Source of the DNA: Acidobacteriota bacterium
GTDB lineage: Bacteria; Acidobacteriota; Polarisedimenticolia; J045
Direction: 5' to 3'
Assembly (NCBI GenBank): GCA_030949985.1
Contig: JAUZRX010000023.1
Location: 186,001-250,000 of the forward strand
DNA: 64,000 nt
The notes beneath the pieces are model-generated. The model saw only the letters and a program-made list of their open reading frames with translations. It searched no databases and was not told where the DNA came from. Made by a program: the position numbers and the translations under genes. Numbering within the stretch: the stretch's first letter is position 1; every line of letters begins with the position of its first letter. This document shows positions 1-64,000 of the stretch, one piece after another.

Positions 1-386
1 TGATGCTGGTGCTGCTGATCATCTTCATGGTCTCGGCGCCCATGCTGACCCGCGGTATCGACATCAGCCTGCCCCAGGCCGTCTCCGCCGAAGCCATCGA
101 AGAAGAGCGGGTGACGATCCAGATCGACCGGGCCGGCCAATACTACGTGGCGGGCTCTCCGGTGGTGGACGACCTGCTGATCGAGGAAGTCCGCCGGCGG
201 GGCGGTGACCGCCCGAACGCCGCCGTCTTCCTCGAGGCGGATGCGGCCGTGGCCTACGGACGCGTGCTCGCCGCGATGGACGCTCTGCGCACGGCGGGCA
301 TCTCCCGGGTCTCGATGGTCACCGAGCCGATCGTGGGCCCGCCGGCCGCCAATCCCTCTCGAGGAAGCGCCGCCGGTCGCCGATGA
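1..386 (+). CDS. tolR: TolR/ExbD-family proton-channel subunit (5' end outside window)
   Basis: ExbD/TolR proteins use the proton motive force with a TolQ/ExbB partner to energise envelope processes; here the partner is expected just upstream, outside the window. The visible part begins inside the single transmembrane helix (MLVLLIIFMVSAP), which is where family members continue from an N-terminal segment with a conserved Asp, so the true start lies before base 1. The periplasmic domain follows, with the usual ExbD pattern of a short strand, a helix and a final strand (around residues 35-110). The stop overlaps the start of the TonB-like gene (ATGA), so the two are probably translationally coupled. 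Followed by tolB, pal and cpoB, it is more likely TolR than a siderophore-system ExbD. The short basic C-terminal tail is not distinctive. Confidence 0.85.
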   Translation, partial: MLVLLIIFMVSAPMLTRGIDISLPQAVSAEAIEEERVTIQIDRAGQYYVAGSPVVDDLLIEEVRRRGGDRPNAAVFLEADAAVAYGRVLAAMDALRTAGISRVSMVTEPIVGPPAANPSRGSAAGRR

Positions 387-1147
387 GGGTTCGCCTGCGA
401 ATCCTGCTGCCCTCGCCGATGGAGGCCGGCTCCGTCGGGATCTCCCTCGCGGCCCACCTGCTGCTGATCACAGCGGTCTTCGTCGCCGGGTCCCGCCAGG
501 GCCTGACCGGACCGCCTCCCCCGGCGATGGTGGTGCGCCTGGCCGCCGCCCGGCCCGCGACCCCGGCCAAGCCCCGGGCCGCCAGGCCGGCGGCGGCGAC
601 CCGGGCTGCCCGCCCCGTCCCCAAGCCCAGAACCCCACCCCGGAAGGCCCCCCGGCGGCGCCAGGCCGACGCGCCCCGGACGGTGGTGAAAAAACCCCGG
701 GGCGTCACCGCCCAGCCGGAGACCTTGCCGGTGGAGAAGGAAACGCCCCCCCCGCCGAGCCCCGAGCCCGCGCCGGAGACGCCGCCCCCCGGACCGACGG
801 ACGGCACGCCGATCCCCGGTGGTGTCGCCGGCCTGGAGACCGACGAGCCCTTCACCGCGGACTGGTACGTGGGATTGATCACCGCCCGCCTGGGCGAGGC
901 CTGGCGCGACCGCCCCGTGCTGCCGTCCACCTCGGCACCCCGGCGGGTGGTCATCGCCTTTACCATCGACCGCAGCGGAACCGTCAGCGGCGCGCGCGTC
1001 CACGTGCCCAGCGGCTACGCCCCCCTCGATTTCTCCGCCCTCCGCGCGGTTCGCTCCCTCGGCCGCTTGCCGCCCCTGCCCCGCAGCTACGAGAGAGAGT
1101 CCCTCTCCGCCCGCTTCGTCTTCGAGTTGATTCCCTCCGGACCGTGA
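383..1147 (+). CDS. TonB/TolA-like energy transducer
   Basis: A 254-residue protein placed where TolA sits in classical tol-pal operons. It has a short N-terminal cytoplasmic segment, one transmembrane helix (about residues 17-36), a long Pro/Ala/Arg/Lys-rich linker (about 45-155) expected to span the periplasm, and a TonB C-terminal type domain (about 160-250) with the pattern VVIAFTIDRSGTVSGARV. The family links the inner-membrane motor to outer-membrane or Pal-side partners. Its start overlaps the tolR stop and tolB begins 14 bases after its stop, so it belongs to the operon. The C-terminal domain looks like TonB rather than the TolA III domain; functionally it is inferred to replace TolA. 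Confidence 0.82.
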   Translation: MRVRLRILLPSPMEAGSVGISLAAHLLLITAVFVAGSRQGLTGPPPPAMVVRLAAARPATPAKPRAARPAAATRAARPVPKPRTPPRKAPRRRQADAPRTVVKKPRGVTAQPETLPVEKETPPPPSPEPAPETPPPGPTDGTPIPGGVAGLETDEPFTADWYVGLITARLGEAWRDRPVLPSTSAPRRVVIAFTIDRSGTVSGARVHVPSGYAPLDFSALRAVRSLGRLPPLPRSYERESLSARFVFELIPSGP

Positions 1148-1161
1148 CCGGGAGACCCACG

Positions 1162-2484
1162 ATGCCCCCACTGCGCCACATGCCCCGCCCCCTTCCTGGA
1201 TGGATCGTCGTCGGCCTGCTCTGGTTTCTCCCGCCCTGGATGCTGGCCCAGGGTGATCCCGGCGAGCTGACCGGAGTGATCTCCGGCCGCGCCGCCGCGA
1301 AGATCTCCATCGCGGTTCCTCCCACCACGGTGACCGGTGGAGCCCGCGCCGCCGACGCCGCGGAAATGGGCCAGGTGCTCAGGGACGACCTGGATTTCTC
1401 CGGCTGGTTCGGCCTGCTCGACCCCCGGGGAGAAGGGCGCATTCCCGCCACCCGTCTCGACGACGCGGCGGCCTGGAAGGAGGTTGGCGCCGCCTACCTG
1501 CTCAGCAGCACCCTGCGCCAGCGGGAAGGGCGGGCGGTGTTCGAGGTTCGACTGCTGGAGACCGGCGGCGGTGAGAAGCTCCTCCACCGCCAGTGGGGCG
1601 GCCTTCTGCCCGACGATCTGCGCCGGCTGGCCCACGCGGCCTCGGACGCGGTGGTGACGGCCCTGACCGGCCAACCGGGGCTGGCGAGCACCAAGATCGC
1701 CTTCGTCTCCCGCCATGGAGAGGGCAAGGAGGTCTACCTGATGGACTACGACGGCGCCCGGGTCCGCCGCCTGACCACCACCGGGGCGATCAACCTCTCC
1801 CCGTCGTGGTCCGCCGATGCCCGCCGGCTGACCTTTCTTTCGTACCTGGGCCGCAAGCCATCGATCTACCTCCTCTCCGAAAAGGGCGAGGTGACCACGC
1901 TCCATCCCAAGGGCGGCGACCTCAACGCGGCTCCCGACTTTTCTCCCGACGGACGCCAACTGGTTTTTTCCTCGGACCGGGACGGCAACACGGAGATCTA
2001 CCTCTACGACCTGGAGACCGGCAGGGAAACCCGGCTGACCCGCAACTCCGCCATCGACACCGCCCCGTGCTGGTCCCCGTCCGGCCGTGAGATCGCCTTC
2101 ACCTCCGACCGTTCGGGAACCCCGCAGATCTACCTGATGCAGGCCGACGGCAGCAACCAGCGGCGTCTGACCTGGGAGGGCCGCTACAACGAATCGGCCG
2201 CCTGGTCCCCGGACGGCAGTCGCCTGGCCTTCGTCAGCCGCATCGCCGGGAGATTCGAGATCGTGATCCACGACCTGGCTTCGGCCCGCGAGACGGTGAT
2301 CACCTCCGGCCCCGGCAACAAGGAGAACCCCCGCTGGGCGCCGGACGGACGCCACCTGGTCTTCGCCTCCGATCGGACGGGAATGTACTCGATCTACACC
2401 ATCCGCGACGACGGCAGCGATTTGCGGCGGCTGACCCGGGGCCGGGAGTCTTTCACCCCGGATTGGAGCCCTCTCCGCAAGTAG
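1162..2484 (+). CDS. tolB: Tol-Pal system beta-propeller protein TolB
   Basis: TolB is a periplasmic beta-propeller that binds Pal and helps constrict the outer membrane during division. The 440-residue product has an N-terminal signal sequence (hydrophobic stretch about residues 12-28, ending near MLAQG), an N-terminal alpha/beta domain (about 35-170) and a C-terminal propeller made of WD40-like PD40 repeats such as SPSWSADARRLTF, APDFSPDGRQLVFSSDRDG and NPRWAPDGRHLVFASDRTG. Length matches the family (about 430). The ATG at 1162 was chosen because the signal peptide follows directly and a GGGAGA motif lies just upstream; the open frame extends further 5' only as an overlap with the preceding gene. 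It sits between the TonB-like gene and pal, as in known tol-pal clusters. Confidence 0.95.
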   Translation: MPPLRHMPRPLPGWIVVGLLWFLPPWMLAQGDPGELTGVISGRAAAKISIAVPPTTVTGGARAADAAEMGQVLRDDLDFSGWFGLLDPRGEGRIPATRLDDAAAWKEVGAAYLLSSTLRQREGRAVFEVRLLETGGGEKLLHRQWGGLLPDDLRRLAHAASDAVVTALTGQPGLASTKIAFVSRHGEGKEVYLMDYDGARVRRLTTTGAINLSPSWSADARRLTFLSYLGRKPSIYLLSEKGEVTTLHPKGGDLNAAPDFSPDGRQLVFSSDRDGNTEIYLYDLETGRETRLTRNSAIDTAPCWSPSGREIAFTSDRSGTPQIYLMQADGSNQRRLTWEGRYNESAAWSPDGSRLAFVSRIAGRFEIVIHDLASARETVITSGPGNKENPRWAPDGRHLVFASDRTGMYSIYTIRDDGSDLRRLTRGRESFTPDWSPLRK

Positions 2485-2488
2485 ACGA

Positions 2489-2516
2489 TTGCATCCCGTG
2501 GCGAGGCGGCCAAAAT
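2489..2516 (+). promoter_or_regulatory. Possible sigma70-type promoter upstream of pal
   Basis: TTGCAT (2489-2494), a 16-base spacer, then CAAAAT (2511-2516), lying in the 77-base gap between tolB and pal. This would give pal-cpoB some independent expression. The match is moderate and read by eye only. Confidence 0.35.
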
Positions 2517-2561
2517 AGGGCGGTCCGGGCGCGATTCCCGATCGCTCCCCAAGGAGGACAG

Positions 2562-3191
2562 ATGCTTTCAGAGCGCAGGATGCGGGGCGGGGTCATGGTC
2601 GTGGCCCTGCTGGCCCTTGTCATGGTGGGATGTCCACGCCCCTCGACCACACCCGTGGTGGACACTCCGTCGCCCTCCGACGGCCCCGGTGCCGAGGGCG
2701 CCCCGGAGTGGGGCACGCCGGCTTCCGCCGGCGCCGACGCGGCCGCCGGGGAAGAGAAGCTGGCCGGCGAGGGCTTCGCCGAACCGGAACTGGTTCAGCA
2801 GGGCATGGACGAAGCCGTCCAGAGCCTCGACGAGGAAGTGGCGGAAGCCCGCCAGGTCCTGCAGCCGGTCTTCTTCGCCTTCGACAGTTCCTCCCTCTCG
2901 GACGTCTCCCTCCGGACCATCGAGGCCAACGTGCGCTGGCTGACCCTGCACCCGGACCTGCGGGTCGTGGTCGAGGGTCATTGCGACGAGCGCGGCACCA
3001 TCGAATACAACCTCGAGCTCGGCGCCCGGCGGGCACGGGCCATCCGCGAGCACATGATCCGCCTCGGCCTCGACGCGGCACGCATCGAGACCCTCAGCTA
3101 CGGCGAGGAGCGCCCGGCCGACCCCGGCCACGACGAGGCGGCCTGGGCCCGCAACCGGCGCGCCGAGTTCCGCGCGGAGCCCCTCCGATGA
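2562..3191 (+). CDS. pal: Peptidoglycan-associated lipoprotein Pal
   Basis: Pal anchors the outer membrane to peptidoglycan and is the partner of TolB. The 209-residue product starts with a lipoprotein signal peptide ending in a lipobox (LVMVGC, Cys about residue 25), followed by a low-complexity Pro/Ala/Gly linker and a C-terminal OmpA-like domain (about residues 100-205). The domain carries the peptidoglycan-binding pattern VVEGHCDERGTIEYNLELGARRA (split here for length: VVEGHCDERG then TIEYNLELGARRA). The ATG at 2562 is preceded by a good ribosome binding site (AAGGAGGA at 2551-2558). The linker is longer than in Escherichia coli Pal. The stop overlaps the next start (ATGA), coupling it to cpoB. 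Confidence 0.94.
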   Translation: MLSERRMRGGVMVVALLALVMVGCPRPSTTPVVDTPSPSDGPGAEGAPEWGTPASAGADAAAGEEKLAGEGFAEPELVQQGMDEAVQSLDEEVAEARQVLQPVFFAFDSSSLSDVSLRTIEANVRWLTLHPDLRVVVEGHCDERGTIEYNLELGARRARAIREHMIRLGLDAARIETLSYGEERPADPGHDEAAWARNRRAEFRAEPLR

Positions 3192-4039
3192 GCGTCCCCC
3201 GTGTCGCCGGCATCCTGCTCCTGGCCCTCGCCCTCGGAGCCTGTGTCCCTCCCGTCCCCGGAGGAGCGACCACCGCCGACGCCGGAGAGATCCGCGATCA
3301 GCTCTTCAAACTGCAGAAAGACTCGGCCCGCATCCTCGGTGAAATCGAACAACTCAAGCAGCCCGCAGGGCAGGGCGAAGAGCGCCCCCTGTGCGCGGAA
3401 GCCGTCACCCGGATCGGCGAACTCCAGCACCGGCTCCAGGTGATCGAAGAACAGCTCCTGGCCACCCAGAAGCGTCTCGACGAGACCCTGGCCGAGGTCC
3501 GCCTGCTGCGCCGCACCCCCCCGCCCTCCTGGCTGCCCCCCTCCGCCGACGGGGCCCGGCCCGGCGCCGAAGCTCCTGCCGCGCCCCCGGGAGCCGCGAC
3601 CGAGCCCCGGGCCGAGACCGCGACGCCCGCCCCCGAAGAGTCGACCGCCGCGATCGCCCCCGAAGACCTCTTCCACGGGGCCTACGCGGACTACTCCCGG
3701 GGCCGCTACGAGTTGGCCCTGGCCGGCTTCGAGGGCGCCCTCCGGGCCGATCCGGCCGGCCCCCTGGCCGATGACTGCCAGTACTGGATCGGCGAGTGCC
3801 TGGTGGCGCTCCACCGCTACCCCGACGCGGTCAAGGCCTTCGAGCACCTGATCACGGCCTATCCCGAGAGCGACAAGCTGGCCCGGGCCTGGCTCAAGAA
3901 GGGTATCGCCCAGTTCGAGGCCCGGCGGCGGGTGGAGGGTGTCGAGACGCTGGAGACCGTCATCGCCACCTGGCCCGACTCCGACGAGGCCCGCATCGCC
4001 CGGGAGTACTTCCGGCGCAAGGGGATCCTCGACGATTGA
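3188..4039 (+). CDS. cpoB: CpoB/YbgF-like lipoprotein of the tol-pal system
   Basis: CpoB/YbgF coordinates Tol function with peptidoglycan synthesis at the septum in Escherichia coli. The 283-residue protein has a lipoprotein signal (LALALGAC, Cys about residue 18), a coiled-coil region (about 30-110, with heptad-like EIRDQLFKLQKD), a Pro/Ala-rich linker and a C-terminal TPR block (about 155-283) with repeats such as YELALAGFEGALRADPAGPLADDCQYWIGEC (three typical YbgF TPRs). The start is fixed by the 4-base overlap with the pal stop. Unlike the E. coli protein, which is a soluble periplasmic protein, this one appears lipidated. It is the last gene of the tol-pal operon. Confidence 0.88.
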   Translation: MSVPRVAGILLLALALGACVPPVPGGATTADAGEIRDQLFKLQKDSARILGEIEQLKQPAGQGEERPLCAEAVTRIGELQHRLQVIEEQLLATQKRLDETLAEVRLLRRTPPPSWLPPSADGARPGAEAPAAPPGAATEPRAETATPAPEESTAAIAPEDLFHGAYADYSRGRYELALAGFEGALRADPAGPLADDCQYWIGECLVALHRYPDAVKAFEHLITAYPESDKLARAWLKKGIAQFEARRRVEGVETLETVIATWPDSDEARIAREYFRRKGILDD

Positions 4040-4052
4040 CCTCGCCGGCGGC

Positions 4053-4081
4053 TTGACAGCCCCGGCCGCTTGACCCACAAT
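4053..4081 (+). promoter_or_regulatory. Sigma70-type promoter of rpsT
   Basis: TTGACA (4053-4058), 17-base spacer, CACAAT (4076-4081). It begins 13 bases after the cpoB stop and lies about 70 bases upstream of the rpsT start. A second TTGACC lies inside the spacer. Confidence 0.6.
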
Positions 4082-4153
4082 ACCGGCTCTCCGCGCGGGG
4101 CCCTTGTCTGCGCTCTGTGGTGGTGTGCCCGTAAGTCGCAAGGATGGAAGAAG

Positions 4154-4417
4154 ATGGCGAATCACAAGTCGGCGGCCAAGCAGGCCAGGAGAAACGAAGC
4201 TCGGCGCCTTCGCAACCGTTGGTGGCGCTCGCGTCTGCGTTCCGCGCTGAAGACCTATCGCGCCGCCGTGGAAGCCGGAGAGAAAGACCGGGCCGGATCC
4301 CTGCTGGCCTCCACCCTCGGCCTGGTGGACCGCACCGCCAAGGCCGGCGTGATCCACGACAACGCCGCCGCGCGCACCAAGTCCCGCCTCCAGGCCGCCT
4401 ACAACAAGCTGGGCTGA
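4154..4417 (+). CDS. rpsT: 30S ribosomal protein S20
   Basis: S20 binds 16S rRNA early in small-subunit assembly. The 87-residue, Lys/Arg-rich product begins MANHKSAAKQARRNEARR and ends in AYNKLG, the standard S20 signature, and is of normal length. The ATG at 4154 is chosen because the family begins MANHKSA; the frame is open further upstream but without S20 similarity. It is transcribed from its own promoter at 4053-4081 and converges with rtcB, from which it is separated by 27 bases with no clear terminator. Confidence 0.96.
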   Translation: MANHKSAAKQARRNEARRLRNRWWRSRLRSALKTYRAAVEAGEKDRAGSLLASTLGLVDRTAKAGVIHDNAAARTKSRLQAAYNKLG

Positions 4418-4444
4418 CCCTCTCCCGCCCCGGGGACCCGGCCG

Positions 4445-5905
4445 TCAGCCCTTGATCACGGCGACGGGCCGGAGGCGGGCGACCGGCGCCGCCAGGCCCG
4501 CCCCCTCCACGGCGGCGACCACCCGGGCCACGTCCTTGTAGGCCTCGGGGATCTCCTCGACCACCGTCCGGGCACCGGCGGCCCTCAACTCGATGCCCCT
4601 GTCCTCCATCTCGCGACGGATCGCGCGCCCCCTCGCCGCCTTGCGCGCCGCGCCCCTCGAGAGCCGGCGCCCGGCGCCGTGGCAGGCCGAGCAGAAGGCT
4701 TCGGCGGATCCCTCCCGCCCCGCGAGGACGAAGGAGTAGCGCCCCATGTCCCCGGGAATCAGCACCGGCTGTCCCCACGGCCGGTAAGCCTCCGGCAAGC
4801 CTTCGCGCCCCGGGCCCCAGGCGCGGGTGGCCCCCTTGCGATGCACGCAGAGGCGACGCAGACGGCCCTCCACCCGGTGGGTCTCCAACTTGGCGATGTT
4901 GTGGCAGACGTCGTAGACGGTCCGCAGGCCGTGGGTCGCCGGGGGAAGGCCCAGGTCTTCCTCGAACACCCGCGCCACCTGGTGCGCCATGATCTGGCGG
5001 TTGGCGAAGGCGAAGTTGGCCGCGGCGGCCATGGCGCCGAGATACTGCCGCCCTTCGGCGGAATCGAGGGGCGCGCAGCAGAGCTGCCGATCCGGCAACT
5101 CGATGCCATGGCGCCGCGACGCGGCCAGCATCACCCGCAGGAACTCGTCGCAAACCTGGTAGCCCAGCCCCCGGGATCCGGAATGGATCGAGACGGTCAC
5201 CTGCCCTTCGAACAGGCCGAAGGCCGCCGCGGCGCCCGGATCGAAAATGCGATCCACCCGCTGCACCTCGAGAAAGTGATTCCCCGAGCCCAGGGTGCCC
5301 AGCTGGCGACGACCCCGCTCCCGGGCCCGCGGGGAGACCCCCGCGGGGTCCGCGTAGGTCAGACATCCGCCCTCTTCGATCCGTTCGGCCTCTCCCGGAT
5401 CGCCCATGCCCCGCCCCACAGCCCAACCGGCCCCCTCGGTGAGCACGCGGTCCATCTCGCGCTGGCCCAGGTCCAGGTCCGGCCGCCGGGAGCCGACTCC
5501 CGCCGGCACCCGCCGGTAGAGGGCGTCGGCCAGGACGCCGGCCCGCGACTCGATGGCGTCGCATGCGAGATCGGTGGCCAGCAGCCGCACACCGCAGTTG
5601 ATGTCGTAGCCCACGCCTCCCGGCGAAATCACCCCCGTATCGGCGTCGAAGGCCGCCACGCCGCCGATGGGAAAACCATAGCCCCAGTGGATGTCGGGCA
5701 TGGCCAGCGAGCGGCCGACGATGCCCGGCAGACAGGCGACATGGGCGACCTGCTCGACCGCTTTCTCGCCCAGCACGTCTTCGATCAGCCCCGCGTCGGC
5801 GTAAATCAGCCCTTCGACCCGCATTCCACCCTGCCGTGGAATGCGCCAGCGCCACGGGTCGATCGGCTCCACGCCCCATCCCGCTTTCCGCGAGGCACTC
5901 ATCAC
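4445..5905 (-). CDS. rtcB: RNA-splicing ligase RtcB
   Basis: RtcB joins RNA 2',3'-cyclic phosphate or 3'-phosphate ends to 5'-OH ends using GTP and Mn2+, in tRNA splicing or RNA repair. The 486-residue product carries the full metal and guanylylation set: GYDINCG (Cys104), GSGNHF (His210), SIHSGSRGLG (His241), CHNIAKLETH (His335) and CHGAGR (His409, the expected GMP-linked His), with spacing matching the well-studied archaeal enzyme. The start is GTG at 5905 or ATG at 5902 (sequence GTGATG overlapping the archease TGA), so rtcB is coupled to archease. Archease is the known activator that restores RtcB guanylylation, which supports a functional pair. Nothing is missing from the active site. 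Confidence 0.96.
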   Translation of the reverse strand: MMSASRKAGWGVEPIDPWRWRIPRQGGMRVEGLIYADAGLIEDVLGEKAVEQVAHVACLPGIVGRSLAMPDIHWGYGFPIGGVAAFDADTGVISPGGVGYDINCGVRLLATDLACDAIESRAGVLADALYRRVPAGVGSRRPDLDLGQREMDRVLTEGAGWAVGRGMGDPGEAERIEEGGCLTYADPAGVSPRARERGRRQLGTLGSGNHFLEVQRVDRIFDPGAAAAFGLFEGQVTVSIHSGSRGLGYQVCDEFLRVMLAASRRHGIELPDRQLCCAPLDSAEGRQYLGAMAAAANFAFANRQIMAHQVARVFEEDLGLPPATHGLRTVYDVCHNIAKLETHRVEGRLRRLCVHRKGATRAWGPGREGLPEAYRPWGQPVLIPGDMGRYSFVLAGREGSAEAFCSACHGAGRRLSRGAARKAARGRAIRREMEDRGIELRAAGARTVVEEIPEAYKDVARVVAAVEGAGLAAPVARLRPVAVIKG

Positions 5906-6333
5906 AGGTCCACGATGACCCGGGCGCGCCAGCCGTCACCCCGCGGCTCGAGAACCAGGCCGTGATGGGTGACGGCCTTGATCTCCGTGCGAAAAGCATG
6001 ACGCTCCACGTCGAGGGCCTCGCCCCAAGCCCTGCCGGAAACCCGCCCGGAATCGAGACTCTGCACTTCGAAGGCGCAGAAAACCATGTCGCGGCTCATG
6101 GCCACCGACAGCAGTTCCGACAGCCAGGCGACCAACAGCGCGGCGAGGTCGGGGCCGGCGGCCCGCACCGCCACGGGCTCGGGGTCCATCCCTACCCGGG
6201 AGAGATCCGCCATCATGCCGAAGAGGGCCGCGGCGGCGGTTTCGAAGAGCGCGCCGATCCCGGCGGCTTCCACCGCGAAGCCCGCATCGGCCGTATGCTC
6301 CACCTCGCGCCACGGCACGGGACCACGGATCAC
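5902..6333 (-). CDS. Archease (RtcB cofactor)
   Basis: Archease accelerates RtcB guanylylation and allows multiple turnover. The 143-residue protein has the archease pattern: EVEHTADAGF near the N terminus (Asp in the metal-binding HTADAG motif), LFETAAAALFGMMADL, LLVAWLSELL, and a C-terminal AVTHHGLVLEPRGDGWRARVIVDL (split: AVTHHGLVLE, WRARVIVDL) with terminal Asp expected to bind metal. It starts with GTG at 6333, which overlaps the rnr TGA by four bases (GTGA); no ATG fits the conserved N terminus. Its stop overlaps the rtcB start. The three-gene order rnr-archease-rtcB suggests co-translation of an RNA decay and repair unit. Confidence 0.93.
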   Translation of the reverse strand: MIRGPVPWREVEHTADAGFAVEAAGIGALFETAAAALFGMMADLSRVGMDPEPVAVRAAGPDLAALLVAWLSELLSVAMSRDMVFCAFEVQSLDSGRVSGRAWGEALDVERHAFRTEIKAVTHHGLVLEPRGDGWRARVIVDL

Positions 6334-8558
6334 CGCCGCCTTCCCTTCGGCCGGGGTGCGCGCCGCCGGGCCCCGGCGCGGCCGCCCCGCCGACCCCGGC
6401 CCCGACCCTGCCCCGGACGCGTGGGCCCGGGCAGCCGGGCGGGAGCGAAATCCACCAGGTGCCGCAGCAGGTCCACCCGATCGACCCGAATGCGAATCGG
6501 CTGGCCGAGGCGATAGACCGTGCCTGTGTCCTGGCCTACCAGGCGCCGTCGAGCCGTGTCGTAGCGGAAGTACTCCTGGCCGAGGCGGGCGATGGGGATC
6601 ATCCCCTCCACGTAGGGCTCGCCGAGCAGGACGTGCACCCCGTGGGGAGCCACCTCGACCACGGTACCGTCGAACTCTTCCCCCAGGCGGTCGGCCATGA
6701 AGGCGGCCATCTTCCAGGCGATCGCCTCCCGCTCGGCGGCCTCCGCCTCGCGCTCCAGCCGCGAACATTCCACGGCCAGTTCCGGCATCCGCGCCTCCCT
6801 CTCGGCCCGCGCGCCGCCGCTGCCGGGATCGGAACGCAGCACCCGCCGCAGCGCCCGGTGAGCCAGCAGGTCCGGGTAGCGCCGAATCGGCGAGGTGAAG
6901 TGCAGGTAGCGGGTCAGGGCCAACCCGAAATGGCCCAGGCAGGCCGGGTCGTAGCGGGCCAGGGCCATCGCCCGCAGCACCAGGCGCTGGACCAGGGGAT
7001 GCTCCGGCCGTCCCTCGCTGGCGGCGATCACTTCCTGCAGCCGACCCGGCTCGATCCGGCCCTGGCGGCTCACCGGAAAGCTGTAGCCCAGTCCGTCGAG
7101 GGCCTCGGCCAAGCGCTGGAGCCGATCGAGGGGCGGCTTTTCGTGGACCCGGTAGAGCACGGCCTCCTGGCGGGCGAGCAGGACTTCGGCCACCGCCTCG
7201 TTGGCCGCGATCATGAATTCCTCGATCATCCGGTGGGCCGGATTGCGGCCCCGGGCCTCGATGCCGATGGTGGCGCCCTCCACGTCCATCAGGATCTCCG
7301 GCTCCGGCAGGTCGAAGTCCACCGCGCCCCGCCGGGACCGGGCCCGCTCCAGCCGGGCGGCCAGCGCCAGGGCTCTTTCGAGCATCGCCACCACCTCGGG
7401 GTCCACGCCGGCCAGGGACTCGCGCCCGCCTTCGGCCAGGGCGGCCACCTGCTCGTAGGTCAGTCGCGCCCGGGAGCGAATCACCCCCTGGTGGAAACGG
7501 GTGGCCAACCGCCGGCCTTCTCCGTCGAACTCGAGGGTCACGCCCTGGGTCAGGCGCGGCCGGTCCGGACGCAGAGAACACAGATCGCAGCTCAAACGTT
7601 CGGGGAGCATGGGTACGGCGCGGCCGGGGAAGTAGACGCTCGTGCCCCGGCGCAGCGCCTCCACGTCGGTCGCCGAACCCTCGGGCACGAAGGCGTCCAC
7701 GTCGGCGATGAAGACGTGCAGGAGGGTCTTGCCCTCCCGCTGCTCGACGCAGATCCCGTCGTCGAAATCCCTGGCGGTGGCCCCGTCCACCGTGGCGACG
7801 ATCCTGTCCCGGAAATCCTCCCGCCCCTCGAGAGACCAGCCCGAAAGATCTCCCGGCAAAGACGCCACTTCCTCCAGCACCTCGGCGGGAAACTCCGGAT
7901 CGAGACCGTACTTGCGGATCAGGACCTCGACCTCCACACCCGGGTCGTCGGGCCGGCCGAGGCGCTCGACCACGGTGCCCGTGGCCGGCTGCCCGGGCTC
8001 CGCGAAGCGCTGAATCTCGATTCGCACCAGCTCGCCGCTCCGGGCGTCGGCGGTCTTCTGGGCCGGCACCAGCACTTCGAAGCCGAAGCCGCTGTCGAGG
8101 GGGTCGACGATCGCCGCTCCCGAATAGGTCCGCTGCAGCAGGCCCACCAGGCTCCGCGATCGGCGCTCCACCACCCGCAGGATCCTGCCCGCCTGCCTCC
8201 CGTCGCGCTGGATCTCCACGATCTGGGCGGCGACCAGGTCACCGTGGAGGGCGTCGGCCTGGGCATGGGGAGGAATGAACAGATCCTTCTGCTGGGGATC
8301 GTCCGGCGCCACGAAGCCGTAACCCGCCGGCAGCCGGGTGAAACGGCCCACCACCTGCCCCAGGTCCCGCACGGCTCCGAAACGCCGCCCGCGGGCCATG
8401 ACCAGGGATCCTTCCTTGACCCATTGCTGCAGGCGGCGGCGCAGGGAGGGGCGCTGTTCGGGAGACAGCCCCAGCCGGTCCGCCAGTTCCCGGGCGGTCA
8501 GCATCTCCCCGTCGGCGAGGAGCGCCTCGATCTTCTCGATTCCAGGCAAGCGCAACAT
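6330..8558 (-). CDS. rnr: Ribonuclease R (RNB-family 3'-5' exoribonuclease)
   Basis: RNase R degrades structured RNA processively from the 3' end. The 742-residue product has an N-terminal winged-helix region (ARELADRLGLSPEQRPSLRRR), cold-shock domains (about 60-220), a catalytic RNB domain (about 250-570) with the acidic cluster DGATARDFDDGICVEQ and DVDAFVPEGS, the SPIRRYPDLLAHRAL motif, and an S1 domain (about 620-700) followed by a strongly basic tail (RGRGRRGGRAGARRRAPRPK). The ATG at 8558 was preferred over an upstream one because MLRLPGIEKIEALL begins a normal helix-turn-helix and the extra 22 residues have no family character. It overlaps archease by four bases. Confidence 0.94.
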   Translation of the reverse strand: MLRLPGIEKIEALLADGEMLTARELADRLGLSPEQRPSLRRRLQQWVKEGSLVMARGRRFGAVRDLGQVVGRFTRLPAGYGFVAPDDPQQKDLFIPPHAQADALHGDLVAAQIVEIQRDGRQAGRILRVVERRSRSLVGLLQRTYSGAAIVDPLDSGFGFEVLVPAQKTADARSGELVRIEIQRFAEPGQPATGTVVERLGRPDDPGVEVEVLIRKYGLDPEFPAEVLEEVASLPGDLSGWSLEGREDFRDRIVATVDGATARDFDDGICVEQREGKTLLHVFIADVDAFVPEGSATDVEALRRGTSVYFPGRAVPMLPERLSCDLCSLRPDRPRLTQGVTLEFDGEGRRLATRFHQGVIRSRARLTYEQVAALAEGGRESLAGVDPEVVAMLERALALAARLERARSRRGAVDFDLPEPEILMDVEGATIGIEARGRNPAHRMIEEFMIAANEAVAEVLLARQEAVLYRVHEKPPLDRLQRLAEALDGLGYSFPVSRQGRIEPGRLQEVIAASEGRPEHPLVQRLVLRAMALARYDPACLGHFGLALTRYLHFTSPIRRYPDLLAHRALRRVLRSDPGSGGARAEREARMPELAVECSRLEREAEAAEREAIAWKMAAFMADRLGEEFDGTVVEVAPHGVHVLLGEPYVEGMIPIARLGQEYFRYDTARRRLVGQDTGTVYRLGQPIRIRVDRVDLLRHLVDFAPARLPGPTRPGQGRGRGRRGGRAGARRRAPRPKGRRR

Positions 8559-8670
8559 GGCCGTAGGGTACTCCGAGCCATGGCGCCGGGGAAGAGCCGT
8601 CCCCGCCTCGAGGCATCCGTCCACGCGGCGCCGGAGCCGGCCGGGACGGGGAAGTCCGGCTCGGCCTGGA

Positions 8671-8717
8671 GTCGTCGGCCCCCACGAAGGAGCCGCCCCG
8701 CGTGCGGGGCCGACGAC
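8671..8717. repeat. 12-bp inverted repeat, possible transcription terminator
   Basis: GTCGTCGGCCCC (8671-8682) and GGGGCCGACGAC (8706-8717) are perfect complements around a 23-base loop that itself contains CCCCGCGTGCGGGG. It lies just after the stop of the barrel-protein gene, which is on the minus strand. No T-run follows, so it would be a Rho-assisted or RNA-stabilising hairpin rather than a classical terminator. Confidence 0.5.
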
Positions 8718-8735
8718 GCGGTTCGCAGGCCCCTG

Positions 8736-9263
8736 CTAGAGGGAAAACTCCAATCCAACGCTCACCGTCCACAGCGTGTCGATGTCGGCGTCGAACCAGT
8801 CGAACTCACCACGAATCGCGATGCGGTCGGTGCTCTGGTAGCGCAGCCCCGCCCCCAGCGTCAAACCGCTGTCATCTTCGCTCAGGGTCACCCCGAGCAC
8901 GGTGGCATCGGTGTCGTTCGAGAAGAAACCGCCCTTGAGAAACACGCCGAGCCGATCGCCGAGGGCCAGTGAGCCCCGGCCCACCAATGTGTAACCGGTC
9001 ACCTCGACGTCGATCTTCTCGCCGAAAAGAGAGTCCGAAGCCGTTCCACTCTCGAAATATGAAAACTCCATCGCGAACATGTCGGTGAACGCGTATCCAC
9101 CGAAGACCTTCCAGCCCATCGCACTGTCCGAGAACACCAAATCCACGTCCGTGTCATCGACCTTCGTAGAACCGAGACCCAGGCCGGCATAAGGTCCCTC
9201 GACCGCGAGGACCGGTGTTCCGACCAGGATCAGGACGACGAGAAACAAAGAAACTTTCCGCAT
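8736..9263 (-). CDS. Small outer-membrane beta-barrel protein
   Basis: A 175-residue protein with a clear signal peptide (MRKVSLFLVVLILVGTPVLA, cleaved before VEGPYAGLGLGS). The mature part alternates hydrophobic and polar residues in about eight amphipathic strands (AMGWKVFGGYAFTDMFAMEF, GRGSLALGDRLGVFLKGGFF, LTLGAGLRYQSTDRIAIRGE, WTVSVGLEFSL) and ends in a C-terminal Leu after Phe-Ser, a typical outer-membrane insertion end. This matches OmpA-like/OmpW-like transmembrane barrels of the porin family domain OMP_b-brl. The ATG at 9263 has GGAGGTA 7 bases upstream. A good promoter lies about 95 bases upstream. The specific function is unknown. Confidence 0.8.
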   Translation of the reverse strand: MRKVSLFLVVLILVGTPVLAVEGPYAGLGLGSTKVDDTDVDLVFSDSAMGWKVFGGYAFTDMFAMEFSYFESGTASDSLFGEKIDVEVTGYTLVGRGSLALGDRLGVFLKGGFFSNDTDATVLGVTLSEDDSGLTLGAGLRYQSTDRIAIRGEFDWFDADIDTLWTVSVGLEFSL

Positions 9264-9354
9264 TGTGACGTACCTCCAACCATGCGCCGGTAAGACCCGA
9301 AGCGACCTCACCGGCAACCACCATCAAACAAAAAAACCCGCGAACCGCAACGGT

Positions 9355-9383
9355 AGGCTATCCAGCGCGGAAAAGAATGTCAA
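9355..9383 (-). promoter_or_regulatory. Sigma70-type promoter of the barrel-protein gene
   Basis: On the minus strand: TTGACA (9383-9378), 17-base spacer, TAGCCT (9360-9355). It gives a leader of roughly 85-90 bases that contains a G-rich stretch followed by seven T residues (near 9329-9338). Confidence 0.65.
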
Positions 9384-9807
9384 CGCTCACGACGCACGCG
9401 GCGCCCCCCGGTCACACTTTCTCCTCCGCGACCGGGGCCACCCGGCCGGCGGCCCCGCGCTCCCTGGCGCAAGGCCCATGCGTCTTGCGTCGCTCCCGGT
9501 TCGAACACCCCCGGTCACGGAGCGGAGAGGTCGAGCCGGCCGAAGCTCCGGTGACCGTCTCCATCCTTCTTTTTTGCATGTCGTCGACCGCTCGGCGTCA
9601 CGGCTTGCGCGGACGCGCGCCGAACGGATCGCGAGCCGGAAAGCCTCGCCGCCTGGCCGCGCCACCAGCCCGGGAAAGAGAACGCGGGTCTCCCGGCGCC
9701 GGGAAGCCGGGGCACTCCGGCGGCGCCCTCTCCCGGTCACCGCCACGGCGACGAGAGCGCCGATTGGGTAGGATGAAGTCCGTTTTTCAACAGGGAGCGA
9801 GCCGAGC
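9384..9807. other. Intergenic region, no gene recognised
   Basis: Between the divergent barrel-protein and MFS/synthase-like genes. Open frames here are arginine-rich and unlike proteins. An 8-bp inverted repeat CCCCGGTC/GACCGGGG lies near 9408-9439. A TAGGAT hexamer at 9771-9776, about 30 bases before the next start, may be a -10 element, but no -35 is evident. Nothing else is seen. Confidence 0.5.
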
Positions 9808-12645
9808 ATGGGGCGCAGCCAACCAAGCCGGAAACCGAGAGCCGCCGTCGGCGTACGCCTGGCGGTCGCCCTGCTCTTCGCCGCCAGCGGCGTGGCGGCG
9901 CTGGTGGACCAGGTGGTCTGGACCCGCTGGATGGCACTCTCCCTCGGCGCGAGCAGCTACGCCGCCGTGGTGGTCCTGGCGACTTTCATGGCGGGTCTCG
10001 GCCTGGGCTCGGGTATCGCCGGCTGGATCGGCGACCGCCGGCCGGAGCGCGACCTGGCTTTCTTCGCCGCCGCCGAGGCCGTGGTGGGCCTGTGGTCCCT
10101 GCTCTCCATCCCCCTGGTGGGGCAGATGCTGCCCGGCTGGGCGGCGCGCCTGGCGGGCCCCGGAGGTCTGCCGGCCGGCGCGCGGGGCCTTCTCGCCGCC
10201 GCCTGCCTGCTGATCCCCACCCTGGCCATGGGAGCCACCCTTCCCCTGTTGGCCCGATGGGCCGTACAGGCCGGCGGCCTGCCCGGGAGCGACGTGGGGC
10301 GGCTGTACACCCTCAACACCCTGGGGGCCGCCGCCGGCGCCCTGCTGGCTGCCTTCGTCCTGATCGACGCCCTGGGCCTCTCCGGTTCGGTCGCCCTGGC
10401 CGGCGGGATCGACCTGGCCGTAGCGGCGGGAGCCCTGCTTCTCGCCCGCCGGGCCAGGCGCCAGTCCCTCTCCCCGGCACCCGCCCCCCCCGTGGCCCTG
10501 CACCCTCTGCCCCGGGGAGCCTTCGCCCTGACCGCCGCGGCTTTCTGCGTCAGCGGCCTGGCCGGCCTGGGGCTCGAAGTGGTCGCCCACCGCATCCTGG
10601 CGGTGCTGGCCGGGTCGAGCGCCTACGCCTTCGCCACGATGCTGGCCGCCTTCCTGGTGGGCATCGCCCTGGGATCCCTGGCGGCGGGCCGCCTGGCCGA
10701 CCGCACGGCCTTCCCCGGCTGCTGGGTGGCCTACTCCCTGGGAGCCCTGACCCTGGGCCTGGGCCTGGCCCGCCTGAGCTTCGACTCCGGGTTCTACCGC
10801 AGCGCCGGACGGGGGCTGGCCCGGCTCGTCGGACTGGGTGCCTGGGCCTGGGGAGGCGAGCTGGCCGGGAGCTTTCTCGCCCTGCTGCCGGCGAGCCTGA
10901 CCCTGGGCTTCGTGGTGCCCATGGTGGCGCGCATCGCCGCGGCCAGGCCCGAAAAAATGGGCCGACGCTTCGCCCTGGCCTACGCGCTCAACACCCTGGG
11001 AGCCGTGGCGGGAGCCCTGGCCGGCGGCCTGTGGGCCCTCCCCCGCCTGGGCAGCGCGGGCACCCTGAGCTGTCTGGCGGCGCTGACGGCGGCGGCGGGA
11101 CTGGCCGTGGCCGCCGCCGCCGTGCCCGCCGTCCGGCGCCGCCGGACGCTGGTGATCACCGCCGCCCTCTGCCTGGGGGGCGCTCTGAGCGCCCGGGGCA
11201 CGGATCCCGTGCGCCACGGCCTGCTCGGTCGCTTCGCCGCCGACCAGGTGCTGACCTTCACCGAGGGGCCGGTGCAGACCCTCGCCGTGGTCGAAGAGGA
11301 CAACCCCCAGCAACTCCGCTTCCGGCGACTGATCACCAACCAGACCAGCCTCACCGGCACCCACCTCTATGCCCGCCGCTACATGCGCCTGCTCGGCCAC
11401 CTGCCGGTGCTCTACGCCCGCACGCCCCGCCGCGCCCTGGTGATCTGCCTGGGCACGGGCATGACCGGCGCGGCGGTGGCCAGTCACCCGCAAATCGAAC
11501 GCATCGACATCGCCGAGATTTCCCCCGGGGTGGTCGACGCCCTGCCCCTGTTCGAGGCGGTCAACGGCGATCTTCTCTCCGATCCCCGCACGAAGCTCTG
11601 GGTCGAAGACGGCCGTCACCTGATGCTCTCGCGACAGCGGCGCTGGGACCTGATCACCCTCGAACCGCCGCCGCCGCGGGATTCCGGCGTGGTGGCGCTC
11701 TACACCCGTGATTTCTACGAACTCGGCCTCGAGCGCCTCAGTCCCGGCGGCGTCTTCGCCCAGTGGATCCCCCTCCACTCCCAGTCCGACGCGGAAGTCG
11801 CGATGCTGGTCCAGGCTTTCCTCGGGGCCTTCGAGCACGTCCTCGGCTTTCTGCCGGTGGAGCGCGAGCTACTGCTGCTGGGCAGCGCCTCCCCGCTGAA
11901 GGTCGACCTCGCCACCCTCGACCGGCGCCTGGCCCCCGCCCCGGTCCAGGCTTCGCTGGGAGAGATCGGCCTGGCCGACGGCCCCTCCCTGCTGGCCGCC
12001 GCCTGGCTCGATCGCCGGGGACTCGAAGCGATCGCCGGGGATGCGGCGATGGTCACCGACGACCGGCCGCGGGTGGAGTACTTCGCCCGCCACGGCCGCC
12101 GCCCGGCCCTGCCAAGGGTCAGCGACTGGATCGGCGCCCCGCCGGCGGCGAAGAGCCTGCTGACCGCCCCTCCCCCTCCGGGCTGGACCCGGCGCCTGGA
12201 AGCGGCCCGGACGGCCCTCGGCGAGATGCTCCGCGGCGCGTGGGCCACCGAAAGCGGAGATCGCCGCCAGGGTGAAGCGTTGCGGCTCCGCGCCCTCGCC
12301 CGGCGCCCCCGCGACCCCTACCTGCAGTGGGTCGCCGGGGTTTCCGACGAACACCTCGAGCGCCTGCGTCGGCGCACCGAACGCCGACCGAAGAGCGTCG
12401 CAGCCTGGCGCCTGTACGCCCTGCGCCTGGGAGACCGGGGCCGGCTCGACGCCGCCTTCGAAGCCTACAAGACGGCCCTCGAGCTGAATCCCGACGACCC
12501 GGAAACCCTGCTCGCCTTCGGCAATTTCCTGATGGGCCGCGGCCGTCGCCCGGACCTCGGCCGACGGGTCCTCCGCCGCTTGCTCGCGGTGGCGCCCACG
12601 CACCCCGCGGCTCCCGCGATTCGGCGCCTGCTCGGCGGTCGCTGA
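9808..12645 (+). CDS. Polytopic membrane protein with spermidine-synthase-like domain and C-terminal TPRs
   Basis: A 945-residue protein. Residues about 15-460 form two sets of hydrophobic helices (VRLAVALLFAASGVAALVDQ, GLGSGIAGWIGDRRPERD, MLAAFLVGIALGSLAAGRLA), typical of the fused MFS/spermidine synthase family. A Rossmann-type domain follows (about 540-690; ALVICLGTGMTGAAV, RIDIAEISPGVVDALP, VEDGRHLMLS, TRDFYELGLERLSPGG). The C terminus (about 860-945) contains tetratricopeptide repeats (RLDAAFEAYKTALELNPDDP). In true spermidine synthases the segment after the beta-strand carries a catalytic Asp; here it reads DLITLEPPPPRDSG, so polyamine synthesis is doubtful. The ATG at 9808 follows GGGAGCGA. 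Family members are common in environmental bacteria and their substrate is not established. Confidence 0.82.
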   Translation: MGRSQPSRKPRAAVGVRLAVALLFAASGVAALVDQVVWTRWMALSLGASSYAAVVVLATFMAGLGLGSGIAGWIGDRRPERDLAFFAAAEAVVGLWSLLSIPLVGQMLPGWAARLAGPGGLPAGARGLLAAACLLIPTLAMGATLPLLARWAVQAGGLPGSDVGRLYTLNTLGAAAGALLAAFVLIDALGLSGSVALAGGIDLAVAAGALLLARRARRQSLSPAPAPPVALHPLPRGAFALTAAAFCVSGLAGLGLEVVAHRILAVLAGSSAYAFATMLAAFLVGIALGSLAAGRLADRTAFPGCWVAYSLGALTLGLGLARLSFDSGFYRSAGRGLARLVGLGAWAWGGELAGSFLALLPASLTLGFVVPMVARIAAARPEKMGRRFALAYALNTLGAVAGALAGGLWALPRLGSAGTLSCLAALTAAAGLAVAAAAVPAVRRRRTLVITAALCLGGALSARGTDPVRHGLLGRFAADQVLTFTEGPVQTLAVVEEDNPQQLRFRRLITNQTSLTGTHLYARRYMRLLGHLPVLYARTPRRALVICLGTGMTGAAVASHPQIERIDIAEISPGVVDALPLFEAVNGDLLSDPRTKLWVEDGRHLMLSRQRRWDLITLEPPPPRDSGVVALYTRDFYELGLERLSPGGVFAQWIPLHSQSDAEVAMLVQAFLGAFEHVLGFLPVERELLLLGSASPLKVDLATLDRRLAPAPVQASLGEIGLADGPSLLAAAWLDRRGLEAIAGDAAMVTDDRPRVEYFARHGRRPALPRVSDWIGAPPAAKSLLTAPPPPGWTRRLEAARTALGEMLRGAWATESGDRRQGEALRLRALARRPRDPYLQWVAGVSDEHLERLRRRTERRPKSVAAWRLYALRLGDRGRLDAAFEAYKTALELNPDDPETLLAFGNFLMGRGRRPDLGRRVLRRLLAVAPTHPAAPAIRRLLGGR

Positions 12646-12697
12646 GTCCGGCGCCACGCCCCCGCCCACCGGCTCCCGGTCGCGCCCGCCGGGCGCG

Positions 12698-12725
12698 TTG
12701 ACAGGGTCGAGCGTTTCCCCAGAAA
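12698..12725 (+). promoter_or_regulatory. Possible promoter of the aspartyl-protease-like gene
   Basis: TTGACA (12698-12703) with a weak -10 (CAGAAA, 12720-12725, 16-base spacer). It would give a leader of about 120 bases containing a 13-bp triple repeat. Confidence 0.4.
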
Positions 12726-12782
12726 ATGGGCGGGGCCATCGTCTCCCGGGGGAAAGCACACATCGCTCGGTCCGTCGGCCCG

Positions 12783-12821
12783 CCGATGGGAGCGGCCGAT
12801 GGAAGTGGCCGATGGAAGTGG
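12783..12821. repeat. 13-bp tandem repeat, three copies, in a 5' leader
   Basis: Unit CCGATGGRAGYGG at 12783-12795, 12796-12808 and 12809-12821; the last two copies are identical and the first differs at two positions. It lies 33 bases before the GTG start of the aspartyl-protease-like gene. Confidence 0.85.
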
Positions 12822-12854
12822 CCGTCTTCGAACCAGGGGTCTTGGAGGACAGAC

Positions 12855-13523
12855 GTGAGCACCCTGCCGCTGCGCTGGCGTAACGACCACATGTTTCTCG
12901 AGGTGGAGGACGGTTTGTGGCTGCTGGACACCGGGGCGCCGACCAGTTTCGGCGCTTCGTCCACCCTGGCCTTCGCGGGGGAGGAGTTTCAACTCGACAA
13001 CAGCTATTTCGGCCTCACCCCCGACACCCTTTCCGGCTACGTCGGCATGGCATGCGCCGGCCTGTTGGGCGCCGATGTCCTGGGGCGCTTCGACTTCATC
13101 TTCGATATTCCCGGCGAGCAGGTGGTCCTTTCCGGCCAGCCGCTGGAGCACGACGGCGTCGCCGTGCCGCTGGACTCGTTCATGGGCATCCCTGTCGTCT
13201 CGCCCCGTATCCGGGGCACCGCCTACCGGATGTTCTTCGACACCGGCGCGCAGGTCGGCTATTTCCAGCACGATTCCCTCGCCGACTTTCCCTCCGCCGG
13301 ACGCATCGACGACTTCTACCCCGGCATCGGGTCATTCGAAACCGAGACCTACCACGTGGACGTCCAACTCGGCGGCATCGACTTCACCCTCCGCTGCGGC
13401 GCCCTCACCGGCCTGCTCGGCGCGACCCTCGAGCTCGCCGGAACCCAGGGCATCATCGGCAACCAGCTACTCCGCGACCGCCGGGTCGGCTACTTCCCGC
13501 GCCGCCATCTGCTGGTCCTTTGA
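12855..13523 (+). CDS. Retropepsin/pepsin-like aspartyl protease with two DTG motifs
   Basis: A 222-residue protein with two halves of similar design. Each has a catalytic-type triad (LLDTGAPTSF, DTG at 25-27; FFDTGAQVGYF, DTG at 129-131) followed by a hydrophobic Gly-containing flap-side element (LLGADVLGRFDFIFD near 70-84; IIGNQLLRDRRVGYF near 203-217). This resembles a duplicated retropepsin fold in one chain, so it may be active as a monomer. No signal peptide or membrane helix is seen, so it is expected in the cytoplasm. The GTG start at 12855 is supported by GGAGGA at 12845-12850; the open frame extends upstream through the repeat but without protein-like sequence. The substrate is unknown. 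Confidence 0.72.
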   Translation: MSTLPLRWRNDHMFLEVEDGLWLLDTGAPTSFGASSTLAFAGEEFQLDNSYFGLTPDTLSGYVGMACAGLLGADVLGRFDFIFDIPGEQVVLSGQPLEHDGVAVPLDSFMGIPVVSPRIRGTAYRMFFDTGAQVGYFQHDSLADFPSAGRIDDFYPGIGSFETETYHVDVQLGGIDFTLRCGALTGLLGATLELAGTQGIIGNQLLRDRRVGYFPRRHLLVL

Positions 13524-13525
13524 GC

Positions 13526-13558
13526 CGCGGGGAGAAACCCCCGGGATCTCTCTCCGCG
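13526..13558. terminator. Hairpin after the aspartyl-protease-like gene
   Basis: CGCGGGGAGA (13526-13535) pairs with TCTCTCCGCG (13549-13558) with one G-T wobble. It begins three bases after the stop codon. No T-run follows, so termination is only probable. Confidence 0.4.
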
Positions 13559-13948
13559 CTCCGTGAAAGCGCCACCGGATCCTTGCCCGCGGAGGATGAA
13601 GACAATCCGCTGACAGGGTTTTCCGTATTCACGCATATATTTCATTGATAAATTCAAGAATCGCTCGCACGAACCCCGAAACGCGTTGCCCGGACAGAGA
13701 CCGTCCTCGACCGCAAGACCGGCGGACCCCATGGCAGGACCCGCCGGCGGGAACATGAAAAACCCGGCAACGGGTCCGCCGCCCCCTCGAGATCGGCATC
13801 CCCGGCTGATGGGCTCGAACCGCATGCGGCGGTTTTGGCGACATAAGCGAGCCATGCCGGGGAAGAGCACGGAAGCCTGACCTCGCCGCCATCCCGTGCT
13901 GGCAGGCTCGGCCCCCCGGAAAATTCACGATCCTCGTCTGCGCCAAGG
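13559..13948. other. Intergenic region with a short AT-rich patch, no gene recognised
   Basis: Bases 13617-13662 are markedly AT-rich for this genome (TATATTTCATTGATAAATTC). Open frames on either strand are Arg/Gly/Pro-rich and have no ribosome binding site or recognisable domain. No RNA gene is recognised. Confidence 0.45.
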
Positions 13949-13977
13949 TTGACGAGTGCGAGAGCCCCGTCTAGACT
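13949..13977 (+). promoter_or_regulatory. Sigma70-type promoter of tRNA-Leu
   Basis: TTGACG (13949-13954), 17-base spacer, TAGACT (13972-13977), ending 11 bases before the mature tRNA 5' end. This is the best-placed promoter in the window. Confidence 0.75.
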
Positions 13978-13988
13978 CTGGCGTCGTT

Positions 13989-14075
13989 GCCGAAGTGGCG
14001 GAACTGGCAGACGCGCATGGTTCAGGTCCATGTGGGCGCAAGCCCGTGGAGGTTCGAGTCCTCTCTTCGGCACCA
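13989..14075 (+). tRNA. tRNA-Leu (anticodon CAG)
   Basis: An 87-base class II tRNA. Acceptor arm GCCGAAG (13989-13995) pairs with CTTCGGC (14065-14071); discriminator A and encoded CCA follow (14072-14075). The anticodon arm is CATGG-TTCAGGT-CCATG with CAG in the loop. There is a long variable arm (TGGGCGCAAGCCCG region) as expected for tRNA-Leu, and a T-arm with GGTTCGAGTCC. It has its own promoter and a strong terminator. Confidence 0.97.
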
Positions 14076-14094
14076 TGAAGCGGCAGCACCCATC

Positions 14095-14125
14095 GGCCGG
14101 GGCCCCAGCGGGCTCCGGCCTTTTT
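14095..14125 (+). terminator. Intrinsic terminator of tRNA-Leu
   Basis: Stem GGCCGGGGCCC / GGGCTCCGGCC (14095-14105 with 14110-14120, one G-T pair) around a CAGC tetraloop, followed by TTTTT (14121-14125). Confidence 0.9.
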
Positions 14126-14190
14126 CGTGAGCCCGCGCCGGCCGGAGACGGGTCCCGGCCGCAAAGCCCCTCGCCTCCCCTCGCTCAAGC

Positions 14191-14742
14191 TCAGTGCAGG
14201 ACCCGCTCCCGGCAGAGGTCCTCGTCCCAGCGGCGGGCGGCCTCCAGCAGGATCTGCTGGGTGTCGAGAGCCACACCGAGCACGGTCTGCTCTGGGCGCG
14301 GCCGGGTCGGGGCCGGCGTGCGGAAACGGAACACGCCGCTCTTCCAGGAGAGGATCACGGCCACGGCCTCTTCGATCTGCTCGGCCAGGCCCTGGGCCAG
14401 GTCACCCGGCTCGAGGGCGCCCATTTCCAGCAGCACCGTCCCCAGGGGTTTCCACGGGGCGACGGCGGCCTGCCGCTCGAGAGCTTGTCCGAGGATCTGG
14501 GGGTCCACCGCCCGCCGCCGCAGCAGGACGGCGCCGAGACGCTCGGGCGCCGGCGAGAGGGCCGCGCGCACGATGCGGCCGTCCTCCATTTCGATTTCTC
14601 CCCGCTCGGGAGGCTCCTCCTGCTCCACCTGGAGGATCCCGCTGCGCCGGGTGGCTCCGAGGATCTGCAGGACCTCGGCCAGGCCAATGGCCTCGAGCCG
14701 ACCCGCAAAGGCCAGCGAGGGGTGAGTCGGATTCGGGGACAT
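14191..14742 (-). CDS. DUF4388 (PATAN-domain) protein
   Basis: A 183-residue protein starting with a PATAN/DUF4388 module: FAGRLEAIGLAEVLQILGATRRSGILQV (positions about 11-38, quoted in two overlapping parts FAGRLEAIGLAEVLQILG and TRRSGILQVEQEEP), then EIEMEDGRIVRAALSP. The C-terminal half resembles the helical region often following PATAN (LGTVLLEMGALEPGDLAQGL, VILSWKSGVFRF). PATAN proteins occur as adaptors in bacterial signalling, often with response regulators and motility or predation systems in delta-proteobacteria and Acidobacteriota. The ATG at 14742 has an AGGAGGGA site upstream. The neighbours are a degenerate methyltransferase and a bactofilin, all on the minus strand, with a 68-base gap to the methyltransferase-like gene. 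Exact role unknown. Confidence 0.8.
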   Translation of the reverse strand: MSPNPTHPSLAFAGRLEAIGLAEVLQILGATRRSGILQVEQEEPPERGEIEMEDGRIVRAALSPAPERLGAVLLRRRAVDPQILGQALERQAAVAPWKPLGTVLLEMGALEPGDLAQGLAEQIEEAVAVILSWKSGVFRFRTPAPTRPRPEQTVLGVALDTQQILLEAARRWDEDLCRERVLH

Positions 14743-14810
14743 GGATCGTTTCCCTCCTGGACACTCCGAAAGGAAACGTAGGTTGGGAAGGATGGGCGGG
14801 CAAGGCCGGC

Positions 14811-15404
14811 TCAGGTCGGCCGCTTGTAGACCACCTCCCGCAAACCATCCCGCCGCAGAAGGATCTCGTCGACGATCAGCGGCTCGAGCAGGCGCTCGAG
14901 GGCCCGGTTGCCCCGGCTGATCAGGCGCGAGCGGGTCCCTGCCCGGGGCAAGGCCCTTAGGGAGGCGTCTTCCAGCACCTCGAGGCGCTCTGCCGACGAC
15001 AGCCGCGCCGCCCCGGTCCGGGAAACCAGGAAGACCTTCCCGCCGGGGACCAGCACGCGGGCCCACTCCGCGCCCAGCGCGGCGGCCGTCTCGTCCTCCA
15101 GCAGGTCCACCAGGTCCAGCCCCACCACCAGGTCGAAAGCGGCGTCGGCATGGGACAGGGGCAGTTCCGGCCAGTCCTCACCGTCCACCGTCACCCGGGC
15201 CCCGTGCCGCGAGAAGGTCTCGATGGTCCGGCCGGAAGGCGGCCCCACGATCAGCACCCGGTAGGCAGAGCCCTCCTCGCTCCGACGCTCGATCTTCTCG
15301 AAGACTTCCAGCAGGAAGCGGGAAGCACCGCCGGTCACCGGCGCCGCGGGATCCTCACCCGGGGGAGAGGAGCCCGAGGACCGGCGACGCAGCCATGAAC
15401 CCAT
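14811..15404 (-). CDS. SAM-methyltransferase-like protein, degenerate motif I
   Basis: A 197-residue protein with a class I methyltransferase-like core: VLIVGPPSGRTIETFSRHGA takes the place of motif I, VTVDGEDWPELP follows as strand 2, then AFDLVVGLDLVDLLEDETAA and EWARVLVPGGKVFLVSR (motif post-III, as in methyltransferase type 11 proteins). The Gly-rich loop of motif I (normally GxGxG) is replaced by GPPSG, so SAM binding may be altered or lost. The N terminus is short and basic (MGSWLRRRSSG). It lies 22 bases downstream of the bactofilin gene and is probably co-transcribed with it. The substrate is unknown. Confidence 0.62.
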   Translation of the reverse strand: MGSWLRRRSSGSSPPGEDPAAPVTGGASRFLLEVFEKIERRSEEGSAYRVLIVGPPSGRTIETFSRHGARVTVDGEDWPELPLSHADAAFDLVVGLDLVDLLEDETAAALGAEWARVLVPGGKVFLVSRTGAARLSSAERLEVLEDASLRALPRAGTRSRLISRGNRALERLLEPLIVDEILLRRDGLREVVYKRPT

Positions 15405-15426
15405 GGCGCTCGGACCCCGGGGCCGG

Positions 15427-15945
15427 TCAGTGGCTGACCGAGGCCGACTTGGGCGCCGCCGCGGTCTTGTCCTTGGCGGACGCCTGGGGAGACTTGGAGC
15501 GATCCATGTCGACGCTGCCCTTGAAGCGCGCTCCGTCGGCGATGCTGATCCGCGGCGAGGCGATATCGCCCTTGACAGAGCTTCCAGCCATCAGCTCGAC
15601 ACGCTCGCCGGCGACCACGTCGCCGATCACGCTGCCCTCGATGCGGATCGCCTTGGCCTCCAGCGTCGCCTCGATCTTGGCCTTGGAGCCGATGGTCAGG
15701 TGATGGTCCAACAGGCGCACCACGCCTTCGACGTGCCCTTCGATGACAAGGTCTTCCTTGCCGATCAGTTCGCCCTTGATCTGGATCGACGGTCCGATGA
15801 TCGCCTTGGTCGTGTCCATCACTGCTCCCTTTCTCGGAGACGCCGCCTGGGGCGCCTGCCGGTCGGCCGTGGGTGCCGGTGTCGGGCTACTGGGGGTGTT
15901 CACCGGCCTGATATCGTCCTGGTCCTTGCGGCCCCACATACCCAT
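15427..15945 (-). CDS. Bactofilin
   Basis: Bactofilins are polymer-forming cytoskeletal proteins involved in cell shape, polarity, stalk or motility functions. The 172-residue product has a flexible Pro-rich N terminus (about 1-40), a central beta-helix (about 42-150; TIGPSIQIKGELIGKEDLVIEG type repeats, GSKAKIEATLEAKAIRIEGS, VIGDVVAGERVELMAGSSV) and a flexible Lys/Ala/Ser tail. This is the standard DUF583 architecture and length. The ATG at 15945 was chosen because GGAGA lies 8 bases upstream (MGMWGRKDQDD). It sits upstream of the methyltransferase-like and PATAN genes in the same direction, and downstream of the HEAT lipoprotein gene. Confidence 0.93.
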   Translation of the reverse strand: MGMWGRKDQDDIRPVNTPSSPTPAPTADRQAPQAASPRKGAVMDTTKAIIGPSIQIKGELIGKEDLVIEGHVEGVVRLLDHHLTIGSKAKIEATLEAKAIRIEGSVIGDVVAGERVELMAGSSVKGDIASPRISIADGARFKGSVDMDRSKSPQASAKDKTAAAPKSASVSH

Positions 15946-15963
15946 TTGCGAATCTCCTCGTGG

Positions 15964-15992
15964 AACGGAAAACCGGCCGCTTTCCTGCGGCG
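15964..15992 (-). terminator. Weak terminator-like hairpin between the HEAT lipoprotein and bactofilin genes
   Basis: On the minus strand GCCGC-CGCAGGAAA-GCGGC is followed by CGGTTTTCC. The T-run is short, so attenuation rather than full termination is possible. Confidence 0.35.
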
Positions 15993-16045
15993 GCTTTCCC
16001 TCCACCGACGTTGCCCGACCCTCGAGCGAGAGATCGGGAGCTGGA

Positions 16046-17113
16046 TCAACCGGCGTCGCTGCCGTCGGACGGGAAGCGCGCCAAGAGTTTCTTGATCGCC
16101 ACCGCGGCCTCGCGCTGGACCAATCCGTCGCGGTCCTCGCGGAAGGCCCGGTCGAGCACGGAAATCGTCTCCTTGCGGCCCACCTCTCCGAGCACCCGGG
16201 CCGCCTCGGCGCGAGCGAAGTTGTCCCGGGCGTGGAGGGCCCTGTCCTCGAGGAAGGGGACGGCCTCCTTGCGCCCCAGCAGGGCCAGGGCGTGAGCCAT
16301 CACCACCGCGGGCATGTCGTCTTCTTCGACGGCCAGGCGCTCGGTGAGCACCGGGGCCGCCTTCTCGCCGTCCATCTGCATCAGCGCCCAGGCGGCCTTG
16401 CCGCGGCAGACGGGGTCGAAGTCTTCCAGCGCCTCCAGGATCACCTTCCGGCCCCGCTCGTCGCCGATCTCGCCCAGCGCCTCGACGGCCCACGAACGGT
16501 TCTTCTGGTTGTCGGTGTGGAAGACGTCGATCAACACGTCCACCGCCCGGGGGTCGCCCAGGCGGCCGAGGGTCTGTACCGCGGCGTTGCGGATGCCCTC
16601 GTCGGCGTCCTTCTCGAGACGTTCGACCAGGAATTCCACGCCCACCGGCTGCTGCACCACGGCCAGCGAGGTCACCACCGCCGCCCGCACGAGCAGGTCG
16701 GGATCCTTGTCGGGCCCCTGGGGCAGGGTCTTCTTGCCCATTTCCACCAGCACCTCGGCGGCCTGGGGATAGGCCGAGGGATCCACGTCCCGCAGGGCCT
16801 GGGCCACGGCCTGGCGCACCAGCCGCGAGTCGGCATCGATGAATTCGGAGAGGGCCGCGACCGCCTCCACGGTGCCGATCCGGCCGAGGGAGGTCGCGGC
16901 CTGGATCTGGACCATTTCCTGGTCGCGGCGCAAGGCCTCGACCAGTGGGGGGATGTTCTCGTTGGCCCCGTTGACACCCAGCTCGGCGGCCGCCAGCGAG
17001 CGCGCGTCCGGCGTATCGCCGGGCAGCCCCTGGGGCGCACACGCGACGAGCAGGGCCGCCGCCAGCACCCAGGCCGCCAACGCCGCACTCGGGACAGGTC
17101 GGTTCACTTTCAT
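16046..17113 (-). CDS. HEAT-repeat lipoprotein
   Basis: A 355-residue protein with a lipoprotein signal peptide (AAALLVAC, Cys about residue 25) and then back-to-back HEAT/PBS-type helical repeats across the whole mature chain, each about 31 residues, for example MVQIQAATSLGRIGTVEAV, RLVRQAVAQALRDVDPSAY, EGIRNAAVQTLGRLGDPRAV, KNRSWAVEALGEIGDERGR and VCRGKAAWALMQMDGEKA. Such proteins act as binding scaffolds; here it would face the periplasm. GGAGGA precedes the ATG (17113) by 10 bases. A -10-like TAAGAT on this strand (near 17198) overlaps the divergent promoter of the GWxTD gene. The specific partner is unknown. Confidence 0.82.
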   Translation of the reverse strand: MKVNRPVPSAALAAWVLAAALLVACAPQGLPGDTPDARSLAAAELGVNGANENIPPLVEALRRDQEMVQIQAATSLGRIGTVEAVAALSEFIDADSRLVRQAVAQALRDVDPSAYPQAAEVLVEMGKKTLPQGPDKDPDLLVRAAVVTSLAVVQQPVGVEFLVERLEKDADEGIRNAAVQTLGRLGDPRAVDVLIDVFHTDNQKNRSWAVEALGEIGDERGRKVILEALEDFDPVCRGKAAWALMQMDGEKAAPVLTERLAVEEDDMPAVVMAHALALLGRKEAVPFLEDRALHARDNFARAEAARVLGEVGRKETISVLDRAFREDRDGLVQREAAVAIKKLLARFPSDGSDAG

Positions 17114-17208
17114 TCGGTCGACTCCTCCAGGGGTCCGGTATCGAGAGCGTGAAGGCCCCCCCGTCCCCTGGACCGGCGGGCTGCCTCGAGAGGGGTTATC
17201 TTAGGCCC

Positions 17209-18744
17209 GTGAATCGGCGAGGGTCAACATTTCGCGGCCTGGTCGGGTCCCTGGTCCTGCTGGCGCTGCTCCTCGCGGCCCCCTTCGCGCCCGCCGCGAA
17301 AGGCCGCAAGGGACACCAGCCCACCAGCCTGCGGGAGTGGCACAAGGGTCCCGTCCGTTACCTGATGAACCGCAGCGAGGCGCGGCTCTACCGCCGGCTC
17401 GACAGCACCGCCGAGCGCCTGGCCTTCATCCGCCGCTTCTGGGACCGCCGGGATCCCGATCCCCGCACCCCCGCCAACGAGGCCCGCCTGACCTTCTGGG
17501 CCCGCGTGGCGGAGGCCAACCGCAAATTCGACGACACCCCCCTGCCCGGCTGGAAGACCGACCGGGGCAAGATCTACATCCTGCTCGGCCCTCCCAACGA
17601 CACCGAACAGCGGCAGGACTACGACACCGGGGAGCGCAACACCATCAACCGCGGCCTGCTGCGCTGGCACTACCAGGGCCTGCAGAACGCGGCCACCCGG
17701 GCCCACACGGTCATCGCCTTCGTCCGCGACGACGACAACGACTGGCGGCTGACCCGCGATCCCCGGCTCAACAGCGTCTTTCTCGACATCAACGACGTCA
17801 ACTCCACCGAGGGACTCCCCAAGTCGATCGAGCGCCTGATCCGCAACGTCCCGTGGGGCGGCGGCACCCTGGCCACGGCGATGGACCTCGGTCGCCTGCA
17901 GGAGGTTCCCACCGAGGCCGACCTGCTGCGGGCGGTGGTGCGGGCCGAAGCCTTCGTCGGCTCCTACCAGGGCACCTTCGTCGCCACCCCCATCACCACA
18001 CCGGCGGGAGACTCCCTGCTGGCGCTGACCCTCGCGGTGGCGCGCAGCGACCTGGCCCCTGCCTGGGACGGCTCGGCGATGGGCCTTTCCAGCCGCCTGG
18101 CCGCCACCGCCGAATTGCGCCCCCTCGGCGAACCGGACGGCCGGCCCGCCCGCATCGAGTTCGACGAGGCCGCCTTCGGAACCGAACCGGCGCCCGCAAG
18201 CCGCGGAGACGCCTGGCTGCGGCTGCAGGCGGTCAAGGTCGTGCCCCCGGGTCGCTGGAAACTCTCGGCCCTGGTCTTCGATCGCCGGGGCGGAGGGGCC
18301 GCGCCGATCTACGGTGAGGTGCGCGTCCCCGCGCCGCAGCCCGCCGCGCCCCGCTTCACCGGTCCGCTGCTGGCGCGTCGGATCGAAGATCCCGCCCGCG
18401 ACGGGCAGGAATACTCCCCCTTCCGGATCCACGGCAGCCTGGTCGTCCCCCGCCTGGACACCGAACTGAGCGCCGACGATCCCTTCGCCCTTTTCGTGGA
18501 GGTCACCCCGCCCCCGGACGCCCCGCAGGTGCCGATCCTCGAATGGCAGCTCGAGCGCGCCGACAACGAACAGGGGCCCTATCAGCCCCTCGGTGCCGCC
18601 GGCCGGGACCCCCACGGTCTCGGCCCGCGCGCCTGGCGCCTGCCGGCGGGCAAGCTCGAGCCCGGCCACTACCGGATCCGCTTCGGAGCGACCCTCCCCG
18701 GCGGGGAACGAACCGAGCGCGTGATTACCTTCGTGGTTCGCTGA
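17209..18744 (+). CDS. GWxTD-domain protein
   Basis: A 511-residue exported protein. After an N-terminal hydrophobic signal (GLVGSLVLLALLLAAPFAPA) comes the GWxTD domain (about 40-200) with its defining PGWKTDRGKIYILLGPPND and the upstream FIRRFWDRRDPDPRTP. The rest (about 200-511) is beta-rich. GWxTD proteins are found in Acidobacteriota, Bacteroidota and related phyla, with no established biochemical role. The GTG start at 17209 is preceded by TTATCTTA only about 8 bases upstream and no ribosome binding site, so the mRNA may be leaderless. The 3' end overlaps the end of the convergent DUF4340 gene by 20 bases. Confidence 0.83.
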   Translation: MNRRGSTFRGLVGSLVLLALLLAAPFAPAAKGRKGHQPTSLREWHKGPVRYLMNRSEARLYRRLDSTAERLAFIRRFWDRRDPDPRTPANEARLTFWARVAEANRKFDDTPLPGWKTDRGKIYILLGPPNDTEQRQDYDTGERNTINRGLLRWHYQGLQNAATRAHTVIAFVRDDDNDWRLTRDPRLNSVFLDINDVNSTEGLPKSIERLIRNVPWGGGTLATAMDLGRLQEVPTEADLLRAVVRAEAFVGSYQGTFVATPITTPAGDSLLALTLAVARSDLAPAWDGSAMGLSSRLAATAELRPLGEPDGRPARIEFDEAAFGTEPAPASRGDAWLRLQAVKVVPPGRWKLSALVFDRRGGGAAPIYGEVRVPAPQPAAPRFTGPLLARRIEDPARDGQEYSPFRIHGSLVVPRLDTELSADDPFALFVEVTPPPDAPQVPILEWQLERADNEQGPYQPLGAAGRDPHGLGPRAWRLPAGKLEPGHYRIRFGATLPGGERTERVITFVVR

Positions 18745-19309
18745 TCAGGCTCGGCAGGCCGAGGGCCTCCCGCCCGGAGCCCTGGACCAGGTCCGCCGCG
18801 TCCGCCGAGATCAGCACGACCCGGGGAAAGCCGTCGATGCGCGCATAGAACGCCGGCTTCAACGGCGAAGGCAATCCCACCTCGAGCCGCGCTTCCCGCG
18901 CACCCTCGCCTTCCCCGCCTTCGGGGGCGCTCAGCTGCGCCACCAGGGAAACGATGGGCTCCGCCAGGCCGTAGCGTTCGAGATCGTCCCCGGTGGGATG
19001 CTCGTCGACGCTCTCGACGAAGCGGATCCGGCTCCAGGCGCTCAGCAGGTCGGGAGCGAAGGTCACGTCGGCGCCCGGCGTGCCGGAAGCCACTTCCCAG
19101 CCCTCGGAACCGCGTCGAAAATGCACCTTCCCGCCGGGCTCCGAACGCAGCTCGAACTCGTAGTCCGTCACCCGGTAGGTGCCCCAGGGAAAGATCACCT
19201 CGGAGGGCTTGAGGACGCCCTCCTCCACGTCCCGGCGGCGTTCGCGGGCGACGAAGACCACCAGCAGGGCCAGGACGATCACCGCCGCCAGAACGCCCTT
19301 GCTGCGCAT
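18725..19309 (-). CDS. DUF4340-domain membrane-anchored protein
   Basis: A 194-residue protein with an N-terminal transmembrane helix (VLAAVIVLALLVVFVA, about 6-21) and one DUF4340 module (about 35-190; YEFELRSEPGGKVHFRRGSEGWEV, LLSAWSRIRFVESVDEHPTGDDLERYGLAEP). DUF4340 proteins commonly follow GldG-like ABC auxiliary subunits, as here: the start shares one base with the upstream stop (TGATG at 19309). Most relatives have two or three DUF4340 repeats, so this one is short. It is the last gene of the ABC operon. Its role in transport or envelope function is unproven. Confidence 0.8.
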   Translation of the reverse strand: MRSKGVLAAVIVLALLVVFVARERRRDVEEGVLKPSEVIFPWGTYRVTDYEFELRSEPGGKVHFRRGSEGWEVASGTPGADVTFAPDLLSAWSRIRFVESVDEHPTGDDLERYGLAEPIVSLVAQLSAPEGGEGEGAREARLEVGLPSPLKPAFYARIDGFPRVVLISADAADLVQGSGREALGLPSLISEPRR

Positions 19310-20895
19310 CAGCGGGTCCTCCGGAAGAACCAGACGATCCAGCCCACCAGGAAGATACCCAGCGCCTCGAGGACGACGATCATCCGCACCAGGCGGCGCT
19401 GGCCCGGCTCGATCTGCATCGCCAGCTTGGCCACCTTGGCCTCCCCCTGGCGGCGGATCAGCACTTCCTCCCCCGTCAGCCAGCGCACCAGGTTCATCGC
19501 CAGCTCCGAGTTGGACAGGGCATCGAAGAAATCGTCTTTCAGGAAGTCGGCGTCACCCACGACCACCATCCGCGCCACACGGCCCAGGTCACCGGGGTCA
19601 CGCTCGTCGGTGTACTTGCGGAAGGCCGCCACGGCCAGTACCGGTGGACGGTCCAGCCAGGGCTCGAGGGCCTGGGGGTCGATCTCCCGCACCCGTCCCG
19701 CCCGCTCCAGGTCACTCTCCACGTAGGTGCCACGGCCCGCGCGCAGCAGCACGTGGTGGAAGATCTGCTGATCGCTCATCACCTGCGAAAACTCGACGGG
19801 GCGGACCACGTTCATCAGCACGCGCTGCCCCTCGAGCCCCTGCACCGTCTCGTGCACACCGAAACGATCGGCGATCACCGTCAGAGGCTCGGGATAGTCC
19901 GCCAGCTTCGACTCGCGGGCATCGATCACCACCGCCGGCATCGCCCGGATGCCCCAGCGCTCGAGCAGTCCCGCCAGGGGGTGGGGCTGGCCGTCGGCCT
20001 GCTTGAAGTCCGCGTCGACCAGGGCCAGCAGGCGGCCTCCCGCCCGCAGGTAGGCGTCGTAGAGCGCGGTCTCCTTCTCGCCGACCGGACGCCGGGGATC
20101 GGCCAGCACCAGCAGCGAAGCGTCCCCGGGCACCGGCTCGCCCGGCCCGAGGGAGATCGTGCGTAACTGGAGGAAGTTCTTGGTCAGCTCGCTCTGCAGC
20201 CGCAGGTAGCCTTCCCCGCCCTGGGCGTCGACGCTCCTCTCCCCGTGCCCGATGACCCAGTAGACCACCTTGGGCTCGTCCCGGGCGACTTCCATCAACG
20301 CCGCGACCAGCTTGTCCTCGCCGTAACCCGGGAAATAGCTCACGCGCTCGCCGTACTTCACCACCGTCATCCGGTTGCCGCTGACACCGGCCTCGGACAA
20401 CAGGTCGGGCCGCTGGTTGGGATCCGCCATGGTCAGGTGGATCTTCGGCTGGTGAAAGACGAAGGTCCCGTAGAGTTCCTTGACCGCCCGGAACTCGAGG
20501 GCATTGCGTTCGGGGAAGAAAGCGTAGACGTCCACGTCGCCGCTGATCTTTTCGAGCACCCGCAAGGTGGCCGGGTGCAGCGAGAACGAACGGGTCCGTG
20601 TCAGGTCCCAGCGCTGGTGATAGCGGGCCGAGATGAAGTTGATCAGCAGCACGATCAACAGGCCGACCACCGCGGAGAGCAGGAAGCCGGCGCCGAAGCG
20701 CACCCGCTTGCCCCCGACCCGGTCGAAGAGAAAGGCCCGGCCGCCCCACAGGCCGGCGGCGGAAAGGAGGAGCCCCAGCCCGATCAGCGCCTGGTAGGCC
20801 ACCGGCATGACCCGCGACGCCATCACCCCCCAGCCCACCCCGACCACGAGAAGAGCCAGGCCGAACGGCCATGCCGCGTAGAGAAAGCGTTTCAT
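19309..20895 (-). CDS. GldG-like ABC-transporter auxiliary subunit
   Basis: A 528-residue membrane protein. Three hydrophobic helices occupy about residues 7-95 (FGLALLVVGVGWGVMASRV, LIGLGLLLSAAGLWGG, AVVGLLIVLLINFIS), a large periplasmic region with the ABC_transp_aux/GldG pattern follows (LTRTRSFSLHPATLRVLEKI, DVDVYAFFPERNALEFRAVK, YWVIGHGERSVD, LVLADPRRPVGEKETALYDAYLRAGGRLLALVD), and a last helix near the C terminus (VVLEALGIFLVGWIVWF). It works with the permease and ATPase encoded just upstream. In Bacteroidota the homologous GldAFG set is needed for gliding; outside that phylum the substrate is unknown. Four bases separate it from the permease gene. Confidence 0.87.
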   Translation of the reverse strand: MKRFLYAAWPFGLALLVVGVGWGVMASRVMPVAYQALIGLGLLLSAAGLWGGRAFLFDRVGGKRVRFGAGFLLSAVVGLLIVLLINFISARYHQRWDLTRTRSFSLHPATLRVLEKISGDVDVYAFFPERNALEFRAVKELYGTFVFHQPKIHLTMADPNQRPDLLSEAGVSGNRMTVVKYGERVSYFPGYGEDKLVAALMEVARDEPKVVYWVIGHGERSVDAQGGEGYLRLQSELTKNFLQLRTISLGPGEPVPGDASLLVLADPRRPVGEKETALYDAYLRAGGRLLALVDADFKQADGQPHPLAGLLERWGIRAMPAVVIDARESKLADYPEPLTVIADRFGVHETVQGLEGQRVLMNVVRPVEFSQVMSDQQIFHHVLLRAGRGTYVESDLERAGRVREIDPQALEPWLDRPPVLAVAAFRKYTDERDPGDLGRVARMVVVGDADFLKDDFFDALSNSELAMNLVRWLTGEEVLIRRQGEAKVAKLAMQIEPGQRRLVRMIVVLEALGIFLVGWIVWFFRRTR

Positions 20896-20899
20896 GCCC

Positions 20900-21661
20900 T
20901 CACCTCCACCGCTGGCTGTCGACGACCCGCGAGGTCAGATCGAGAACGAAGACGATCGCCGCGGCGAAGAAGACCAGCGGCTGGGTGTCGATCACGCCCC
21001 GGGCCAGCAGGTTGAGATTGGCCGAGGGGGTGAACTGCTCGAGATTTTCACCGATGAAGGGAATCTTCACCGCCAGCACACCGCCGAGATTGACCAGCGC
21101 GACCATCGCCAGGGCCAGGAAGGCCGCGATCATCGAGCTGTCGGTCAGGCTGGAGGCCAGCAGGCCCAGGGCCAGGAGCAGCGCACCGTAGAGAAACGCG
21201 CCGAGATAACCGCTGATCATCGGCGCGGGATCGATACGCCCCCAGGCGAGCAGCAGCGACGGCATCCAGGTGGTGATCAGCAGCATCACCGCCAGCACCG
21301 CGCAGGCCCCGAAGAACTTGCCCAACACCAGGTGCCGGGTCGTCATCGGCGCCGTCAGCAGCAGTTCGGCGGTGTGCTGTTTCTTCTCTTCGGCCAGCAG
21401 GCGCATGGTCAGCAGGGGAACGATCACCAGCAGCGTCCAGATCAGGTCCTGCCCGAGGAAGGAGCGCACGATCATCTCGCCGCCGGGCACCTCCATCAGG
21501 GGGTTCGACGCCGCCCGCAGGCGCAGGCTTTCGTACTGGCCGAGAGCCATGAAGAAGAGCACTCCCTGGAAGGCCACGAAGACGGCCATCGCCGTGTAGG
21601 CCAGGGGGGAAACGAAGTAGGACTTCAGTTCCCGGCGGAAGATCGCCCAGACGAAGTTCAT
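20900..21661 (-). CDS. ABC-2 type permease (GldF-like)
   Basis: A 253-residue integral membrane protein with six predicted helices, starting MNFVWAIFRRELKSYFVSPLAY, which is characteristic of GldF/NosY-type ABC-2 permeases. The EEKKQHTAELLLTAPMTTRHLVLGK segment is the typical cytosolic coupling region. The ATG at 21661 overlaps the ATPase stop by four bases, so the two are translationally coupled. With the ATPase and the GldG-like subunit it forms one transporter. Some of the open frame further upstream is antisense-free but out of family, so the shorter start is used. Confidence 0.9.
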   Translation of the reverse strand: MNFVWAIFRRELKSYFVSPLAYTAMAVFVAFQGVLFFMALGQYESLRLRAASNPLMEVPGGEMIVRSFLGQDLIWTLLVIVPLLTMRLLAEEKKQHTAELLLTAPMTTRHLVLGKFFGACAVLAVMLLITTWMPSLLLAWGRIDPAPMISGYLGAFLYGALLLALGLLASSLTDSSMIAAFLALAMVALVNLGGVLAVKIPFIGENLEQFTPSANLNLLARGVIDTQPLVFFAAAIVFVLDLTSRVVDSQRWR

Positions 21662-22659
21662 GGAGCCGCCTCCTCGAGGACCACGTCGCGAAAGACCTCT
21701 TCGAGGCTGGTGGTCTCCGAACGGACCTCGTACAGCCCCCAGCCGCTGGCGGCGAGGGCGGCCACGACGGCCTCCCGCCGCTCGGCGCCGGCTTCCAGTT
21801 CCAGGCGGAACAGCCCCTCGCCCTGGTCCTCGACACTCTCGACACCATCGAGGGCTTCGATGGCCTTCCCGTCGTCCGGTGGACGCCGCAAGCGCACCAG
21901 GACCCGTTTCTCGCCCCCGGTGGCGAGGATCTCGTCCATCCGACCGTCGGCCACCAGGCGACCACGGTTGATGATCACCACCCGCTCGCAGGTGGCCTGC
22001 ACCTCGGGGAGGATGTGGCTCGAGAGAATCACCGTCCGTTCCCGACCGATGTCGCGGATGATGCCGCGGATCTCCACCACCTGGGTCGGATCGAGACCGA
22101 CGGTGGGCTCGTCGAGAATCAGGATCCGCGGCTCGTGGATCACGGCCTGGGCCAGGCCGGTCCGCTGCCGGTAGCCCTTCGACAGGTTGCCCACCAGCCG
22201 CCGATGCACCTCCTGCAGGCCGCACAGCTCGATGGCCGCGTCCACCGCCGCCTGGCGCCGACGCCGGGGGATGCCGCGAATCTCGGCGGTGAAGGAAAGG
22301 TAGTCACGGACGATCATTTCCGGATAGAGCGGCGGGTGTTCGGGAAGGAAGCCGATGGCCCGTCGCACCTCTATCGGATCGTCCAGTACGTCGTGCCCAG
22401 CCACCCGCGCCGTCCCCGCGGTGGGCGGCACGAGGCCGGTCATGACTTTCATCGTCGTGGACTTGCCCGCGCCGTTGGGCCCGAGAAAACCGACCACCTC
22501 TCCTCGATAGACCGTAAACGAGATACCGCGCAGAGCCTCGAACTGTCCGTAGAGCTTGCGCAGACCGTCGATCTCGATCATCGGCACGTGGCCGCCGCGG
22601 GAGGAGACAGCGCCCGCACCTTCCCCACCGAGCCCGCCCGTGGTCGGCGTGAGTGGCAT
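21658..22659 (-). CDS. ABC transporter ATPase (GldA-like)
   Basis: A 333-residue ATP-binding subunit. Walker A GFLGPNGAGKSTTMK, Q-loop region RAIGFLPEHPPLYPEM, signature NLSKGYRQRTGLAQA, Walker B ILILDEPTVGLDP and H-loop ILSSHILPEVQ are all intact. Residues after about 245 form the C-terminal domain of GldA-type ATPases. Two starts are possible: ATG at 22659 (AGGGG 7 bases upstream) or ATG at 22581, which gives the family-typical MIEIDGLRKLYG; the 26 extra residues are Gly/Pro-rich and unconserved in character. It is first in an operon with the permease, GldG-like and DUF4340 genes, driven by a promoter at 22744-22772 and a structured leader. Confidence 0.92.
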   Translation of the reverse strand: MPLTPTTGGLGGEGAGAVSSRGGHVPMIEIDGLRKLYGQFEALRGISFTVYRGEVVGFLGPNGAGKSTTMKVMTGLVPPTAGTARVAGHDVLDDPIEVRRAIGFLPEHPPLYPEMIVRDYLSFTAEIRGIPRRRRQAAVDAAIELCGLQEVHRRLVGNLSKGYRQRTGLAQAVIHEPRILILDEPTVGLDPTQVVEIRGIIRDIGRERTVILSSHILPEVQATCERVVIINRGRLVADGRMDEILATGGEKRVLVRLRRPPDDGKAIEALDGVESVEDQGEGLFRLELEAGAERREAVVAALAASGWGLYEVRSETTSLEEVFRDVVLEEAAP

Positions 22660-22689
22660 ATCGTTACCCCTGGTGCGTTGGTCGGTTAG

Positions 22690-22736
22690 CCCCCCGGTGC
22701 GGGGACTCTCCCCGGCGCACGCAAAGCACCGGGGGG
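22690..22736 (-). promoter_or_regulatory. Structured 5' leader of the ABC operon with two alternative hairpins
   Basis: Long hairpin: GCACCGGGGGG/CCCCCCGGTGC (22690-22700 with 22726-22736), starting at about the predicted transcript 5' end. A competing internal hairpin pairs GTGC-GGGGA with TCCCC-GCAC (22697-22705 with 22709-22720, 3-base bulge). The two share bases 22697-22700, so they cannot both form. No T-run follows. It could equally end transcription from the upstream dciA-like gene. Confidence 0.5.
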
Positions 22737-22743
22737 AAGGCAG

Positions 22744-22772
22744 TTTCTACTTTCCTTCCGGCCCGCTGTCAA
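22744..22772 (-). promoter_or_regulatory. Sigma70-type promoter of the ABC operon
   Basis: On the minus strand TTGACA (22772-22767), 17-base spacer, TAGAAA (22749-22744). The TAG of the -10 box is also the stop codon of the DciA-like gene. Confidence 0.65.
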
Positions 22773-23193
22773 CGCGACGGATCCCGCGCCGGGCCATCAG
22801 TCGCCGCGCCAGGGCCCGCAGGCGCTCGCTCCCGCTCCCCTCCCGGCGGGCTCCGGCGCCCCGTCGGCGCGGCTCCGCCGCCACCTCCACATCCGGCCGG
22901 GAGAGCACCCGGAGCTGCAACCGCGGGCTGGCCAGGCGCTGCCGAAGGCGTTCGGTCAGCACCGGCAGGTCCGCCGCCAGCGCCCGCTCCCAGCCACTGC
23001 CGGCCAGTTCCAGCACCAGGGTGCCGTCTTCCCAGCGGGCCCCTACCAGGTGCCGGGCGAGATCCGCCCCCAGTTCTTCCCGGAGCCGGGCCACCCGGGA
23101 CGCGGCGTAGAGCGCCGCCGGCCCTCCCCGCGGAGGGGGCAGGGCGGCCAGCGAAACCAGTCGACCTCCCGTCTGACGGCGACGCGCTGCCAA
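22747..23193 (-). CDS. DUF721 / DciA-like protein
   Basis: DUF721 proteins include DciA, the common bacterial loader or helper of the replicative helicase DnaB. This 148-residue protein has the family core (LREELGADLARHLVGARWED, TLVLELAGSGWERALAADLPVLTERLRQRL) and an Arg-rich C terminus. The TTG start at 23193 is chosen because AAGGAGGGG lies just upstream (23202-23210) and the frame before it overlaps the divergent small gene and has no family character. DciA assignment to helicase loading is from the family and is not shown by the sequence alone. Confidence 0.75.
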   Translation of the reverse strand: MAARRRQTGGRLVSLAALPPPRGGPAALYAASRVARLREELGADLARHLVGARWEDGTLVLELAGSGWERALAADLPVLTERLRQRLASPRLQLRVLSRPDVEVAAEPRRRGAGARREGSGSERLRALARRLMARRGIRRVDSGPEGK

Positions 23194-23265
23194 ATCGTCC
23201 CCTCCTTGCCTACCCGGCTCCACCGGGCCCGTGTAGAATACGCCCCTTGCCAGGAGGCTTCCAAG

Positions 23266-23493
23266 GTGGCCACCCAGACTCGCACCTGCTCTTTCCGTTC
23301 CAGCCTCGGCGGCACCAGCCGCTGCCAGGATCCGGTCTACGCCGAAGACTTTTGCCGCTTCCACTACGAGTGTCTGCTGCGGGGTGAGGTGCTGCCCAAC
23401 GGCCAGATCAACGAGATGCTCTTCGACCAGGACCGGCGCCGGACCATCAACTTCCACGGCATCCACGAGGACGCGGCGAACCACGGCGTCTAG
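23266..23493 (+). CDS. Small Cys3His protein of unknown function
   Basis: A 75-residue protein starting at a GTG with GGAGG 9 bases upstream; a TAGAAT (23234-23239) may be its -10 box. It has a compact Cys-x11-Cys-x9-Cys-x2-His arrangement (TCSFRSSLGGTSRC, then DFCRFHYEC), which looks like a small zinc-binding fold, followed by a helix-forming stretch (EVLPNGQINEMLFDQDRRR) and a C-terminal His-containing tail. I do not recognise the family. It is transcribed divergently from the DciA-like gene and convergently with mltG. The base composition is normal for the genome, and the codon pattern together with the ribosome site supports a real gene. Confidence 0.7.
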   Translation: MATQTRTCSFRSSLGGTSRCQDPVYAEDFCRFHYECLLRGEVLPNGQINEMLFDQDRRRTINFHGIHEDAANHGV

Positions 23494-23556
23494 CCACCGG
23501 CCGGCGAAGTCTTCCCGACGCCGGACCGCGCCGGGATCCCGCGGGCACGGCTCCCG

Positions 23557-24588
23557 TCACCGGCTCCCGCCACCGCTCCCCCGTCGCCACCGGAGGTATC
23601 GCCGTACCGCCCGCTGGTGGTCGGCCAGGTTGCGCGAAAAGACGTGACCCCCGTCGCCACCGGCGACGAAGAACAGCTCGCCCCGCCGCTCCGGCCGCAA
23701 GGCCGCCTGGAGGCTCTCGAGGCCGGGCGAGGCGATGGGCCCCGGGGGCAGGCCGGCCCGGGTGTAGGTGTTGTAGGGATGATCCCAGGCCAGGTCCCGG
23801 CGGCGGATGTCGCCATCCCAGCGGCCCGCCCGCCGCAGGGCGTAGATCACCGTGGGATCGCACTGCAGGCGCATGTGGCGCGCCAGGCGCTCGACGAAGA
23901 CCCCGGCGATGCGTGAGCGTTCGTCCCGTCGGGCGGTTTCCCGCTCGACCAGCGACGCCAGGGTCACCAGTTCGCGCAGGTCGAGGGAGGCGCCGGCGAT
24001 CTCGTCGGCGTAGACCTCCACGAAACGTTTGCGGAAGGTGCCCACCAGTTCCGCCGCCACCTTCCGCGGGTCGTAGTTCCGGGGAAAGGAGTAGGTCTCG
24101 GGGAAGAGGTAACCCTCGAGGTCCGTCGCCCTCGGATCGAGATCGGCGATGGCCGCGGGGGAGGAGAAGGCCGCCAGCAGGCCGCCGGCCCCGGCCACCC
24201 CCGCCTGGGCCAAAAGCGCCGCCGTCTGGTGCAGGTCGAGTCCCTCGGGCACGGTCACCCTGAGCGGGACGATCCGCCCCTCGCCGAGGATGCGAATCAC
24301 TTCGGAAGGCGCCAGGGGAGGCTCGAAACGGTACTCTCCAGCGTGGATCCTGTGCTGCACACCCAGCAGCCGCATCGCCCGCGAAAGGGCCCAGGCGGGG
24401 CGCACCACGCCCCGCTCCTCGAGGGCCCGAGCCACCTCGGCGGCACTGGCGCCCGGCTCGACGGTGATGCCGACCGGGGCCGCGCCGGGCTCTCCCTGGG
24501 GCAAGTGGAGGAAGAGCGCGGTTCCGGCCGCCGCGACGACAGCCAGCGCGACAACCACCGCCGCGACCGGCAGAAGGCGGACCTTCAT
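23557..24588 (-). CDS. mltG: Endolytic murein transglycosylase MltG
   Basis: MltG cleaves nascent glycan strands in the inner-membrane-facing periplasm and sets their length. The 343-residue protein has an N-terminal membrane anchor (VAAVVVALAVVAAAGTALFL), a LysM-like region (VEPGASAAEVARALEERGVV), and the YceG domain with GYLFPETYSFPR, the catalytic segment TLASLVERET (Glu215 expected to be catalytic), QCDPTVIYAL and YNTYTRAGLPPGPIASPG. Length is typical. Its start overlaps the ruvX stop (ATGA), a conserved gene pair in many bacteria. Confidence 0.95.
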   Translation of the reverse strand: MKVRLLPVAAVVVALAVVAAAGTALFLHLPQGEPGAAPVGITVEPGASAAEVARALEERGVVRPAWALSRAMRLLGVQHRIHAGEYRFEPPLAPSEVIRILGEGRIVPLRVTVPEGLDLHQTAALLAQAGVAGAGGLLAAFSSPAAIADLDPRATDLEGYLFPETYSFPRNYDPRKVAAELVGTFRKRFVEVYADEIAGASLDLRELVTLASLVERETARRDERSRIAGVFVERLARHMRLQCDPTVIYALRRAGRWDGDIRRRDLAWDHPYNTYTRAGLPPGPIASPGLESLQAALRPERRGELFFVAGGDGGHVFSRNLADHQRAVRRYLRWRRGSGGGSR

Positions 24589-25016
24589 CGCCCATCACCC
24601 CCGAGCGCGCGACGATCGAGAAACCCCTGGAGGATCAGCGTCGCCGCCAGCTTGTCGATCACTTTGCGCCGCTTGCGACGGGACACGTCCCCTTCGAGCA
24701 GGGCCCGCTCGGCGGCCACCGTCGTCAGGCGCTCGTCCCAGCGATGCACCCTGACTCCGAAGCGCGCCTCGAGCGCCGCGGCGAGCTTTTCGGAAGCCTC
24801 GCTCATCGCGCCGGGAGTGCCGTCGAGATCGAGGGGCAGGCCGATCACCACCTCCCGGATCTCACGTTCACCGAGCACCTCGCCGAGGGCGGCCAGGTCG
24901 GCGCGAAAAGAGCGCCGCTGAAGGGTCTTGAGGGGGAGCGCCACCGTCTGCCCCGCGTCACTGACCGCCAGCCCGAGGGTTTTCGTACCCACGTCGATGC
25001 CCAGTATCTGCCCCAT
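24585..25016 (-). CDS. ruvX: RuvX/YqgF-family nuclease-like protein
   Basis: YqgF/RuvX has an RNase H-like fold and takes part in 16S rRNA 5'-end processing in Escherichia coli; a Holliday junction resolvase role has also been proposed. The 143-residue product has the family motifs: GIDVGTKTLGLAVSD with the first catalytic Asp, EVVIGLPLDLDG, and DERLTTVAAERALLEGD with the Glu/Arg signature, ending in a helix with DKLAATLILQGFLD (final Asp of the active site). The ATG at 25016 gives the normal N terminus MGQILGID. It is coupled to mltG by a four-base overlap. Confidence 0.93.
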   Translation of the reverse strand: MGQILGIDVGTKTLGLAVSDAGQTVALPLKTLQRRSFRADLAALGEVLGEREIREVVIGLPLDLDGTPGAMSEASEKLAAALEARFGVRVHRWDERLTTVAAERALLEGDVSRRKRRKVIDKLAATLILQGFLDRRALGGDGR

Positions 25017-25079
25017 GAGTCCATTGTCCTGCTTTTTTCCGGGGGCCACCAACCGGCGGCCGACGCTCCGCACCGCGGC

Positions 25080-28000
25080 TCAGAAAGCCTCGCCGATGGA
25101 GAGGACGAAGCGACCGGGCGATTCCCCTTGCCGGCGGTCGAGCTTGAAGCCGTATTCGATCCGCAGCGCTCCCACCGGCGTGTTGTAGCGCAGGCCCAGT
25201 CCCGCCGCCCGGCGCAGGTCTCCCGGATCGAAGCCACCCGTGTCGAGCCACACGTTGCCCGCATCGACGAAGAGCACCAGCAGCAGATCGCGCCACAGGG
25301 GGGCCCGCGCCTCCAGGTTGAGCACCAGCGACGCCTCCCCCCCCAGGGGCTCACCGCCGGGACCGTCGAGGGGGCCGACCAGGTCGCGGCCGAATCCACG
25401 CAGGCTCGATGCGCCCCCGGCGAACAGGCGCTCGGAGAGGGGGATGCCGGAAGTGCCGGCGAAAGGCCACTCGAAACCGACCCGCAAGCTGCCGGCCAGC
25501 ACCCTTCCCTTGCCCAGACCCCGGTAGAGCGCCCCCTGGCCGCGCCAGCGCAGGAAGCTGGCCTCCGAGCCCAGGGGGCGGGCGAAGATCCCCACGTCGC
25601 TGCGCACGATGCCGCCGCGGGTCGGCAGGAAGGGGTCGTTGCGCCGATCCAGGCTCCAGGTCAGCCCCACCGAACCCAGTCGCACCGGCTCGAGCCGCCC
25701 CCTTTCGGCCTGGAGTTCCCCCTCGAGAGCCGCGGGATCGAGGTTCACGTCGGTGAAGCGGTTCGCACTCAAGGCGTAGATCCACTGCCAACGATGGTCC
25801 CGGCGGGCCGTCGAACCGATCTGGAGGGCGATGCCGGTGCTGCTGACGGTAAAGCCTTCCCGCTGTTCCCGCTGCATGTCGAAGCTGAGCAACCCCTCGA
25901 GACGGTCACGAAAGATGCGGGGCTGCTCGAAAGTCAGACGCCCTCCCCGCCGTCGCGCGGTGGCGAAGGCCTGCACCGATGCGCGGCGTCCCTTGCCGCC
26001 CACGTTGTCGTGGGAGAGGGTCACGCTGCTGCCGAATTGCTCCTCCGTGTCGTAGCCCGCCGTCAACCGCAGGGCCAGCGCAGGCGTCTCGCGCACGCGC
26101 AACACCACCCGCCGCCACCCGGGCTCGCCCTCCACCGCTTCGTGAGTCACTTCCACGTCGCGGAACAGGCCCGTGCGGAAGAGTTCCCGTTCGAGGGCGC
26201 GCAGGCGCTCACCGCTGACGGGATCGCCCCGGCGCAGGTCGACGTAGCGCTGCACCAGCTTGCGGCTGGTGCGCTCGAGGCCCTCGTAGCCGATCCCGGC
26301 CACCCGGGCGCGCTCGCCGCTGCGCACGAGAAAGGTCACGTCCACCTTGTCGCCGTCGAGCCGGCTCCGGCTCGAGACCCGTGCCCGGTAGTACCCGGCC
26401 CGGTCCAGACGCCTGCGCAGCTCGAGCAGGTCGGCGTCGAGCAGGGAGGGCAGGAAGGGCCTGCCGGGAACGAGGTCCAGTCCGTCGGTCGCCGGACCGA
26501 GTGCGGCGGGCCAGTCGCCGCTGACCTGGACCCTTCCGGTGAGCGCCGGTTCGCCCTCCTCGATGCGGAAGAGCAGGTCCACCGCCTGACCGGAGGTGTG
26601 AAAGAGGGCCTTCTGCTCCACCCGCACCCCGAGAAAACCCTTTTGCTCGTAAAGACTCTGGACGGCGATCCGGTCCTCCTCCGCCAGGCGCGGCCGATAG
26701 ATCCGCCGGCGCGGTCCGGTCAGGGCGGGCGAAGGCCGCGAGAGAATCTGCGCCAGCACTTCCTCGGTGGAGAGCGCCGACACGCCCTCGAGCACGACCC
26801 GCTCCACCACGACCCGCGGACCGGGATCGACCTCGAGCAGCAGGCTGTGGCTTTCGGGAGGCTCGCGGGTCAGACGCACCACCGCCACCGCCCGCCCCTC
26901 GTCGGCGAGCCGTTCGCGCAACACCCGCTCGGCTTCCCGCAGGGCCGCCACGCGGAACTCCGTCTCGCTCCACAGCCCCGTCAGGACCTCGCGGGCCGCA
27001 CGCACCGCCCGGGCGGGCCCCTGCCCCGCCAGCGTCCATCGCGGCCCGGGATCCACCCGTACCACCAGCCGCTCCCGCCCGGCCGCCTTCTCCCGCCGGG
27101 AGTCGAGCCGGGCCTGGATGTAACCGGCTTCCACCAGCGCCCGCCTGACGCGATCCTGGACGTCCAGCACGGCCGCCCGGGTCAGGGCGCCCCGACTCAG
27201 CCGGCGCGGGTCGAGCCGCCGGGTGCGCCGGAGAGCCTCCGGCCATCCCTCGATCACCACCTGCCAGCGCCCGTCCGCCCCCCTGCCGTCGCTGCCCGCC
27301 GCGCCACCACCTCCGCCGAAGCGGGTCAGCCAACTCACTCCCGCCCCCAAGCCGCCGAGGATGTTCTGTCCCACCTCGAGACGCATCCGCCGGCCGAGAT
27401 CCCGTTCGATCCGGTAGACGTCCCGCCCCGCCCCCGAGAGATCACGGGAATAGAGCACATAAGTCTGCTCGTCGATCCGGCGGCCCAGGGTGACCCGGGC
27501 GGTGGGCGAGGTGCGGGAGTCGACCTGGGCCGGAGAGATGCGAAAGTGCGAGACGCCCAGCCACCGGCGAGCCGGCCCGGAGAGCAGCAGTTCACCGAGC
27601 TTGGTGCCGAAATAGGCGCCCGCCAGGTCCGCGGGATCGCCGCCGCCCGTCCCGCCGCCCGCGTCCCCGGGCGCCTGCCCGGTCAGCAGCAGGAGGAGGA
27701 TGTCCCGCGAGGCCAGGGCCGGTGCCGAGGTCAAGCGGTAGTCCAGATCTTCCGGCGAGGCGTCCAGGTCGAGCTGGATGCGGTAGCCCCTCAGTTCGGT
27801 CTGGGCCCGCAGGCGCAAGGTGACGGGCTCGCCCCGGGCATCGTCGAAGAGCAGTTGCCCGGAGAGCAGTTCGTAGTTCACGTCCCGAAAGCTCAGGCGA
27901 CCTCCGTCGAGGAGGTTGACCTGTCCGGAGAGCAGGGGCCGGGCCATGGTGCCACCCACCTGGATCCGCAGTCCGGCTCCGGCCAGGGCCATCGAGTTGC

Positions 28001-31000
28001 GGATCGTCAGCGAATCCTCGGCCACCAGGGAGAGGTCCAGCCCGACCCGCGAGAGCCAGGACGAGAACGGCGAGCCCGGATCCACCAGCCGGGTCCGCCC
28101 GGAGAGGGGATCGAGAAAATCGAATTCCCGGCCGTAGCGCCCCGCCAGCAAGGTGGCCCCACCGGCCAGGGTCAGGGATTCGAGAGGCCCGGAAAGCTCC
28201 AGCGACGCATCGTAGCGCCCCCACAGACCCCGGGGAAAACTCAGGGCCACGTCCCGCGCCTCCACCGCCAGATCCAGGTGATTCGGCTGCCAGTGGTCGA
28301 TCTCCAGGCCACCTTCGAAACGCACCTCCCCGCCGCCCAGTCGGCAGCGCGCCCCGGCCAGGCGCAGGCTGCGGTCTTCGGCGATCACCTCGCCGTCGAT
28401 GGCCTCGAGAGTCACCCCCGTGCTCAACCAGCGGGCCCGGCCGCCTTCCACCCGCAGGCGACCGGCAAAACGGGGGTTGGCCGCCGCGCCCACGACCTTT
28501 CCCTCCCCCTCGAGGCGGCCGGCCGCCACCATGTCCGGGGCGAGGATCTCGAGCAGCCCCAGCTCCGCGTCGCCCCCGAAAGCCAGGTCCAGCTCGGCCC
28601 CCCGCGCCCCCCCCAGGTGCACCGCGCCGGAAAGCTGGAAACGCCCGGAGGGGTAGCCCTCGAAAACCAGCGGTCGGGACCCGGGCAGGACCAGGGTCCG
28701 ACCGGAGCGGTACTCCAGGCCCGCCGGCTCGACCAGGCTCGCACTGTAGGACGGCCCCAGCAGGTCCAGGCGCTCGACGCGCCCCTCGCCGACCCAGTTC
28801 CGGGGTTCGGCCAGGGGCCCGGCGACGCGGATCCAACCATCGCTCCAGGCGCCGAGCCCCAGCTCCAGCGGCCGCCGCAAGCGCGCTTCGACCAGTTGCA
28901 GGAGTTCCAGGTCGCGCCACTTCAACTCGAGGTCGAAGTCCGGCGCCTTCAGCCGGCCGCCGAGCCGTGCCACCGCGTCGAGGGCGGCGACGGTGGCATC
29001 CACCCGGACGCCCCCCCCGGCCAGGGGCTCGTTCCGCGCGCTGCTATCGGGAACGCTGACGTCGGCCACCTCGCGGCCTTCCCAGCCCACCCAGCCCAAA
29101 GCGCCCCAGCCCTCCGCCCCCCACGCCACCTCCTCGCGCAGGGCCACCCGACCGCGCCGGACCCTCTCGAGTCCCAGTTCCGCGGGCAGGCGGGAGAGGT
29201 CGGCATCCAGTTCCACCCGCCCCCGGGCCTCGACCGGCCACGGATCCGGGCCGTCGGCCAGCAGCACTCCGCCGGCCAGGCGCCCCCTCAACGAGCCCCA
29301 GCGCCCCTGCGAGCGGCGCACTTCCAGCCGCGCCCCGGACCAGCGGCCCTCGGCCTCGAGCGTAAAGGGCGTACCCAGCGGGGACCAGCCTTCCACGGAT
29401 CCAGCGAAGTCCAACTCCGCCCCGCCCGCGGGCGACCAGCTTCCCGCCAGAGCCAGCGCCGCCCGCCCGCCCAGTCCCGCCGGCCAGGAGGAGGGTTCGA
29501 GCAGAGGCTCGGCCAGGGCCAGCGGCACCTCCCGCCCCTGAACCTCGAGCCGCCATACCTCGCCGCCGGCGGCCCGGCGGGCCTCGAAGAGCAGGCCGCG
29601 GCCATCGGCCAGGGCCAGGCGGCCCGTCACCGCCAGCGGCCCGGCGGCGTCCTGCTGCCGCAGCCGCAGGGCGAGCCGGTCGAAGCGGGCCCGGGAGTAG
29701 CCCGGCCCCTCGATCACCACCTCGCCGTCGAGGAGATCGATCCGCTCCCCGCGGCCCGCCGCCGTGAGCGCCAGGGCCAGCCCCCGGTGCGGGACGGGAA
29801 CCAGCAGCGCGGGCCAGGTCCCGCCGCGGGACTCGAAGACTTCCCGGGCGACTTCCAGCGCTTCACCGGCCGACGCCGAATCGGGGGCCTCGACATCCAG
29901 GTCCAGGTTCCACGACCGCCGCGCCGCGGGCCCCGACCAGGCCACCCGTGTGCGGACCCGCCGCGCGCCCCAGTCACCGTCGTAGGACAGCTGCCCCCCG
30001 TCCCCCGCCAGGGCCACGTCGAACTTCCCGTCCAGCGCTCTCGAACTCCCCGCGCCGACCACCCGCCCCCAGGCCTCCAGGGCGGGGGCCTGCCCGTCGC
30101 GCAGCCGGCCCCGCAGGAGGAGATCCCCCTCTCCGGAAGCCAGCGCCGGATCGAGCCCCAGCCGCCGGGCCCACTCCGCCGTCCGGACCCGCAGAGGGCC
30201 TTCCACCGTCCAGCCCCCCTCCTCCCGCTCGATCCGCAGTCCGTCCAGGCGGGTCCCCCCCGGGCTGCGCCCGGCCACCCGATCGACCCGCACCTGGTCC
30301 GGCTCGAGATGGATCCGGCCCTCGAGGGCCTCCCAGTCGAGCCCGGCCAGGCGCAGCGGGCCGAGGGCGCGGAAATCACCGTCCACTACCCACGGGCCGG
30401 GCAACTCCCCGCTGAAGGCGAGCTGGGACTCGATCCATCCCTCCGCCTCCGGGTCGTCGGCGATCCACCGCTCGAGGGCCACGCTCACCGTCGCGCCTCC
30501 GGAGAGCAGCCAGCGCCCATCGGCCCACTTGAGCGACGCCGACGCCCCGGCGCGGGTGGCCCCGTCGGCGACGAAGATCCGTTGCAGATGCAGCCGCCCC
30601 CGGTTCCACGACAGGCGCGCCGAGACCCGCCGCACCTCCACGGGCGGGCGATCACCCACGGTGATCGTCCCCGGGCCTGCGGCGGCGCTTCCACGCACCT
30701 CGCCGTCATGGCCGGCCAGGTTCAACTCCAGGCCTTCGAAATCCAGTTCGAAGGGCCAGCGGCCGCGGGCGGTGAGCAGTTCGCCTCCCTCCACGGTGAC
30801 CCGTTCGAGGGCGGAGAGCAGCGCGGGGTCGAAGTCCGGGGGCTCGCCCCCCCCCTCGCCGGGCCCCACCTCGAGAACCAGGCCGCGCACCGCGATGGTC
30901 ACCGGACGCACCTCTCCCCGCAGCAGGGGCGGCAGGGCCAGGCCCAGTTCGAGACGTCCGACCCGCAAGCCGCGCAAAAACCCCGGCGCGTCGGCGAAGA

Positions 31001-31226
31001 CCAGTCCGTCGACCGTCACCGTCCCTTCGAGAGGGTGCAGCCGGGCGGCGGCGACCTGCACGTCGACGCCGACCTTCCCGGCGACCGCCGCGGCGATCCT
31101 GCGCGCCAGCCAGCGCTGCCCGGGGGGCCCCAGGCCGACCACCCCGGCGACGGCGACCAGCAGCGGGAGGGAGACGAGCAACAGGTGGCGGCGCGAGAAA
31201 CTTCGACCGCCCCCGGCAGGAGTCAC
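25080..31226 (-). CDS. TamB-TamA fusion: inner-membrane-anchored AsmA/TamB protein joined to an Omp85-type outer-membrane barrel
   Basis: A single 2048-residue frame with no stop. It starts with an inner-membrane anchor (LLLVSLPLLVAVAGVVGLG, about 14-35) and a very long beta-rich TamB-type region (about 36-1300), including the C-terminal TamB/DUF490 features (NSMALAGAGLRIQVGGTMARP, SGQVNLLDGGRLSFRDVNYE, YFGTKLGELLLSG). A Gly/Ala/Asp-rich linker (about 1303-1318) leads to four POTRA-like modules (about 1320-1710; VVVERVVLEGVSALSTEEVL, ARVAGIGYEGLERTSRKLV) and a 16-stranded-type barrel (about 1715-2048) with the Omp85 RGF motif SLRGFGRD. TamA and TamB are normally separate partners in outer-membrane protein assembly or lipid transport. 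The GTG at 31226 overlaps the rlmI-like stop (GTGA). Confidence 0.88.
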   Translation of the reverse strand: MTPAGGGRSFSRRHLLLVSLPLLVAVAGVVGLGPPGQRWLARRIAAAVAGKVGVDVQVAAARLHPLEGTVTVDGLVFADAPGFLRGLRVGRLELGLALPPLLRGEVRPVTIAVRGLVLEVGPGEGGGEPPDFDPALLSALERVTVEGGELLTARGRWPFELDFEGLELNLAGHDGEVRGSAAAGPGTITVGDRPPVEVRRVSARLSWNRGRLHLQRIFVADGATRAGASASLKWADGRWLLSGGATVSVALERWIADDPEAEGWIESQLAFSGELPGPWVVDGDFRALGPLRLAGLDWEALEGRIHLEPDQVRVDRVAGRSPGGTRLDGLRIEREEGGWTVEGPLRVRTAEWARRLGLDPALASGEGDLLLRGRLRDGQAPALEAWGRVVGAGSSRALDGKFDVALAGDGGQLSYDGDWGARRVRTRVAWSGPAARRSWNLDLDVEAPDSASAGEALEVAREVFESRGGTWPALLVPVPHRGLALALTAAGRGERIDLLDGEVVIEGPGYSRARFDRLALRLRQQDAAGPLAVTGRLALADGRGLLFEARRAAGGEVWRLEVQGREVPLALAEPLLEPSSWPAGLGGRAALALAGSWSPAGGAELDFAGSVEGWSPLGTPFTLEAEGRWSGARLEVRRSQGRWGSLRGRLAGGVLLADGPDPWPVEARGRVELDADLSRLPAELGLERVRRGRVALREEVAWGAEGWGALGWVGWEGREVADVSVPDSSARNEPLAGGGVRVDATVAALDAVARLGGRLKAPDFDLELKWRDLELLQLVEARLRRPLELGLGAWSDGWIRVAGPLAEPRNWVGEGRVERLDLLGPSYSASLVEPAGLEYRSGRTLVLPGSRPLVFEGYPSGRFQLSGAVHLGGARGAELDLAFGGDAELGLLEILAPDMVAAGRLEGEGKVVGAAANPRFAGRLRVEGGRARWLSTGVTLEAIDGEVIAEDRSLRLAGARCRLGGGEVRFEGGLEIDHWQPNHLDLAVEARDVALSFPRGLWGRYDASLELSGPLESLTLAGGATLLAGRYGREFDFLDPLSGRTRLVDPGSPFSSWLSRVGLDLSLVAEDSLTIRNSMALAGAGLRIQVGGTMARPLLSGQVNLLDGGRLSFRDVNYELLSGQLLFDDARGEPVTLRLRAQTELRGYRIQLDLDASPEDLDYRLTSAPALASRDILLLLLTGQAPGDAGGGTGGGDPADLAGAYFGTKLGELLLSGPARRWLGVSHFRISPAQVDSRTSPTARVTLGRRIDEQTYVLYSRDLSGAGRDVYRIERDLGRRMRLEVGQNILGGLGAGVSWLTRFGGGGGAAGSDGRGADGRWQVVIEGWPEALRRTRRLDPRRLSRGALTRAAVLDVQDRVRRALVEAGYIQARLDSRREKAAGRERLVVRVDPGPRWTLAGQGPARAVRAAREVLTGLWSETEFRVAALREAERVLRERLADEGRAVAVVRLTREPPESHSLLLEVDPGPRVVVERVVLEGVSALSTEEVLAQILSRPSPALTGPRRRIYRPRLAEEDRIAVQSLYEQKGFLGVRVEQKALFHTSGQAVDLLFRIEEGEPALTGRVQVSGDWPAALGPATDGLDLVPGRPFLPSLLDADLLELRRRLDRAGYYRARVSSRSRLDGDKVDVTFLVRSGERARVAGIGYEGLERTSRKLVQRYVDLRRGDPVSGERLRALERELFRTGLFRDVEVTHEAVEGEPGWRRVVLRVRETPALALRLTAGYDTEEQFGSSVTLSHDNVGGKGRRASVQAFATARRRGGRLTFEQPRIFRDRLEGLLSFDMQREQREGFTVSSTGIALQIGSTARRDHRWQWIYALSANRFTDVNLDPAALEGELQAERGRLEPVRLGSVGLTWSLDRRNDPFLPTRGGIVRSDVGIFARPLGSEASFLRWRGQGALYRGLGKGRVLAGSLRVGFEWPFAGTSGIPLSERLFAGGASSLRGFGRDLVGPLDGPGGEPLGGEASLVLNLEARAPLWRDLLLVLFVDAGNVWLDTGGFDPGDLRRAAGLGLRYNTPVGALRIEYGFKLDRRQGESPGRFVLSIGEAF

Positions 31227-32398
31227 GACTCCGCCCTCCGCTCGAGGAGCAGGCCGCGCAGATAGCGGCTCTCCGGCACTTCGAGCGCTTCCGGGTGGTC
31301 CGGCGCCGGCCCCGGACGACCCAGCACCGCCAGGCGCACGCCGGCCTCCTCCGCCCCTGCGCGGACGGCCGACTCGAAGGCTTCCTGGCTGACCGCAAAC
31401 GAACACGAGAAGGTCAGCAGCCGCCCCCCTGGAACCAGCCGCCGCAGGGCCCGCCGATGCAGGTCCCTCAGTCCTTTCAGCCCCCCGGCCAGGGCCTTGC
31501 GATGGCGCGCGAAGGGGGGGGGATCGAGAACGATGCCGTCGAAACACCGGTCACGGCGATCGGCGTCCGCGAGGAAATCGAAGACGTTGGCCTCGAGCCA
31601 CTCGATGCGCCGGTCGAGACCCGCCGCCAAGGCGGCCCTGTCGGCCCGATCCAGTCCGGCCCGGGCCTGGTCCACCGCCACCACCCGGGATCCGGCGGCC
31701 GCCAGCGGCAGGGCGAAGCCCCCTTCGCCGCAGAAGAGGTCGAGCACGCGGCCGCGGATCCAGCGCGACGCGGCCCGGTGGTTCTCCTGCTGGTCGAGAT
31801 AGAGCCCGGTCTTGTGCCCCCGCCGGGGCGAGACGATGCGGAGCTGGCCGGCCTCGTCCACGACGATCTCGTCGGGAACCATCCCTTCCACCGCGTCGAC
31901 ACCGGTCTCCAGCCCCTCCCGCCGACGCACATCCACGTCGTTGCGGGCCAGGATCCAGCGGCACCCGAGGCGGCGGCCGAGAAACGAGACGATCTCCGGC
32001 GCCGCCCGATCGGCCCAGGCGGTGGTGGCCTGGAAGACCAGGCCCTCGCCGTAGCGGTCGACGGTCAGCCCGGGAAACCCGTCGGCGTCGGCGTGGACCA
32101 GGCGCCGGCAAGGCCCCAGGCCCACCTGGCGCCTCCGGGCCAGGGCCGCCTCGGCCCGCTCGATCCAAAAGGCCGATCCCGTTTCGGTGCCCGCCGGCGC
32201 CACGCGGCGCAGGGCGATGCGGGAAGTGGAAGAGTAGACCGCCCGGGCCAGGCAGGCGCCCCCGCGATCGCGCACGTCGACCACCTGGCCGGAGACCGCC
32301 TCGGCCCGCACCACGTCGTCGGAGAAGATCCAGGGGTGGCCTCTCCTCGCCCTTCGGGCTCCCCGTCCGTTCACCATCACGAAGGCGCCCGGTTTCAC
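31223..32398 (-). CDS. RlmI/RlmK-family class I rRNA methyltransferase (PUA domain, m5C type)
   Basis: A 391-residue protein. The N terminus is a PUA RNA-binding domain (MVNGRGARRARRGHPWIFSDD, about 8-80), then a linker domain (GFPGLTVDRYGEGLVFQ), then a methyltransferase core with motif I VLDLFCGEGGFALPLA, motif IV IVLDPPPFARHRKALAGG and a catalytic-Cys segment LLTFSCSFAVS as in RlmI, which makes m5C1962 in 23S rRNA. The start could be GTG at 32398 (VKPGAFVMVNG) or ATG at 32377; the longer one is given because it preserves the short N-terminal strand. It lies 11 bases after the DksA/TraR stop and overlaps the TamBA start by four bases, so the three form one operon. Confidence 0.88.
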   Translation of the reverse strand: MKPGAFVMVNGRGARRARRGHPWIFSDDVVRAEAVSGQVVDVRDRGGACLARAVYSSTSRIALRRVAPAGTETGSAFWIERAEAALARRRQVGLGPCRRLVHADADGFPGLTVDRYGEGLVFQATTAWADRAAPEIVSFLGRRLGCRWILARNDVDVRRREGLETGVDAVEGMVPDEIVVDEAGQLRIVSPRRGHKTGLYLDQQENHRAASRWIRGRVLDLFCGEGGFALPLAAAGSRVVAVDQARAGLDRADRAALAAGLDRRIEWLEANVFDFLADADRRDRCFDGIVLDPPPFARHRKALAGGLKGLRDLHRRALRRLVPGGRLLTFSCSFAVSQEAFESAVRAGAEEAGVRLAVLGRPGPAPDHPEALEVPESRYLRGLLLERRAES

Positions 32399-32409
32399 CG
32401 CCGGTCGCC

Positions 32410-32799
32410 CTATCGAGGAGTGCGTGGGGTCACGATGGCGCCATCGGGGGGGGACTCCTGTTCGACCTTCTCCTGGCAGCGGATACAGTACTCGGCCCAG
32501 GGTACGGCCTTCAGGCGGGCGGAGCCGATCTTCTCGCCGCACATCTCGCACTCGCCGTAGCTGCCGTCCTCGATGCGCTCGAGGGCGTCCTCGATCATGG
32601 CCAGCCGCTTCTGCTCGAGAGAGGAGAGCGAGAGCAGGAACTCGCGGGTGTAATTCGTCACGGCGTCGTCGACATAATCCTCGCCACCCTGGATGACCGT
32701 GCTGCGGCCTTCCCCCGCGATGCGGGCGGCCTTGTCGACAACCTCAGCGCGCCGTTCTTCGAGCAGTTTGCGGTAGCGATCCAGTTCGCGTTTTCTCAT
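32410..32799 (-). CDS. DksA/TraR-family zinc-finger transcription regulator
   Basis: DksA binds in the RNA polymerase secondary channel and works with ppGpp. This 129-residue protein has a coiled-coil (about 1-75) with the tip motif DYVDDA, which fits DxxDxA of true DksA (Asp41, Asp44, Ala46), and a four-Cys zinc finger CEMC-x17-CIRC (Cys84, 87, 105, 108). Length is slightly below E. coli DksA (151). The Asp pair suggests it can act on transcription initiation. It is the first gene of an operon with rlmI-like and TamBA genes, with a promoter 68 bases upstream. Confidence 0.88.
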   Translation of the reverse strand: MRKRELDRYRKLLEERRAEVVDKAARIAGEGRSTVIQGGEDYVDDAVTNYTREFLLSLSSLEQKRLAMIEDALERIEDGSYGECEMCGEKIGSARLKAVPWAEYCIRCQEKVEQESPPDGAIVTPRTPR

Positions 32800-32866
32800 A
32801 AGATTTCACGGTCCGTCGTTCCGGCGGTGCCGTTGGGCCGGGTCCGGGGCCCCCGGGGAGTAGGGG

Positions 32867-32895
32867 AAACTAACACCCGCCCGCCCCAGCGTCAA
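32867..32895 (-). promoter_or_regulatory. Sigma70-type promoter of the dksA-rlmI-tamBA operon
   Basis: On the minus strand TTGACG (32895-32890), 17-base spacer, TAGTTT (32872-32867), about 68 bases before the DksA/TraR start. Confidence 0.6.
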
Positions 32896-32937
32896 GGCAG
32901 GACGGCGCGCTCGCAAGCCCCGGATCGACTCCCGCCC

Positions 32938-34272
32938 TCAGAGCCGGTCGGCGGCCATCTCCGCCAGGGGGGACCGTTCGCCGCGGGTGAGGGTCACCGA
33001 GCCCGCCATGGCCTCGCCCTGGAGTCGCTGGATGGCGTAGCTCAGGCCGTTGGAAGCCGCATCCACGTAGGGGTTGTCGATCTGGTCCGGGTCGCCGGTG
33101 AGCACGATCTTGGTGTTCTCCCCGGCCCGGGTGATGACGGTCTTCACCTCGTGGGGCGTGAGGTTCTGGGCCTCGTCGACGATCATGAACTGGCCCGGCA
33201 GGGAGCGACCCCGGATATAGGTCAGGGCCTCGATCTCGAGCAGCCCCTGGTCGATCAGCAGGTCGATGGGGTGGGAGCCCCGACCGAACATCTCCTGGTC
33301 TTCCGAGCCGCTGAGCAGGTACTCGAGATTGTCGAAGATGGGCTGCATCCAGGGACGCAGCTTCTCGTCCAGGTCGCCGGGCAGGTAGCCCAGGTCCCGC
33401 CCCATGGGGTAGATCGGCCGGGCCACCAGCAGGCGCCGGTAGATCTTCCGATCGAGAGTCATCAGCAACCCCGAGGCCAGAGCCAGCAGCGTCTTGCCCG
33501 TCCCGGCCTTGCCCACCAGGGTGACCAGGGGGAGATCCCGGTCGAGGAGCATGTCCACGGCGAATTTCTGCTCCACGTTGCGCGGCGTGATCCCGGAGAT
33601 CGTGCGGGGCAGTTGCAGGGGCTGGAGACGCGGCTCGGTGGGACGGCGGCGCGCCAGGGCCGTGTGCTGGAGGTTCTCCACGTCCCGCAGAAGCAGGCAG
33701 GCGTTGGGCCCCGGATCGCCCCCTTCGAGCTCCCCGGCGTCCACCCCGCCGTCGTCGGCGAACAGCCGATCGAGCATTTCCCGGGGAACGACGATTTCCT
33801 TGTAGGAATGCTCGTCCAGTTCGACCTCTCTGTGACTCTCCCGGTAGTCTTCCGCCATCACTCCCACGGCATCGGCCTTGATCCGCAGGTTGGTGTCCTT
33901 GGTGACGAAGATCGTCGGCGGCTGCGTGCGGGCCAGTTCCCAGGCCAGAGCCAGGATCCGAATGTCCGCCGTGTGGTTCTCGAGGAACGGGAAGTCCCGC
34001 GGCGTGGGCACCCCCAGGTGAATGCGAATCGTGCCGCCGTCCGCGGTGCGCACGCCTTCGGTGAGGTCCCCCTCGCCCCGCAGGCGGTCGAGGTAACGGG
34101 AAACCTGCCGCGCGTTGCGCCCGACCTCGGTCAGTTCCTTCTTGAAACGGTCGACTTCTTCGATCACCGCGATCGGAATCACCACCTGGTTGTCGCCGAA
34201 GCGAAACAGCGCCTCGGGCAGGTGGAGCAGCACGTTGGTGTCGAGTACGAAGGTCTTCCTGGTCTCGCTCAT
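32938..34272 (-). CDS. PIN-PhoH fusion protein (PhoH2-type ATPase/RNase)
   Basis: A 444-residue protein. Residues about 5-150 form a PIN nuclease domain (FVLDTNVLLHLPEALFRFGD, VIEEVDRFKKE, FVTKDTNLRIKADAVGV) with conserved acidic residues Asp11, Glu and Asp. Residues about 215-440 form the PhoH ATPase domain with Walker A VTLVGKAGTGKTLLAL and Walker B FMIVDEAQNLTPHEVKT. PIN-PhoH proteins couple helicase and RNase activity in studied mycobacterial members. It stands alone between the DksA operon and ppdK. A second, non-fused PhoH protein occurs at 45036-46070. The ATG at 34272 is the first in frame. Confidence 0.93.
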   Translation of the reverse strand: MSETRKTFVLDTNVLLHLPEALFRFGDNQVVIPIAVIEEVDRFKKELTEVGRNARQVSRYLDRLRGEGDLTEGVRTADGGTIRIHLGVPTPRDFPFLENHTADIRILALAWELARTQPPTIFVTKDTNLRIKADAVGVMAEDYRESHREVELDEHSYKEIVVPREMLDRLFADDGGVDAGELEGGDPGPNACLLLRDVENLQHTALARRRPTEPRLQPLQLPRTISGITPRNVEQKFAVDMLLDRDLPLVTLVGKAGTGKTLLALASGLLMTLDRKIYRRLLVARPIYPMGRDLGYLPGDLDEKLRPWMQPIFDNLEYLLSGSEDQEMFGRGSHPIDLLIDQGLLEIEALTYIRGRSLPGQFMIVDEAQNLTPHEVKTVITRAGENTKIVLTGDPDQIDNPYVDAASNGLSYAIQRLQGEAMAGSVTLTRGERSPLAEMAADRL

Positions 34273-34350
34273 CGCGTCGCGCCCCGCAAAAAGGCGCGGG
34301 CCGGAGGGTGTAGCCCGGCACCCCCCGACCCGCGCGAGCCTCTCAGTCTT

Positions 34351-37107
34351 TCACTCCCGCCCTTCGGCGATGGCCGCCTGGGCGGCGGCGATCCGGGCGA
34401 CGGGCACCCGCCGCGGAGAACAGGAGACGTAGTCCAGTCCCACCTTGTGGGCGAAGGCGATCGAACGCGGGTCCCCTCCGTGCTCGCCGCAGATCCCCAC
34501 CTTCAGCTCCGGCCGGGTATCCCTTCCCTTGCGTGTGCCCATTTCGAGCAACACGCCCACCCCCTCCTGATCGAGGGTCTGGAAGGGGTCCGCGGGCAGG
34601 ATGCCGGTCTCGATGTAGAACGGCAGGAACTTGCCCGCGTCGTCCCGGGAAAGGCCATAGGTGGTCTGGGTCAGATCGTTGGTACCGAAGGAGAAGAAAT
34701 CGGCCTCGTGGGCAATGGCGTCGGCGGTCAGGGCGGCCCGGGGCAGTTCGATCATGGTGCCCACCAGGTAATCGACCTTCGCGCCCTTCTCGGCGAAGAC
34801 CTCTTCCGCGACCCGTTCGACCACCTGCCGCTGGGCCGCCAGCTCGCTCCGGCTGCCCACCAGGGGAATCATGATCTCCGGCCGGACCGGAACGCCTTCC
34901 CCCTGCACCACCAGCGCCGCCTCGATGATCGCGCGCGCCTGCATCTCGGTGATCTCGGGGTAGAAGATGCCGAGCCGGCAACCCCGGTGCCCGAGCATCG
35001 GGTTGGCTTCCTGCAGGGCGTCGATCTTGGCTTGCAGTTCCGCGGCCGGGACTCCCAGTTGAGCCGCCAGTTCGGTGACCTCTTCGGCGGTGTGAGGCAG
35101 GAACTCGTGCAGTGGCGGGTCGAGGGTGCGAATCGTCACCGGCCGCCCCTGCATGGCACGGAAGATGCCGATGAAATCTTCCCGCTGCATGGGCAGGATC
35201 TCCGCCAGGGCCCGGCGACGGCCCTCGGCGCTGTCGGCGATGATCATCTTGCGCACCGCGTCGATGCGCTGCCCCTCGAAGAACATGTGTTCGGTACGGG
35301 TCAGGCCGATGCCCTCGGCGCCCAGGGCCACCGCCTCGGCCGACTGGTCGGGGGTGTCGGCATTGGTCCGCACCCCCAGGCGACGGAACTCGTCGGCCCA
35401 CTCCAGCATCCGCACGTAACGCCGGGCGATATCGCTGGACTCGAGGGAAATCGTCCCCTGCACCAGGGCGGCGACCACCTCGGAAGGATTGGGGGCCATC
35501 TTGCCGGAATAGACCTTGCCGGTGGTCCCGTCGAGGCAGATCCACTCTCCTTCGGCCAGCACGCGTTCACCGGCCTTGAGGGTTCCCGCCTGGTAGTCGA
35601 TCTCGATGCCCGAGCAGCCCACCACGCAGGGCTTGCCCCGCTGCCGGGCGACCAGGGCGGCGTGGGAGGTCATCCCGCCGCGGGCGGTGAGGATGCCGCG
35701 GGCAGCCTCCATGCCGCCGACGTCCTCGGGGGAGGTCTCCACCCGCACCAGCACCACGCTCTCGCCCCTGGCGGCCATGGCCTTGGCGTCATCGGCGTGG
35801 AAGACGATCTTTCCCGTCGCCGCTCCCGGTCCGGCGGGCAGGCCGGTGGCCAGCAGCCGGCCGTCTCTTTCCGCCTGGGCCAGCTCCGCCGGCGCGAAGA
35901 TCGGCGCGAGCAGGTGTTCCATGGCGTCGGCCTCCACGCGCCCCACGGCGGTCTTGGGGTCGATCAGGCCCTCGTCCACCATGTCGGTGGCGATGCGAAT
36001 CGCCGCCACGCCCGTGCGCTTGCCCGAGCGGGTCTGCAACATGAACAGCCGGCCGCGCTCGACGGTGAACTCCACGTCCTGCATGTCGTGGTAGTGGGCC
36101 TCGAGCTTGGCGGCGATGTCCAGCAACTGGTTGTAGGCGGCCGGCATCACCTCCTCGAAGGAAACCGACTCGCCCCGCCCCGCATCCACCTGGGTGCGAC
36201 TGATGGGCTGGGGCGTGCGGGTGCCGGCCACCACGTCCTCGCCCTGGGCATTGATCAGGAACTCGCCGAAAACCCTCCGCTCGCCCGTGGCGGGATCGCG
36301 CGTGAAGGCCACGCCGGTGGCGCAATCCTCACCCAGGTTGCCGTAGACCATGGCCTGGACGTTGACCGCCGTGCCCCAGTCCGCGGGAATGTGGTACATC
36401 CGCCGGTACTCGCCCGCCCGGGGATTCTCCCAACTCCGGAACACCGCCGCGATGGCGCCCCAGAGCTGTTCGGAGGGATCTTCGGGAAAGGGCTGGCCCG
36501 TGCGCTCGAGCACCAGGGCCTTGAACTGTCCCACCAGCTCTTTCAGGTCGTCGGCGCCCAGCTCGGTGTCGAGACTCACGCCGCGCTTTTCCTTCATCGC
36601 CTCGAGCAGCACCTCGAAGGGGTCACGCTCTTTCTTGGAGGTCGGCTTGAGTTCGAGCACCACGTCACCGTACATCGCGACGAAACGGCGATAGGCGTCC
36701 CAGGCGAAGCGCGGATTGCCGGAAGAGGCCGCCAGCCCCTCCACCGTGGTGTCGTTGAGTCCCAGGTTGAGCACCGTGTCCATCATGCCCGGCATGGAAA
36801 CCCGGGCGCCGGAGCGCACGGAGACCAGCAACGGTCCCGCGGCGTCGCCGAACTTCTTCTCCATCAGCGCCTCGACCCGTTCGAGGGCCGCGGCCACCTG
36901 TTCGCGCAAGGTTTCCGGAAAGCCGCCTCCGGAGGTGGTGAAGTGCGTGCAGACCTCGGTACTGATGGTGAAGCCGGGGGGAACGGGCAGCCCCAGCTTG
37001 GCCATTTCCGCCAGGTTGGCCCCCTTGCCGCCGAGAAGTTCGCGAAGGGAGGCGTCACCTTCGGCATCGCCGCCGCCGAAGGAATAAACCCACTTGTTGT
37101 CAGCCAT
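34351..37107 (-). CDS. ppdK: Pyruvate, phosphate dikinase
   Basis: PPDK interconverts pyruvate, ATP and phosphate with phosphoenolpyruvate, AMP and pyrophosphate in the cytoplasm. The 918-residue product has the ATP-grasp N domain ([55 protein letters not shown]), the phosphohistidine domain [15 protein letters not shown] (His482 expected to carry the phosphate) and the C-terminal PEP/pyruvate barrel ([31 protein letters not shown]). It is full length. The ATG at 37107 has GAGGAGAAA upstream. A membrane pyrophosphatase encoded elsewhere in this window would consume pyrophosphate, which the reverse reaction uses, so the two may share a pyrophosphate economy (inference). Confidence 0.96.
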
Positions 37108-37180
37108 CTGTTTCTCCTCGGGTTCGCGCAGAACCCCGCGGGGGATCGGCCGGGTGGGCCCCCCTCCCCCGTTCATGACC

Positions 37181-39292
37181 TCAGGCGACCAGCTCCGAGA
37201 GCTGTACCACCGAGTGGGCCAGGTCGTGGAAGCCGGCGAGCAGGCCGAGCCTGGCCCGGCGCAGGGATGGATCTTCGTCCATCACCATGATCTCGTCAAA
37301 AAAACGGTCGATGGCGTTTCTTAGTCCCGCCAGCGCTTCGAGGGCCGCCCGGTAATCCGCCGCGGCGGCCGCGGCTTCCACCCGCCCCCGCACCTGCTCG
37401 AGACGACCGGCCAGGTCGACTTCCGCGCTCTGGACCAGGGCCTCGGCGCCGGCGCCGGCCTCCACCGCCTGGCCCTTTTCCCGGGCCTGCGAGAGGATGT
37501 TGCGCACCCTCTTGGCCGCGGCGGCCAGGGCGTAGAAGTCGTCGCTGTCGCGGAAACGCCGCAGGGCCTCGAGGCGGGCCACCAGGTCGGCCACCACCAG
37601 GCGCTCGCGTCCCAGGGCGGTCACGGCGTTGATCTCGTCGTAGCGTGCGCCCCGACGCTCACCGAGCACCGCCAGCCGGTCGAGCAGGAAGTCGAGCACC
37701 GCCCGGCGGTGCCGCCCGACCGCTCCCGCCAGATCCGGCCCCCAGCTCCCGCCCCGGTAGCCGGCAAAGGCCTCGACGAGAGCCTCGGCCAGGTCCACCG
37801 GACCCAGGGCCTCGGCCAGTCGCACCGCGGCGGTGCCGGCCCGGCGCAGAGCGAAGGGGTCCCGGCTGCCCGTCGGCGCCAGGCCCGCGGCGAAACCGCC
37901 GGCCAGCGTGTCGAGACGATCGGCCAGGGCCAGGCAGAGCCCCTCCCGGGTGCGGGGGAGCGGATCGGTCGCCGAGGCGGGCAGGTAGTGGTCGTAGATC
38001 GCCGCCACCACGTCTTCGGCCACACCATCGGCCCGGGCCATCAGGCCGCCGGCCCGCCCCTGGAGTTCGGGGAACTCTCCCACCAGGCCGGTGACCAGGT
38101 CGCAGCGGCACAGTGCGGCGGCCCGCGCCAGGTGATCCCGCTGGGCGGCGCTGAATCCGGACGCGGCGGCCAGGTGCAGGCTCAGGGCCTGGACCCGCCG
38201 CACCTTGGCCGCGTAGGTGCCCAGTTTCTGGTGGAAGATCACCCCTTCGAGGGCGTCGCGCCGGTCTTCGAGGGGACGCCGCCGATCTTCGTTCCAGAAG
38301 AAGAGGGCGTCCTCCAGGCGACCGGAGATCACCCATTCGTGGCCCCGGCGGATGTGACCCTGGGGATCGGCGGGCATGTTGACCGCCACGGCGAAGGCCG
38401 GCAGACGTCTTCCCTCCTTGGCGATGGTGAAGGCCTTCTGATGCTGGCGCAGGCAGGTCTCGAGGACTTCCACCGGCAGGGCGTCGACGAAACGCCGGTC
38501 GAAACGGCCGCCCAGGGCCGCGGGCAGTTCCACCATGTCGGCGACTTCGGTCAGCAAGGCCTCGTCCTCCACCAGCTCACCGCCCTGTTCGGCCGCTACG
38601 GCGCGCAGGCTCTCGAGCAACCGCTCCCGGCGGCGCCGGGGATCGACCTCGACACCGGCTTCGGCCAGCGAGCGGCTCCAGCTCGCGGCGGCGCCGATTT
38701 CCACTCCCTCCGGGGAAAGCGCCCGGTGGCCGAGGCTGCGGCGACCGGCCTCGATGCCGAAGAGCCGGAGGGGCATGACCTGGTCACCGGCCAGGGCCAC
38801 CAGGCTGTGCACGGGACGGACGAAGGTCCACCGGCCATCGGACCAGCGCATGGTCTTGGGAAAGGAGATGCGGGCCACCGACTCCTCGAAACCGTCGGCC
38901 AGCACCTCACCCACCCGGCGCGCCGGGCGCCGGACCTCGAGAGCGGCGTACTCGCCCCTTTCGGTCTTCTCGCGCACCAGATCCTCGACCCGGGCGCCGT
39001 TCTTGCGCGCGAAACCCTCCGCCGCCCGGGTCGGCCGACCCTCGGCATCCCAGGCCGCGCGGGCCGGGGGGCCGAGCAACAGGTCTTTCTTCTCGGGAGT
39101 CGCAGCCTGCACCCGCTCGAAAGTCACGGCGATCCGACGGGGGGTCCAGGCGCCCCGGGGGGCGTCGTGCTCGAGGCCCGCCCGATCGAGCAGCGCGGTC
39201 ACCACCCGTCCCAGTTCCGCCGCGGCGCCGGGCAGCATCCGCGCGGGGATCTCCTCGCAACCCACCTCGATCACCACCGGCAACGTCTTCAC
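37181..39292 (-). CDS. glyS: Glycyl-tRNA synthetase beta subunit
   Basis: The beta subunit of the two-subunit bacterial GlyRS (tRNA recognition). The 703-residue protein begins [18 protein letters not shown], the characteristic start of GlyS, and includes the conserved HD-like region ([26 protein letters not shown]) and the C-terminal anticodon-binding DALR region ([19 protein letters not shown]). The GTG start at 39292 overlaps the glyQ stop by four bases. It and glyQ are needed together; the gene pair is typical of bacteria outside Firmicutes with eukaryote-like single-chain GlyRS. Confidence 0.95.
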
Positions 39293-40200
39293 CGCGAGCC
39301 CTCCCCGGCGCCGATCCACGCCTTGGCGCAGGCCACCGAAAGTCGACGAATCCGCTGGATCATGCCCTGGCGCTCGGTGACCGACAGCGCGCCCCGGGCG
39401 TCGAGCACGTTGAACAGGTGGGAGGCTTCGAGGACCCGCTCGTAGGCCGGGATCAACAGCGGCGCCGGTTGCTCTTGGCCCGCCGTCCGGGCCAGCAGAC
39501 GCCGGGCCTCCTGCTCGGCCCAATCGAACAGCCGCCGGTGATGCTCCACGTCGGCCTCCTCGAAGCTGTAGGCCGACTGCTCCTGCTCGGCCCGCCGGCG
39601 CAGCACCCCGTAGGGCACGGCGGGCCCGACGGCGGTGGCCGGCGCCCAGGGGATGTCGAAAATGTTCCGGATATCGTTGATGAACATGCAGATCCGCTCG
39701 ATACCGTAGGTCAGTTCCACCGGCACCGGTTTGAGTTCCACGCCGCCCATGACCTGGAAATAGGTGAATTGGGAAATCTCCATCCCGTCCATGGTCACCT
39801 GCCAGCCGACCCCCGCGGCACCCAGGGTGGGCGACTCCCAGTTGTCCTCCTCGAAGCGAATGTCGTGCACCCCCTGCTCGACGCCCAGGGCGCGGAGAGA
39901 CTCCAGGTAGAGTTCCTGCACGTCCACCGGCGAGGGTTTGAGAATCACCTGGAACTGGAAATGCTTGTAGACCCGCATCGGGTTGTCGCCGTAACGACCG
40001 TCGGCGGGACGCCGGGAAGGCTGGCAGTAGGCTACCCGCCAGGGCTCCGGCCCCAGGCTGCGGAAGAAGGTCTCGGGGTGCATGGTTCCCGCCCCGACCT
40101 CCTTGTCGTAAGGCTGGTGGAGGACGCAGCCCTTCTCGCTCCAGTAGCGGGAAAGGCCGAGGATCATCTCCTGGAAACTCAAGGGCGCGGGTGCATTCAT
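39289..40200 (-). CDS. glyQ: Glycyl-tRNA synthetase alpha subunit
   Basis: The catalytic class II subunit of tetrameric GlyRS. The 303-residue protein has the standard N terminus ([38 protein letters not shown]) and ATP/glycine-site segments ([43 protein letters not shown]). Length matches the family. The ATG at 40200 lies one base after the recO stop; the stop overlaps glyS. It belongs to the long minus-strand operon running from phoH to glyS. Confidence 0.97.
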
Positions 40201-40201
40201 T

Positions 40202-40948
40202 TCAGGACCTCTCCCGCCCGAGGCGGGTCAGCGCCTGCAGGGCGCGCAGGGGGCGTCCGGTGAAGGCCGTCAACAGCGATCCCAGGGCGCGTCGCAACTG
40301 ATCGTCGACCCCGGTATCGAGGGGAGCGAGTGTACCGGGGGCCACACCGCGGGTCCGGCGCAACCAGGCCGCCGCGCCGGCCTCCAGGGGCGTGGCGCCC
40401 GGCCCCCGGTGAGCCGCGCAACGGGCGCCGGCATCGGGGGCCAGGAAGAGCGTTCCAGGCCCCGCCAGGGAAGCGCCGCAGACCTCGCAGGCCTCGAGGG
40501 GCGGCAGGACCCCCGCCAGGCGCAGCATCCAGGCTTCCGCGTAGCGCAGCAGGGCGTCCACCGGCGCCCCGCCATCCAGGGCTTCGAGGCTGCGGTCCAC
40601 CAGGCGGTAGACCCGCGGATCCACCAAGCCTTCCCGGCTGAAGTCGCGGGCCATTTCCAGCAGGTGGCAGGCGCCGTAGTAGCGTTCGAGGGGATCCGGC
40701 GCAGGGGCCGCGCGCCGGGGCTCGGCCTCGGCGAGCACGGCGCGACTCCCCTGGCGGGCATGGGTCCAGCGCGCCCGCACCTTGGTCCCCGGCTGGAGAG
40801 CGCCGCCGAAGCGCCGGCGGGAGCGGGCTCCCGCCGGTGCGTGGGCCACCACCAGTTCGCCGCTGCCCAGCAGCAGGGTCACACCCCGGTCGGCTTCCTC
40901 CCTGGATCGGATCTCGAGCACGATGGCCTCCGACTCCCGGTGTTTCAC
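40202..40948 (-). CDS. recO: DNA repair protein RecO
   Basis: RecO works with RecF/RecR to load RecA on SSB-coated DNA. The 248-residue protein has the N-terminal OB fold ([36 protein letters not shown], residues about 5-40, with typical RecO start), a helical domain with [17 protein letters not shown], and a Cys pair CEVC (about 153-156) plus a later Cys, fitting the RecO zinc finger, which is reduced in some lineages. Its ATG overlaps the mgtE stop by four bases. Sequence identity to model RecO looks low, as usual for this family. Confidence 0.85.
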
Positions 40949-42330
40949 TGAAGCAGCAGCCAGCTCGCCAGGGTGACGTAGGTCAGCGAGCCGAGAAGGT
41001 CCGAGGAGGTGGAAACGAAGGGATTGGTGGAGACCGCCGGGTCGATCCCACCTTTCTCGAGGGCGATGGGCACCAGGGAGGCGACCATGGTGGCGATCAG
41101 CATCGAAGCCGACAGGGAAAGGCCGATGACCAGAGGGTACGACCAGCCGGGAAAGGCGTCCCAGCCGGCGAAGGAAGTCACCAGGACGATGCTGGCCAGA
41201 CCCACCAGGCTGCCGTAGAGCAGGCCCAGCAGGCCCGCGACCCCCAGTTCTCTCAACACGGCGCTGGCGAAGACGCCCTCGTGGATGCGACCCGTGGCCA
41301 ATCCCCGGATGGTGACCGTCGCCGCCTGGTTGCCCGCCGCGCCGCCCATGCCCAACACCACCGGCAGGAAGGCCGCCAACCCCCAGATGTTGGCCAGGGT
41401 GTCCTGGTGGGAGGCGATCACCATCGAGGCCAGGATGCCGCCGACACAGGTGGCCAGCAACCAGGGGAAGCGGCTGCGCACGGACTTGAGGATGGAAGGC
41501 TCGATGCGTTCCTCCTCCGAGGTTCCCGCCATGCGGAAGATGTCCTCGGTGGCCTCTTCCCGCAGCACGTCCACCACGTCGTCGATGGTCACCATGCCCA
41601 CCAGCCGGCCCTGCTCGTCGACCACCGGGATGGCCAGCAGGTCGTACTTGGCGGCCAGCTTGGCCACCTCCTCCTGGTCGGTGCTGGTCTGGACCGTGAT
41701 CAGGTCGCTGTTCATCAGCTCCCCGAGACGGGTCTCGGGAGGATGCAGCAGCAGTTCACGCAGGGAGAGCACCCCCACCAGGTGCTCCCGCTCGTCGACC
41801 ACGTAAAGATAGAAGGCCATCTCCACGTCGCCCCCGGCCTGGAGGGCGGCGATGGCTTCGCCGACGGTGGTCTCTTCGTGCAGCGAGAAGACGTCGGGGG
41901 TCATGATCCGCCCGGCGGTCTCCTCTTCGTAGATCAGCAGTTGCTCGACGGCCTGCTTTTCCTCGGGCTTCATCGCCTCGAGGATCGCCCGCGCCTCGTC
42001 GTCACCCAGTTCCGCCAGCAGGTAGGCGGCGTCGTCGTCGGCACAGCGATCGAGCAGGGCCGCCGAGGCCGCTGGTCCGAGCCGGCGCAGCAGGGCGGGA
42101 CCCTCGCCCTGGGGCAGTTCCGCCAGCAGGGCGGCCCCCAGTTCCTGGTCGCGACCGGCCAGGATGCGGAAGACCTGGGCCTGCTCCCGATCGGTCAGGT
42201 TCGCGTAGATCGGCGCGAAGTCCTGGGGCCGGGTCTTGGCCAGCAGGTTCAGCAGGTGCCCGGGAGCCGAACGCCGGAGAAAACGGCGGACCGACTCCAG
42301 GACCAGGCTCTGACGGCGGTCAAGCTGCAT
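40945..42330 (-). CDS. mgtE: Magnesium transporter MgtE
   Basis: MgtE is a dimeric Mg2+ channel/transporter gated by intracellular Mg2+. The 461-residue protein has the N domain (about 15-140, superhelical MgtE_N), two CBS domains (about 140-260; IMTPDVFSLHEETTVGEAIAAL, LYVVDEREHLVGVLSLRELL, LLAIPVVDEQGRLVGMVTIDDVVD), a plug helix and a C-terminal five-helix membrane domain with LGMGGAAGNQAATVTIRGLA, which holds the conserved GNQA pore motif. A TAGAAT hexamer in the 69-base gap after era may be part of an internal promoter. There is no room for an M-box riboswitch. Confidence 0.95.
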   Translation of the reverse strand: MQLDRRQSLVLESVRRFLRRSAPGHLLNLLAKTRPQDFAPIYANLTDREQAQVFRILAGRDQELGAALLAELPQGEGPALLRRLGPAASAALLDRCADDDAAYLLAELGDDEARAILEAMKPEEKQAVEQLLIYEEETAGRIMTPDVFSLHEETTVGEAIAALQAGGDVEMAFYLYVVDEREHLVGVLSLRELLLHPPETRLGELMNSDLITVQTSTDQEEVAKLAAKYDLLAIPVVDEQGRLVGMVTIDDVVDVLREEATEDIFRMAGTSEEERIEPSILKSVRSRFPWLLATCVGGILASMVIASHQDTLANIWGLAAFLPVVLGMGGAAGNQAATVTIRGLATGRIHEGVFASAVLRELGVAGLLGLLYGSLVGLASIVLVTSFAGWDAFPGWSYPLVIGLSLSASMLIATMVASLVPIALEKGGIDPAVSTNPFVSTSSDLLGSLTYVTLASWLLLQ

Positions 42331-42399
42331 GGTGGAGGCTCCGGCCCGATGCTCCGGGAAAAGAAGCGTATTCTAGCGCGGTTTGCGCCGGTAGCCGCC

Positions 42400-43317
42400 C
42401 TACCCTCCCGGGTAGATCCTCAACTCGCGCAGAATCGCCAGTCGATTACGCCACCCCTCCCGAACCTTGACCCACAGCTCGAGAAAAACCTTCTGGCCCA
42501 GCCGCTGCTCGAGTTCCCGCCGGGCGGCGGTGCCGACCTCCTTGAGCATCCGGCCCTGACGACCGATCACGATGCCCTTCTGGGACTCCCGCTCGACGAG
42601 AATCGTCGCCCCGATACCGATCAATCCGTCCTCCCGCTGCTCCATCTGGTCGACCAGCACGCCGATGGCGTGGGGCACCTCCTGGCGCAGGCGGGTGAGC
42701 AACTTCTCACGGATCAGTTCGGCGACCTGTTCGCGTTCCCGCTGGTCGGTGACGTAGTCCGGCGGATAGAGGGGAGGACCCTCCGGGAGAAAGGCCAACA
42801 CCCGCTCGAGCAGCCGCTCGCAGTTGGTCCCGTCGGTGGCCGAAACAGGCACCACCTCCCGGCAGCCCCACTCCTCCACGCCGGCCTGGATCATCGGCAG
42901 CAGTTTGCCCTTGTTGAGCTGGTCGATCTTGTTCAGCACCAGCAGCACCGGCGCCTTGCGGCGGGGGGGGTCGACCTGTTGGAGCACGAAGCGATCACCC
43001 GGGCCGATGCCCTCGGAGGCGTCGACCACCACCAGCAGCACGTCGGCCTCGCCCACCGCTTCCCGGGCCCGCTCGAGCATCACCTGTCCCAGCTTGTGCT
43101 GGGCCTTGTGGAAGCCCGGGCTGTCGATGAAGGCCACCTGCCCTTCCGGCAGGGTACGCACCCCGACGATCCTGTGGCGGGTGGTCTGGGGCACGTTGGA
43201 GACGATCGCGACCTTGGTCCCGACCAGTTGATTGAGCAGGGTGCTCTTGCCCACGTTGGCCCGGCCCACCAGGGCGGCGAAACCGCTGCGATGGCTCTCG
43301 CTCTTGGTCTCAGGCAT
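42400..43317 (-). CDS. era: GTPase Era
   Basis: Era binds 16S rRNA near its 3' end and is needed for small-subunit maturation. The 305-residue product has G1 GRANVGKSTLLN, switch II DSPGFHKAQHKLGQVM, G4 NKID and a KH domain with ILVERESQKGIVIGRQGRML. The ATG at 43317 is preferred (AGGA about 10 bases upstream) over one at 43326; both overlap the corC-like stop. Neighbours ybeY, phoH and corC-like form the conserved rRNA/metal-quality cluster. Confidence 0.95.
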   Translation of the reverse strand: MPETKSESHRSGFAALVGRANVGKSTLLNQLVGTKVAIVSNVPQTTRHRIVGVRTLPEGQVAFIDSPGFHKAQHKLGQVMLERAREAVGEADVLLVVVDASEGIGPGDRFVLQQVDPPRRKAPVLLVLNKIDQLNKGKLLPMIQAGVEEWGCREVVPVSATDGTNCERLLERVLAFLPEGPPLYPPDYVTDQREREQVAELIREKLLTRLRQEVPHAIGVLVDQMEQREDGLIGIGATILVERESQKGIVIGRQGRMLKEVGTAARRELEQRLGQKVFLELWVKVREGWRNRLAILRELRIYPGG

Positions 43318-44599
43318 CGTCGCCATCCTCGTCGGGGGCCGGGATCGCGGCACGGGACAGGATGCGCACCGCCGCAATGCGACGGCCGTCCATCTTCAGC
43401 ACCTCCAGGGTCAGGCCCTCCACCTCCACGCTCTCCCCCTCCCGCGGGATCCGGCCCAGGCGCGAGAGGATCAGTCCGCCGAGAGTCTCGACCCCTTCTT
43501 CCGGCACGTCCACTCCAACCAGTTCCTTCAGTTCGTCGATCGCCACCAGGCCCTCGGCGATGAACCCCCCCTGGCCGTCGGACTGGATCGCGGTGCCCGG
43601 AGGCTCGTATTCGTCGCGAATCTCGCCGACGATCTCCTCGAGCAGGTCCTCGATGGTCACCAGGCCGGCCGTGCCTCCGTACTCGTCCACCACGATGGCG
43701 ATCTGCTGGCGCTGGCGCTGAAACTCCCTGAGCAACTCCAGTACCCGCTTGGCCCCCGGGACCAGCTTGACGGGCCGCATCAGCTCCCGGGCGCGGGGCG
43801 CGTTTTCCCCGCCGCCGGCGGAGGCCGGCACGAACCCCATCAGATCGCGGACACTGACCACGCCGACGATACGGTCGAGGCTGCCCTCGTAGACCGGCAA
43901 CCGGGAGTGGCGGGACTCGACGAAGGTGCGCACCAGCTCTTCGAGGGGCGCATCGGCGCCGACCGCGTCGATCTCGGTGCGGGGGGTCATCACCTCCCGG
44001 GCGACGGCGTCGCCCACGTCGGCGATCTCCCGCATCAGCTCGGTCTGCTCGGCCTCGATCAGCCCCTCTTCCTCGGCGTCCCGGATCACTTCCTCGAATT
44101 GCTCTTCACGGGCGTCCTCGTCCTCGCTGGCGCGATGCCGGCGGTGGCGGGCCGCCAGGCTTTCATGGGTCCGCGCCAGGGGCATCAACAGGGCGCCGAC
44201 GGTGCGGTCCAGCAAAGCCAGGGCCGGCACCGCCATCCTCAACAGCCCTTCCGGCGCCCGGGGAACGATCAGGGCGACGAGAACCCTTCCGAGGAGGATC
44301 AGCAACACCCCCACGCCGGTAGCGGGGAGGAAGCCGGGCTGGTGCCAGGGCCCGAACACCGCGGCGGCCCCGGAGGCCACCAGGGCCATGTGACGCACGA
44401 ACTCCATCGCGCTCCAGGCCCGGGAATCGAAATCCAGCCCCTCGGGCAGACCCGACTCGTCCTCCAGGCGCTCGGCAGCCAGGCGGGAGACCGCCAGGCG
44501 CGCTCCCGCCACCAGGGAAAGCAACAGGTACACGGCCGCGGCGCCGCTGAAGACGATCACCGGGCCCACGGCGGAAACCGACCAAGCCAGCGAAGTCAC
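43310..44599 (-). CDS. CorC/HlyC-type hemolysin-family protein with CBS and transporter-associated domains
   Basis: A 429-residue protein. The N-terminal part is a DUF21/CNNM-like membrane region (helices at about 10-33, 65-120 and 130-150), with a cytosolic acidic linker (RASEDEDAREEQFEEVIRDA), then a CBS pair (about 200-320; VMTPRTEIDAVGADAPLEEL, IVGVVSVRDLMGFV, IAIVVDEYGGTAGLVTIEDLLEEIVGEI) and a CorC_HlyC transporter-associated domain (about 335-415). Family members affect Mg2+ or divalent-cation efflux. The start overlaps the ybeY stop (ATGA). The gene order phoH-ybeY-corC-era is strongly conserved in bacteria; mgtE follows in this operon. Confidence 0.9.
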   Translation of the reverse strand: MTSLAWSVSAVGPVIVFSGAAAVYLLLSLVAGARLAVSRLAAERLEDESGLPEGLDFDSRAWSAMEFVRHMALVASGAAAVFGPWHQPGFLPATGVGVLLILLGRVLVALIVPRAPEGLLRMAVPALALLDRTVGALLMPLARTHESLAARHRRHRASEDEDAREEQFEEVIRDAEEEGLIEAEQTELMREIADVGDAVAREVMTPRTEIDAVGADAPLEELVRTFVESRHSRLPVYEGSLDRIVGVVSVRDLMGFVPASAGGGENAPRARELMRPVKLVPGAKRVLELLREFQRQRQQIAIVVDEYGGTAGLVTIEDLLEEIVGEIRDEYEPPGTAIQSDGQGGFIAEGLVAIDELKELVGVDVPEEGVETLGGLILSRLGRIPREGESVEVEGLTLEVLKMDGRRIAAVRILSRAAIPAPDEDGDDA

Positions 44600-45039
44600 G
44601 ACCGCCCCCTCCCGGGCAGGGTTTCTCTCCGCAACCGCCGTTCGAGACGTTCCATGGTGCCGTCGTCGGTCTCGTGGTCGTAGCCCAGCACGTGGAGCAA
44701 CCCGTGCAGGGCCAGCAGGGCGAGTTCCCGCTCGAGGCTGTGGCGCCGGCGGACGGCCTGGCGGCGCGCTACGTCGAGACAGATCGCCACGTCGCCCAGA
44801 TGCGGTGGCGCACCGGGTTCGAGGGGCTCGCCGCCGGGAAAAGAGAGCACGTCGGTGGGACTGTCCCGCCGGCGGAAGCGATGGTTGAGCCGGCGCATCG
44901 CCTCTCCGTCCACGATGCGCAGAGCCAGGTCGCCGGGGCCCACTTCGAGCCGGCGGGAGGCTTCCCGCAGGGTGGCGCGCACGACCTGCTTGGCATCCGG
45001 CGGCACTTCGCCGGTAGCGTCGATGAGCAGGGTTCTCAC
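44596..45039 (-). CDS. ybeY: Endoribonuclease YbeY
   Basis: YbeY is a Zn-dependent endoribonuclease in 16S rRNA 3' maturation and ribosome quality control. The 147-residue protein has the conserved Arg region (FRRRDSPTDVLSFP) and the metal motif H-x3-H-x5-H, LHGLLHVLGYDHETDD (His112, His116, His122). The GTG start at 45039 overlaps the phoH stop by four bases (GTGA) and no ATG fits; its stop overlaps the corC-like start. It works with Era, encoded two genes downstream. Confidence 0.95.
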   Translation of the reverse strand: MRTLLIDATGEVPPDAKQVVRATLREASRRLEVGPGDLALRIVDGEAMRRLNHRFRRRDSPTDVLSFPGGEPLEPGAPPHLGDVAICLDVARRQAVRRRHSLERELALLALHGLLHVLGYDHETDDGTMERLERRLRRETLPGRGRS

Positions 45040-46070
45040 CGCCCCCCCCCGTCTGCCGGGCCGGGTTCGTCCGCGCCCTGGGCGCGCAGCTTGTCGGCCA
45101 CGGTCTTGCCCCGGCTCTCGTAGGCCCGCACGATGCGCTGCACCAGCTCGTGACGCACCACGTCGTGACGGTCGAAATGGATCATGGCGATACCGCTGAG
45201 CCCGTCGACCACGTCCCGGGCGTGACACAGCCCCGAGACCTTGCCCGGCGCCAGGTCCGTCTGGGTGATGTCCCCGGTGACGATGGCCTTCGAGCCCTCG
45301 CCGATGCGCGTGAGGAACATCTTCATCTGCTCGGGGGTGGTGTTCTGGGCCTCGTCGAGAATGATGAAGCTGTGGTTGAGAGTCCGGCCCCGCATGAAGG
45401 CCAGGGGGGCGACCTCCACCACGCCGCTGTCGATCATTTTCTGGGCCTTGTCGGCAGGCCACAGGTCGAAGAGGGCGTCGTAGAGCGGCCGCAGGTAGGG
45501 ATCGATCTTCTGACTCAGATCCCCGGGAAGAAAGCCCAGGCGTTCGCCGGCCTCCACCGCGGGGCGGCAGAGGACCAGGCGTCGCACCGTCTCCTCGGCC
45601 AGGGCCTGCACGGCCGCGGCCACAGCCAGGTAGGTCTTGCCCGTTCCCGCGGGGCCGATGGCGAAGATCACGTCCCGGGCTCGAATCGCCTCGAGGTATT
45701 CCCGCTGCCGCGCCGTGCGCGGTACGACGCGCCGTCCCCCGCGACCGCCCACGCCGCTGCGCAGGAAATGCTCCACCAGCGACACGCCGGGATCTTCCCG
45801 GGCCAGGCGGCAGGCCAGTTCCACGTCCCGGGCCCGGAGCCGGAAGCCCTGCTCGAGCAGTTCGCGCACCTGCAGGAGGAAGCGATGGCAGGCGGCGACC
45901 GGGGCCGCCTCGCCCTGCGCCCGCACCTGCCCCCCCCGGGCCCAGATCCGAACGCCGAAGGTTTTCTCGATCCGTCGCAGGTTGGCGTCGCACTCGCCGA
46001 GCAGGGCGCGAAACCCCTCGGGGGGGAAATCGACCCGGGGCCCCTCGGGCTCGGCCCGGGAACCGCTCAC
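45036..46070 (-). CDS. PhoH-like ATPase (YbeZ-type)
   Basis: A 344-residue PhoH protein with a KH-like N-terminal region (about 15-100) and the PhoH ATPase core: Walker [21 protein letters not shown], Walker [23 protein letters not shown], and [18 protein letters not shown]. YbeZ binds YbeY and is thought to help its rRNA processing. The first codon is GTG at 46070; there is no strong ribosome site, so the true start might differ by a few codons. A promoter lies about 65 bases upstream. It leads the operon phoH-ybeY-corC-era-mgtE-recO-glyQ-glyS. Confidence 0.92.
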
Positions 46071-46136
46071 CAGCGCGAGGGGGGCCGCCGGTCGCCACCG
46101 GCAGCGTGATCAGGCAGCATCTTGGTCATCGTCGGC

Positions 46137-46165
46137 AAGCTATCACCGGCCTTCCGAAGCGTCAA
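46137..46165 (-). promoter_or_regulatory. Sigma70-type promoter of the phoH-ybeY operon
   Basis: On the minus strand TTGACG (46165-46160), 17-base spacer, TAGCTT (46142-46137). The -35 box overlaps the aspS stop codon region (aspS ends at 46162). Confidence 0.6.
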
Positions 46166-47937
46166 TCCGTCTTCGCTTGCCGCAGCGCCAGGCCGAGCTG
46201 GCGCAACTGGACGGCGTCGATGGGGGACGGCGCCCGGGTCAACGGGCAGGAGGCGGAGGTGGTCTTGGGGAAGGCGATCACGTCCCGGATCGATTCCCTC
46301 CCGCAGAGCAGGGCCACCAGGCGATCGAGGCCCAGCGCGATGCCCCCGTGGGGCGGCGCACCGTAGTGCAACGCCTCGAGCAGGAAGCCGAAGCGCTCGC
46401 GGGCCTCCGCGGGGTCGATACCGAGGGCCGAGAAAACCTTCTGCTGCACGTCGGGACGGTGAATTCGAATGCTGCCCCCACCGATCTCCACCCCGTCGAG
46501 GACGATGTCGTAGGCCCGGGCCCGGACCGCCCCCGGGTCGCTTTGGAGCAGATCGATCTGTTCGGGCTCGGGCGAGGTGAAAGGATGATGGCAGGCGAAC
46601 CAGCGCTGCTCGTCTTCGTCCCACTCGAGGAGGGGGAAGTCGGTCACCCAGCACAGGGCGTGAACGCCCTCAGGCACAAGGCCATGGTCCGCCGCGATTT
46701 CCGTGCGCAGCGTGCCCAGCACCCGGCGGGTCGTCTCGAGAGGACCGGCCACCACCAGGGCCAGGTCGTTTTCGCCGGCGCCGATCGCGTCGCAGAAGGC
46801 CGCCGCGCTCTCGGCGCCCAGAGCCTTGACCGCCGGGCCGCTGACCCCGTCGACCTTGACCTTGAACCAGACCAGCCCCGCCGCACCCAGGTCCCGGGCG
46901 CGAGCCGTGAGAGCGTCGAGCACCTTGCGGCTGAAGGCCGCCCCGCCGGGCACGGCCAGTCCGCGCACCACCCCGCCCTCCTCCACCGCCTTGCGGAAGA
47001 CGACGAACTCCGACGCTGCGGCACGCTCGCTGACGTCGGCGATCTTCAGGCCGTAGCGCAGGTCGGGCCGATCCACGCCGTACGTGTCCATGGCCTCGAG
47101 CCAGGTCATGCGCTCGAAGGGCGCCTCGAGTTGCCAGCCCACCAGGGCCCCGACACGCACCAGCAGGCCCTCGACGACCCCCATCACGTCGTCCGGCTCG
47201 ACGAAGGACATCTCGATGTCCACCTGGGTGAACTCCGGCTGCCGGTCAGCCCGCAGGTCCTCGTCGCGGAAGCAGCGGGCGATCTGGTAGTAACGTTCGA
47301 CACCGGCGACCATCAGCAGCTGTTTGAAGAGCTGGGGCGACTGGGGCAGGGCGTAGAACTCGCCGGGATGGACCCGGGAGGGCACCAGGTAGTCCCGGGC
47401 GCCTTCCGGGGTGGAACGGGTGAGGATCGGCGTTTCCACGTCCCAGAAACCCTCTCCGTGCAGGTGATCCCGGACCAGGCGCACGACTTCCGACCGCAGG
47501 GCCAGAGCCTCGCGCATGGGAGCCCGGCGCAGATCGAGAAAACGCCAGCGCAGGCGGGTCTCTTCCTGGGGCAGCTGCGTACCCGCCGGCTGCAGGGGCA
47601 GGTCGTCGCACTCGGCCAGGATCGTCACCGCCTCGGCCCGCACTTCCACTTCGCCCGTAGGCATCTCCGGGTTGACGGCGTCGTCGCCCCGCGGCTGGAC
47701 CTCGCCGAGCACTTCGATCACGGTTTCGGGGCGCAGGCCGGCGGCCCGGCGATGAAGTTCTTCAGCCTGGGGATAGAACACCACCTGCACGATGCCGCTG
47801 CGGTCGCGCAGGTCGACGAAGACCACACCGCCCAGGTCCCGCCGCCGGTGCACCCAGCCGCAGAGCCGGACCCGCCGGCCGACGCTGGCGGCCCGCAACT
47901 CGCCGGCGGCCGACCGCGGCGTTTTCTGATCGCTCAT
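46162..47937 (-). CDS. aspS: Aspartyl-tRNA synthetase
   Basis: A 591-residue class IIb enzyme of bacterial type. It has an N-terminal OB anticodon-binding domain (VGRRVRLCGWVHRRRDLGGVVFVDLRDRSG, about 20-50), catalytic motif 2 region (YQIARCFRDEDLRADRQPEF), the bacterial GAD insertion (about 290-420) and motif 3 HGGIALGLDRLVALL. The ATG at 47937 gives MSDQKTPRSA and is one base after the hisS stop (TGAAATG), so it is coupled to hisS. Whether it discriminates tRNA-Asp from tRNA-Asn cannot be told here. Confidence 0.96.
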   Translation of the reverse strand: MSDQKTPRSAAGELRAASVGRRVRLCGWVHRRRDLGGVVFVDLRDRSGIVQVVFYPQAEELHRRAAGLRPETVIEVLGEVQPRGDDAVNPEMPTGEVEVRAEAVTILAECDDLPLQPAGTQLPQEETRLRWRFLDLRRAPMREALALRSEVVRLVRDHLHGEGFWDVETPILTRSTPEGARDYLVPSRVHPGEFYALPQSPQLFKQLLMVAGVERYYQIARCFRDEDLRADRQPEFTQVDIEMSFVEPDDVMGVVEGLLVRVGALVGWQLEAPFERMTWLEAMDTYGVDRPDLRYGLKIADVSERAAASEFVVFRKAVEEGGVVRGLAVPGGAAFSRKVLDALTARARDLGAAGLVWFKVKVDGVSGPAVKALGAESAAAFCDAIGAGENDLALVVAGPLETTRRVLGTLRTEIAADHGLVPEGVHALCWVTDFPLLEWDEDEQRWFACHHPFTSPEPEQIDLLQSDPGAVRARAYDIVLDGVEIGGGSIRIHRPDVQQKVFSALGIDPAEARERFGFLLEALHYGAPPHGGIALGLDRLVALLCGRESIRDVIAFPKTTSASCPLTRAPSPIDAVQLRQLGLALRQAKTD

Positions 47938-47938
47938 T

Positions 47939-49210
47939 TCAGCTCTGCTCCTCGCGGCGGCGGCGCAGCCACGCCGCCAGTTCACCGGGCTCCAGGGGCG
48001 CCTGGCTCTGCGCCCCGCTGGCCAGGTCCTTGACCGAGACCAGACCCCGCTCCAACTCATCGTCGCCCACCAGCACGGCAAAACGCGCCCCCGAGCGACC
48101 CGCCCGCTTCATCTGGCCCCCCAGGCCATGGCCCGCCGTATCCCAACCCACCCGGAGCTTCTCGGCGCGCAGATTCTGGGCCAGCAGCAGGGCGCCCTCC
48201 CGGGCCCGGGGCCCCAGGGTGACCAGGTAAACGTCGAGCAGTTCCCGGGAAGCGGCCGGATCCGCCCCGGCGGCCAGCAGCAGCCGCTCGATGCCCGCCG
48301 CCCAGCCGATGCCCGGCACCTGGCGGCCGCCGAGCTGGGCCACCAGCCCGTCGTAGCGCCCGCCCCCGAGCACCGTGTTCTGGGCCCCGAGTCCCTCGGC
48401 CTGGATCTCGAAGGTGGTGTGCACGTAATAGTCCAGGCCGCGCACCAGGCGGGGGTCCACTTCGTAGGCGATGCCCAGTTTCCCGAGCCCCTCCCGCACC
48501 GCGTCGAAGTGCCGCCGGGCATCCTCCGACAGGTGCTCGTCGATCCTCGGCGCGGCGGCGGTCAGCTCCCGGCAGGTCTCCACCTTGCAGTCGAGTACCC
48601 GCAGAGGATTGCGTTCGAGACGCGTGCGGCAGTCCCCGCAAAGCTGGTCCCGCACTGCCGCGAGGGACTCGACGAGAATCTTTTTATAGGCCGCCCGGGA
48701 GTCGGGATCGCCGATGGAGTTGAGCAGCAGGCGCGAGCCTTCCACGCCGGCAGCTGCGAGCGTCTCCAGACCGACGGCGATGACCTCCACGTCGGTCTCC
48801 GGAGCCGATTCGCCGAAGACCTCCACGCCCACCTGGTGGAACTGGCGCAGGCGCCCCTTCTGGGGCCGCTCCTTGCGGAAGGCGGGACCGATGTAGTAGA
48901 GGCGGCTGAGCCCTCGCCGGTCGAGGCCGTGCTCGATGTAGGCCCGGCAGACCTGGGCGGTCAGCTCCGGCCGCAGGGAGACCGAGTCGCCGCTGACCTC
49001 GAAGGTGAACATCTCCTTCCCGACGATGTCGGTGCCCTCTCCCACCGAGCGGGTGAAGAGCTCGGTCTTCTCCAGATGAGGCGGACGGATTTCACGAAAG
49101 CCATAGCGGGCCAGGGCCCGGCGGGCTTCGTCCTCGAAGGCCTGCCACAGCTCCGTCTCCCCGGGGAGCAGGTCGGAAAAACCCCTGAGGGACTGGTAGC
49201 GAACACCCAA
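47939..49210 (-). CDS. hisS: Histidyl-tRNA synthetase
   Basis: A 423-residue class II enzyme. It carries motif 1 region GFREIRPPHLEKTELFTRSVGEGTDIV, motif 2 IGPAFRKERPQKGRLRQFHQ, the histidine-specific LVRGLDYYVHTTFE and GGGRYDGLV motifs, motif 3 IGWAAGIERLLL and a C-terminal anticodon-binding domain. It starts at TTG (49210) with GAGGAGG 9 bases upstream; there is no nearby ATG and the N terminus GVRYQSLRGFSDLLP is typical. It heads the hisS-aspS pair and is divergent from the beta-propeller gene with a 95-base shared promoter region. Confidence 0.95.
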   Translation of the reverse strand: MGVRYQSLRGFSDLLPGETELWQAFEDEARRALARYGFREIRPPHLEKTELFTRSVGEGTDIVGKEMFTFEVSGDSVSLRPELTAQVCRAYIEHGLDRRGLSRLYYIGPAFRKERPQKGRLRQFHQVGVEVFGESAPETDVEVIAVGLETLAAAGVEGSRLLLNSIGDPDSRAAYKKILVESLAAVRDQLCGDCRTRLERNPLRVLDCKVETCRELTAAAPRIDEHLSEDARRHFDAVREGLGKLGIAYEVDPRLVRGLDYYVHTTFEIQAEGLGAQNTVLGGGRYDGLVAQLGGRQVPGIGWAAGIERLLLAAGADPAASRELLDVYLVTLGPRAREGALLLAQNLRAEKLRVGWDTAGHGLGGQMKRAGRSGARFAVLVGDDELERGLVSVKDLASGAQSQAPLEPGELAAWLRRRREEQS

Positions 49211-49305
49211 ATCGAGGCCCTCCTCGCGGGGCGCGACCCGCGGGCGACATGCGCGCCGGGCATTCTGCCACGTCCGCGCCCTTTGGGGTATTCTCCTCGG
49301 CGCCC

Positions 49306-50487
49306 ATGAGCCGATCTCTCCTCACGTCGACCTCGCTCGTCACCCTGCTGGTCCTGCTGTCGGCCGCGACGCCCGGCCCGGCCTCCAAGGGCACCGCCAC
49401 GTTCGCTCCGAGCGCGGCCTGGCAGGTCGTCCTCGATCAAGCACCTGCGCGCGCGCCCACCGAAGTGCTGTTGGGCAGCCGGTTGGCCACGCTCCTGGCA
49501 GGGCCCGGCGGCGTCGAAGTCCGGGCCCTGGACAGTGGCGCGCAACTCTGGAAAAGGAACGACATCGGTGCGGCGGGCCTGCAGACCGTACCGCCGGTGG
49601 GGGCTGACTCACTCCCCGTGGCCGGTTGGACCGGCCAGGACTCGGGCGGACATCCAACGCTGCGGGTGATCCACCTGGGCTCCGGCAAAGACCTGCTGAC
49701 CCACCGACTCGCCCGACCGGCGCTGGCACCGCCCCTGCCCCGCCCCACCTCCGGCGGTCTGCCCCGCTGGAGCCTGCTGCTGGCCGGCGACGAGATCGTC
49801 ACCCTCGACCGGGATGGCCGCCGCCTCGCCGGACAGGTCCTCGACGACCCCGTGTACCCGCGGCTCTGGAGCCTGCTGAGCCACCCCGCCACCCTGGGCC
49901 GGGAAAGCGGCCGCCTGCTGCTGCCCTTTCTGGCGGCACAGAAGCTGCGCCCCCGAGACCTGGAGGCGGAGACCCTCTCCTTCGACGGGCGCTGGCTGCT
50001 GGCCGCCGGGAAACGCTCCTTTGCCGCCTGGCGCTGCCGGGAGACGCGCCGCGGCCGGATCCGCTGCAGCCGCCAATGGCGCCAGCACCTGGGAGGCACC
50101 GTCACCGCTCCGGCCCGGGTGGCCGGCGAGACGATCCTCGTCTCCTGCCGGGATACCTTCCTCTACGCCTTCCGCCGGGACAACGGCCACCTGCTCTGGC
50201 GTCGCGCCACCGGCCGCCGCCTGGCGCTGACCGCCCTGGTGGCCGGCAAGCTGGTGATCACCGCCGTGGGCGACGCCGAGGTGCAGGCCTTCCACCTGGA
50301 TACCGGCCAGCCCGCCGGCGCCCTCACCCTGCCCGCCGGCGAGCACCTCGCCGCCCCCCCGGGCCTGGCCGGCGGCTACCTGCTCGTCGCCACCCGCACC
50401 GTGCCCGAAAGCGTCGTACGGCTGCGGGCCTACGCTCTGAGCGCCAAGCAAGAACCCGGTGCCGAGAAAGAAAGCGCCCGCCGCTGA
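49306..50487 (+). CDS. Exported PQQ-like beta-propeller repeat protein
   Basis: A 393-residue protein with a signal peptide (LLTSTSLVTLLVLLSAATPGPA) and repeated strands of the PQQ/pyrrolo-quinoline quinone type propeller: VEVRALDSGAQLWKRND, VIHLGSGKDLLTHRLARPAL, DTFLYAFRRDNGHLLWRRAT and AEVQAFHLDTGQPAGALTLP. No catalytic residues of PQQ dehydrogenases are seen, so a binding or structural role (BamB-like scaffold) is more likely. The ATG at 49306 follows a TATTCT (-10-like, 49289-49294) by about 11 bases and there is no clear ribosome site, so the transcript may be nearly leaderless. The function is unknown. Confidence 0.75.
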   Translation: MSRSLLTSTSLVTLLVLLSAATPGPASKGTATFAPSAAWQVVLDQAPARAPTEVLLGSRLATLLAGPGGVEVRALDSGAQLWKRNDIGAAGLQTVPPVGADSLPVAGWTGQDSGGHPTLRVIHLGSGKDLLTHRLARPALAPPLPRPTSGGLPRWSLLLAGDEIVTLDRDGRRLAGQVLDDPVYPRLWSLLSHPATLGRESGRLLLPFLAAQKLRPRDLEAETLSFDGRWLLAAGKRSFAAWRCRETRRGRIRCSRQWRQHLGGTVTAPARVAGETILVSCRDTFLYAFRRDNGHLLWRRATGRRLALTALVAGKLVITAVGDAEVQAFHLDTGQPAGALTLPAGEHLAAPPGLAGGYLLVATRTVPESVVRLRAYALSAKQEPGAEKESARR

Positions 50488-50582
50488 TCGCGGTGAGAAC
50501 AAGCCTCAAGCCGATTCTGGGAATGTGCAATCCGCCGAAGCTCGAAAAACCGCCTCTCTTCCACTTCTTGTCGGTCAGAACG

Positions 50583-50636
50583 GCCGGGTTTCTGGGCTCC
50601 ACCTCACAGTGCGATCGCGATCCGCAGAAACCCGGC
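50583..50636. repeat. 12-bp perfect inverted repeat
   Basis: GCCGGGTTTCTG (50583-50594) and CAGAAACCCGGC (50625-50636), 30-base loop containing GCGATCGC. The right arm ends on the stop codon of the small ORF (minus strand), so it may be that gene's terminator, or it may serve the upstream plus-strand propeller gene. No T-run is present. Confidence 0.7.
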
Positions 50637-50878
50637 TAGTCGGCAACTGAGTATAGAAACCACCGATCTCCCAGCGTCTTTAGACGCTCGCGAACGCCCT
50701 CTTTCGAGCCCAATGGCAGGTTGTCGTCCACCGCACACGAACCCATCTTGCCCGCTATTGCAGCACACGGACCGCGAACGTCGCCCACGAACAAGTAGCC
50801 CTCGCGATACCTCGAATGGTAGCCCACGCTAGAAGCCTCAAGAAGAAACGCGCCACCAGGCAATGGCACAATTCTCAT
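50636..50878 (-). CDS. Small hypothetical protein next to an Rhs remnant
   Basis: An 80-residue ORF (MRIVPLPGGAFLLEASSVGY at the start, GDRWFLYSVAD at the end) with a balanced composition unlike the Arg/Pro-rich shadow frames of this genome. In-frame sense codons extend a further 30 or so codons upstream (EDLFETLLNETGV just before the ATG), so it may be the tail of a longer broken protein. A weak AGGCG precedes the ATG. I do not recognise it. Its position downstream of an Rhs-like fragment is where immunity proteins or toxin tips are usually found, but nothing in the sequence proves that. Confidence 0.4.
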   Translation of the reverse strand: MRIVPLPGGAFLLEASSVGYHSRYREGYLFVGDVRGPCAAIAGKMGSCAVDDNLPLGSKEGVRERLKTLGDRWFLYSVAD

Positions 50879-51181
50879 TACGCCTGTCTCATTGAGAAGC
50901 GTCTCGAATAAATCCTCCCTATCGCCTAGCAGGTCCTCCCCACTCTGCGTAGTGGCCCCTTGCCATCAGCTCGCCAAACCCGTCCAACTCTCCCCACAGC
51001 CAATTGGCTTGGGAGATTCCCTGCCTCCACGATCAGCCGATCAAACGCTCCGCGATGCGCAAGCCATCGGGATCGCATTGCAGACTCGCTAGCCCAGAAG
51101 TTGCCGCGGCAACTAGACGCAGAAAGGTTCATGCACACACTGAATACGAGAGCAAGCCTCGAGACCCTCACGACATCGCCC

Positions 51182-51505
51182 CTATCTTGAGTAGGGCCCG
51201 GTGACCTCCGAAAGCTGACCCAAATCGGTGTAGCTGTAGCGGGTGATCCAGCGGGCCCACCCCGCAGGATCGGCCGGATCCGCGGTCAAGGTCCAGTCGA
51301 TCCACTGCTCGCGCATGGACAGCCGGCCCCTGAGGCCCCGGTAGACATAGCGCGTGATGGCGAAGACCCGGCCATCGTGACAGCTCTCCATGGTGGTCAG
51401 TTTGTCCTTGGAGCGGTCCGCACTCAACACCGCGTCACTGCATGAGGCATCGACCGCGCCGGACTCGCAGTGGGTCTCGCTGTAGTGCCAGAGCAGCCGC
51501 CACGA
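51182..51505 (-). pseudogene. Rhs/YD-repeat protein fragment
   Basis: A 107-codon open stretch between an in-frame TGA (51506-51508) and TAG (51182-51184), with no start codon at its head. It reads as wall-associated Rhs-type repeats: RLLWHYSETHCESG, VFAITRYVYRGLRGRLSMRE and RYSYTDLGQLSEVTGP, the last close to the YD-repeat consensus (Y-x-YD-x-x-GR/Q-L-x-x-V). Full-length Rhs proteins are ten times longer, so this is a remnant. The neighbouring frame just upstream (RLLLAGAVKALIVAAALA) looks like a signal peptide, as if a deletion had joined an N terminus to an internal repeat out of frame. Confidence 0.6.
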
Positions 51506-51550
51506 TCAGGGCCTTGACGGCCCCGGCGAGAAGCAGCCGCGCCCATCTAC

Positions 51551-51581
51551 CCGGTCGCCGGTCGCCGGTCGCCGGTCGCCG
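51551..51581. repeat. Heptanucleotide tandem repeat
   Basis: CCGGTCG repeated four times plus three bases (51551-51581), perfect. A change of one unit would shift a reading frame by one base. It lies about 45 bases 5' of the Rhs fragment in that gene's orientation. Confidence 0.9.
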
Positions 51582-51928
51582 AAAAGCAAACCACGACCGG
51601 CGCGAGAAAGCGACACTCCCCTGCCCCTATCGTAAACCCTCGGCCAGTTCTCCATCTTGCCCCCCATCCCGCACCCGGAGCCAACAAGGCGCGACAACAC
51701 TCTGCATCCCATGTCCTCCCCATTGGTGGGAATGACATTCAGCTTCTGCCACAGCCCGCTGGCGGGAGTCAAGACCCTGTTGACAGCGATCCATCTCGGG
51801 TTGCGTCCACAGGAAAGCAGTTGGCTGCTCCGCGAAGACAGCTTGCAGCGGCGGCTTCGGGCACCGCAACAGGACACAGGAAAGCGACGAGTGGCGAAAG
51901 GACGGCAGGACCTCGGCCGGGAGCCCCG

Positions 51929-53320
51929 CTAGCCCGCCCCCCGCAGCGCCTCGAGGAAGAGGTCCTCGATGTGGCGGTAAGTCTTGTCCGTGGGCAGGCT
52001 CTTGCGGCAGTGGGGGAGCTTGCCGAGGGGGATGATCGCCTTGGCCATCGAGCGGTGGCCGCCGGCGGCACCGAGCTTGCCGAAGGCGGCCTTGACCACC
52101 GTGCCGGCGGCCTGGACGAAGCCCACGTTGCGCAGGGACATCACCAACTCCCCGCCGATCACCCCCGAGACCGCCGACCAGTCCACCCCTTCCACTTGCA
52201 GGCAGAAGTCGGCGAGCTGGGGAATGATGTCTTCCCGGCTGACCTCGCCGAGGTGGGAGAAGATCACCTTGTCCTCGATGCGGGCGCGGCGCAGACCCTC
52301 GGCGAAGGAGGTCAGGGTCTCCCGGGGCAGGGCCGGGCGCTCGATGCGGCGGATCCAGTTGGTGTTGGCCCGGGGAAAGAGCCAGGTGAAGGCCTCCACG
52401 TCGGCGGGGGTGACCGGGCGGTCGAGCATCTGGGTATCGGTGCGCACGGCGTAGAGCAGGGCCGTGGCCAGACGCTCGTTGACCCGCACACCTTCACAGC
52501 GCAGGTACTCGACGAGAATCGAGGCCGTCGCGCCGTAGGAATTGCGCACGTCCTTGAAGCGGGCCTCGTAGCTGGTCTGCACCGGGTGATGATCGATCAC
52601 CACGTCGACCTGGGGCAGCGGGTAGCGCAGGTGGGGGGGCTGGGTGTCGAGCATCACGATGCGGTCGTAGTGCTCGAGGTCCTCGGCGGTGATCAGCAGG
52701 GGCTCGAGGTCGAGCACCTTGCACATTTCGATGTTCTCCGGCCGGGTCACCGCGCCGAACGACCCCATCGGCATGCTGACCCGATTGCGGCCGAGCAGGG
52801 TGCGCAGGGCCAGGGCGCAGGCCAGACCATCGGGGTCGGGGTCGTCCTGCAGCAGCACCAGCACGTTCTTGGCGTCGTCGAGGGTCTCCCGCAGGCGCCG
52901 CACCTTGATCTTCGAACGTGAGAGGCGAATGTCCGAGCGCAGGGTGGTGGCGAAGCGCTCACCGACGGGAATGAAATGGGCCCAGGGGTAGTCCGCGGGG
53001 TCTACAGGGAGCTGATCGACGGGCCCGAGGGCCAGCACCAGCACGGGGGTGTCGCCGCGCTCCCGGCGCACGGCCTCGAGGACGGTGCGGAAACGGCGGC
53101 GGTCCTTGAGGGAGATCAGCAGCAGGTCGGCGGGCAGCAGGGCGCGGTAGAGGGCGCGGTCGCGAAAACGACCCCGCACCACCTCGCAGCCGTCGCGCTT
53201 GAGGGCCCGCTCGAGGGCCACCGCCTCGACGGCGAAGGCGGTCTCCTCGCTGCGGGCACCGAGGGACTCCCGCAACAGGTCGGCGTGGGAGCGACTCTGG
53301 CAGATGATTGCGTAGCGCAT
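51929..53320 (-). CDS. DHH-family phosphoesterase with extra N-terminal domain (NrnA-like)
   Basis: A 463-residue protein. Residues about 155-330 form the DHH domain with LLQDDPDPDGLACALALR (residues about 157-174), a DTQ in RIVMLDTQPPHL, and VVIDHHPVQTSY (DHH motif); residues about 350-460 form DHHA1 with GAAGGHRSMAKA (GGHR). This set fits NrnA/oligoribonuclease/pAp phosphatase or c-di-NMP phosphodiesterases. The first 150 residues resemble a TrkA-N/RCK-like Rossmann unit (MRYAIICQSRSHADLLRESL, LLPADLLLISLKDRRRFRTV) but lack a clear GxGxxG. The ATG at 53320 was preferred because the upstream extension overlaps the VanZ gene. The nucleotide substrate is not known. Confidence 0.85.
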   Translation of the reverse strand: MRYAIICQSRSHADLLRESLGARSEETAFAVEAVALERALKRDGCEVVRGRFRDRALYRALLPADLLLISLKDRRRFRTVLEAVRRERGDTPVLVLALGPVDQLPVDPADYPWAHFIPVGERFATTLRSDIRLSRSKIKVRRLRETLDDAKNVLVLLQDDPDPDGLACALALRTLLGRNRVSMPMGSFGAVTRPENIEMCKVLDLEPLLITAEDLEHYDRIVMLDTQPPHLRYPLPQVDVVIDHHPVQTSYEARFKDVRNSYGATASILVEYLRCEGVRVNERLATALLYAVRTDTQMLDRPVTPADVEAFTWLFPRANTNWIRRIERPALPRETLTSFAEGLRRARIEDKVIFSHLGEVSREDIIPQLADFCLQVEGVDWSAVSGVIGGELVMSLRNVGFVQAAGTVVKAAFGKLGAAGGHRSMAKAIIPLGKLPHCRKSLPTDKTYRHIEDLFLEALRGAG

Positions 53321-53325
53321 GGCTT

Positions 53326-53712
53326 TCAGCTCTCCGCCGGGTCCGCCGCCCGGCTGGCGACCCGCCAGCTCAGCAGGCCCACCACCAGCACGGCGCCGCC
53401 CAGGTCGGCCAGGGCATCGAGGGCCGAGGCCGTGCGTCCCGGCACGAACGCCTGGTGGATCTCGTCCAGCACGCCCCAGGCGGTGGTCACGCAGATCGCC
53501 AGCATGGCCCGCCCCCAAAGACCGCCTTGCCAACCGTCCAGCGCCCGCATCCAGAGGGCCGCCAGCAGGCCGAAGACCACGGCGTGGATGATCTTGTCCG
53601 ATCCCCCGGTAGCCCCCACGGGCAAGTTGATGTGCGAGAGCGCGAAGATCGCCGCCATCAGCAGCAGGGCGGGCCAGGCCCGGCCAACGAAACCCCAACT
53701 CACGGCGCGCAT
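53326..53712 (-). CDS. VanZ-like membrane protein
   Basis: A 128-residue protein with about four transmembrane helices (AWPALLLMAAIFALSHINLP, IIHAVVFGLLAALWMRAL, MLAICVTTAWGVLDEIHQAF, GGAVLVVGLLSWRVAS) and the VanZ pattern SDKIIHAVVFG and DEIHQAFVPGRTAS. VanZ-family proteins include a teicoplanin-resistance factor, but most have unknown roles in the envelope. It ends five bases before the DHH gene, so they are likely co-transcribed. Confidence 0.85.
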   Translation of the reverse strand: MRAVSWGFVGRAWPALLLMAAIFALSHINLPVGATGGSDKIIHAVVFGLLAALWMRALDGWQGGLWGRAMLAICVTTAWGVLDEIHQAFVPGRTASALDALADLGGAVLVVGLLSWRVASRAADPAES

Positions 53713-53739
53713 CCCCTTCCCGGTCGAGTCATGACGGAC

Positions 53740-53904
53740 CTAGCTGAACGGGTACATCAGCAGCGAGACGAGGATGCCCCCCCCGCCCAGCGCCGCCCAG
53801 AGGATCAACCCGTAGCGCAGCCGCCGCCCCGGCCTCCCCGCGATCAGGGCGAAGAAGGCACTGATCAATCCCGAGAAAAGGAGCATGTGGGCCATGTGAA
53901 ACAC
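53740..53904 (-). CDS. Small hydrophobic membrane protein (54 residues)
   Basis: A short ORF between the VanZ-like and DUF6677-like genes. It reads MFHMAHMLLFSGLISAFF at the start and LGGGGILVSLLMYPFS at the end, with two hydrophobic helices separated by a basic turn (GRPGRRLRYG). The start is GTG at 53904 or ATG at 53895; no ribosome site is strong. The clean two-helix pattern, correct strand and tight packing (10 bases from the upstream stop) argue for a real gene. No function is known. Confidence 0.55.
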   Translation of the reverse strand: MFHMAHMLLFSGLISAFFALIAGRPGRRLRYGLILWAALGGGGILVSLLMYPFS

Positions 53905-53913
53905 GGGGGCGGG

Positions 53914-54417
53914 CTACTCCTTCCTGCCAATACCGATATCCCAGGCATCGAAAATCAGCAAGATGTTCATCAGGCCGGCGGCCAGCAGGTAGGACGAGCC
54001 GTAGAGGCTCCAGGGGCGCAGGGAGCGCTGGCGACGCTGCTCGAGGGCCGGCGGCAGTCTCGTGCTTCCCGGCCGAGGATTGCGATAGACCAGCTCGCCG
54101 TAGATCGCCTTGCGGGTCAGCGGCTCGATCGGTCCCAGGGAGAGATCGGCCAACACCTGCAGCTTGGTCAGCACCGGCGCCCGCAGATCGTCCACCACCG
54201 CGAGGTTACCGCCACAGGCCAGACCGACCCCGAAGGCCGCGCCCACCAGGACCAAAAAAGCCAACGCCCGCCGGCGCCGACCCAGGTACCAGTGCCCGAG
54301 ACCGGGCAGCAACCAGGTCAGCGCTCCCGCGAGCAGGCCCCGCCCCATGGCGGCGGCGTCCAGGGGCGGCGGCTGGGGCGTCTTCTCGGCAGGCTGTTTT
54401 TTCGCGTCCCTGTTCAT
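53914..54417 (-). CDS. DUF6677-like / TM2-like membrane protein
   Basis: A 167-residue protein with four hydrophobic helices. The segment LTWLLPGLGHWYLGRRRRALAFLVLVG has the glycine-rich, two-helix turn of TM2 and DUF6677 proteins; further helices are GSSYLLAAGLMNILLIFDAW near the C terminus. The N terminus is polar (MNRDAKKQPAEKTPQPPP). The ATG at 54417 avoids overlap with rplI, whose stop is 23 bases away. It is downstream of the ribosomal genes rpsF-rpsR-rplI, an arrangement seen in some Acidobacteriota (recollection, not checked). No function is known. Confidence 0.7.
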   Translation of the reverse strand: MNRDAKKQPAEKTPQPPPLDAAAMGRGLLAGALTWLLPGLGHWYLGRRRRALAFLVLVGAAFGVGLACGGNLAVVDDLRAPVLTKLQVLADLSLGPIEPLTRKAIYGELVYRNPRPGSTRLPPALEQRRQRSLRPWSLYGSSYLLAAGLMNILLIFDAWDIGIGRKE

Positions 54418-54439
54418 CGGGATGGAGAGGCGGGCCCCC

Positions 54440-54904
54440 TCAGGAGCCGGCGCTCTCCTCCTCGGGCTCCACCTCCACCGCGAGGGTGACATCGGTCTCG
54501 CGATAGACGTGGATCAGTACGTGGTGGGTGCCGATCCGCCGGATCGGCTCCTCGAGCCGAACGTTGCGACGATCGACCTCGATCCCGCGAGCCGCGAGTT
54601 CTTCCGCGATGTCCACGTTGGTCACCGAGCCGTAGAGGGAACCCGACTCACCGGCCTTGCGGCGGAAGCGGATCACCTGCAAGTCGCCGATCTTCGCCGC
54701 GATGCGGCCGGCCTGTTCGGCTTCCCGCGCTTCCCGCGCGGCCTTGGCCCGGGACTCGGTTTCCACCTGGCGGCGGACGCCTTCCGTCAGCCGGTAAGCG
54801 AGCTGCTTGGGAATCAGGAAGTTGCGGGCGAAGCCATCGGCCACCCGCACCACGTCCCCCCGCTGCCCGAGGTCCTTGACGTTCTCTCGAAGTATGACTT
54901 CCAT
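54440..54904 (-). CDS. rplI: 50S ribosomal protein L9
   Basis: L9 binds 23S rRNA and limits ribosome slippage. The 154-residue protein starts MEVILRENVKDLGQRGDVV and has the GFARNFLIPKQLA motif, a long central helix (about 45-75) and the C-terminal domain (LYGSVTNVDIAEEL, RIGTHHVLIHVY). It lies 14 bases after rpsR in the conserved rpsF-rpsR-rplI block. There is a short acidic C terminus (VEPEEESAGS). Confidence 0.96.
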   Translation of the reverse strand: MEVILRENVKDLGQRGDVVRVADGFARNFLIPKQLAYRLTEGVRRQVETESRAKAAREAREAEQAGRIAAKIGDLQVIRFRRKAGESGSLYGSVTNVDIAEELAARGIEVDRRNVRLEEPIRRIGTHHVLIHVYRETDVTLAVEVEPEEESAGS

Positions 54905-54918
54905 CGCCTCGATCCCCT

Positions 54919-55164
54919 TCAGTCTGCCGTGTAGGGCAAGAGGGCCAGGTAGCGGGCTCTCTTGATCGCGGTGGAGAGCTGGCGCTGGTGCTTGGCGCAG
55001 GTCCCGGAAACCCGGCGGGGAAGGATCTTGCCCCGCTCAGGGATGTAGTTCTGCAAGGTGCGCAGGTCCTTGTAGTCGATGGTATCGACCTTGGCCTCGC
55101 AGAACTTGCAGTACTTCTGCCGGCGGAAGAGAAAGCGTCGGCCCCGACGTCTCGGTGTGCTCAT
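54919..55164 (-). CDS. rpsR: 30S ribosomal protein S18 (Cys-containing form)
   Basis: An 81-residue S18, starting with the basic [16 protein letters not shown] and carrying [30 protein letters not shown]. It keeps the zinc-type cysteines (YCKFCEAK, then TCAKHQ), that is, the C+ form rather than the C- form found when zinc-independent paralogues are used. The ATG overlaps the rpsF stop by four bases. Confidence 0.96.
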
Positions 55165-55709
55165 CGATCTTCCTCCTCGGTGTCCTCGGCCGGCGCGGTC
55201 GGAGCCGCCTCGGATGGGTCAGCGGGCGTCTCCACTGGAGCCTCCGGCACGGTCTCGTCGGCCGCCTCGCTCTCCACGGGCGCGGCTTCCTCCTCAGGGG
55301 CGGCCGCAACGGCCGGCGCCGCAGCCTCGGCCTCGAGTTGAGCGGCCCGCTCCGCGGCGCGGCGCAGGTGCTCGCGCCGGGCCTCCACCAGGGCCTGCTT
55401 CTCCTCCTCGGTGGGCGGCTGCTGATGGTCCGCCCGCACGGTGAAGAAGCGCAGCCAGTGATCGGAGAGCTTGATCCGGCGCACCATCTCCCGCTCGAGT
55501 TCCGGCGGGGCGTCGAAGAGGAGCACCGTGTAGTTGCCTTCCAGGTGCTTGCGAATCGGATAGGCCAGCTTCCGCCGTCCCCAGCGGTCCACCTTGTGGA
55601 CCACACCCTGACCTTCGCTGATCATCGTCTCGAACCCGGTGATCAGCCGGTCGTGGGCATCCTCGGGAATGGTCGGATCGGCCACGAGGACCATCTCGTA
55701 GCGTCGCAT
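55161..55709 (-). CDS. rpsF: 30S ribosomal protein S6 with long acidic C-terminal tail
   Basis: The 182-residue protein has a normal S6 domain (about 1-100; [53 protein letters not shown]) and then about 80 residues of Ala/Glu/Pro-rich sequence ([33 protein letters not shown]). Typical S6 is 95-135 residues. The ATG at 55709 gives the family-typical start. It heads the rpsF-rpsR-rplI group. The tail probably projects from the subunit surface near S18; its function is unknown. Confidence 0.94.
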
Positions 55710-55851
55710 GTTGTTGTCCCTCCCGGACTGTTGGCCCCGACGTGCGCCGGGGCGAGGGTTGTGGTCTCGGCTCCCCGGGGAGCCGGACAGGGCAGCGCAT
55801 GGTAGCACCGCCCCCCCGGCCCCGCCAGAGCCCCTGGAGGCTGGCCTCGAC

Positions 55852-57963
<2,112 letters not shown>

Positions 57964-58023
57964 TCTCGTCAAACCTCCCTCATCGAGCCGCCGCGGACCC
58001 TCCCGGTCACGACCTGCCGGGGC

Positions 58024-58611
58024 TCAATCCCCGGCCGGCTCGCTGGTCTTCTTCCTGTTGAACCGACCCATGGCCGCTTCCACGCCTTCGGCGAGAATCG
58101 CTTCCACGGCCGCCGCGCCGGTCTCCACCGCCTCGGCCAGCGCCGCTGCTTCCTCGGCGGAAGGCCGGCTGAGCACGTGGCGAGCCAGCTTCGCGCCGCC
58201 ACCGGGCGGTCGTCCTATGCCCAGGCGCACCCGCAGGAAATCCCGGGTTCCCAGGTGCGCCGCAATGGAGGTCAGGCCGTTGTGACCGGCGAGCCCTCCG
58301 CCCGCCTTGATGCGCACCACGCCGGGAGCCAGGTCGGCCTCGTCGTGGACCACCACCAGGTCGGCGGGCTCCAACCCGTGGTAGGCGAGAAGCGGCCGGG
58401 CCGCCTCGCCGGAGAGATTCATGAAGGTCAAGGGCTCGGCCAGGATCACCGGAGTCTTCCCGATCCGGCCCTTGCCGTAACGTGCCCGGTGGCGCTGGCG
58501 GTCGATTTCGACGCCGTGCCGCCGGGCCAGTTCTTCGATCACGGCATAGCCCACGTTGTGACGGGTCCCGGCATACTCCGGTCCGGGATTTCCCAGCCCG
58601 AGAATCAACAT
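58024..58611 (-). CDS. pth: Peptidyl-tRNA hydrolase
   Basis: Pth rescues peptidyl-tRNAs dropped from ribosomes. The 195-residue protein has GLGNPGPEYAGTRHNVGY (catalytic His near residue 19), PLTFMNLSGEAARPLL, VVHDEADLAPGVVRIKAGGG (catalytic Asp) and GGLAGHNGLTSIAAHLGT. Length is typical. It lies 21 bases after rplY, the classic rplY-pth pair. Confidence 0.96.
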   Translation of the reverse strand: MLILGLGNPGPEYAGTRHNVGYAVIEELARRHGVEIDRQRHRARYGKGRIGKTPVILAEPLTFMNLSGEAARPLLAYHGLEPADLVVVHDEADLAPGVVRIKAGGGLAGHNGLTSIAAHLGTRDFLRVRLGIGRPPGGGAKLARHVLSRPSAEEAAALAEAVETGAAAVEAILAEGVEAAMGRFNRKKTSEPAGD

Positions 58612-58632
58612 GCCGGCCGCGTCACCCCGCCG

Positions 58633-59289
58633 CTATTCTTCCGCGGTCTCGGCCTCGGCGGCGGCGGCAGCCTCGGCTTCGGCCTCGGCGGCGGCGGCCG
58701 CTTCGGCTTCTTCCTCCTCGGAGGCCGACTTGCCGGCACACACGCAGATCGTCTCGGTCGGCGGTGTGACCAGTTCGACCTTCTCGGGCAGGGGCAGATC
58801 CTTGGCTTCCAGGTGCTGCCCCACGTGCAGGTCGCTGATGTCCACCGGCAGGTTGTCCGGGATCAGGCCCGGCAGGGTCTTGACCTGCACCTGGCGGTTG
58901 ACGAAGTCGATCAGGCCGCCCTCGGTCTTGACGCCCACCGGGGTTCCGGTCAACTCCACCGGCACGCTGACCACGATCAGCTCGTCGAGTTCGACCCGGA
59001 CGAAATCGGCGTGGAGCAGGGCCTCGGTGGCCGGATGCCGCTGGACGTCGCGCAGCATCACCATCCGCTTGAGTTCCCGGTCACCGACCTTGAGCTGGAT
59101 CAGCGTGTTCCAGCCGCGAGGCGATTCGAGCACCGCCTCGATGGGGCGGGGATCGACCTGGACGCTGACGGGGTCCCGACCACCGCCGTAGACCACGGCA
59201 GGAATCTTCCCCGCCTTCCGCAGCCGACGCGAGGCGTTTTTGCCCGCCTCGTCCCTCTCGATGACTTCGATGTGGAGTTCCTGGCTCAT
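58633..59289 (-). CDS. rplY: 50S ribosomal protein L25 (CTC type) with acidic repeat tail
   Basis: A 218-residue CTC-type L25 that binds 5S rRNA. It has the N-terminal L25 domain (about 5-95; EAGKNASRRLRKAGKIPAVVYGGGRDP) and the C-terminal beta domain (about 100-180), followed by about 30 residues of Glu/Ala repeats (EEEEAEAAAAAEAEAEA, AAAAAEAETAEE). The ATG at 59289 has AAGGG upstream. It is downstream of prs and upstream of pth, as often seen in bacteria. The repeat tail is encoded by GCC/GAG-type tandem codons near 58633-58720. Confidence 0.94.
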   Translation of the reverse strand: MSQELHIEVIERDEAGKNASRRLRKAGKIPAVVYGGGRDPVSVQVDPRPIEAVLESPRGWNTLIQLKVGDRELKRMVMLRDVQRHPATEALLHADFVRVELDELIVVSVPVELTGTPVGVKTEGGLIDFVNRQVQVKTLPGLIPDNLPVDISDLHVGQHLEAKDLPLPEKVELVTPPTETICVCAGKSASEEEEAEAAAAAEAEAEAAAAAEAETAEE

Positions 59290-59347
59290 GGTCAAAGCCC
59301 TTCCTCGAAACATGGCCGTCCCACCGTTCGTCCCGCGCCCCGGGGCC

Positions 59348-60307
59348 CTAGACGAACAGGGAACTGATCGATGAGTGCGTGTGGGTCCTCTTGATCGCCT
59401 CGGCCAGCAGCCAGGCCACCGAGAGAACCTTGATCTTTCCGCCCTCGCGCCGCCCCTCCCCGGGTGGGTAGGTGTTGGTCACGGCGATCTCGGCGACGGG
59501 GCATTCTGCCAGCCGCTCCATGGCTTTGCCAGAAAGAACCGCGTGGGTGAAGCAACCCCGGACCGAGCGGGCCCCGTTGTCCAGCAGGGAACGGGTGGCG
59601 CCGACCATGGTCCCGGCAGTGTCGATGATGTCGTCGACGATGATGCAGTCCCGTCCGGCCACTTCCCCGATCAGGTGGATCGACTCGGCCACGTTCGGCC
59701 CCGTCCGCCGCTTGTCGACGATGGCCAGCTCGGCCCCCAGGCGCTTGGCGTAGAAGCGGGCCCGCTCCACGCCCCCCGCGTCCGGCGAGACGATGGTGGG
59801 CGATTCGAGGGGCAGTTCCGACAGGTAGTCCACGAAGACCGGGGCGGCGTAGAGGTGGTCGACGGGAATGCTGAAAAAGCCCTGTATGGCCGGTGCGTGC
59901 AGGTCCATCGCCAGCACCCGGTCGGCTCCCGCCGATTGAATCAGGTCGGCCACCAGCTTGGCGCTGATCGGCACCCGGGGCTTGTCCTTGCGCTCCTGGC
60001 GGGCGTAGCCGTAGTAGGGCACCACCGCCGTGACCCGCGCCGCCGAGGAACGTTTGAAGGCGTCGAGCATCAGCAGCAGTTCGAGCAGGTTGTCCGCCGG
60101 GGGCGAGATGGGCTGGATCAGGAAGACGTCGGCCCCCCGCACGTTCTCCATCACCTGGCAGTGAATCTCGCCGTCGCTGAAGCGTCCGAGTTCGATCCGG
60201 CCCTCGGGCAGCCCCAGCACCTGGCAGATCTCCTGCGTCAGGGCCGGGTGCGCTGTTCCCCCGAAGACCTTCATGGTACCGAAGGCCGCGCTGTTGACCG
60301 TTTCCAT
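59348..60307 (-). CDS. prs: Ribose-phosphate pyrophosphokinase (PRPP synthetase)
   Basis: Makes PRPP from ribose-5-phosphate and ATP for nucleotide and histidine synthesis. The 319-residue protein has ELGRFSDGEIHCQVMENVRG, the PYYGYARQERKDKPR flexible loop region, DLHAPAIQGFF and the PRPP signature CIIVDDIIDTAGTM. Start ATG at 60307 (a GTG lies one codon upstream). The rplY stop-to-gene gap is short, so it is in an ispE-spoVG-prs-rplY-pth set. Confidence 0.96.
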   Translation of the reverse strand: METVNSAAFGTMKVFGGTAHPALTQEICQVLGLPEGRIELGRFSDGEIHCQVMENVRGADVFLIQPISPPADNLLELLLMLDAFKRSSAARVTAVVPYYGYARQERKDKPRVPISAKLVADLIQSAGADRVLAMDLHAPAIQGFFSIPVDHLYAAPVFVDYLSELPLESPTIVSPDAGGVERARFYAKRLGAELAIVDKRRTGPNVAESIHLIGEVAGRDCIIVDDIIDTAGTMVGATRSLLDNGARSVRGCFTHAVLSGKAMERLAECPVAEIAVTNTYPPGEGRREGGKIKVLSVAWLLAEAIKRTHTHSSISSLFV

Positions 60308-60352
60308 CACTGAGTCTTTCCTTGGCGCCCGCGACTGGTGGGGCGCGATGAG

Positions 60353-60742
60353 TTAGATCCCCGGAATCCCGGGCCTCCCGCCGCTGCCGGTCGGCGCCTC
60401 CGGCAGGGGCCGGGAGGGGCCGGCCTGCGGCGCACCCAGGGGAGCGGTGGCCTCTTTCGGCCGGCGAATCCGCCGCGCGGCGCTTCCCGCCGCCAGAACC
60501 TCTTCGTACTTCGCCAGTACCCTCTCTTCGATCATCCGCCGGGTTTCACTGTTCAGCGGATGGGCCACGTCCCGGAAAGCGCCGTTCTTCCGCCGCTTGG
60601 AGGGCATGGAAATGAACAGCCCGCTCTGCCCGGCGATCACCTTGATGTCGGACACCATGAAACAGCGATCGAAGACGATCGTCACGTAGGCCTTGAGCTT
60701 TTCTTCGTCGACCGGGAAGACGCGTACGTCGGTAATCTCCAT
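60353..60742 (-). CDS. spoVG: SpoVG-family RNA/DNA-binding protein
   Basis: SpoVG binds RNA and DNA and modulates gene expression and septation in several bacteria. The 129-residue protein has the conserved core (MEITDVRVFPVDEEKLKAYV, VSDIKVIAGQSGLFISMPSK, FRDVAHPLNSETRRMIEERV, about 1-85) and then a Pro/Gly/Ala-rich tail (about 95-129). The tail is not in Bacillus SpoVG (about 97 residues). It lies six bases after the ispE stop, upstream of prs. Confidence 0.93.
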   Translation of the reverse strand: MEITDVRVFPVDEEKLKAYVTIVFDRCFMVSDIKVIAGQSGLFISMPSKRRKNGAFRDVAHPLNSETRRMIEERVLAKYEEVLAAGSAARRIRRPKEATAPLGAPQAGPSRPLPEAPTGSGGRPGIPGI

Positions 60743-60748
60743 CGGAGC

Positions 60749-61675
60749 CTACTCCTCCCCCACCGGACTGTCAGTCACCCGCAGACGCTCCACCTCGGCA
60801 CGTCGGAGCGTGCGGGAAATCTCGATCCAGCTTGCTTGACCACCCTCCTCCACCAGGTGCCCCGCAGCCTCGCGGGCGGAAGCCTCCGTGGGAAAGACTC
60901 CATAGACCACCGACCCGCTGCCGGTCATCGTGGCCCTCGCCCCTTCCTCCTCCAGCCGGCGCACCAACCCGCCAATTTCGGGGTCGAGCGCCATCGCCGC
61001 CGGCAGCAGTTGATTGCCGACCGGCGGCGGGCCCTGGGCCCCTTCCTGCAGGTAGCGCAGGAACCGCTGGATGTTAGGGGCTTTGCCCGCGGCCGTCAAT
61101 CCCCTCCGGGCGCGCTCGAAAACGGTCGCCGTCGCCAGCCCCGCCCCCCCGGCCACCAGCACGAGAAACAGAGTGGCAGGTTCGTCCAGGGGACGCAGGC
61201 GGTCTCCCCGGCCCTCTCCGAGAGCCGTGCCGCCCTCGATCAGGAAGGGCACGTCCGCCCCCAACGCGGCCCCCAGCCTCGACAACCGAGCGGCCCCCAA
61301 GGGTCGGCCCGCCAGGCGGTCGAGGCCGTCGAGCACCGCCGCCGCATCGGCGCTGCCGCCCCCCAACCCCGCCTGGGCAGGAATCCTCTTGTCGAGGACG
61401 ATCTCCACCGCCTCCGAACGTCCTGTCTCGGCCAGCCAGGCCCGGGCCGCGCGCAGCGCCAGGTTCCGCTCCGGGGCCACGTCCAGGGGCCGGCCCGCGA
61501 GACGCAGCGCCACCGACGGCTCCTCGGCGTCCCGCAGGCCCAGGATCACCCGGTCCGCCAGGTCGATAGTCTGGAAAACCGTGGCGATTTCGGTGTAGCC
61601 GTCGTCCCGGGGGCCGAGCAGATCGAGAACCCAATTGATCTTGGCGAAGGCCCGGACCTCGATCCGCCGCCTCAT
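60749..61675 (-). CDS. ispE: 4-diphosphocytidyl-2-C-methyl-D-erythritol kinase
   Basis: A GHMP kinase of the MEP isoprenoid pathway. The 308-residue protein has AFAKINWVLDLLGPRDDGYTE at the N terminus (AKIN motif), the ATP-binding PAQAGLGGGSADAAAVL and the C-terminal GSGSVVYGVFPTE. It starts with ATG at 61675, which overlaps the LolB-like stop by four bases. It is the only MEP-pathway gene in the window. Confidence 0.95.
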   Translation of the reverse strand: MRRRIEVRAFAKINWVLDLLGPRDDGYTEIATVFQTIDLADRVILGLRDAEEPSVALRLAGRPLDVAPERNLALRAARAWLAETGRSEAVEIVLDKRIPAQAGLGGGSADAAAVLDGLDRLAGRPLGAARLSRLGAALGADVPFLIEGGTALGEGRGDRLRPLDEPATLFLVLVAGGAGLATATVFERARRGLTAAGKAPNIQRFLRYLQEGAQGPPPVGNQLLPAAMALDPEIGGLVRRLEEEGARATMTGSGSVVYGVFPTEASAREAAGHLVEEGGQASWIEISRTLRRAEVERLRVTDSPVGEE

Positions 61676-62262
61676 GCCCCCCCCTCCCCGGAGGACGCGG
61701 CGGCCCCGTCATCCAGCAGGCGCCATCCCGCAGGCACCGCCGGCCAGCGGAAGCCCTGTCCGGAGGGTCTTTGGCGCGTCTTCCACAGACGCAGCCGCCC
61801 GCCGGCTTGGGAGAGCACCTCCAGGTCGGCCTCGCTCTCCGGCACCCGGCGCCAGGTCCCGAGGGTCTCCGGCTCCCGTCCCCGCAGCAGATCCTCGAGC
61901 AGGGCCGCGGTCAGGGGCAGGCCGGTCCAGCGTTTCCAGGTCGCCTCCGTGTCGGCTCCGTCGACCACGACGCGCCGCCGGGGGAAGAGCAGCCGCAGGC
62001 GCCCCCCACCGGCGGCCCCCGCCAGCACGGCCCCGGCCACCCGGCCGCGCACCTCGAAGACGATGCCCCCGGACGGGCAGTGGCGCAGGGCGATGCGGGC
62101 GGTGGCGGATCGCTCCCCGGGGGGAGCCTCCCAGCGGGCCCGCAGGCGGTAGTCGATGCAGCCCCCGGTCTCGGGCGGGGTCGCAGCCCGGCGCGCTCCC
62201 GCACAACCGACGGCCCCCCCCAGCAGCAGCAGGACCCACAGTCCCGCCGCCCGTCGGCTCAC
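61672..62262 (-). CDS. LolB-like lipoprotein
   Basis: A 196-residue protein with a lipoprotein signal (LWVLLLLGGAVGC, Cys about residue 21) and a beta-rich domain with ARWEAPPGERSATARIALRH, GRLRLLFPRRRVVVDGADTE and LPLTAALLEDLLRG, which recalls LolB/DUF4292-type outer-membrane lipoprotein receptors. In bacteria with LolB, the gene is often beside ispE and prs, as here. Identity is too low to be certain. The GTG start at 62262 overlaps the upstream TPR gene by four bases (GTGA). Confidence 0.68.
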   Translation of the reverse strand: MSRRAAGLWVLLLLGGAVGCAGARRAATPPETGGCIDYRLRARWEAPPGERSATARIALRHCPSGGIVFEVRGRVAGAVLAGAAGGGRLRLLFPRRRVVVDGADTEATWKRWTGLPLTAALLEDLLRGREPETLGTWRRVPESEADLEVLSQAGGRLRLWKTRQRPSGQGFRWPAVPAGWRLLDDGAAASSGEGGA

Positions 62263-64000
62263 GGTTCCTCCGGCGCCTGTTCCAGCGCTCGACGGATCCT
62301 GGCCCTCAGGCTCTCCCCGTCGGCGTCGGACAGGCCGAGCGCGGCCTTCCACTCGGCGACGGCCCGCTCCACCTGGCCCAGGGCCAGGAAGACCTCCCCC
62401 AGGTGCTCGCGCATCACGGGATCCGTGTTGTCGCCGCTGCCGTAGACCGCCCGGGACAGAACGTCGAGCGCCTCCCGGCTGCGGCCCGCACGATGCAGCG
62501 CCCAGCCCAGGGAATCGAGATAGGCCGGTTCTTCGGGACGAAGAGCCACGGCCCGCTCGCAAAGGTTCACCGCCTCGTCCAGGTTCCGACCCTGTTCGGC
62601 CAGCAGATAGCCCAGGTCGTTGAGCGCCGAATCGTCGGACGGCGCGGCCTCGAGCAGTCGCCTGTAAGCCTGCTCGGCCTCCTCGAAACGCCCGTCGGCG
62701 TAGGCCACGGCGGCCACCGCCCGCCACCATTCCGGTCCCGGAGCGCTGGTCGGCTCCACCCCGCCCAGCATTTCGTTGGCCAGGGCCGTGTGCCGCCAGC
62801 CGGCCAGAATGCGGGCCACGTCCGCCGTGGCCAGGTCGGTTGCGCCCTCGAGCAGCCGACGGGCCAGGGCCAGCGCCGCGGAAGCGCCCTCCCGCCGTTG
62901 CCGCCACTCGATGCGCGCCGCGAGCAGGAAGGGATCGGCCTGGGCGCTGGCCGCCACTTTTTCGAGCAGGGCGTCGGCCTCGTCCAGGCGCGCGAGCTCG
63001 TCGAGGGCCTCGAGCCGCAGCCGAATACCCAGGGCGGGATCACCGATCCGGTCGAGCTGGGCCAGGCAGCGCTCCGGCTCGCCGGCGGCGAGTCGATTCC
63101 GCGCCGCGCGCAGCCGCAGCGCGGGGCCGAAGGACTGGAGTGGTTCGCTGCCGAGGCGCTCGAGCAGGGCCTCGATCTGTTCCGCCGCCCGGGCGGCGCG
63201 GCCGGAGAGTTCCGCGGCCCGGGCACGCAGCAGCAACAGGCGGGGTGAAGCCAGGGAGGCGGGCACACCCTCGAGCAGGTCCCAGGCTTCCGCGCCCTGC
63301 CCGAGGGCGACCAGGGCCGCCCCCAGGTCCACCCGGAGCCGGGGGTCCCCCGGCCGCAGCGACCTGGCGTGACTCAGCACCTGCCGGGCGCCCCAGGGAT
63401 CGGCGAGGTCCATCCGCACCAGCCCCAGCCGCCGGGCCAGTTCCGCTCGATCGGGCCGCAGCTCGAGCAGTTTCTCGAGAGCCGCGGCCTCGCCGGCCTT
63501 GTCCCCGGTCTGGGCCCTGAGGTCCGCCAGCAACTCGTAGATCGGCCCCGCCCCCGGACCTTCCACGCCCGCCCGGCTCAACACCTCGGCCGCCTCGGCC
63601 CGCCTGCCGAGACTCAGGAGTTGCCGGGCCAGGGAGAGCCAGGAGAGGGCCGGATCGAGCCCCGGAGTGCCGGAGGCCCGGCGAGCCACGGCCACGGCCT
63701 CGTCCGTGCGGTTTTCGGTGACCAGCAGCCGCACCCAGATCGACCAGGCCCAGCCATCGGCCGGCTCGATCCGCGTCGCCTCCTCCAGGTGGGCGAGCGC
63801 CGTCTCCAGCAGGGCCGCGTCATGACTTCCGCCGTATTGCCCGAGGGCCAGGCTGGCCAGCACCCGGTGAGCCTCCGCGTCGGCATCGGAAGCGGCCAGG
63901 GCGCGTCGCGCCTCGGCCTGAGCGCAGGCGTGGTCGGACTCCCGCAGGCACAGGCGCGCCAGGGCGGAGTGGACCGGGGCCGCTTCCGGATCCAACGCCA
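62259..64000 (-). CDS. TPR-repeat protein (5' end outside window)
   Basis: At least 578 residues of tandem TPR-like helices; the N terminus lies beyond base 64000. Repeats include HVLASLALGQYGG-type, LEEATRIEPADGWAWSIWVR, AGVEGPGAGPIYELLADLRA, RDLRPGDPRLRVDLGAALVALG-like and a C-terminal LNDLGYLLAEQGRNLDEAVNLCERAVALRPEEPAYLDSLGWALHRAGR group (shown in part: LNDLGYLLAEQGRNLDEAVN and AYLDSLGWALHRAGRSREAL). This matches PEP-CTERM/XrtA-type or general protein-protein scaffolds, not an enzyme. It overlaps the LolB-like gene, as TPR-lolB-ispE is a known arrangement in proteobacteria. The signal peptide, if any, is not visible. Confidence 0.85.
   Translation of the reverse strand, partial: ALDPEAAPVHSALARLCLRESDHACAQAEARRALAASDADAEAHRVLASLALGQYGGSHDAALLETALAHLEEATRIEPADGWAWSIWVRLLVTENRTDEAVAVARRASGTPGLDPALSWLSLARQLLSLGRRAEAAEVLSRAGVEGPGAGPIYELLADLRAQTGDKAGEAAALEKLLELRPDRAELARRLGLVRMDLADPWGARQVLSHARSLRPGDPRLRVDLGAALVALGQGAEAWDLLEGVPASLASPRLLLLRARAAELSGRAARAAEQIEALLERLGSEPLQSFGPALRLRAARNRLAAGEPERCLAQLDRIGDPALGIRLRLEALDELARLDEADALLEKVAASAQADPFLLAARIEWRQRREGASAALALARRLLEGATDLATADVARILAGWRHTALANEMLGGVEPTSAPGPEWWRAVAAVAYADGRFEEAEQAYRRLLEAAPSDDSALNDLGYLLAEQGRNLDEAVNLCERAVALRPEEPAYLDSLGWALHRAGRSREALDVLSRAVYGSGDNTDPVMREHLGEVFLALGQVERAVAEWKAALGLSDADGESLRARIRRALEQAPEEP

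Follow-up and report, generated by a model that had tools for sequence, protein, structure and literature searches.

The translocation and assembly module (TAM) of Proteobacteria, reportedly described by Selkrig in 2012, consists of TamA and TamB. Current models treat these as separate proteins that come together across the periplasm, where the free C-terminal strand of TamB enters the gate of the TamA barrel. The parts of the system are an anchor, a beta-taco groove, a TamB C-terminal domain of two helices and six strands, and an Omp85 protein with POTRAs and a 16-strand barrel; the free C-terminus of TamB pairs with strand 1 of that barrel (PMC12800296). In Acidobacteria, TamB was linked genetically to a second BamA-like Omp85, proposed as the origin of TamA, in a report that describes two-gene operons and in which the words 'fusion' and 'fused' are absent (Heinz et al. 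2015, PMC4494059). In two further systems, the hybrid BAM-TAM of Borrelia (PMC11361582, PMC13382580) and the TamL-TamB pair of Bacteroidota (PMC12045153), TamB works with an Omp85 that resembles BamA or TamA but differs from classical TamA.

We analyzed a 64,000-nucleotide stretch of Acidobacteriota DNA (the window) in which TamB and an Omp85 protein are encoded by a single frame of 2048 codons (Table 1). The chain has the parts of the Proteobacterial TAM in the order inner-membrane anchor, beta-groove, TamB C-terminal domain, linker, five POTRAs and Omp85 barrel, the anchor, groove and POTRA count being predicted. It differs from that system in being one frame with five POTRAs rather than two separate binding proteins with three, in having no free TamB end, and in placing the TamB part first and the Omp85 part second, whereas the E. 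coli gene order is tamA-tamB. The pairing of TamB with such an Omp85 is as in Borrelia and Bacteroidota, but there the two are separate proteins. Single-chain bridges from inner to outer membrane have already been reported. The elongated MlaD of Veillonella parvula, as predicted for the fusion, has its inner-membrane anchor in one chain with a beta-barrel of the outer membrane and is a proposed periplasmic lipid bridge; unlike the fusion, it is an MCE hexamer of unrelated fold with a helical stalk, a ten-strand barrel and a proposed retrograde direction (PMC10665443). No natural TamA-TamB or TamB-Omp85 fusion was found in the literature searched, which took in no bioRxiv preprints and few subscription papers.

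Table 1. Features of the fusion gene and its neighbours (coordinates are those of the window; residues are those of the 2048-aa chain).
Feature	Coordinates	Strand	Basis
TamB-Omp85 fusion gene coding for one chain of 2048 aa from a GTG start	25080..31226	minus	ORF and Pfam matches
Predicted signal anchor of the inner membrane, a hydrophobic N-terminal helix (residues 14-31)	31134..31187	minus	hydropathy, AF2 helix
Strongly amphipathic beta-groove with a strand count of 63, about residues 57-1168	27723..31058	minus	AF2 models, alternation test
Pfam TamB (PF04357), residues 964-1303, through final profile position	27318..28337	minus	E 6.7e-23
C-terminal domain of TamB, residues 1173-1303, with helices ahead of six strands, final strand 1293-1303	27318..27710	minus	AF2 model, alignment
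Linker, residues 1304-1321, GGGGGAAGSDGRGADGRW	27264..27317	minus	AF2 pLDDT, relatives
POTRA 1, residues 1322-1392, divergent	27051..27263	minus	AF2 secondary structure
POTRA 2, residues 1398-1467	26826..27035	minus	AF2 model
POTRA 3, residues 1473-1556	26559..26810	minus	AF2 model
POTRA 4, residues 1562-1635	26322..26543	minus	Pfam, AF2 model
POTRA 5, residues 1641-1713	26088..26306	minus	AF2 model
16-strand Omp85 barrel, residues 1717-2045, chain terminus SIGEAF	25092..26078	minus	Pfam, AF2, Foldseek
RGF motif of Omp85 loop 6, residues 1943-1945	25392..25400	minus	sequence
RlmI-like rRNA methyltransferase, upstream neighbour, not machine part	31223..32551	minus	NCBIfam 278.5 bits, under curated cut-off
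DksA-family gene, upstream neighbour	32410..32799	minus	profile match
RuvX/YqgF, downstream neighbour	24585..25073	minus	profile match
MltG, downstream neighbour	23557..24588	minus	profile match

The fusion gene runs without interruption from its GTG at 31226 to a stop at 25080, and there are no Ns in the window. The GTG shares 4 nt with the stop of the preceding gene (GTGA), and GGAGG lies 8 nt 5' of it. The plus strand over the locus is also open, for 2173 aa, so the length of the frame is by itself no proof of coding. We assign coding to the minus strand because of the Pfam matches of its product (TamB, E 6.7e-23; POTRA, three stretches, E 1.6e-25; Omp85, residues 1741-2048, E 1.8e-43) and the pattern of substitutions by codon position. 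Compared with a same-genus genome, codon positions 1, 2 and 3 differ at 8, 5 and 37% in the TamB end and at 13, 9 and 41% in the Omp85 part. Both halves of the fusion are under purifying selection. The initial annotation had read the frame as a TamB-type groove continued by an Omp85 with POTRAs and barrel, and this is borne out by profile matches in both halves. It had also regarded the DksA and rRNA methyltransferase neighbours as unusual; that neighbourhood is conserved across the family and in much of the class, and is therefore not unusual.

The N-terminal half has the characteristics of the TamB family. Its PF04357 score (82.0 bits) exceeds the cut-off of 22.4, and it is predicted to have the single N-terminal membrane helix and long amphipathic groove of that family. 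Hydropathy peaks at 2.51 in the N-terminal helix (window at residue 15); in the rest of the chain no window exceeds 1.35, a value reached in the barrel at residue 1981. The groove strands are amphipathic by an alternation test (z 9.5 against shuffles; z 0 in loops), and relatives have Pfam matches to AsmA, YhdP and DUF748. The TamB C-terminal region named in the initial annotation is present, with the helices and six beta-strands by which the domain is defined (PMC12800296). It aligns with E. coli TamB and with split Acidobacteriota TamBs, the latter stopping at the point that corresponds to residue 1303. The half scores below the cut-off for the Proteobacterial TamB equivalog (NF047952, 8.8 vs 825 bits). 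A profile search of the source genome found no further PF04357 match.

The repeating strands and helix that form the hydrophobic groove of bridge-like lipid carriers are likewise predicted in the fusion. Structural matches of the N-terminal half are weak: an N-terminal fragment of Vps13 (probability 0.93, E 0.07), the N-terminal part of Atg2 (Z 7.2) and, among the best solved structures, ApoB100 (Z 11.1, rmsd 8.8). A VIA-align list for this half was set aside as evidence of kinship, consisting mostly of barrels at large rmsd; it had no TamB entry, and that absence was not counted as evidence either. Both parts of the chain modeled well in AF2. The models cover the chain in two overlapping stretches, lack a pair-error map and describe each part rather than the placement of groove, POTRAs and barrel relative to each other.

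The two halves are joined by 18 residues, most with pLDDT below 50. The linker, at first placed at about 1303-1318, spans residues 1304-1321 according to the AF2 model and the relatives. Its sequence and length vary among relatives, and the distance between the profile ends is 17-36 residues in nearly all fusions. A linker that is disordered and variable would be accessible to proteases, and the whole chain might be made and then cut there, giving an ordinary two-protein TAM at a fixed ratio. We consider such a cut quite unlikely: the hydropathy scan has no hydrophobic stretch ahead of the linker for a signal-peptidase site, and no motif common to the linkers of the fusions is visible. The joint also bears on whether a separate Omp85 could arise as a second translation product. 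In-frame GTG codons at residues 1322-1324 could in principle serve as internal starts, but no start codon with a Shine-Dalgarno sequence (5-of-6 match) was found near the joint in the source gene or in most fusions, and an Omp85 started there would lack a signal peptide and would be stuck in the cytoplasm. A second product of this kind is highly improbable.

The C-terminal half belongs to the Omp85 superfamily (PF01103, 149.7 bits vs a cut-off of 24), with barrel, POTRAs and the expected RGF motif all present; R1943 and G1944 are invariant across 23 of 23 fusions. About four POTRAs had been proposed; the AF2 model gives five, the first of which has a weak match to POTRA_TamA_1 (residues 1355-1393, under the cut-off). 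The initial annotation's TamA-type C terminus was correct as to a POTRA-barrel Omp85, but not as to TamA identity: for the TamA equivalog (NF047950), which has a cut-off of 625 bits, the half scores 97.6, and it has five POTRAs rather than three. A strong match to PF17243 was found for a TamA-type gene in a relative (G010). The score of the half for the BamA equivalog (TIGR03303) is also below the cut-off (262.3 vs 297.15 bits). In a quick Omp85 tree rooted on two BamAs, the fusion belongs to a clade of 57 Acidobacteriota rows (95%) that stands next to the E. coli TamA group and not within it. Judged by its sequence, the C-terminal half is a TamB-associated Omp85 of an Acidobacteriota lineage beside TamA, for which the label TamA is approximate.

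The likeness to BamA raises the alternative of an outer-membrane insertase that has five POTRAs and is tied to the inner membrane, with the groove a passive spacer and no lipid path. The top profile score of the half is to BamA (262 bits), as are the best Foldseek matches (barrel to BamA, E 4e-42; to TamA, E 1e-32), and the five POTRAs fit. However, the strong amphipathicity of the groove strands (z 9.5) is what shielding of lipid would call for, and the genome already encodes a separate canonical BamA (877 aa, 429 bits to TIGR03303). It seems unlikely that the chain is only such an insertase.

The fusion recurs in related genomes. Among 41 genomes sampled from the class, 37 had a detectable TamB part, and in 30 of these TamB and Omp85 lie in one open frame; two of the 30 are single-contig genomes, and these genomes are N-free at the fusion locus. 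TamB, POTRA and Omp85 Pfam matches were present in all 23 relatives scanned. Outside the class, there were at least 18 N-free fusions in many other Acidobacteriota families. One genome that looked fused (L098) contains 447 Ns and was left out of the count. All genomes compared were Acidobacteriota, and the counts speak for that phylum only. A scan of named genomes with the whole protein gave zero matches, a family-alignment search gave matches in five metagenome assemblies, all Acidobacteriota, and a plasmid search gave no site with at least 80% query coverage. Such a wide occurrence, throughout the class and in many further families of the phylum, suggests that the joined gene is real and inherited. 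The source assembly is a metagenome-type draft of 133 contigs, in which two genes might have been united by an assembly or sequencing artefact. Given the identical frame in the 30 class genomes and the fusions outside the class, this is barely conceivable, and recurrence in relatives rules out an assembly error near 27300. An apparently split gene in a same-genus genome proved to be a 10-N scaffold gap.

Elsewhere in Acidobacteriota, tamB and omp85 are often neighbouring and frequently overlapping separate genes, and the C-terminus of the split TamB is the exact point at which the fused chain passes into the linker. Most simply, the fusion would have arisen when a tamB gene lost its stop and read on into the omp85 gene next to it, the linker taking the place of the Omp85 signal peptide. 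A single origin of all fusions is ruled out by the Omp85 tree (p-AU 4e-50). That tree and the TamB tree, in which a contig-edge row (L040) was scored as split, each require several changes between fused and split, which may have been gains or losses.

We think the fusion is probably a covalent TAM, in which the groove carries lipid to an Omp85 anchor. The chain would physically span both membranes. Its N-terminal helix would remain in the inner membrane, the barrel would be put into the outer membrane by the separate BamA of the cell, and phospholipid would travel outward along the hydrophobic groove, the outer end of which would be held by the POTRAs and barrel; these might also aid insertion of outer-membrane proteins. 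The putative substrate, whether lipid, protein or both, is taken over by analogy from E. coli. There is precedent for the function in the TamAB hybrid barrel and in phospholipid inside the TamB cavity (PMC12800296). Covalent joining would fix a 1:1 stoichiometry, and the halves would not need to find each other. The terminal strand of TamB is retained without a free C-terminus, so that any pairing with the barrel gate would have to take place within reach of the 18-residue linker or between adjacent molecules.

It is quite possible, and we propose tentatively, that fusion (or splitting) of TamB and its Omp85 partner took place repeatedly within Acidobacteriota and that the uncut chain serves as a permanent single-molecule bridge for lipid between both membranes. 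If so, the retained TamB strand, with no free end, would act as a tethered gate of the barrel. This bears directly on the question of whether the hybrid barrel of TamA and TamB has to come apart and form again with every cycle. The fusion offers a test of the need for a free TamB end, and the length of the linker limits the possible arrangement of the parts. As one purifiable protein, it would be suited to structural study of lipid transport from the inner to the outer membrane. A natural, conserved single-chain form, with stoichiometry and topology fixed, supports direct coupling of TamB to Omp85 across the phylum.

The fusion gene opens with a GTG in a 4-base overlap with the upstream methyltransferase gene's stop, and GGAGG stands 8 bases ahead of it. 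At over 70% G+C, frame length alone is weak evidence, because the opposite strand is also open there for 2173 residues (plus strand, 24744-31265), an antisense frame that arises as a mirror frame at high G+C and does not represent a gene. That the fusion is coding is shown by homology and third-position substitutions. The TamB profile (PF04357) matched residues 964-1303 (E 6.7e-23) and reached its last position, POTRA matched at E 1.6e-25, and Omp85 matched residues 1741-2048 (E 1.8e-43). Compared with a genome of the same genus, both halves differed mainly at third codon positions. The single uninterrupted TamB, POTRA and Omp85 frame described in the initial annotation is real.

A search of the 3.7-Mb draft source genome for another tamB found the fusion as the sole PF04357 match. 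There were four Omp85 matches, one of which is a canonical BamA of 877 residues that has five POTRA hits and scores 429 bits (BamA cut-off, 297). In 41 genomes sampled from the class Polarisedimenticolia, the TamB part was detectable in 37, and 30 of these have TamB and Omp85 in one open frame. Two genomes with the fusion are assembled as a single contig each, and their loci contain no N. An assembly join, which had been a concern, is ruled out by this recurrence. All three profiles matched in each of the 23 fused proteins scanned. Among the seven genomes not counted as fused, the locus is broken by a 10-N scaffold gap in G001 and appears to end at contig ends in G005, G028 and G035; G036, G006 and G017 are the others. 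Every named relative found was an Acidobacteriota metagenome assembly.

Across the phylum, TamB was present in 216 of 247 sampled genomes, and fully read loci were either fused or split into separate genes. In many families, tamB is followed by a close-by, often overlapping, omp85 of 850-1000 residues (for example, loci L067, L069, L073, L074, L077, L103, L104 and L108). The fused state was found in about a dozen families outside the class, where 18 fused frames are N-free. Split TamBs terminate at the last strand of the TamB C-terminal domain, typically in ...RRF, and fused chains align with them to that point and then run on into a polar linker; therefore, the joint is the site of the stop in relatives. 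The signal peptide of the Omp85 partner is absent from the fused chain. By profile ends, linkers span 17-36 residues; family f34 is the exception, its fusions (L096, L099) carrying roughly 205 more residues at the joint that resemble additional POTRA-type sequence. The f34 fusions sit apart from the main fused clades in trees and are likely a separate fusion event. Placing all fusions in one clade was rejected on the Omp85 tree (p-AU 4e-50), so fusion and/or fission occurred more than once. One genome, G048, has a fused copy and a split pair (L068, L069) near each other in trees, possibly from fusion or fission after duplication. In G003 (CP070706.1, labelled a chromosome), a second Omp85 frame (L111:6982-9702) opens with TamB C-terminal strands after an N-filled gap, and is probably a second fusion cut by this scaffold gap.

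The C-terminal half had been called TamA/Omp85; the Omp85 assignment stood and TamA did not. Foldseek placed BamA first (E 4e-42; TamA, 1e-32), and VIA-align gave a tie (TamA, Z 21.7 over 525 residues, rmsd 7.3; BamA, Z 21.2 over 633 residues, rmsd 8.0). Scores were below both equivalog cut-offs (TamA, 97.6 vs 625; BamA, 262.3 vs 297). In a quick Omp85 tree rooted on two BamAs, the TamB-linked Acidobacteriota proteins formed one clade (95%), apart from both and adjoining the group with E. coli TamA. Consistent with this, Heinz et al. 2015 (PMC4494059) grouped TamA with a second BamA of Acidobacteria, the putative source of TamA. The name adopted here for the C-terminal half is TamB-partner Omp85 (with five POTRAs) instead of TamA. 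The Omp85 proteins of loci L072 and L063 lie near E. coli TamA, outside the main clade; in L072, omp85 precedes tamB. In addition to its own fusion, G010 has a proteobacterial-type pair (contig C102, L045:1355-7011): a 585-residue TamA-type Omp85 with a strong POTRA_TamA_1 match and an overlapping 1518-residue TamB frame. The pair groups with E. coli TamA and TamB, and reflects horizontal transfer or contamination (3% estimated).

Structure models covered residues 1-1000 (pLDDT 84, pTM 0.57) and 900-2048 (pLDDT 78, pTM 0.65). Groove strands alternate hydrophobic and polar residues far above chance (z 9.5; loops, 0). The modelled TamB C-terminal domain agrees with that defined by cryo-EM (PMC12800296). 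Each POTRA unit is beta-alpha-alpha-beta-beta; five were modelled instead of the roughly four proposed initially. A flexible linker was also predicted, with limits differing from the earlier estimate (about 1303-1318).

Features of the fusion gene, its product and its neighbourhood
Feature	Location	Strand	Details
Fusion gene	GTG 31226 to stop 25080	-	2048 residues
Gene order		-	PPDK, PhoH, DksA, RlmI-like, fusion, RuvX, MltG
Anchor helix	residues 14-31		model
Second helix	residues 34-52		model
Groove			about 63 strands, short helices at intervals; model
TamB C-terminal domain	residues 1173-1303		helices then six strands; model
Linker	residues 1304-1321		pLDDT mostly <50
POTRA 1	residues 1322-1392		model
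POTRA 2	residues 1398-1467		model
POTRA 3	residues 1473-1556		model
POTRA 4	residues 1562-1635		model
POTRA 5	residues 1641-1713		model
Omp85 barrel	after POTRA 5		16 strands; model

The DksA and methyltransferase neighbours, initially considered unusual, are not: in most of the family, and also in several further families of the class, DksA immediately precedes the fusion gene, and PPDK, PhoH or RlmI lies nearby. RuvX and MltG come directly after the fusion in most of the family. This gene arrangement is conserved and offers no particular clue to function. Near the fusion operon is a gliding-type ABC cluster (minus strand, 19309-22659), with a GldA-like ATPase (343 bits, under its cut-off) followed by permease-type and GldG-like frames.

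Directly supported for the fusion are its sequence, conservation and predicted folds. In E. coli, the TamB cavity contains phospholipid and the last TamB strand pairs with TamA barrel strand 1 (PMC12800296); established E. coli work places TamB strands 3-6 inside the barrel. By analogy, the fusion would act as TamA and TamB do, its two partners being fixed to each other. The groove should be long enough to span the periplasm, because E. coli TamB, of similar length, was modelled at 17.8-24.6 nm (PMC11014939). Crosslinks place the E. coli TamB end close to where barrel strand 1 of TamA begins, and therefore the 18-residue linker of the fusion (about 6 nm fully stretched) must reach from that point to the far end of the five-POTRA arm. 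The arm may curl, pairing may occur between molecules, or the hybrid barrel may be unused.

A natural TamB-Omp85 fusion did not turn up in the literature searched, an absence that is no proof that it is undescribed. Elongated MlaD, like the fusion (by prediction), is reported to combine in one chain an anchor in the inner membrane and a barrel in the outer membrane (PMC10665443), so the principle of a single-chain bridge is known. The version built from the translocation and assembly module appears to be new, and the constraint that linker reach places on pairing of the TamB end with the barrel is new.
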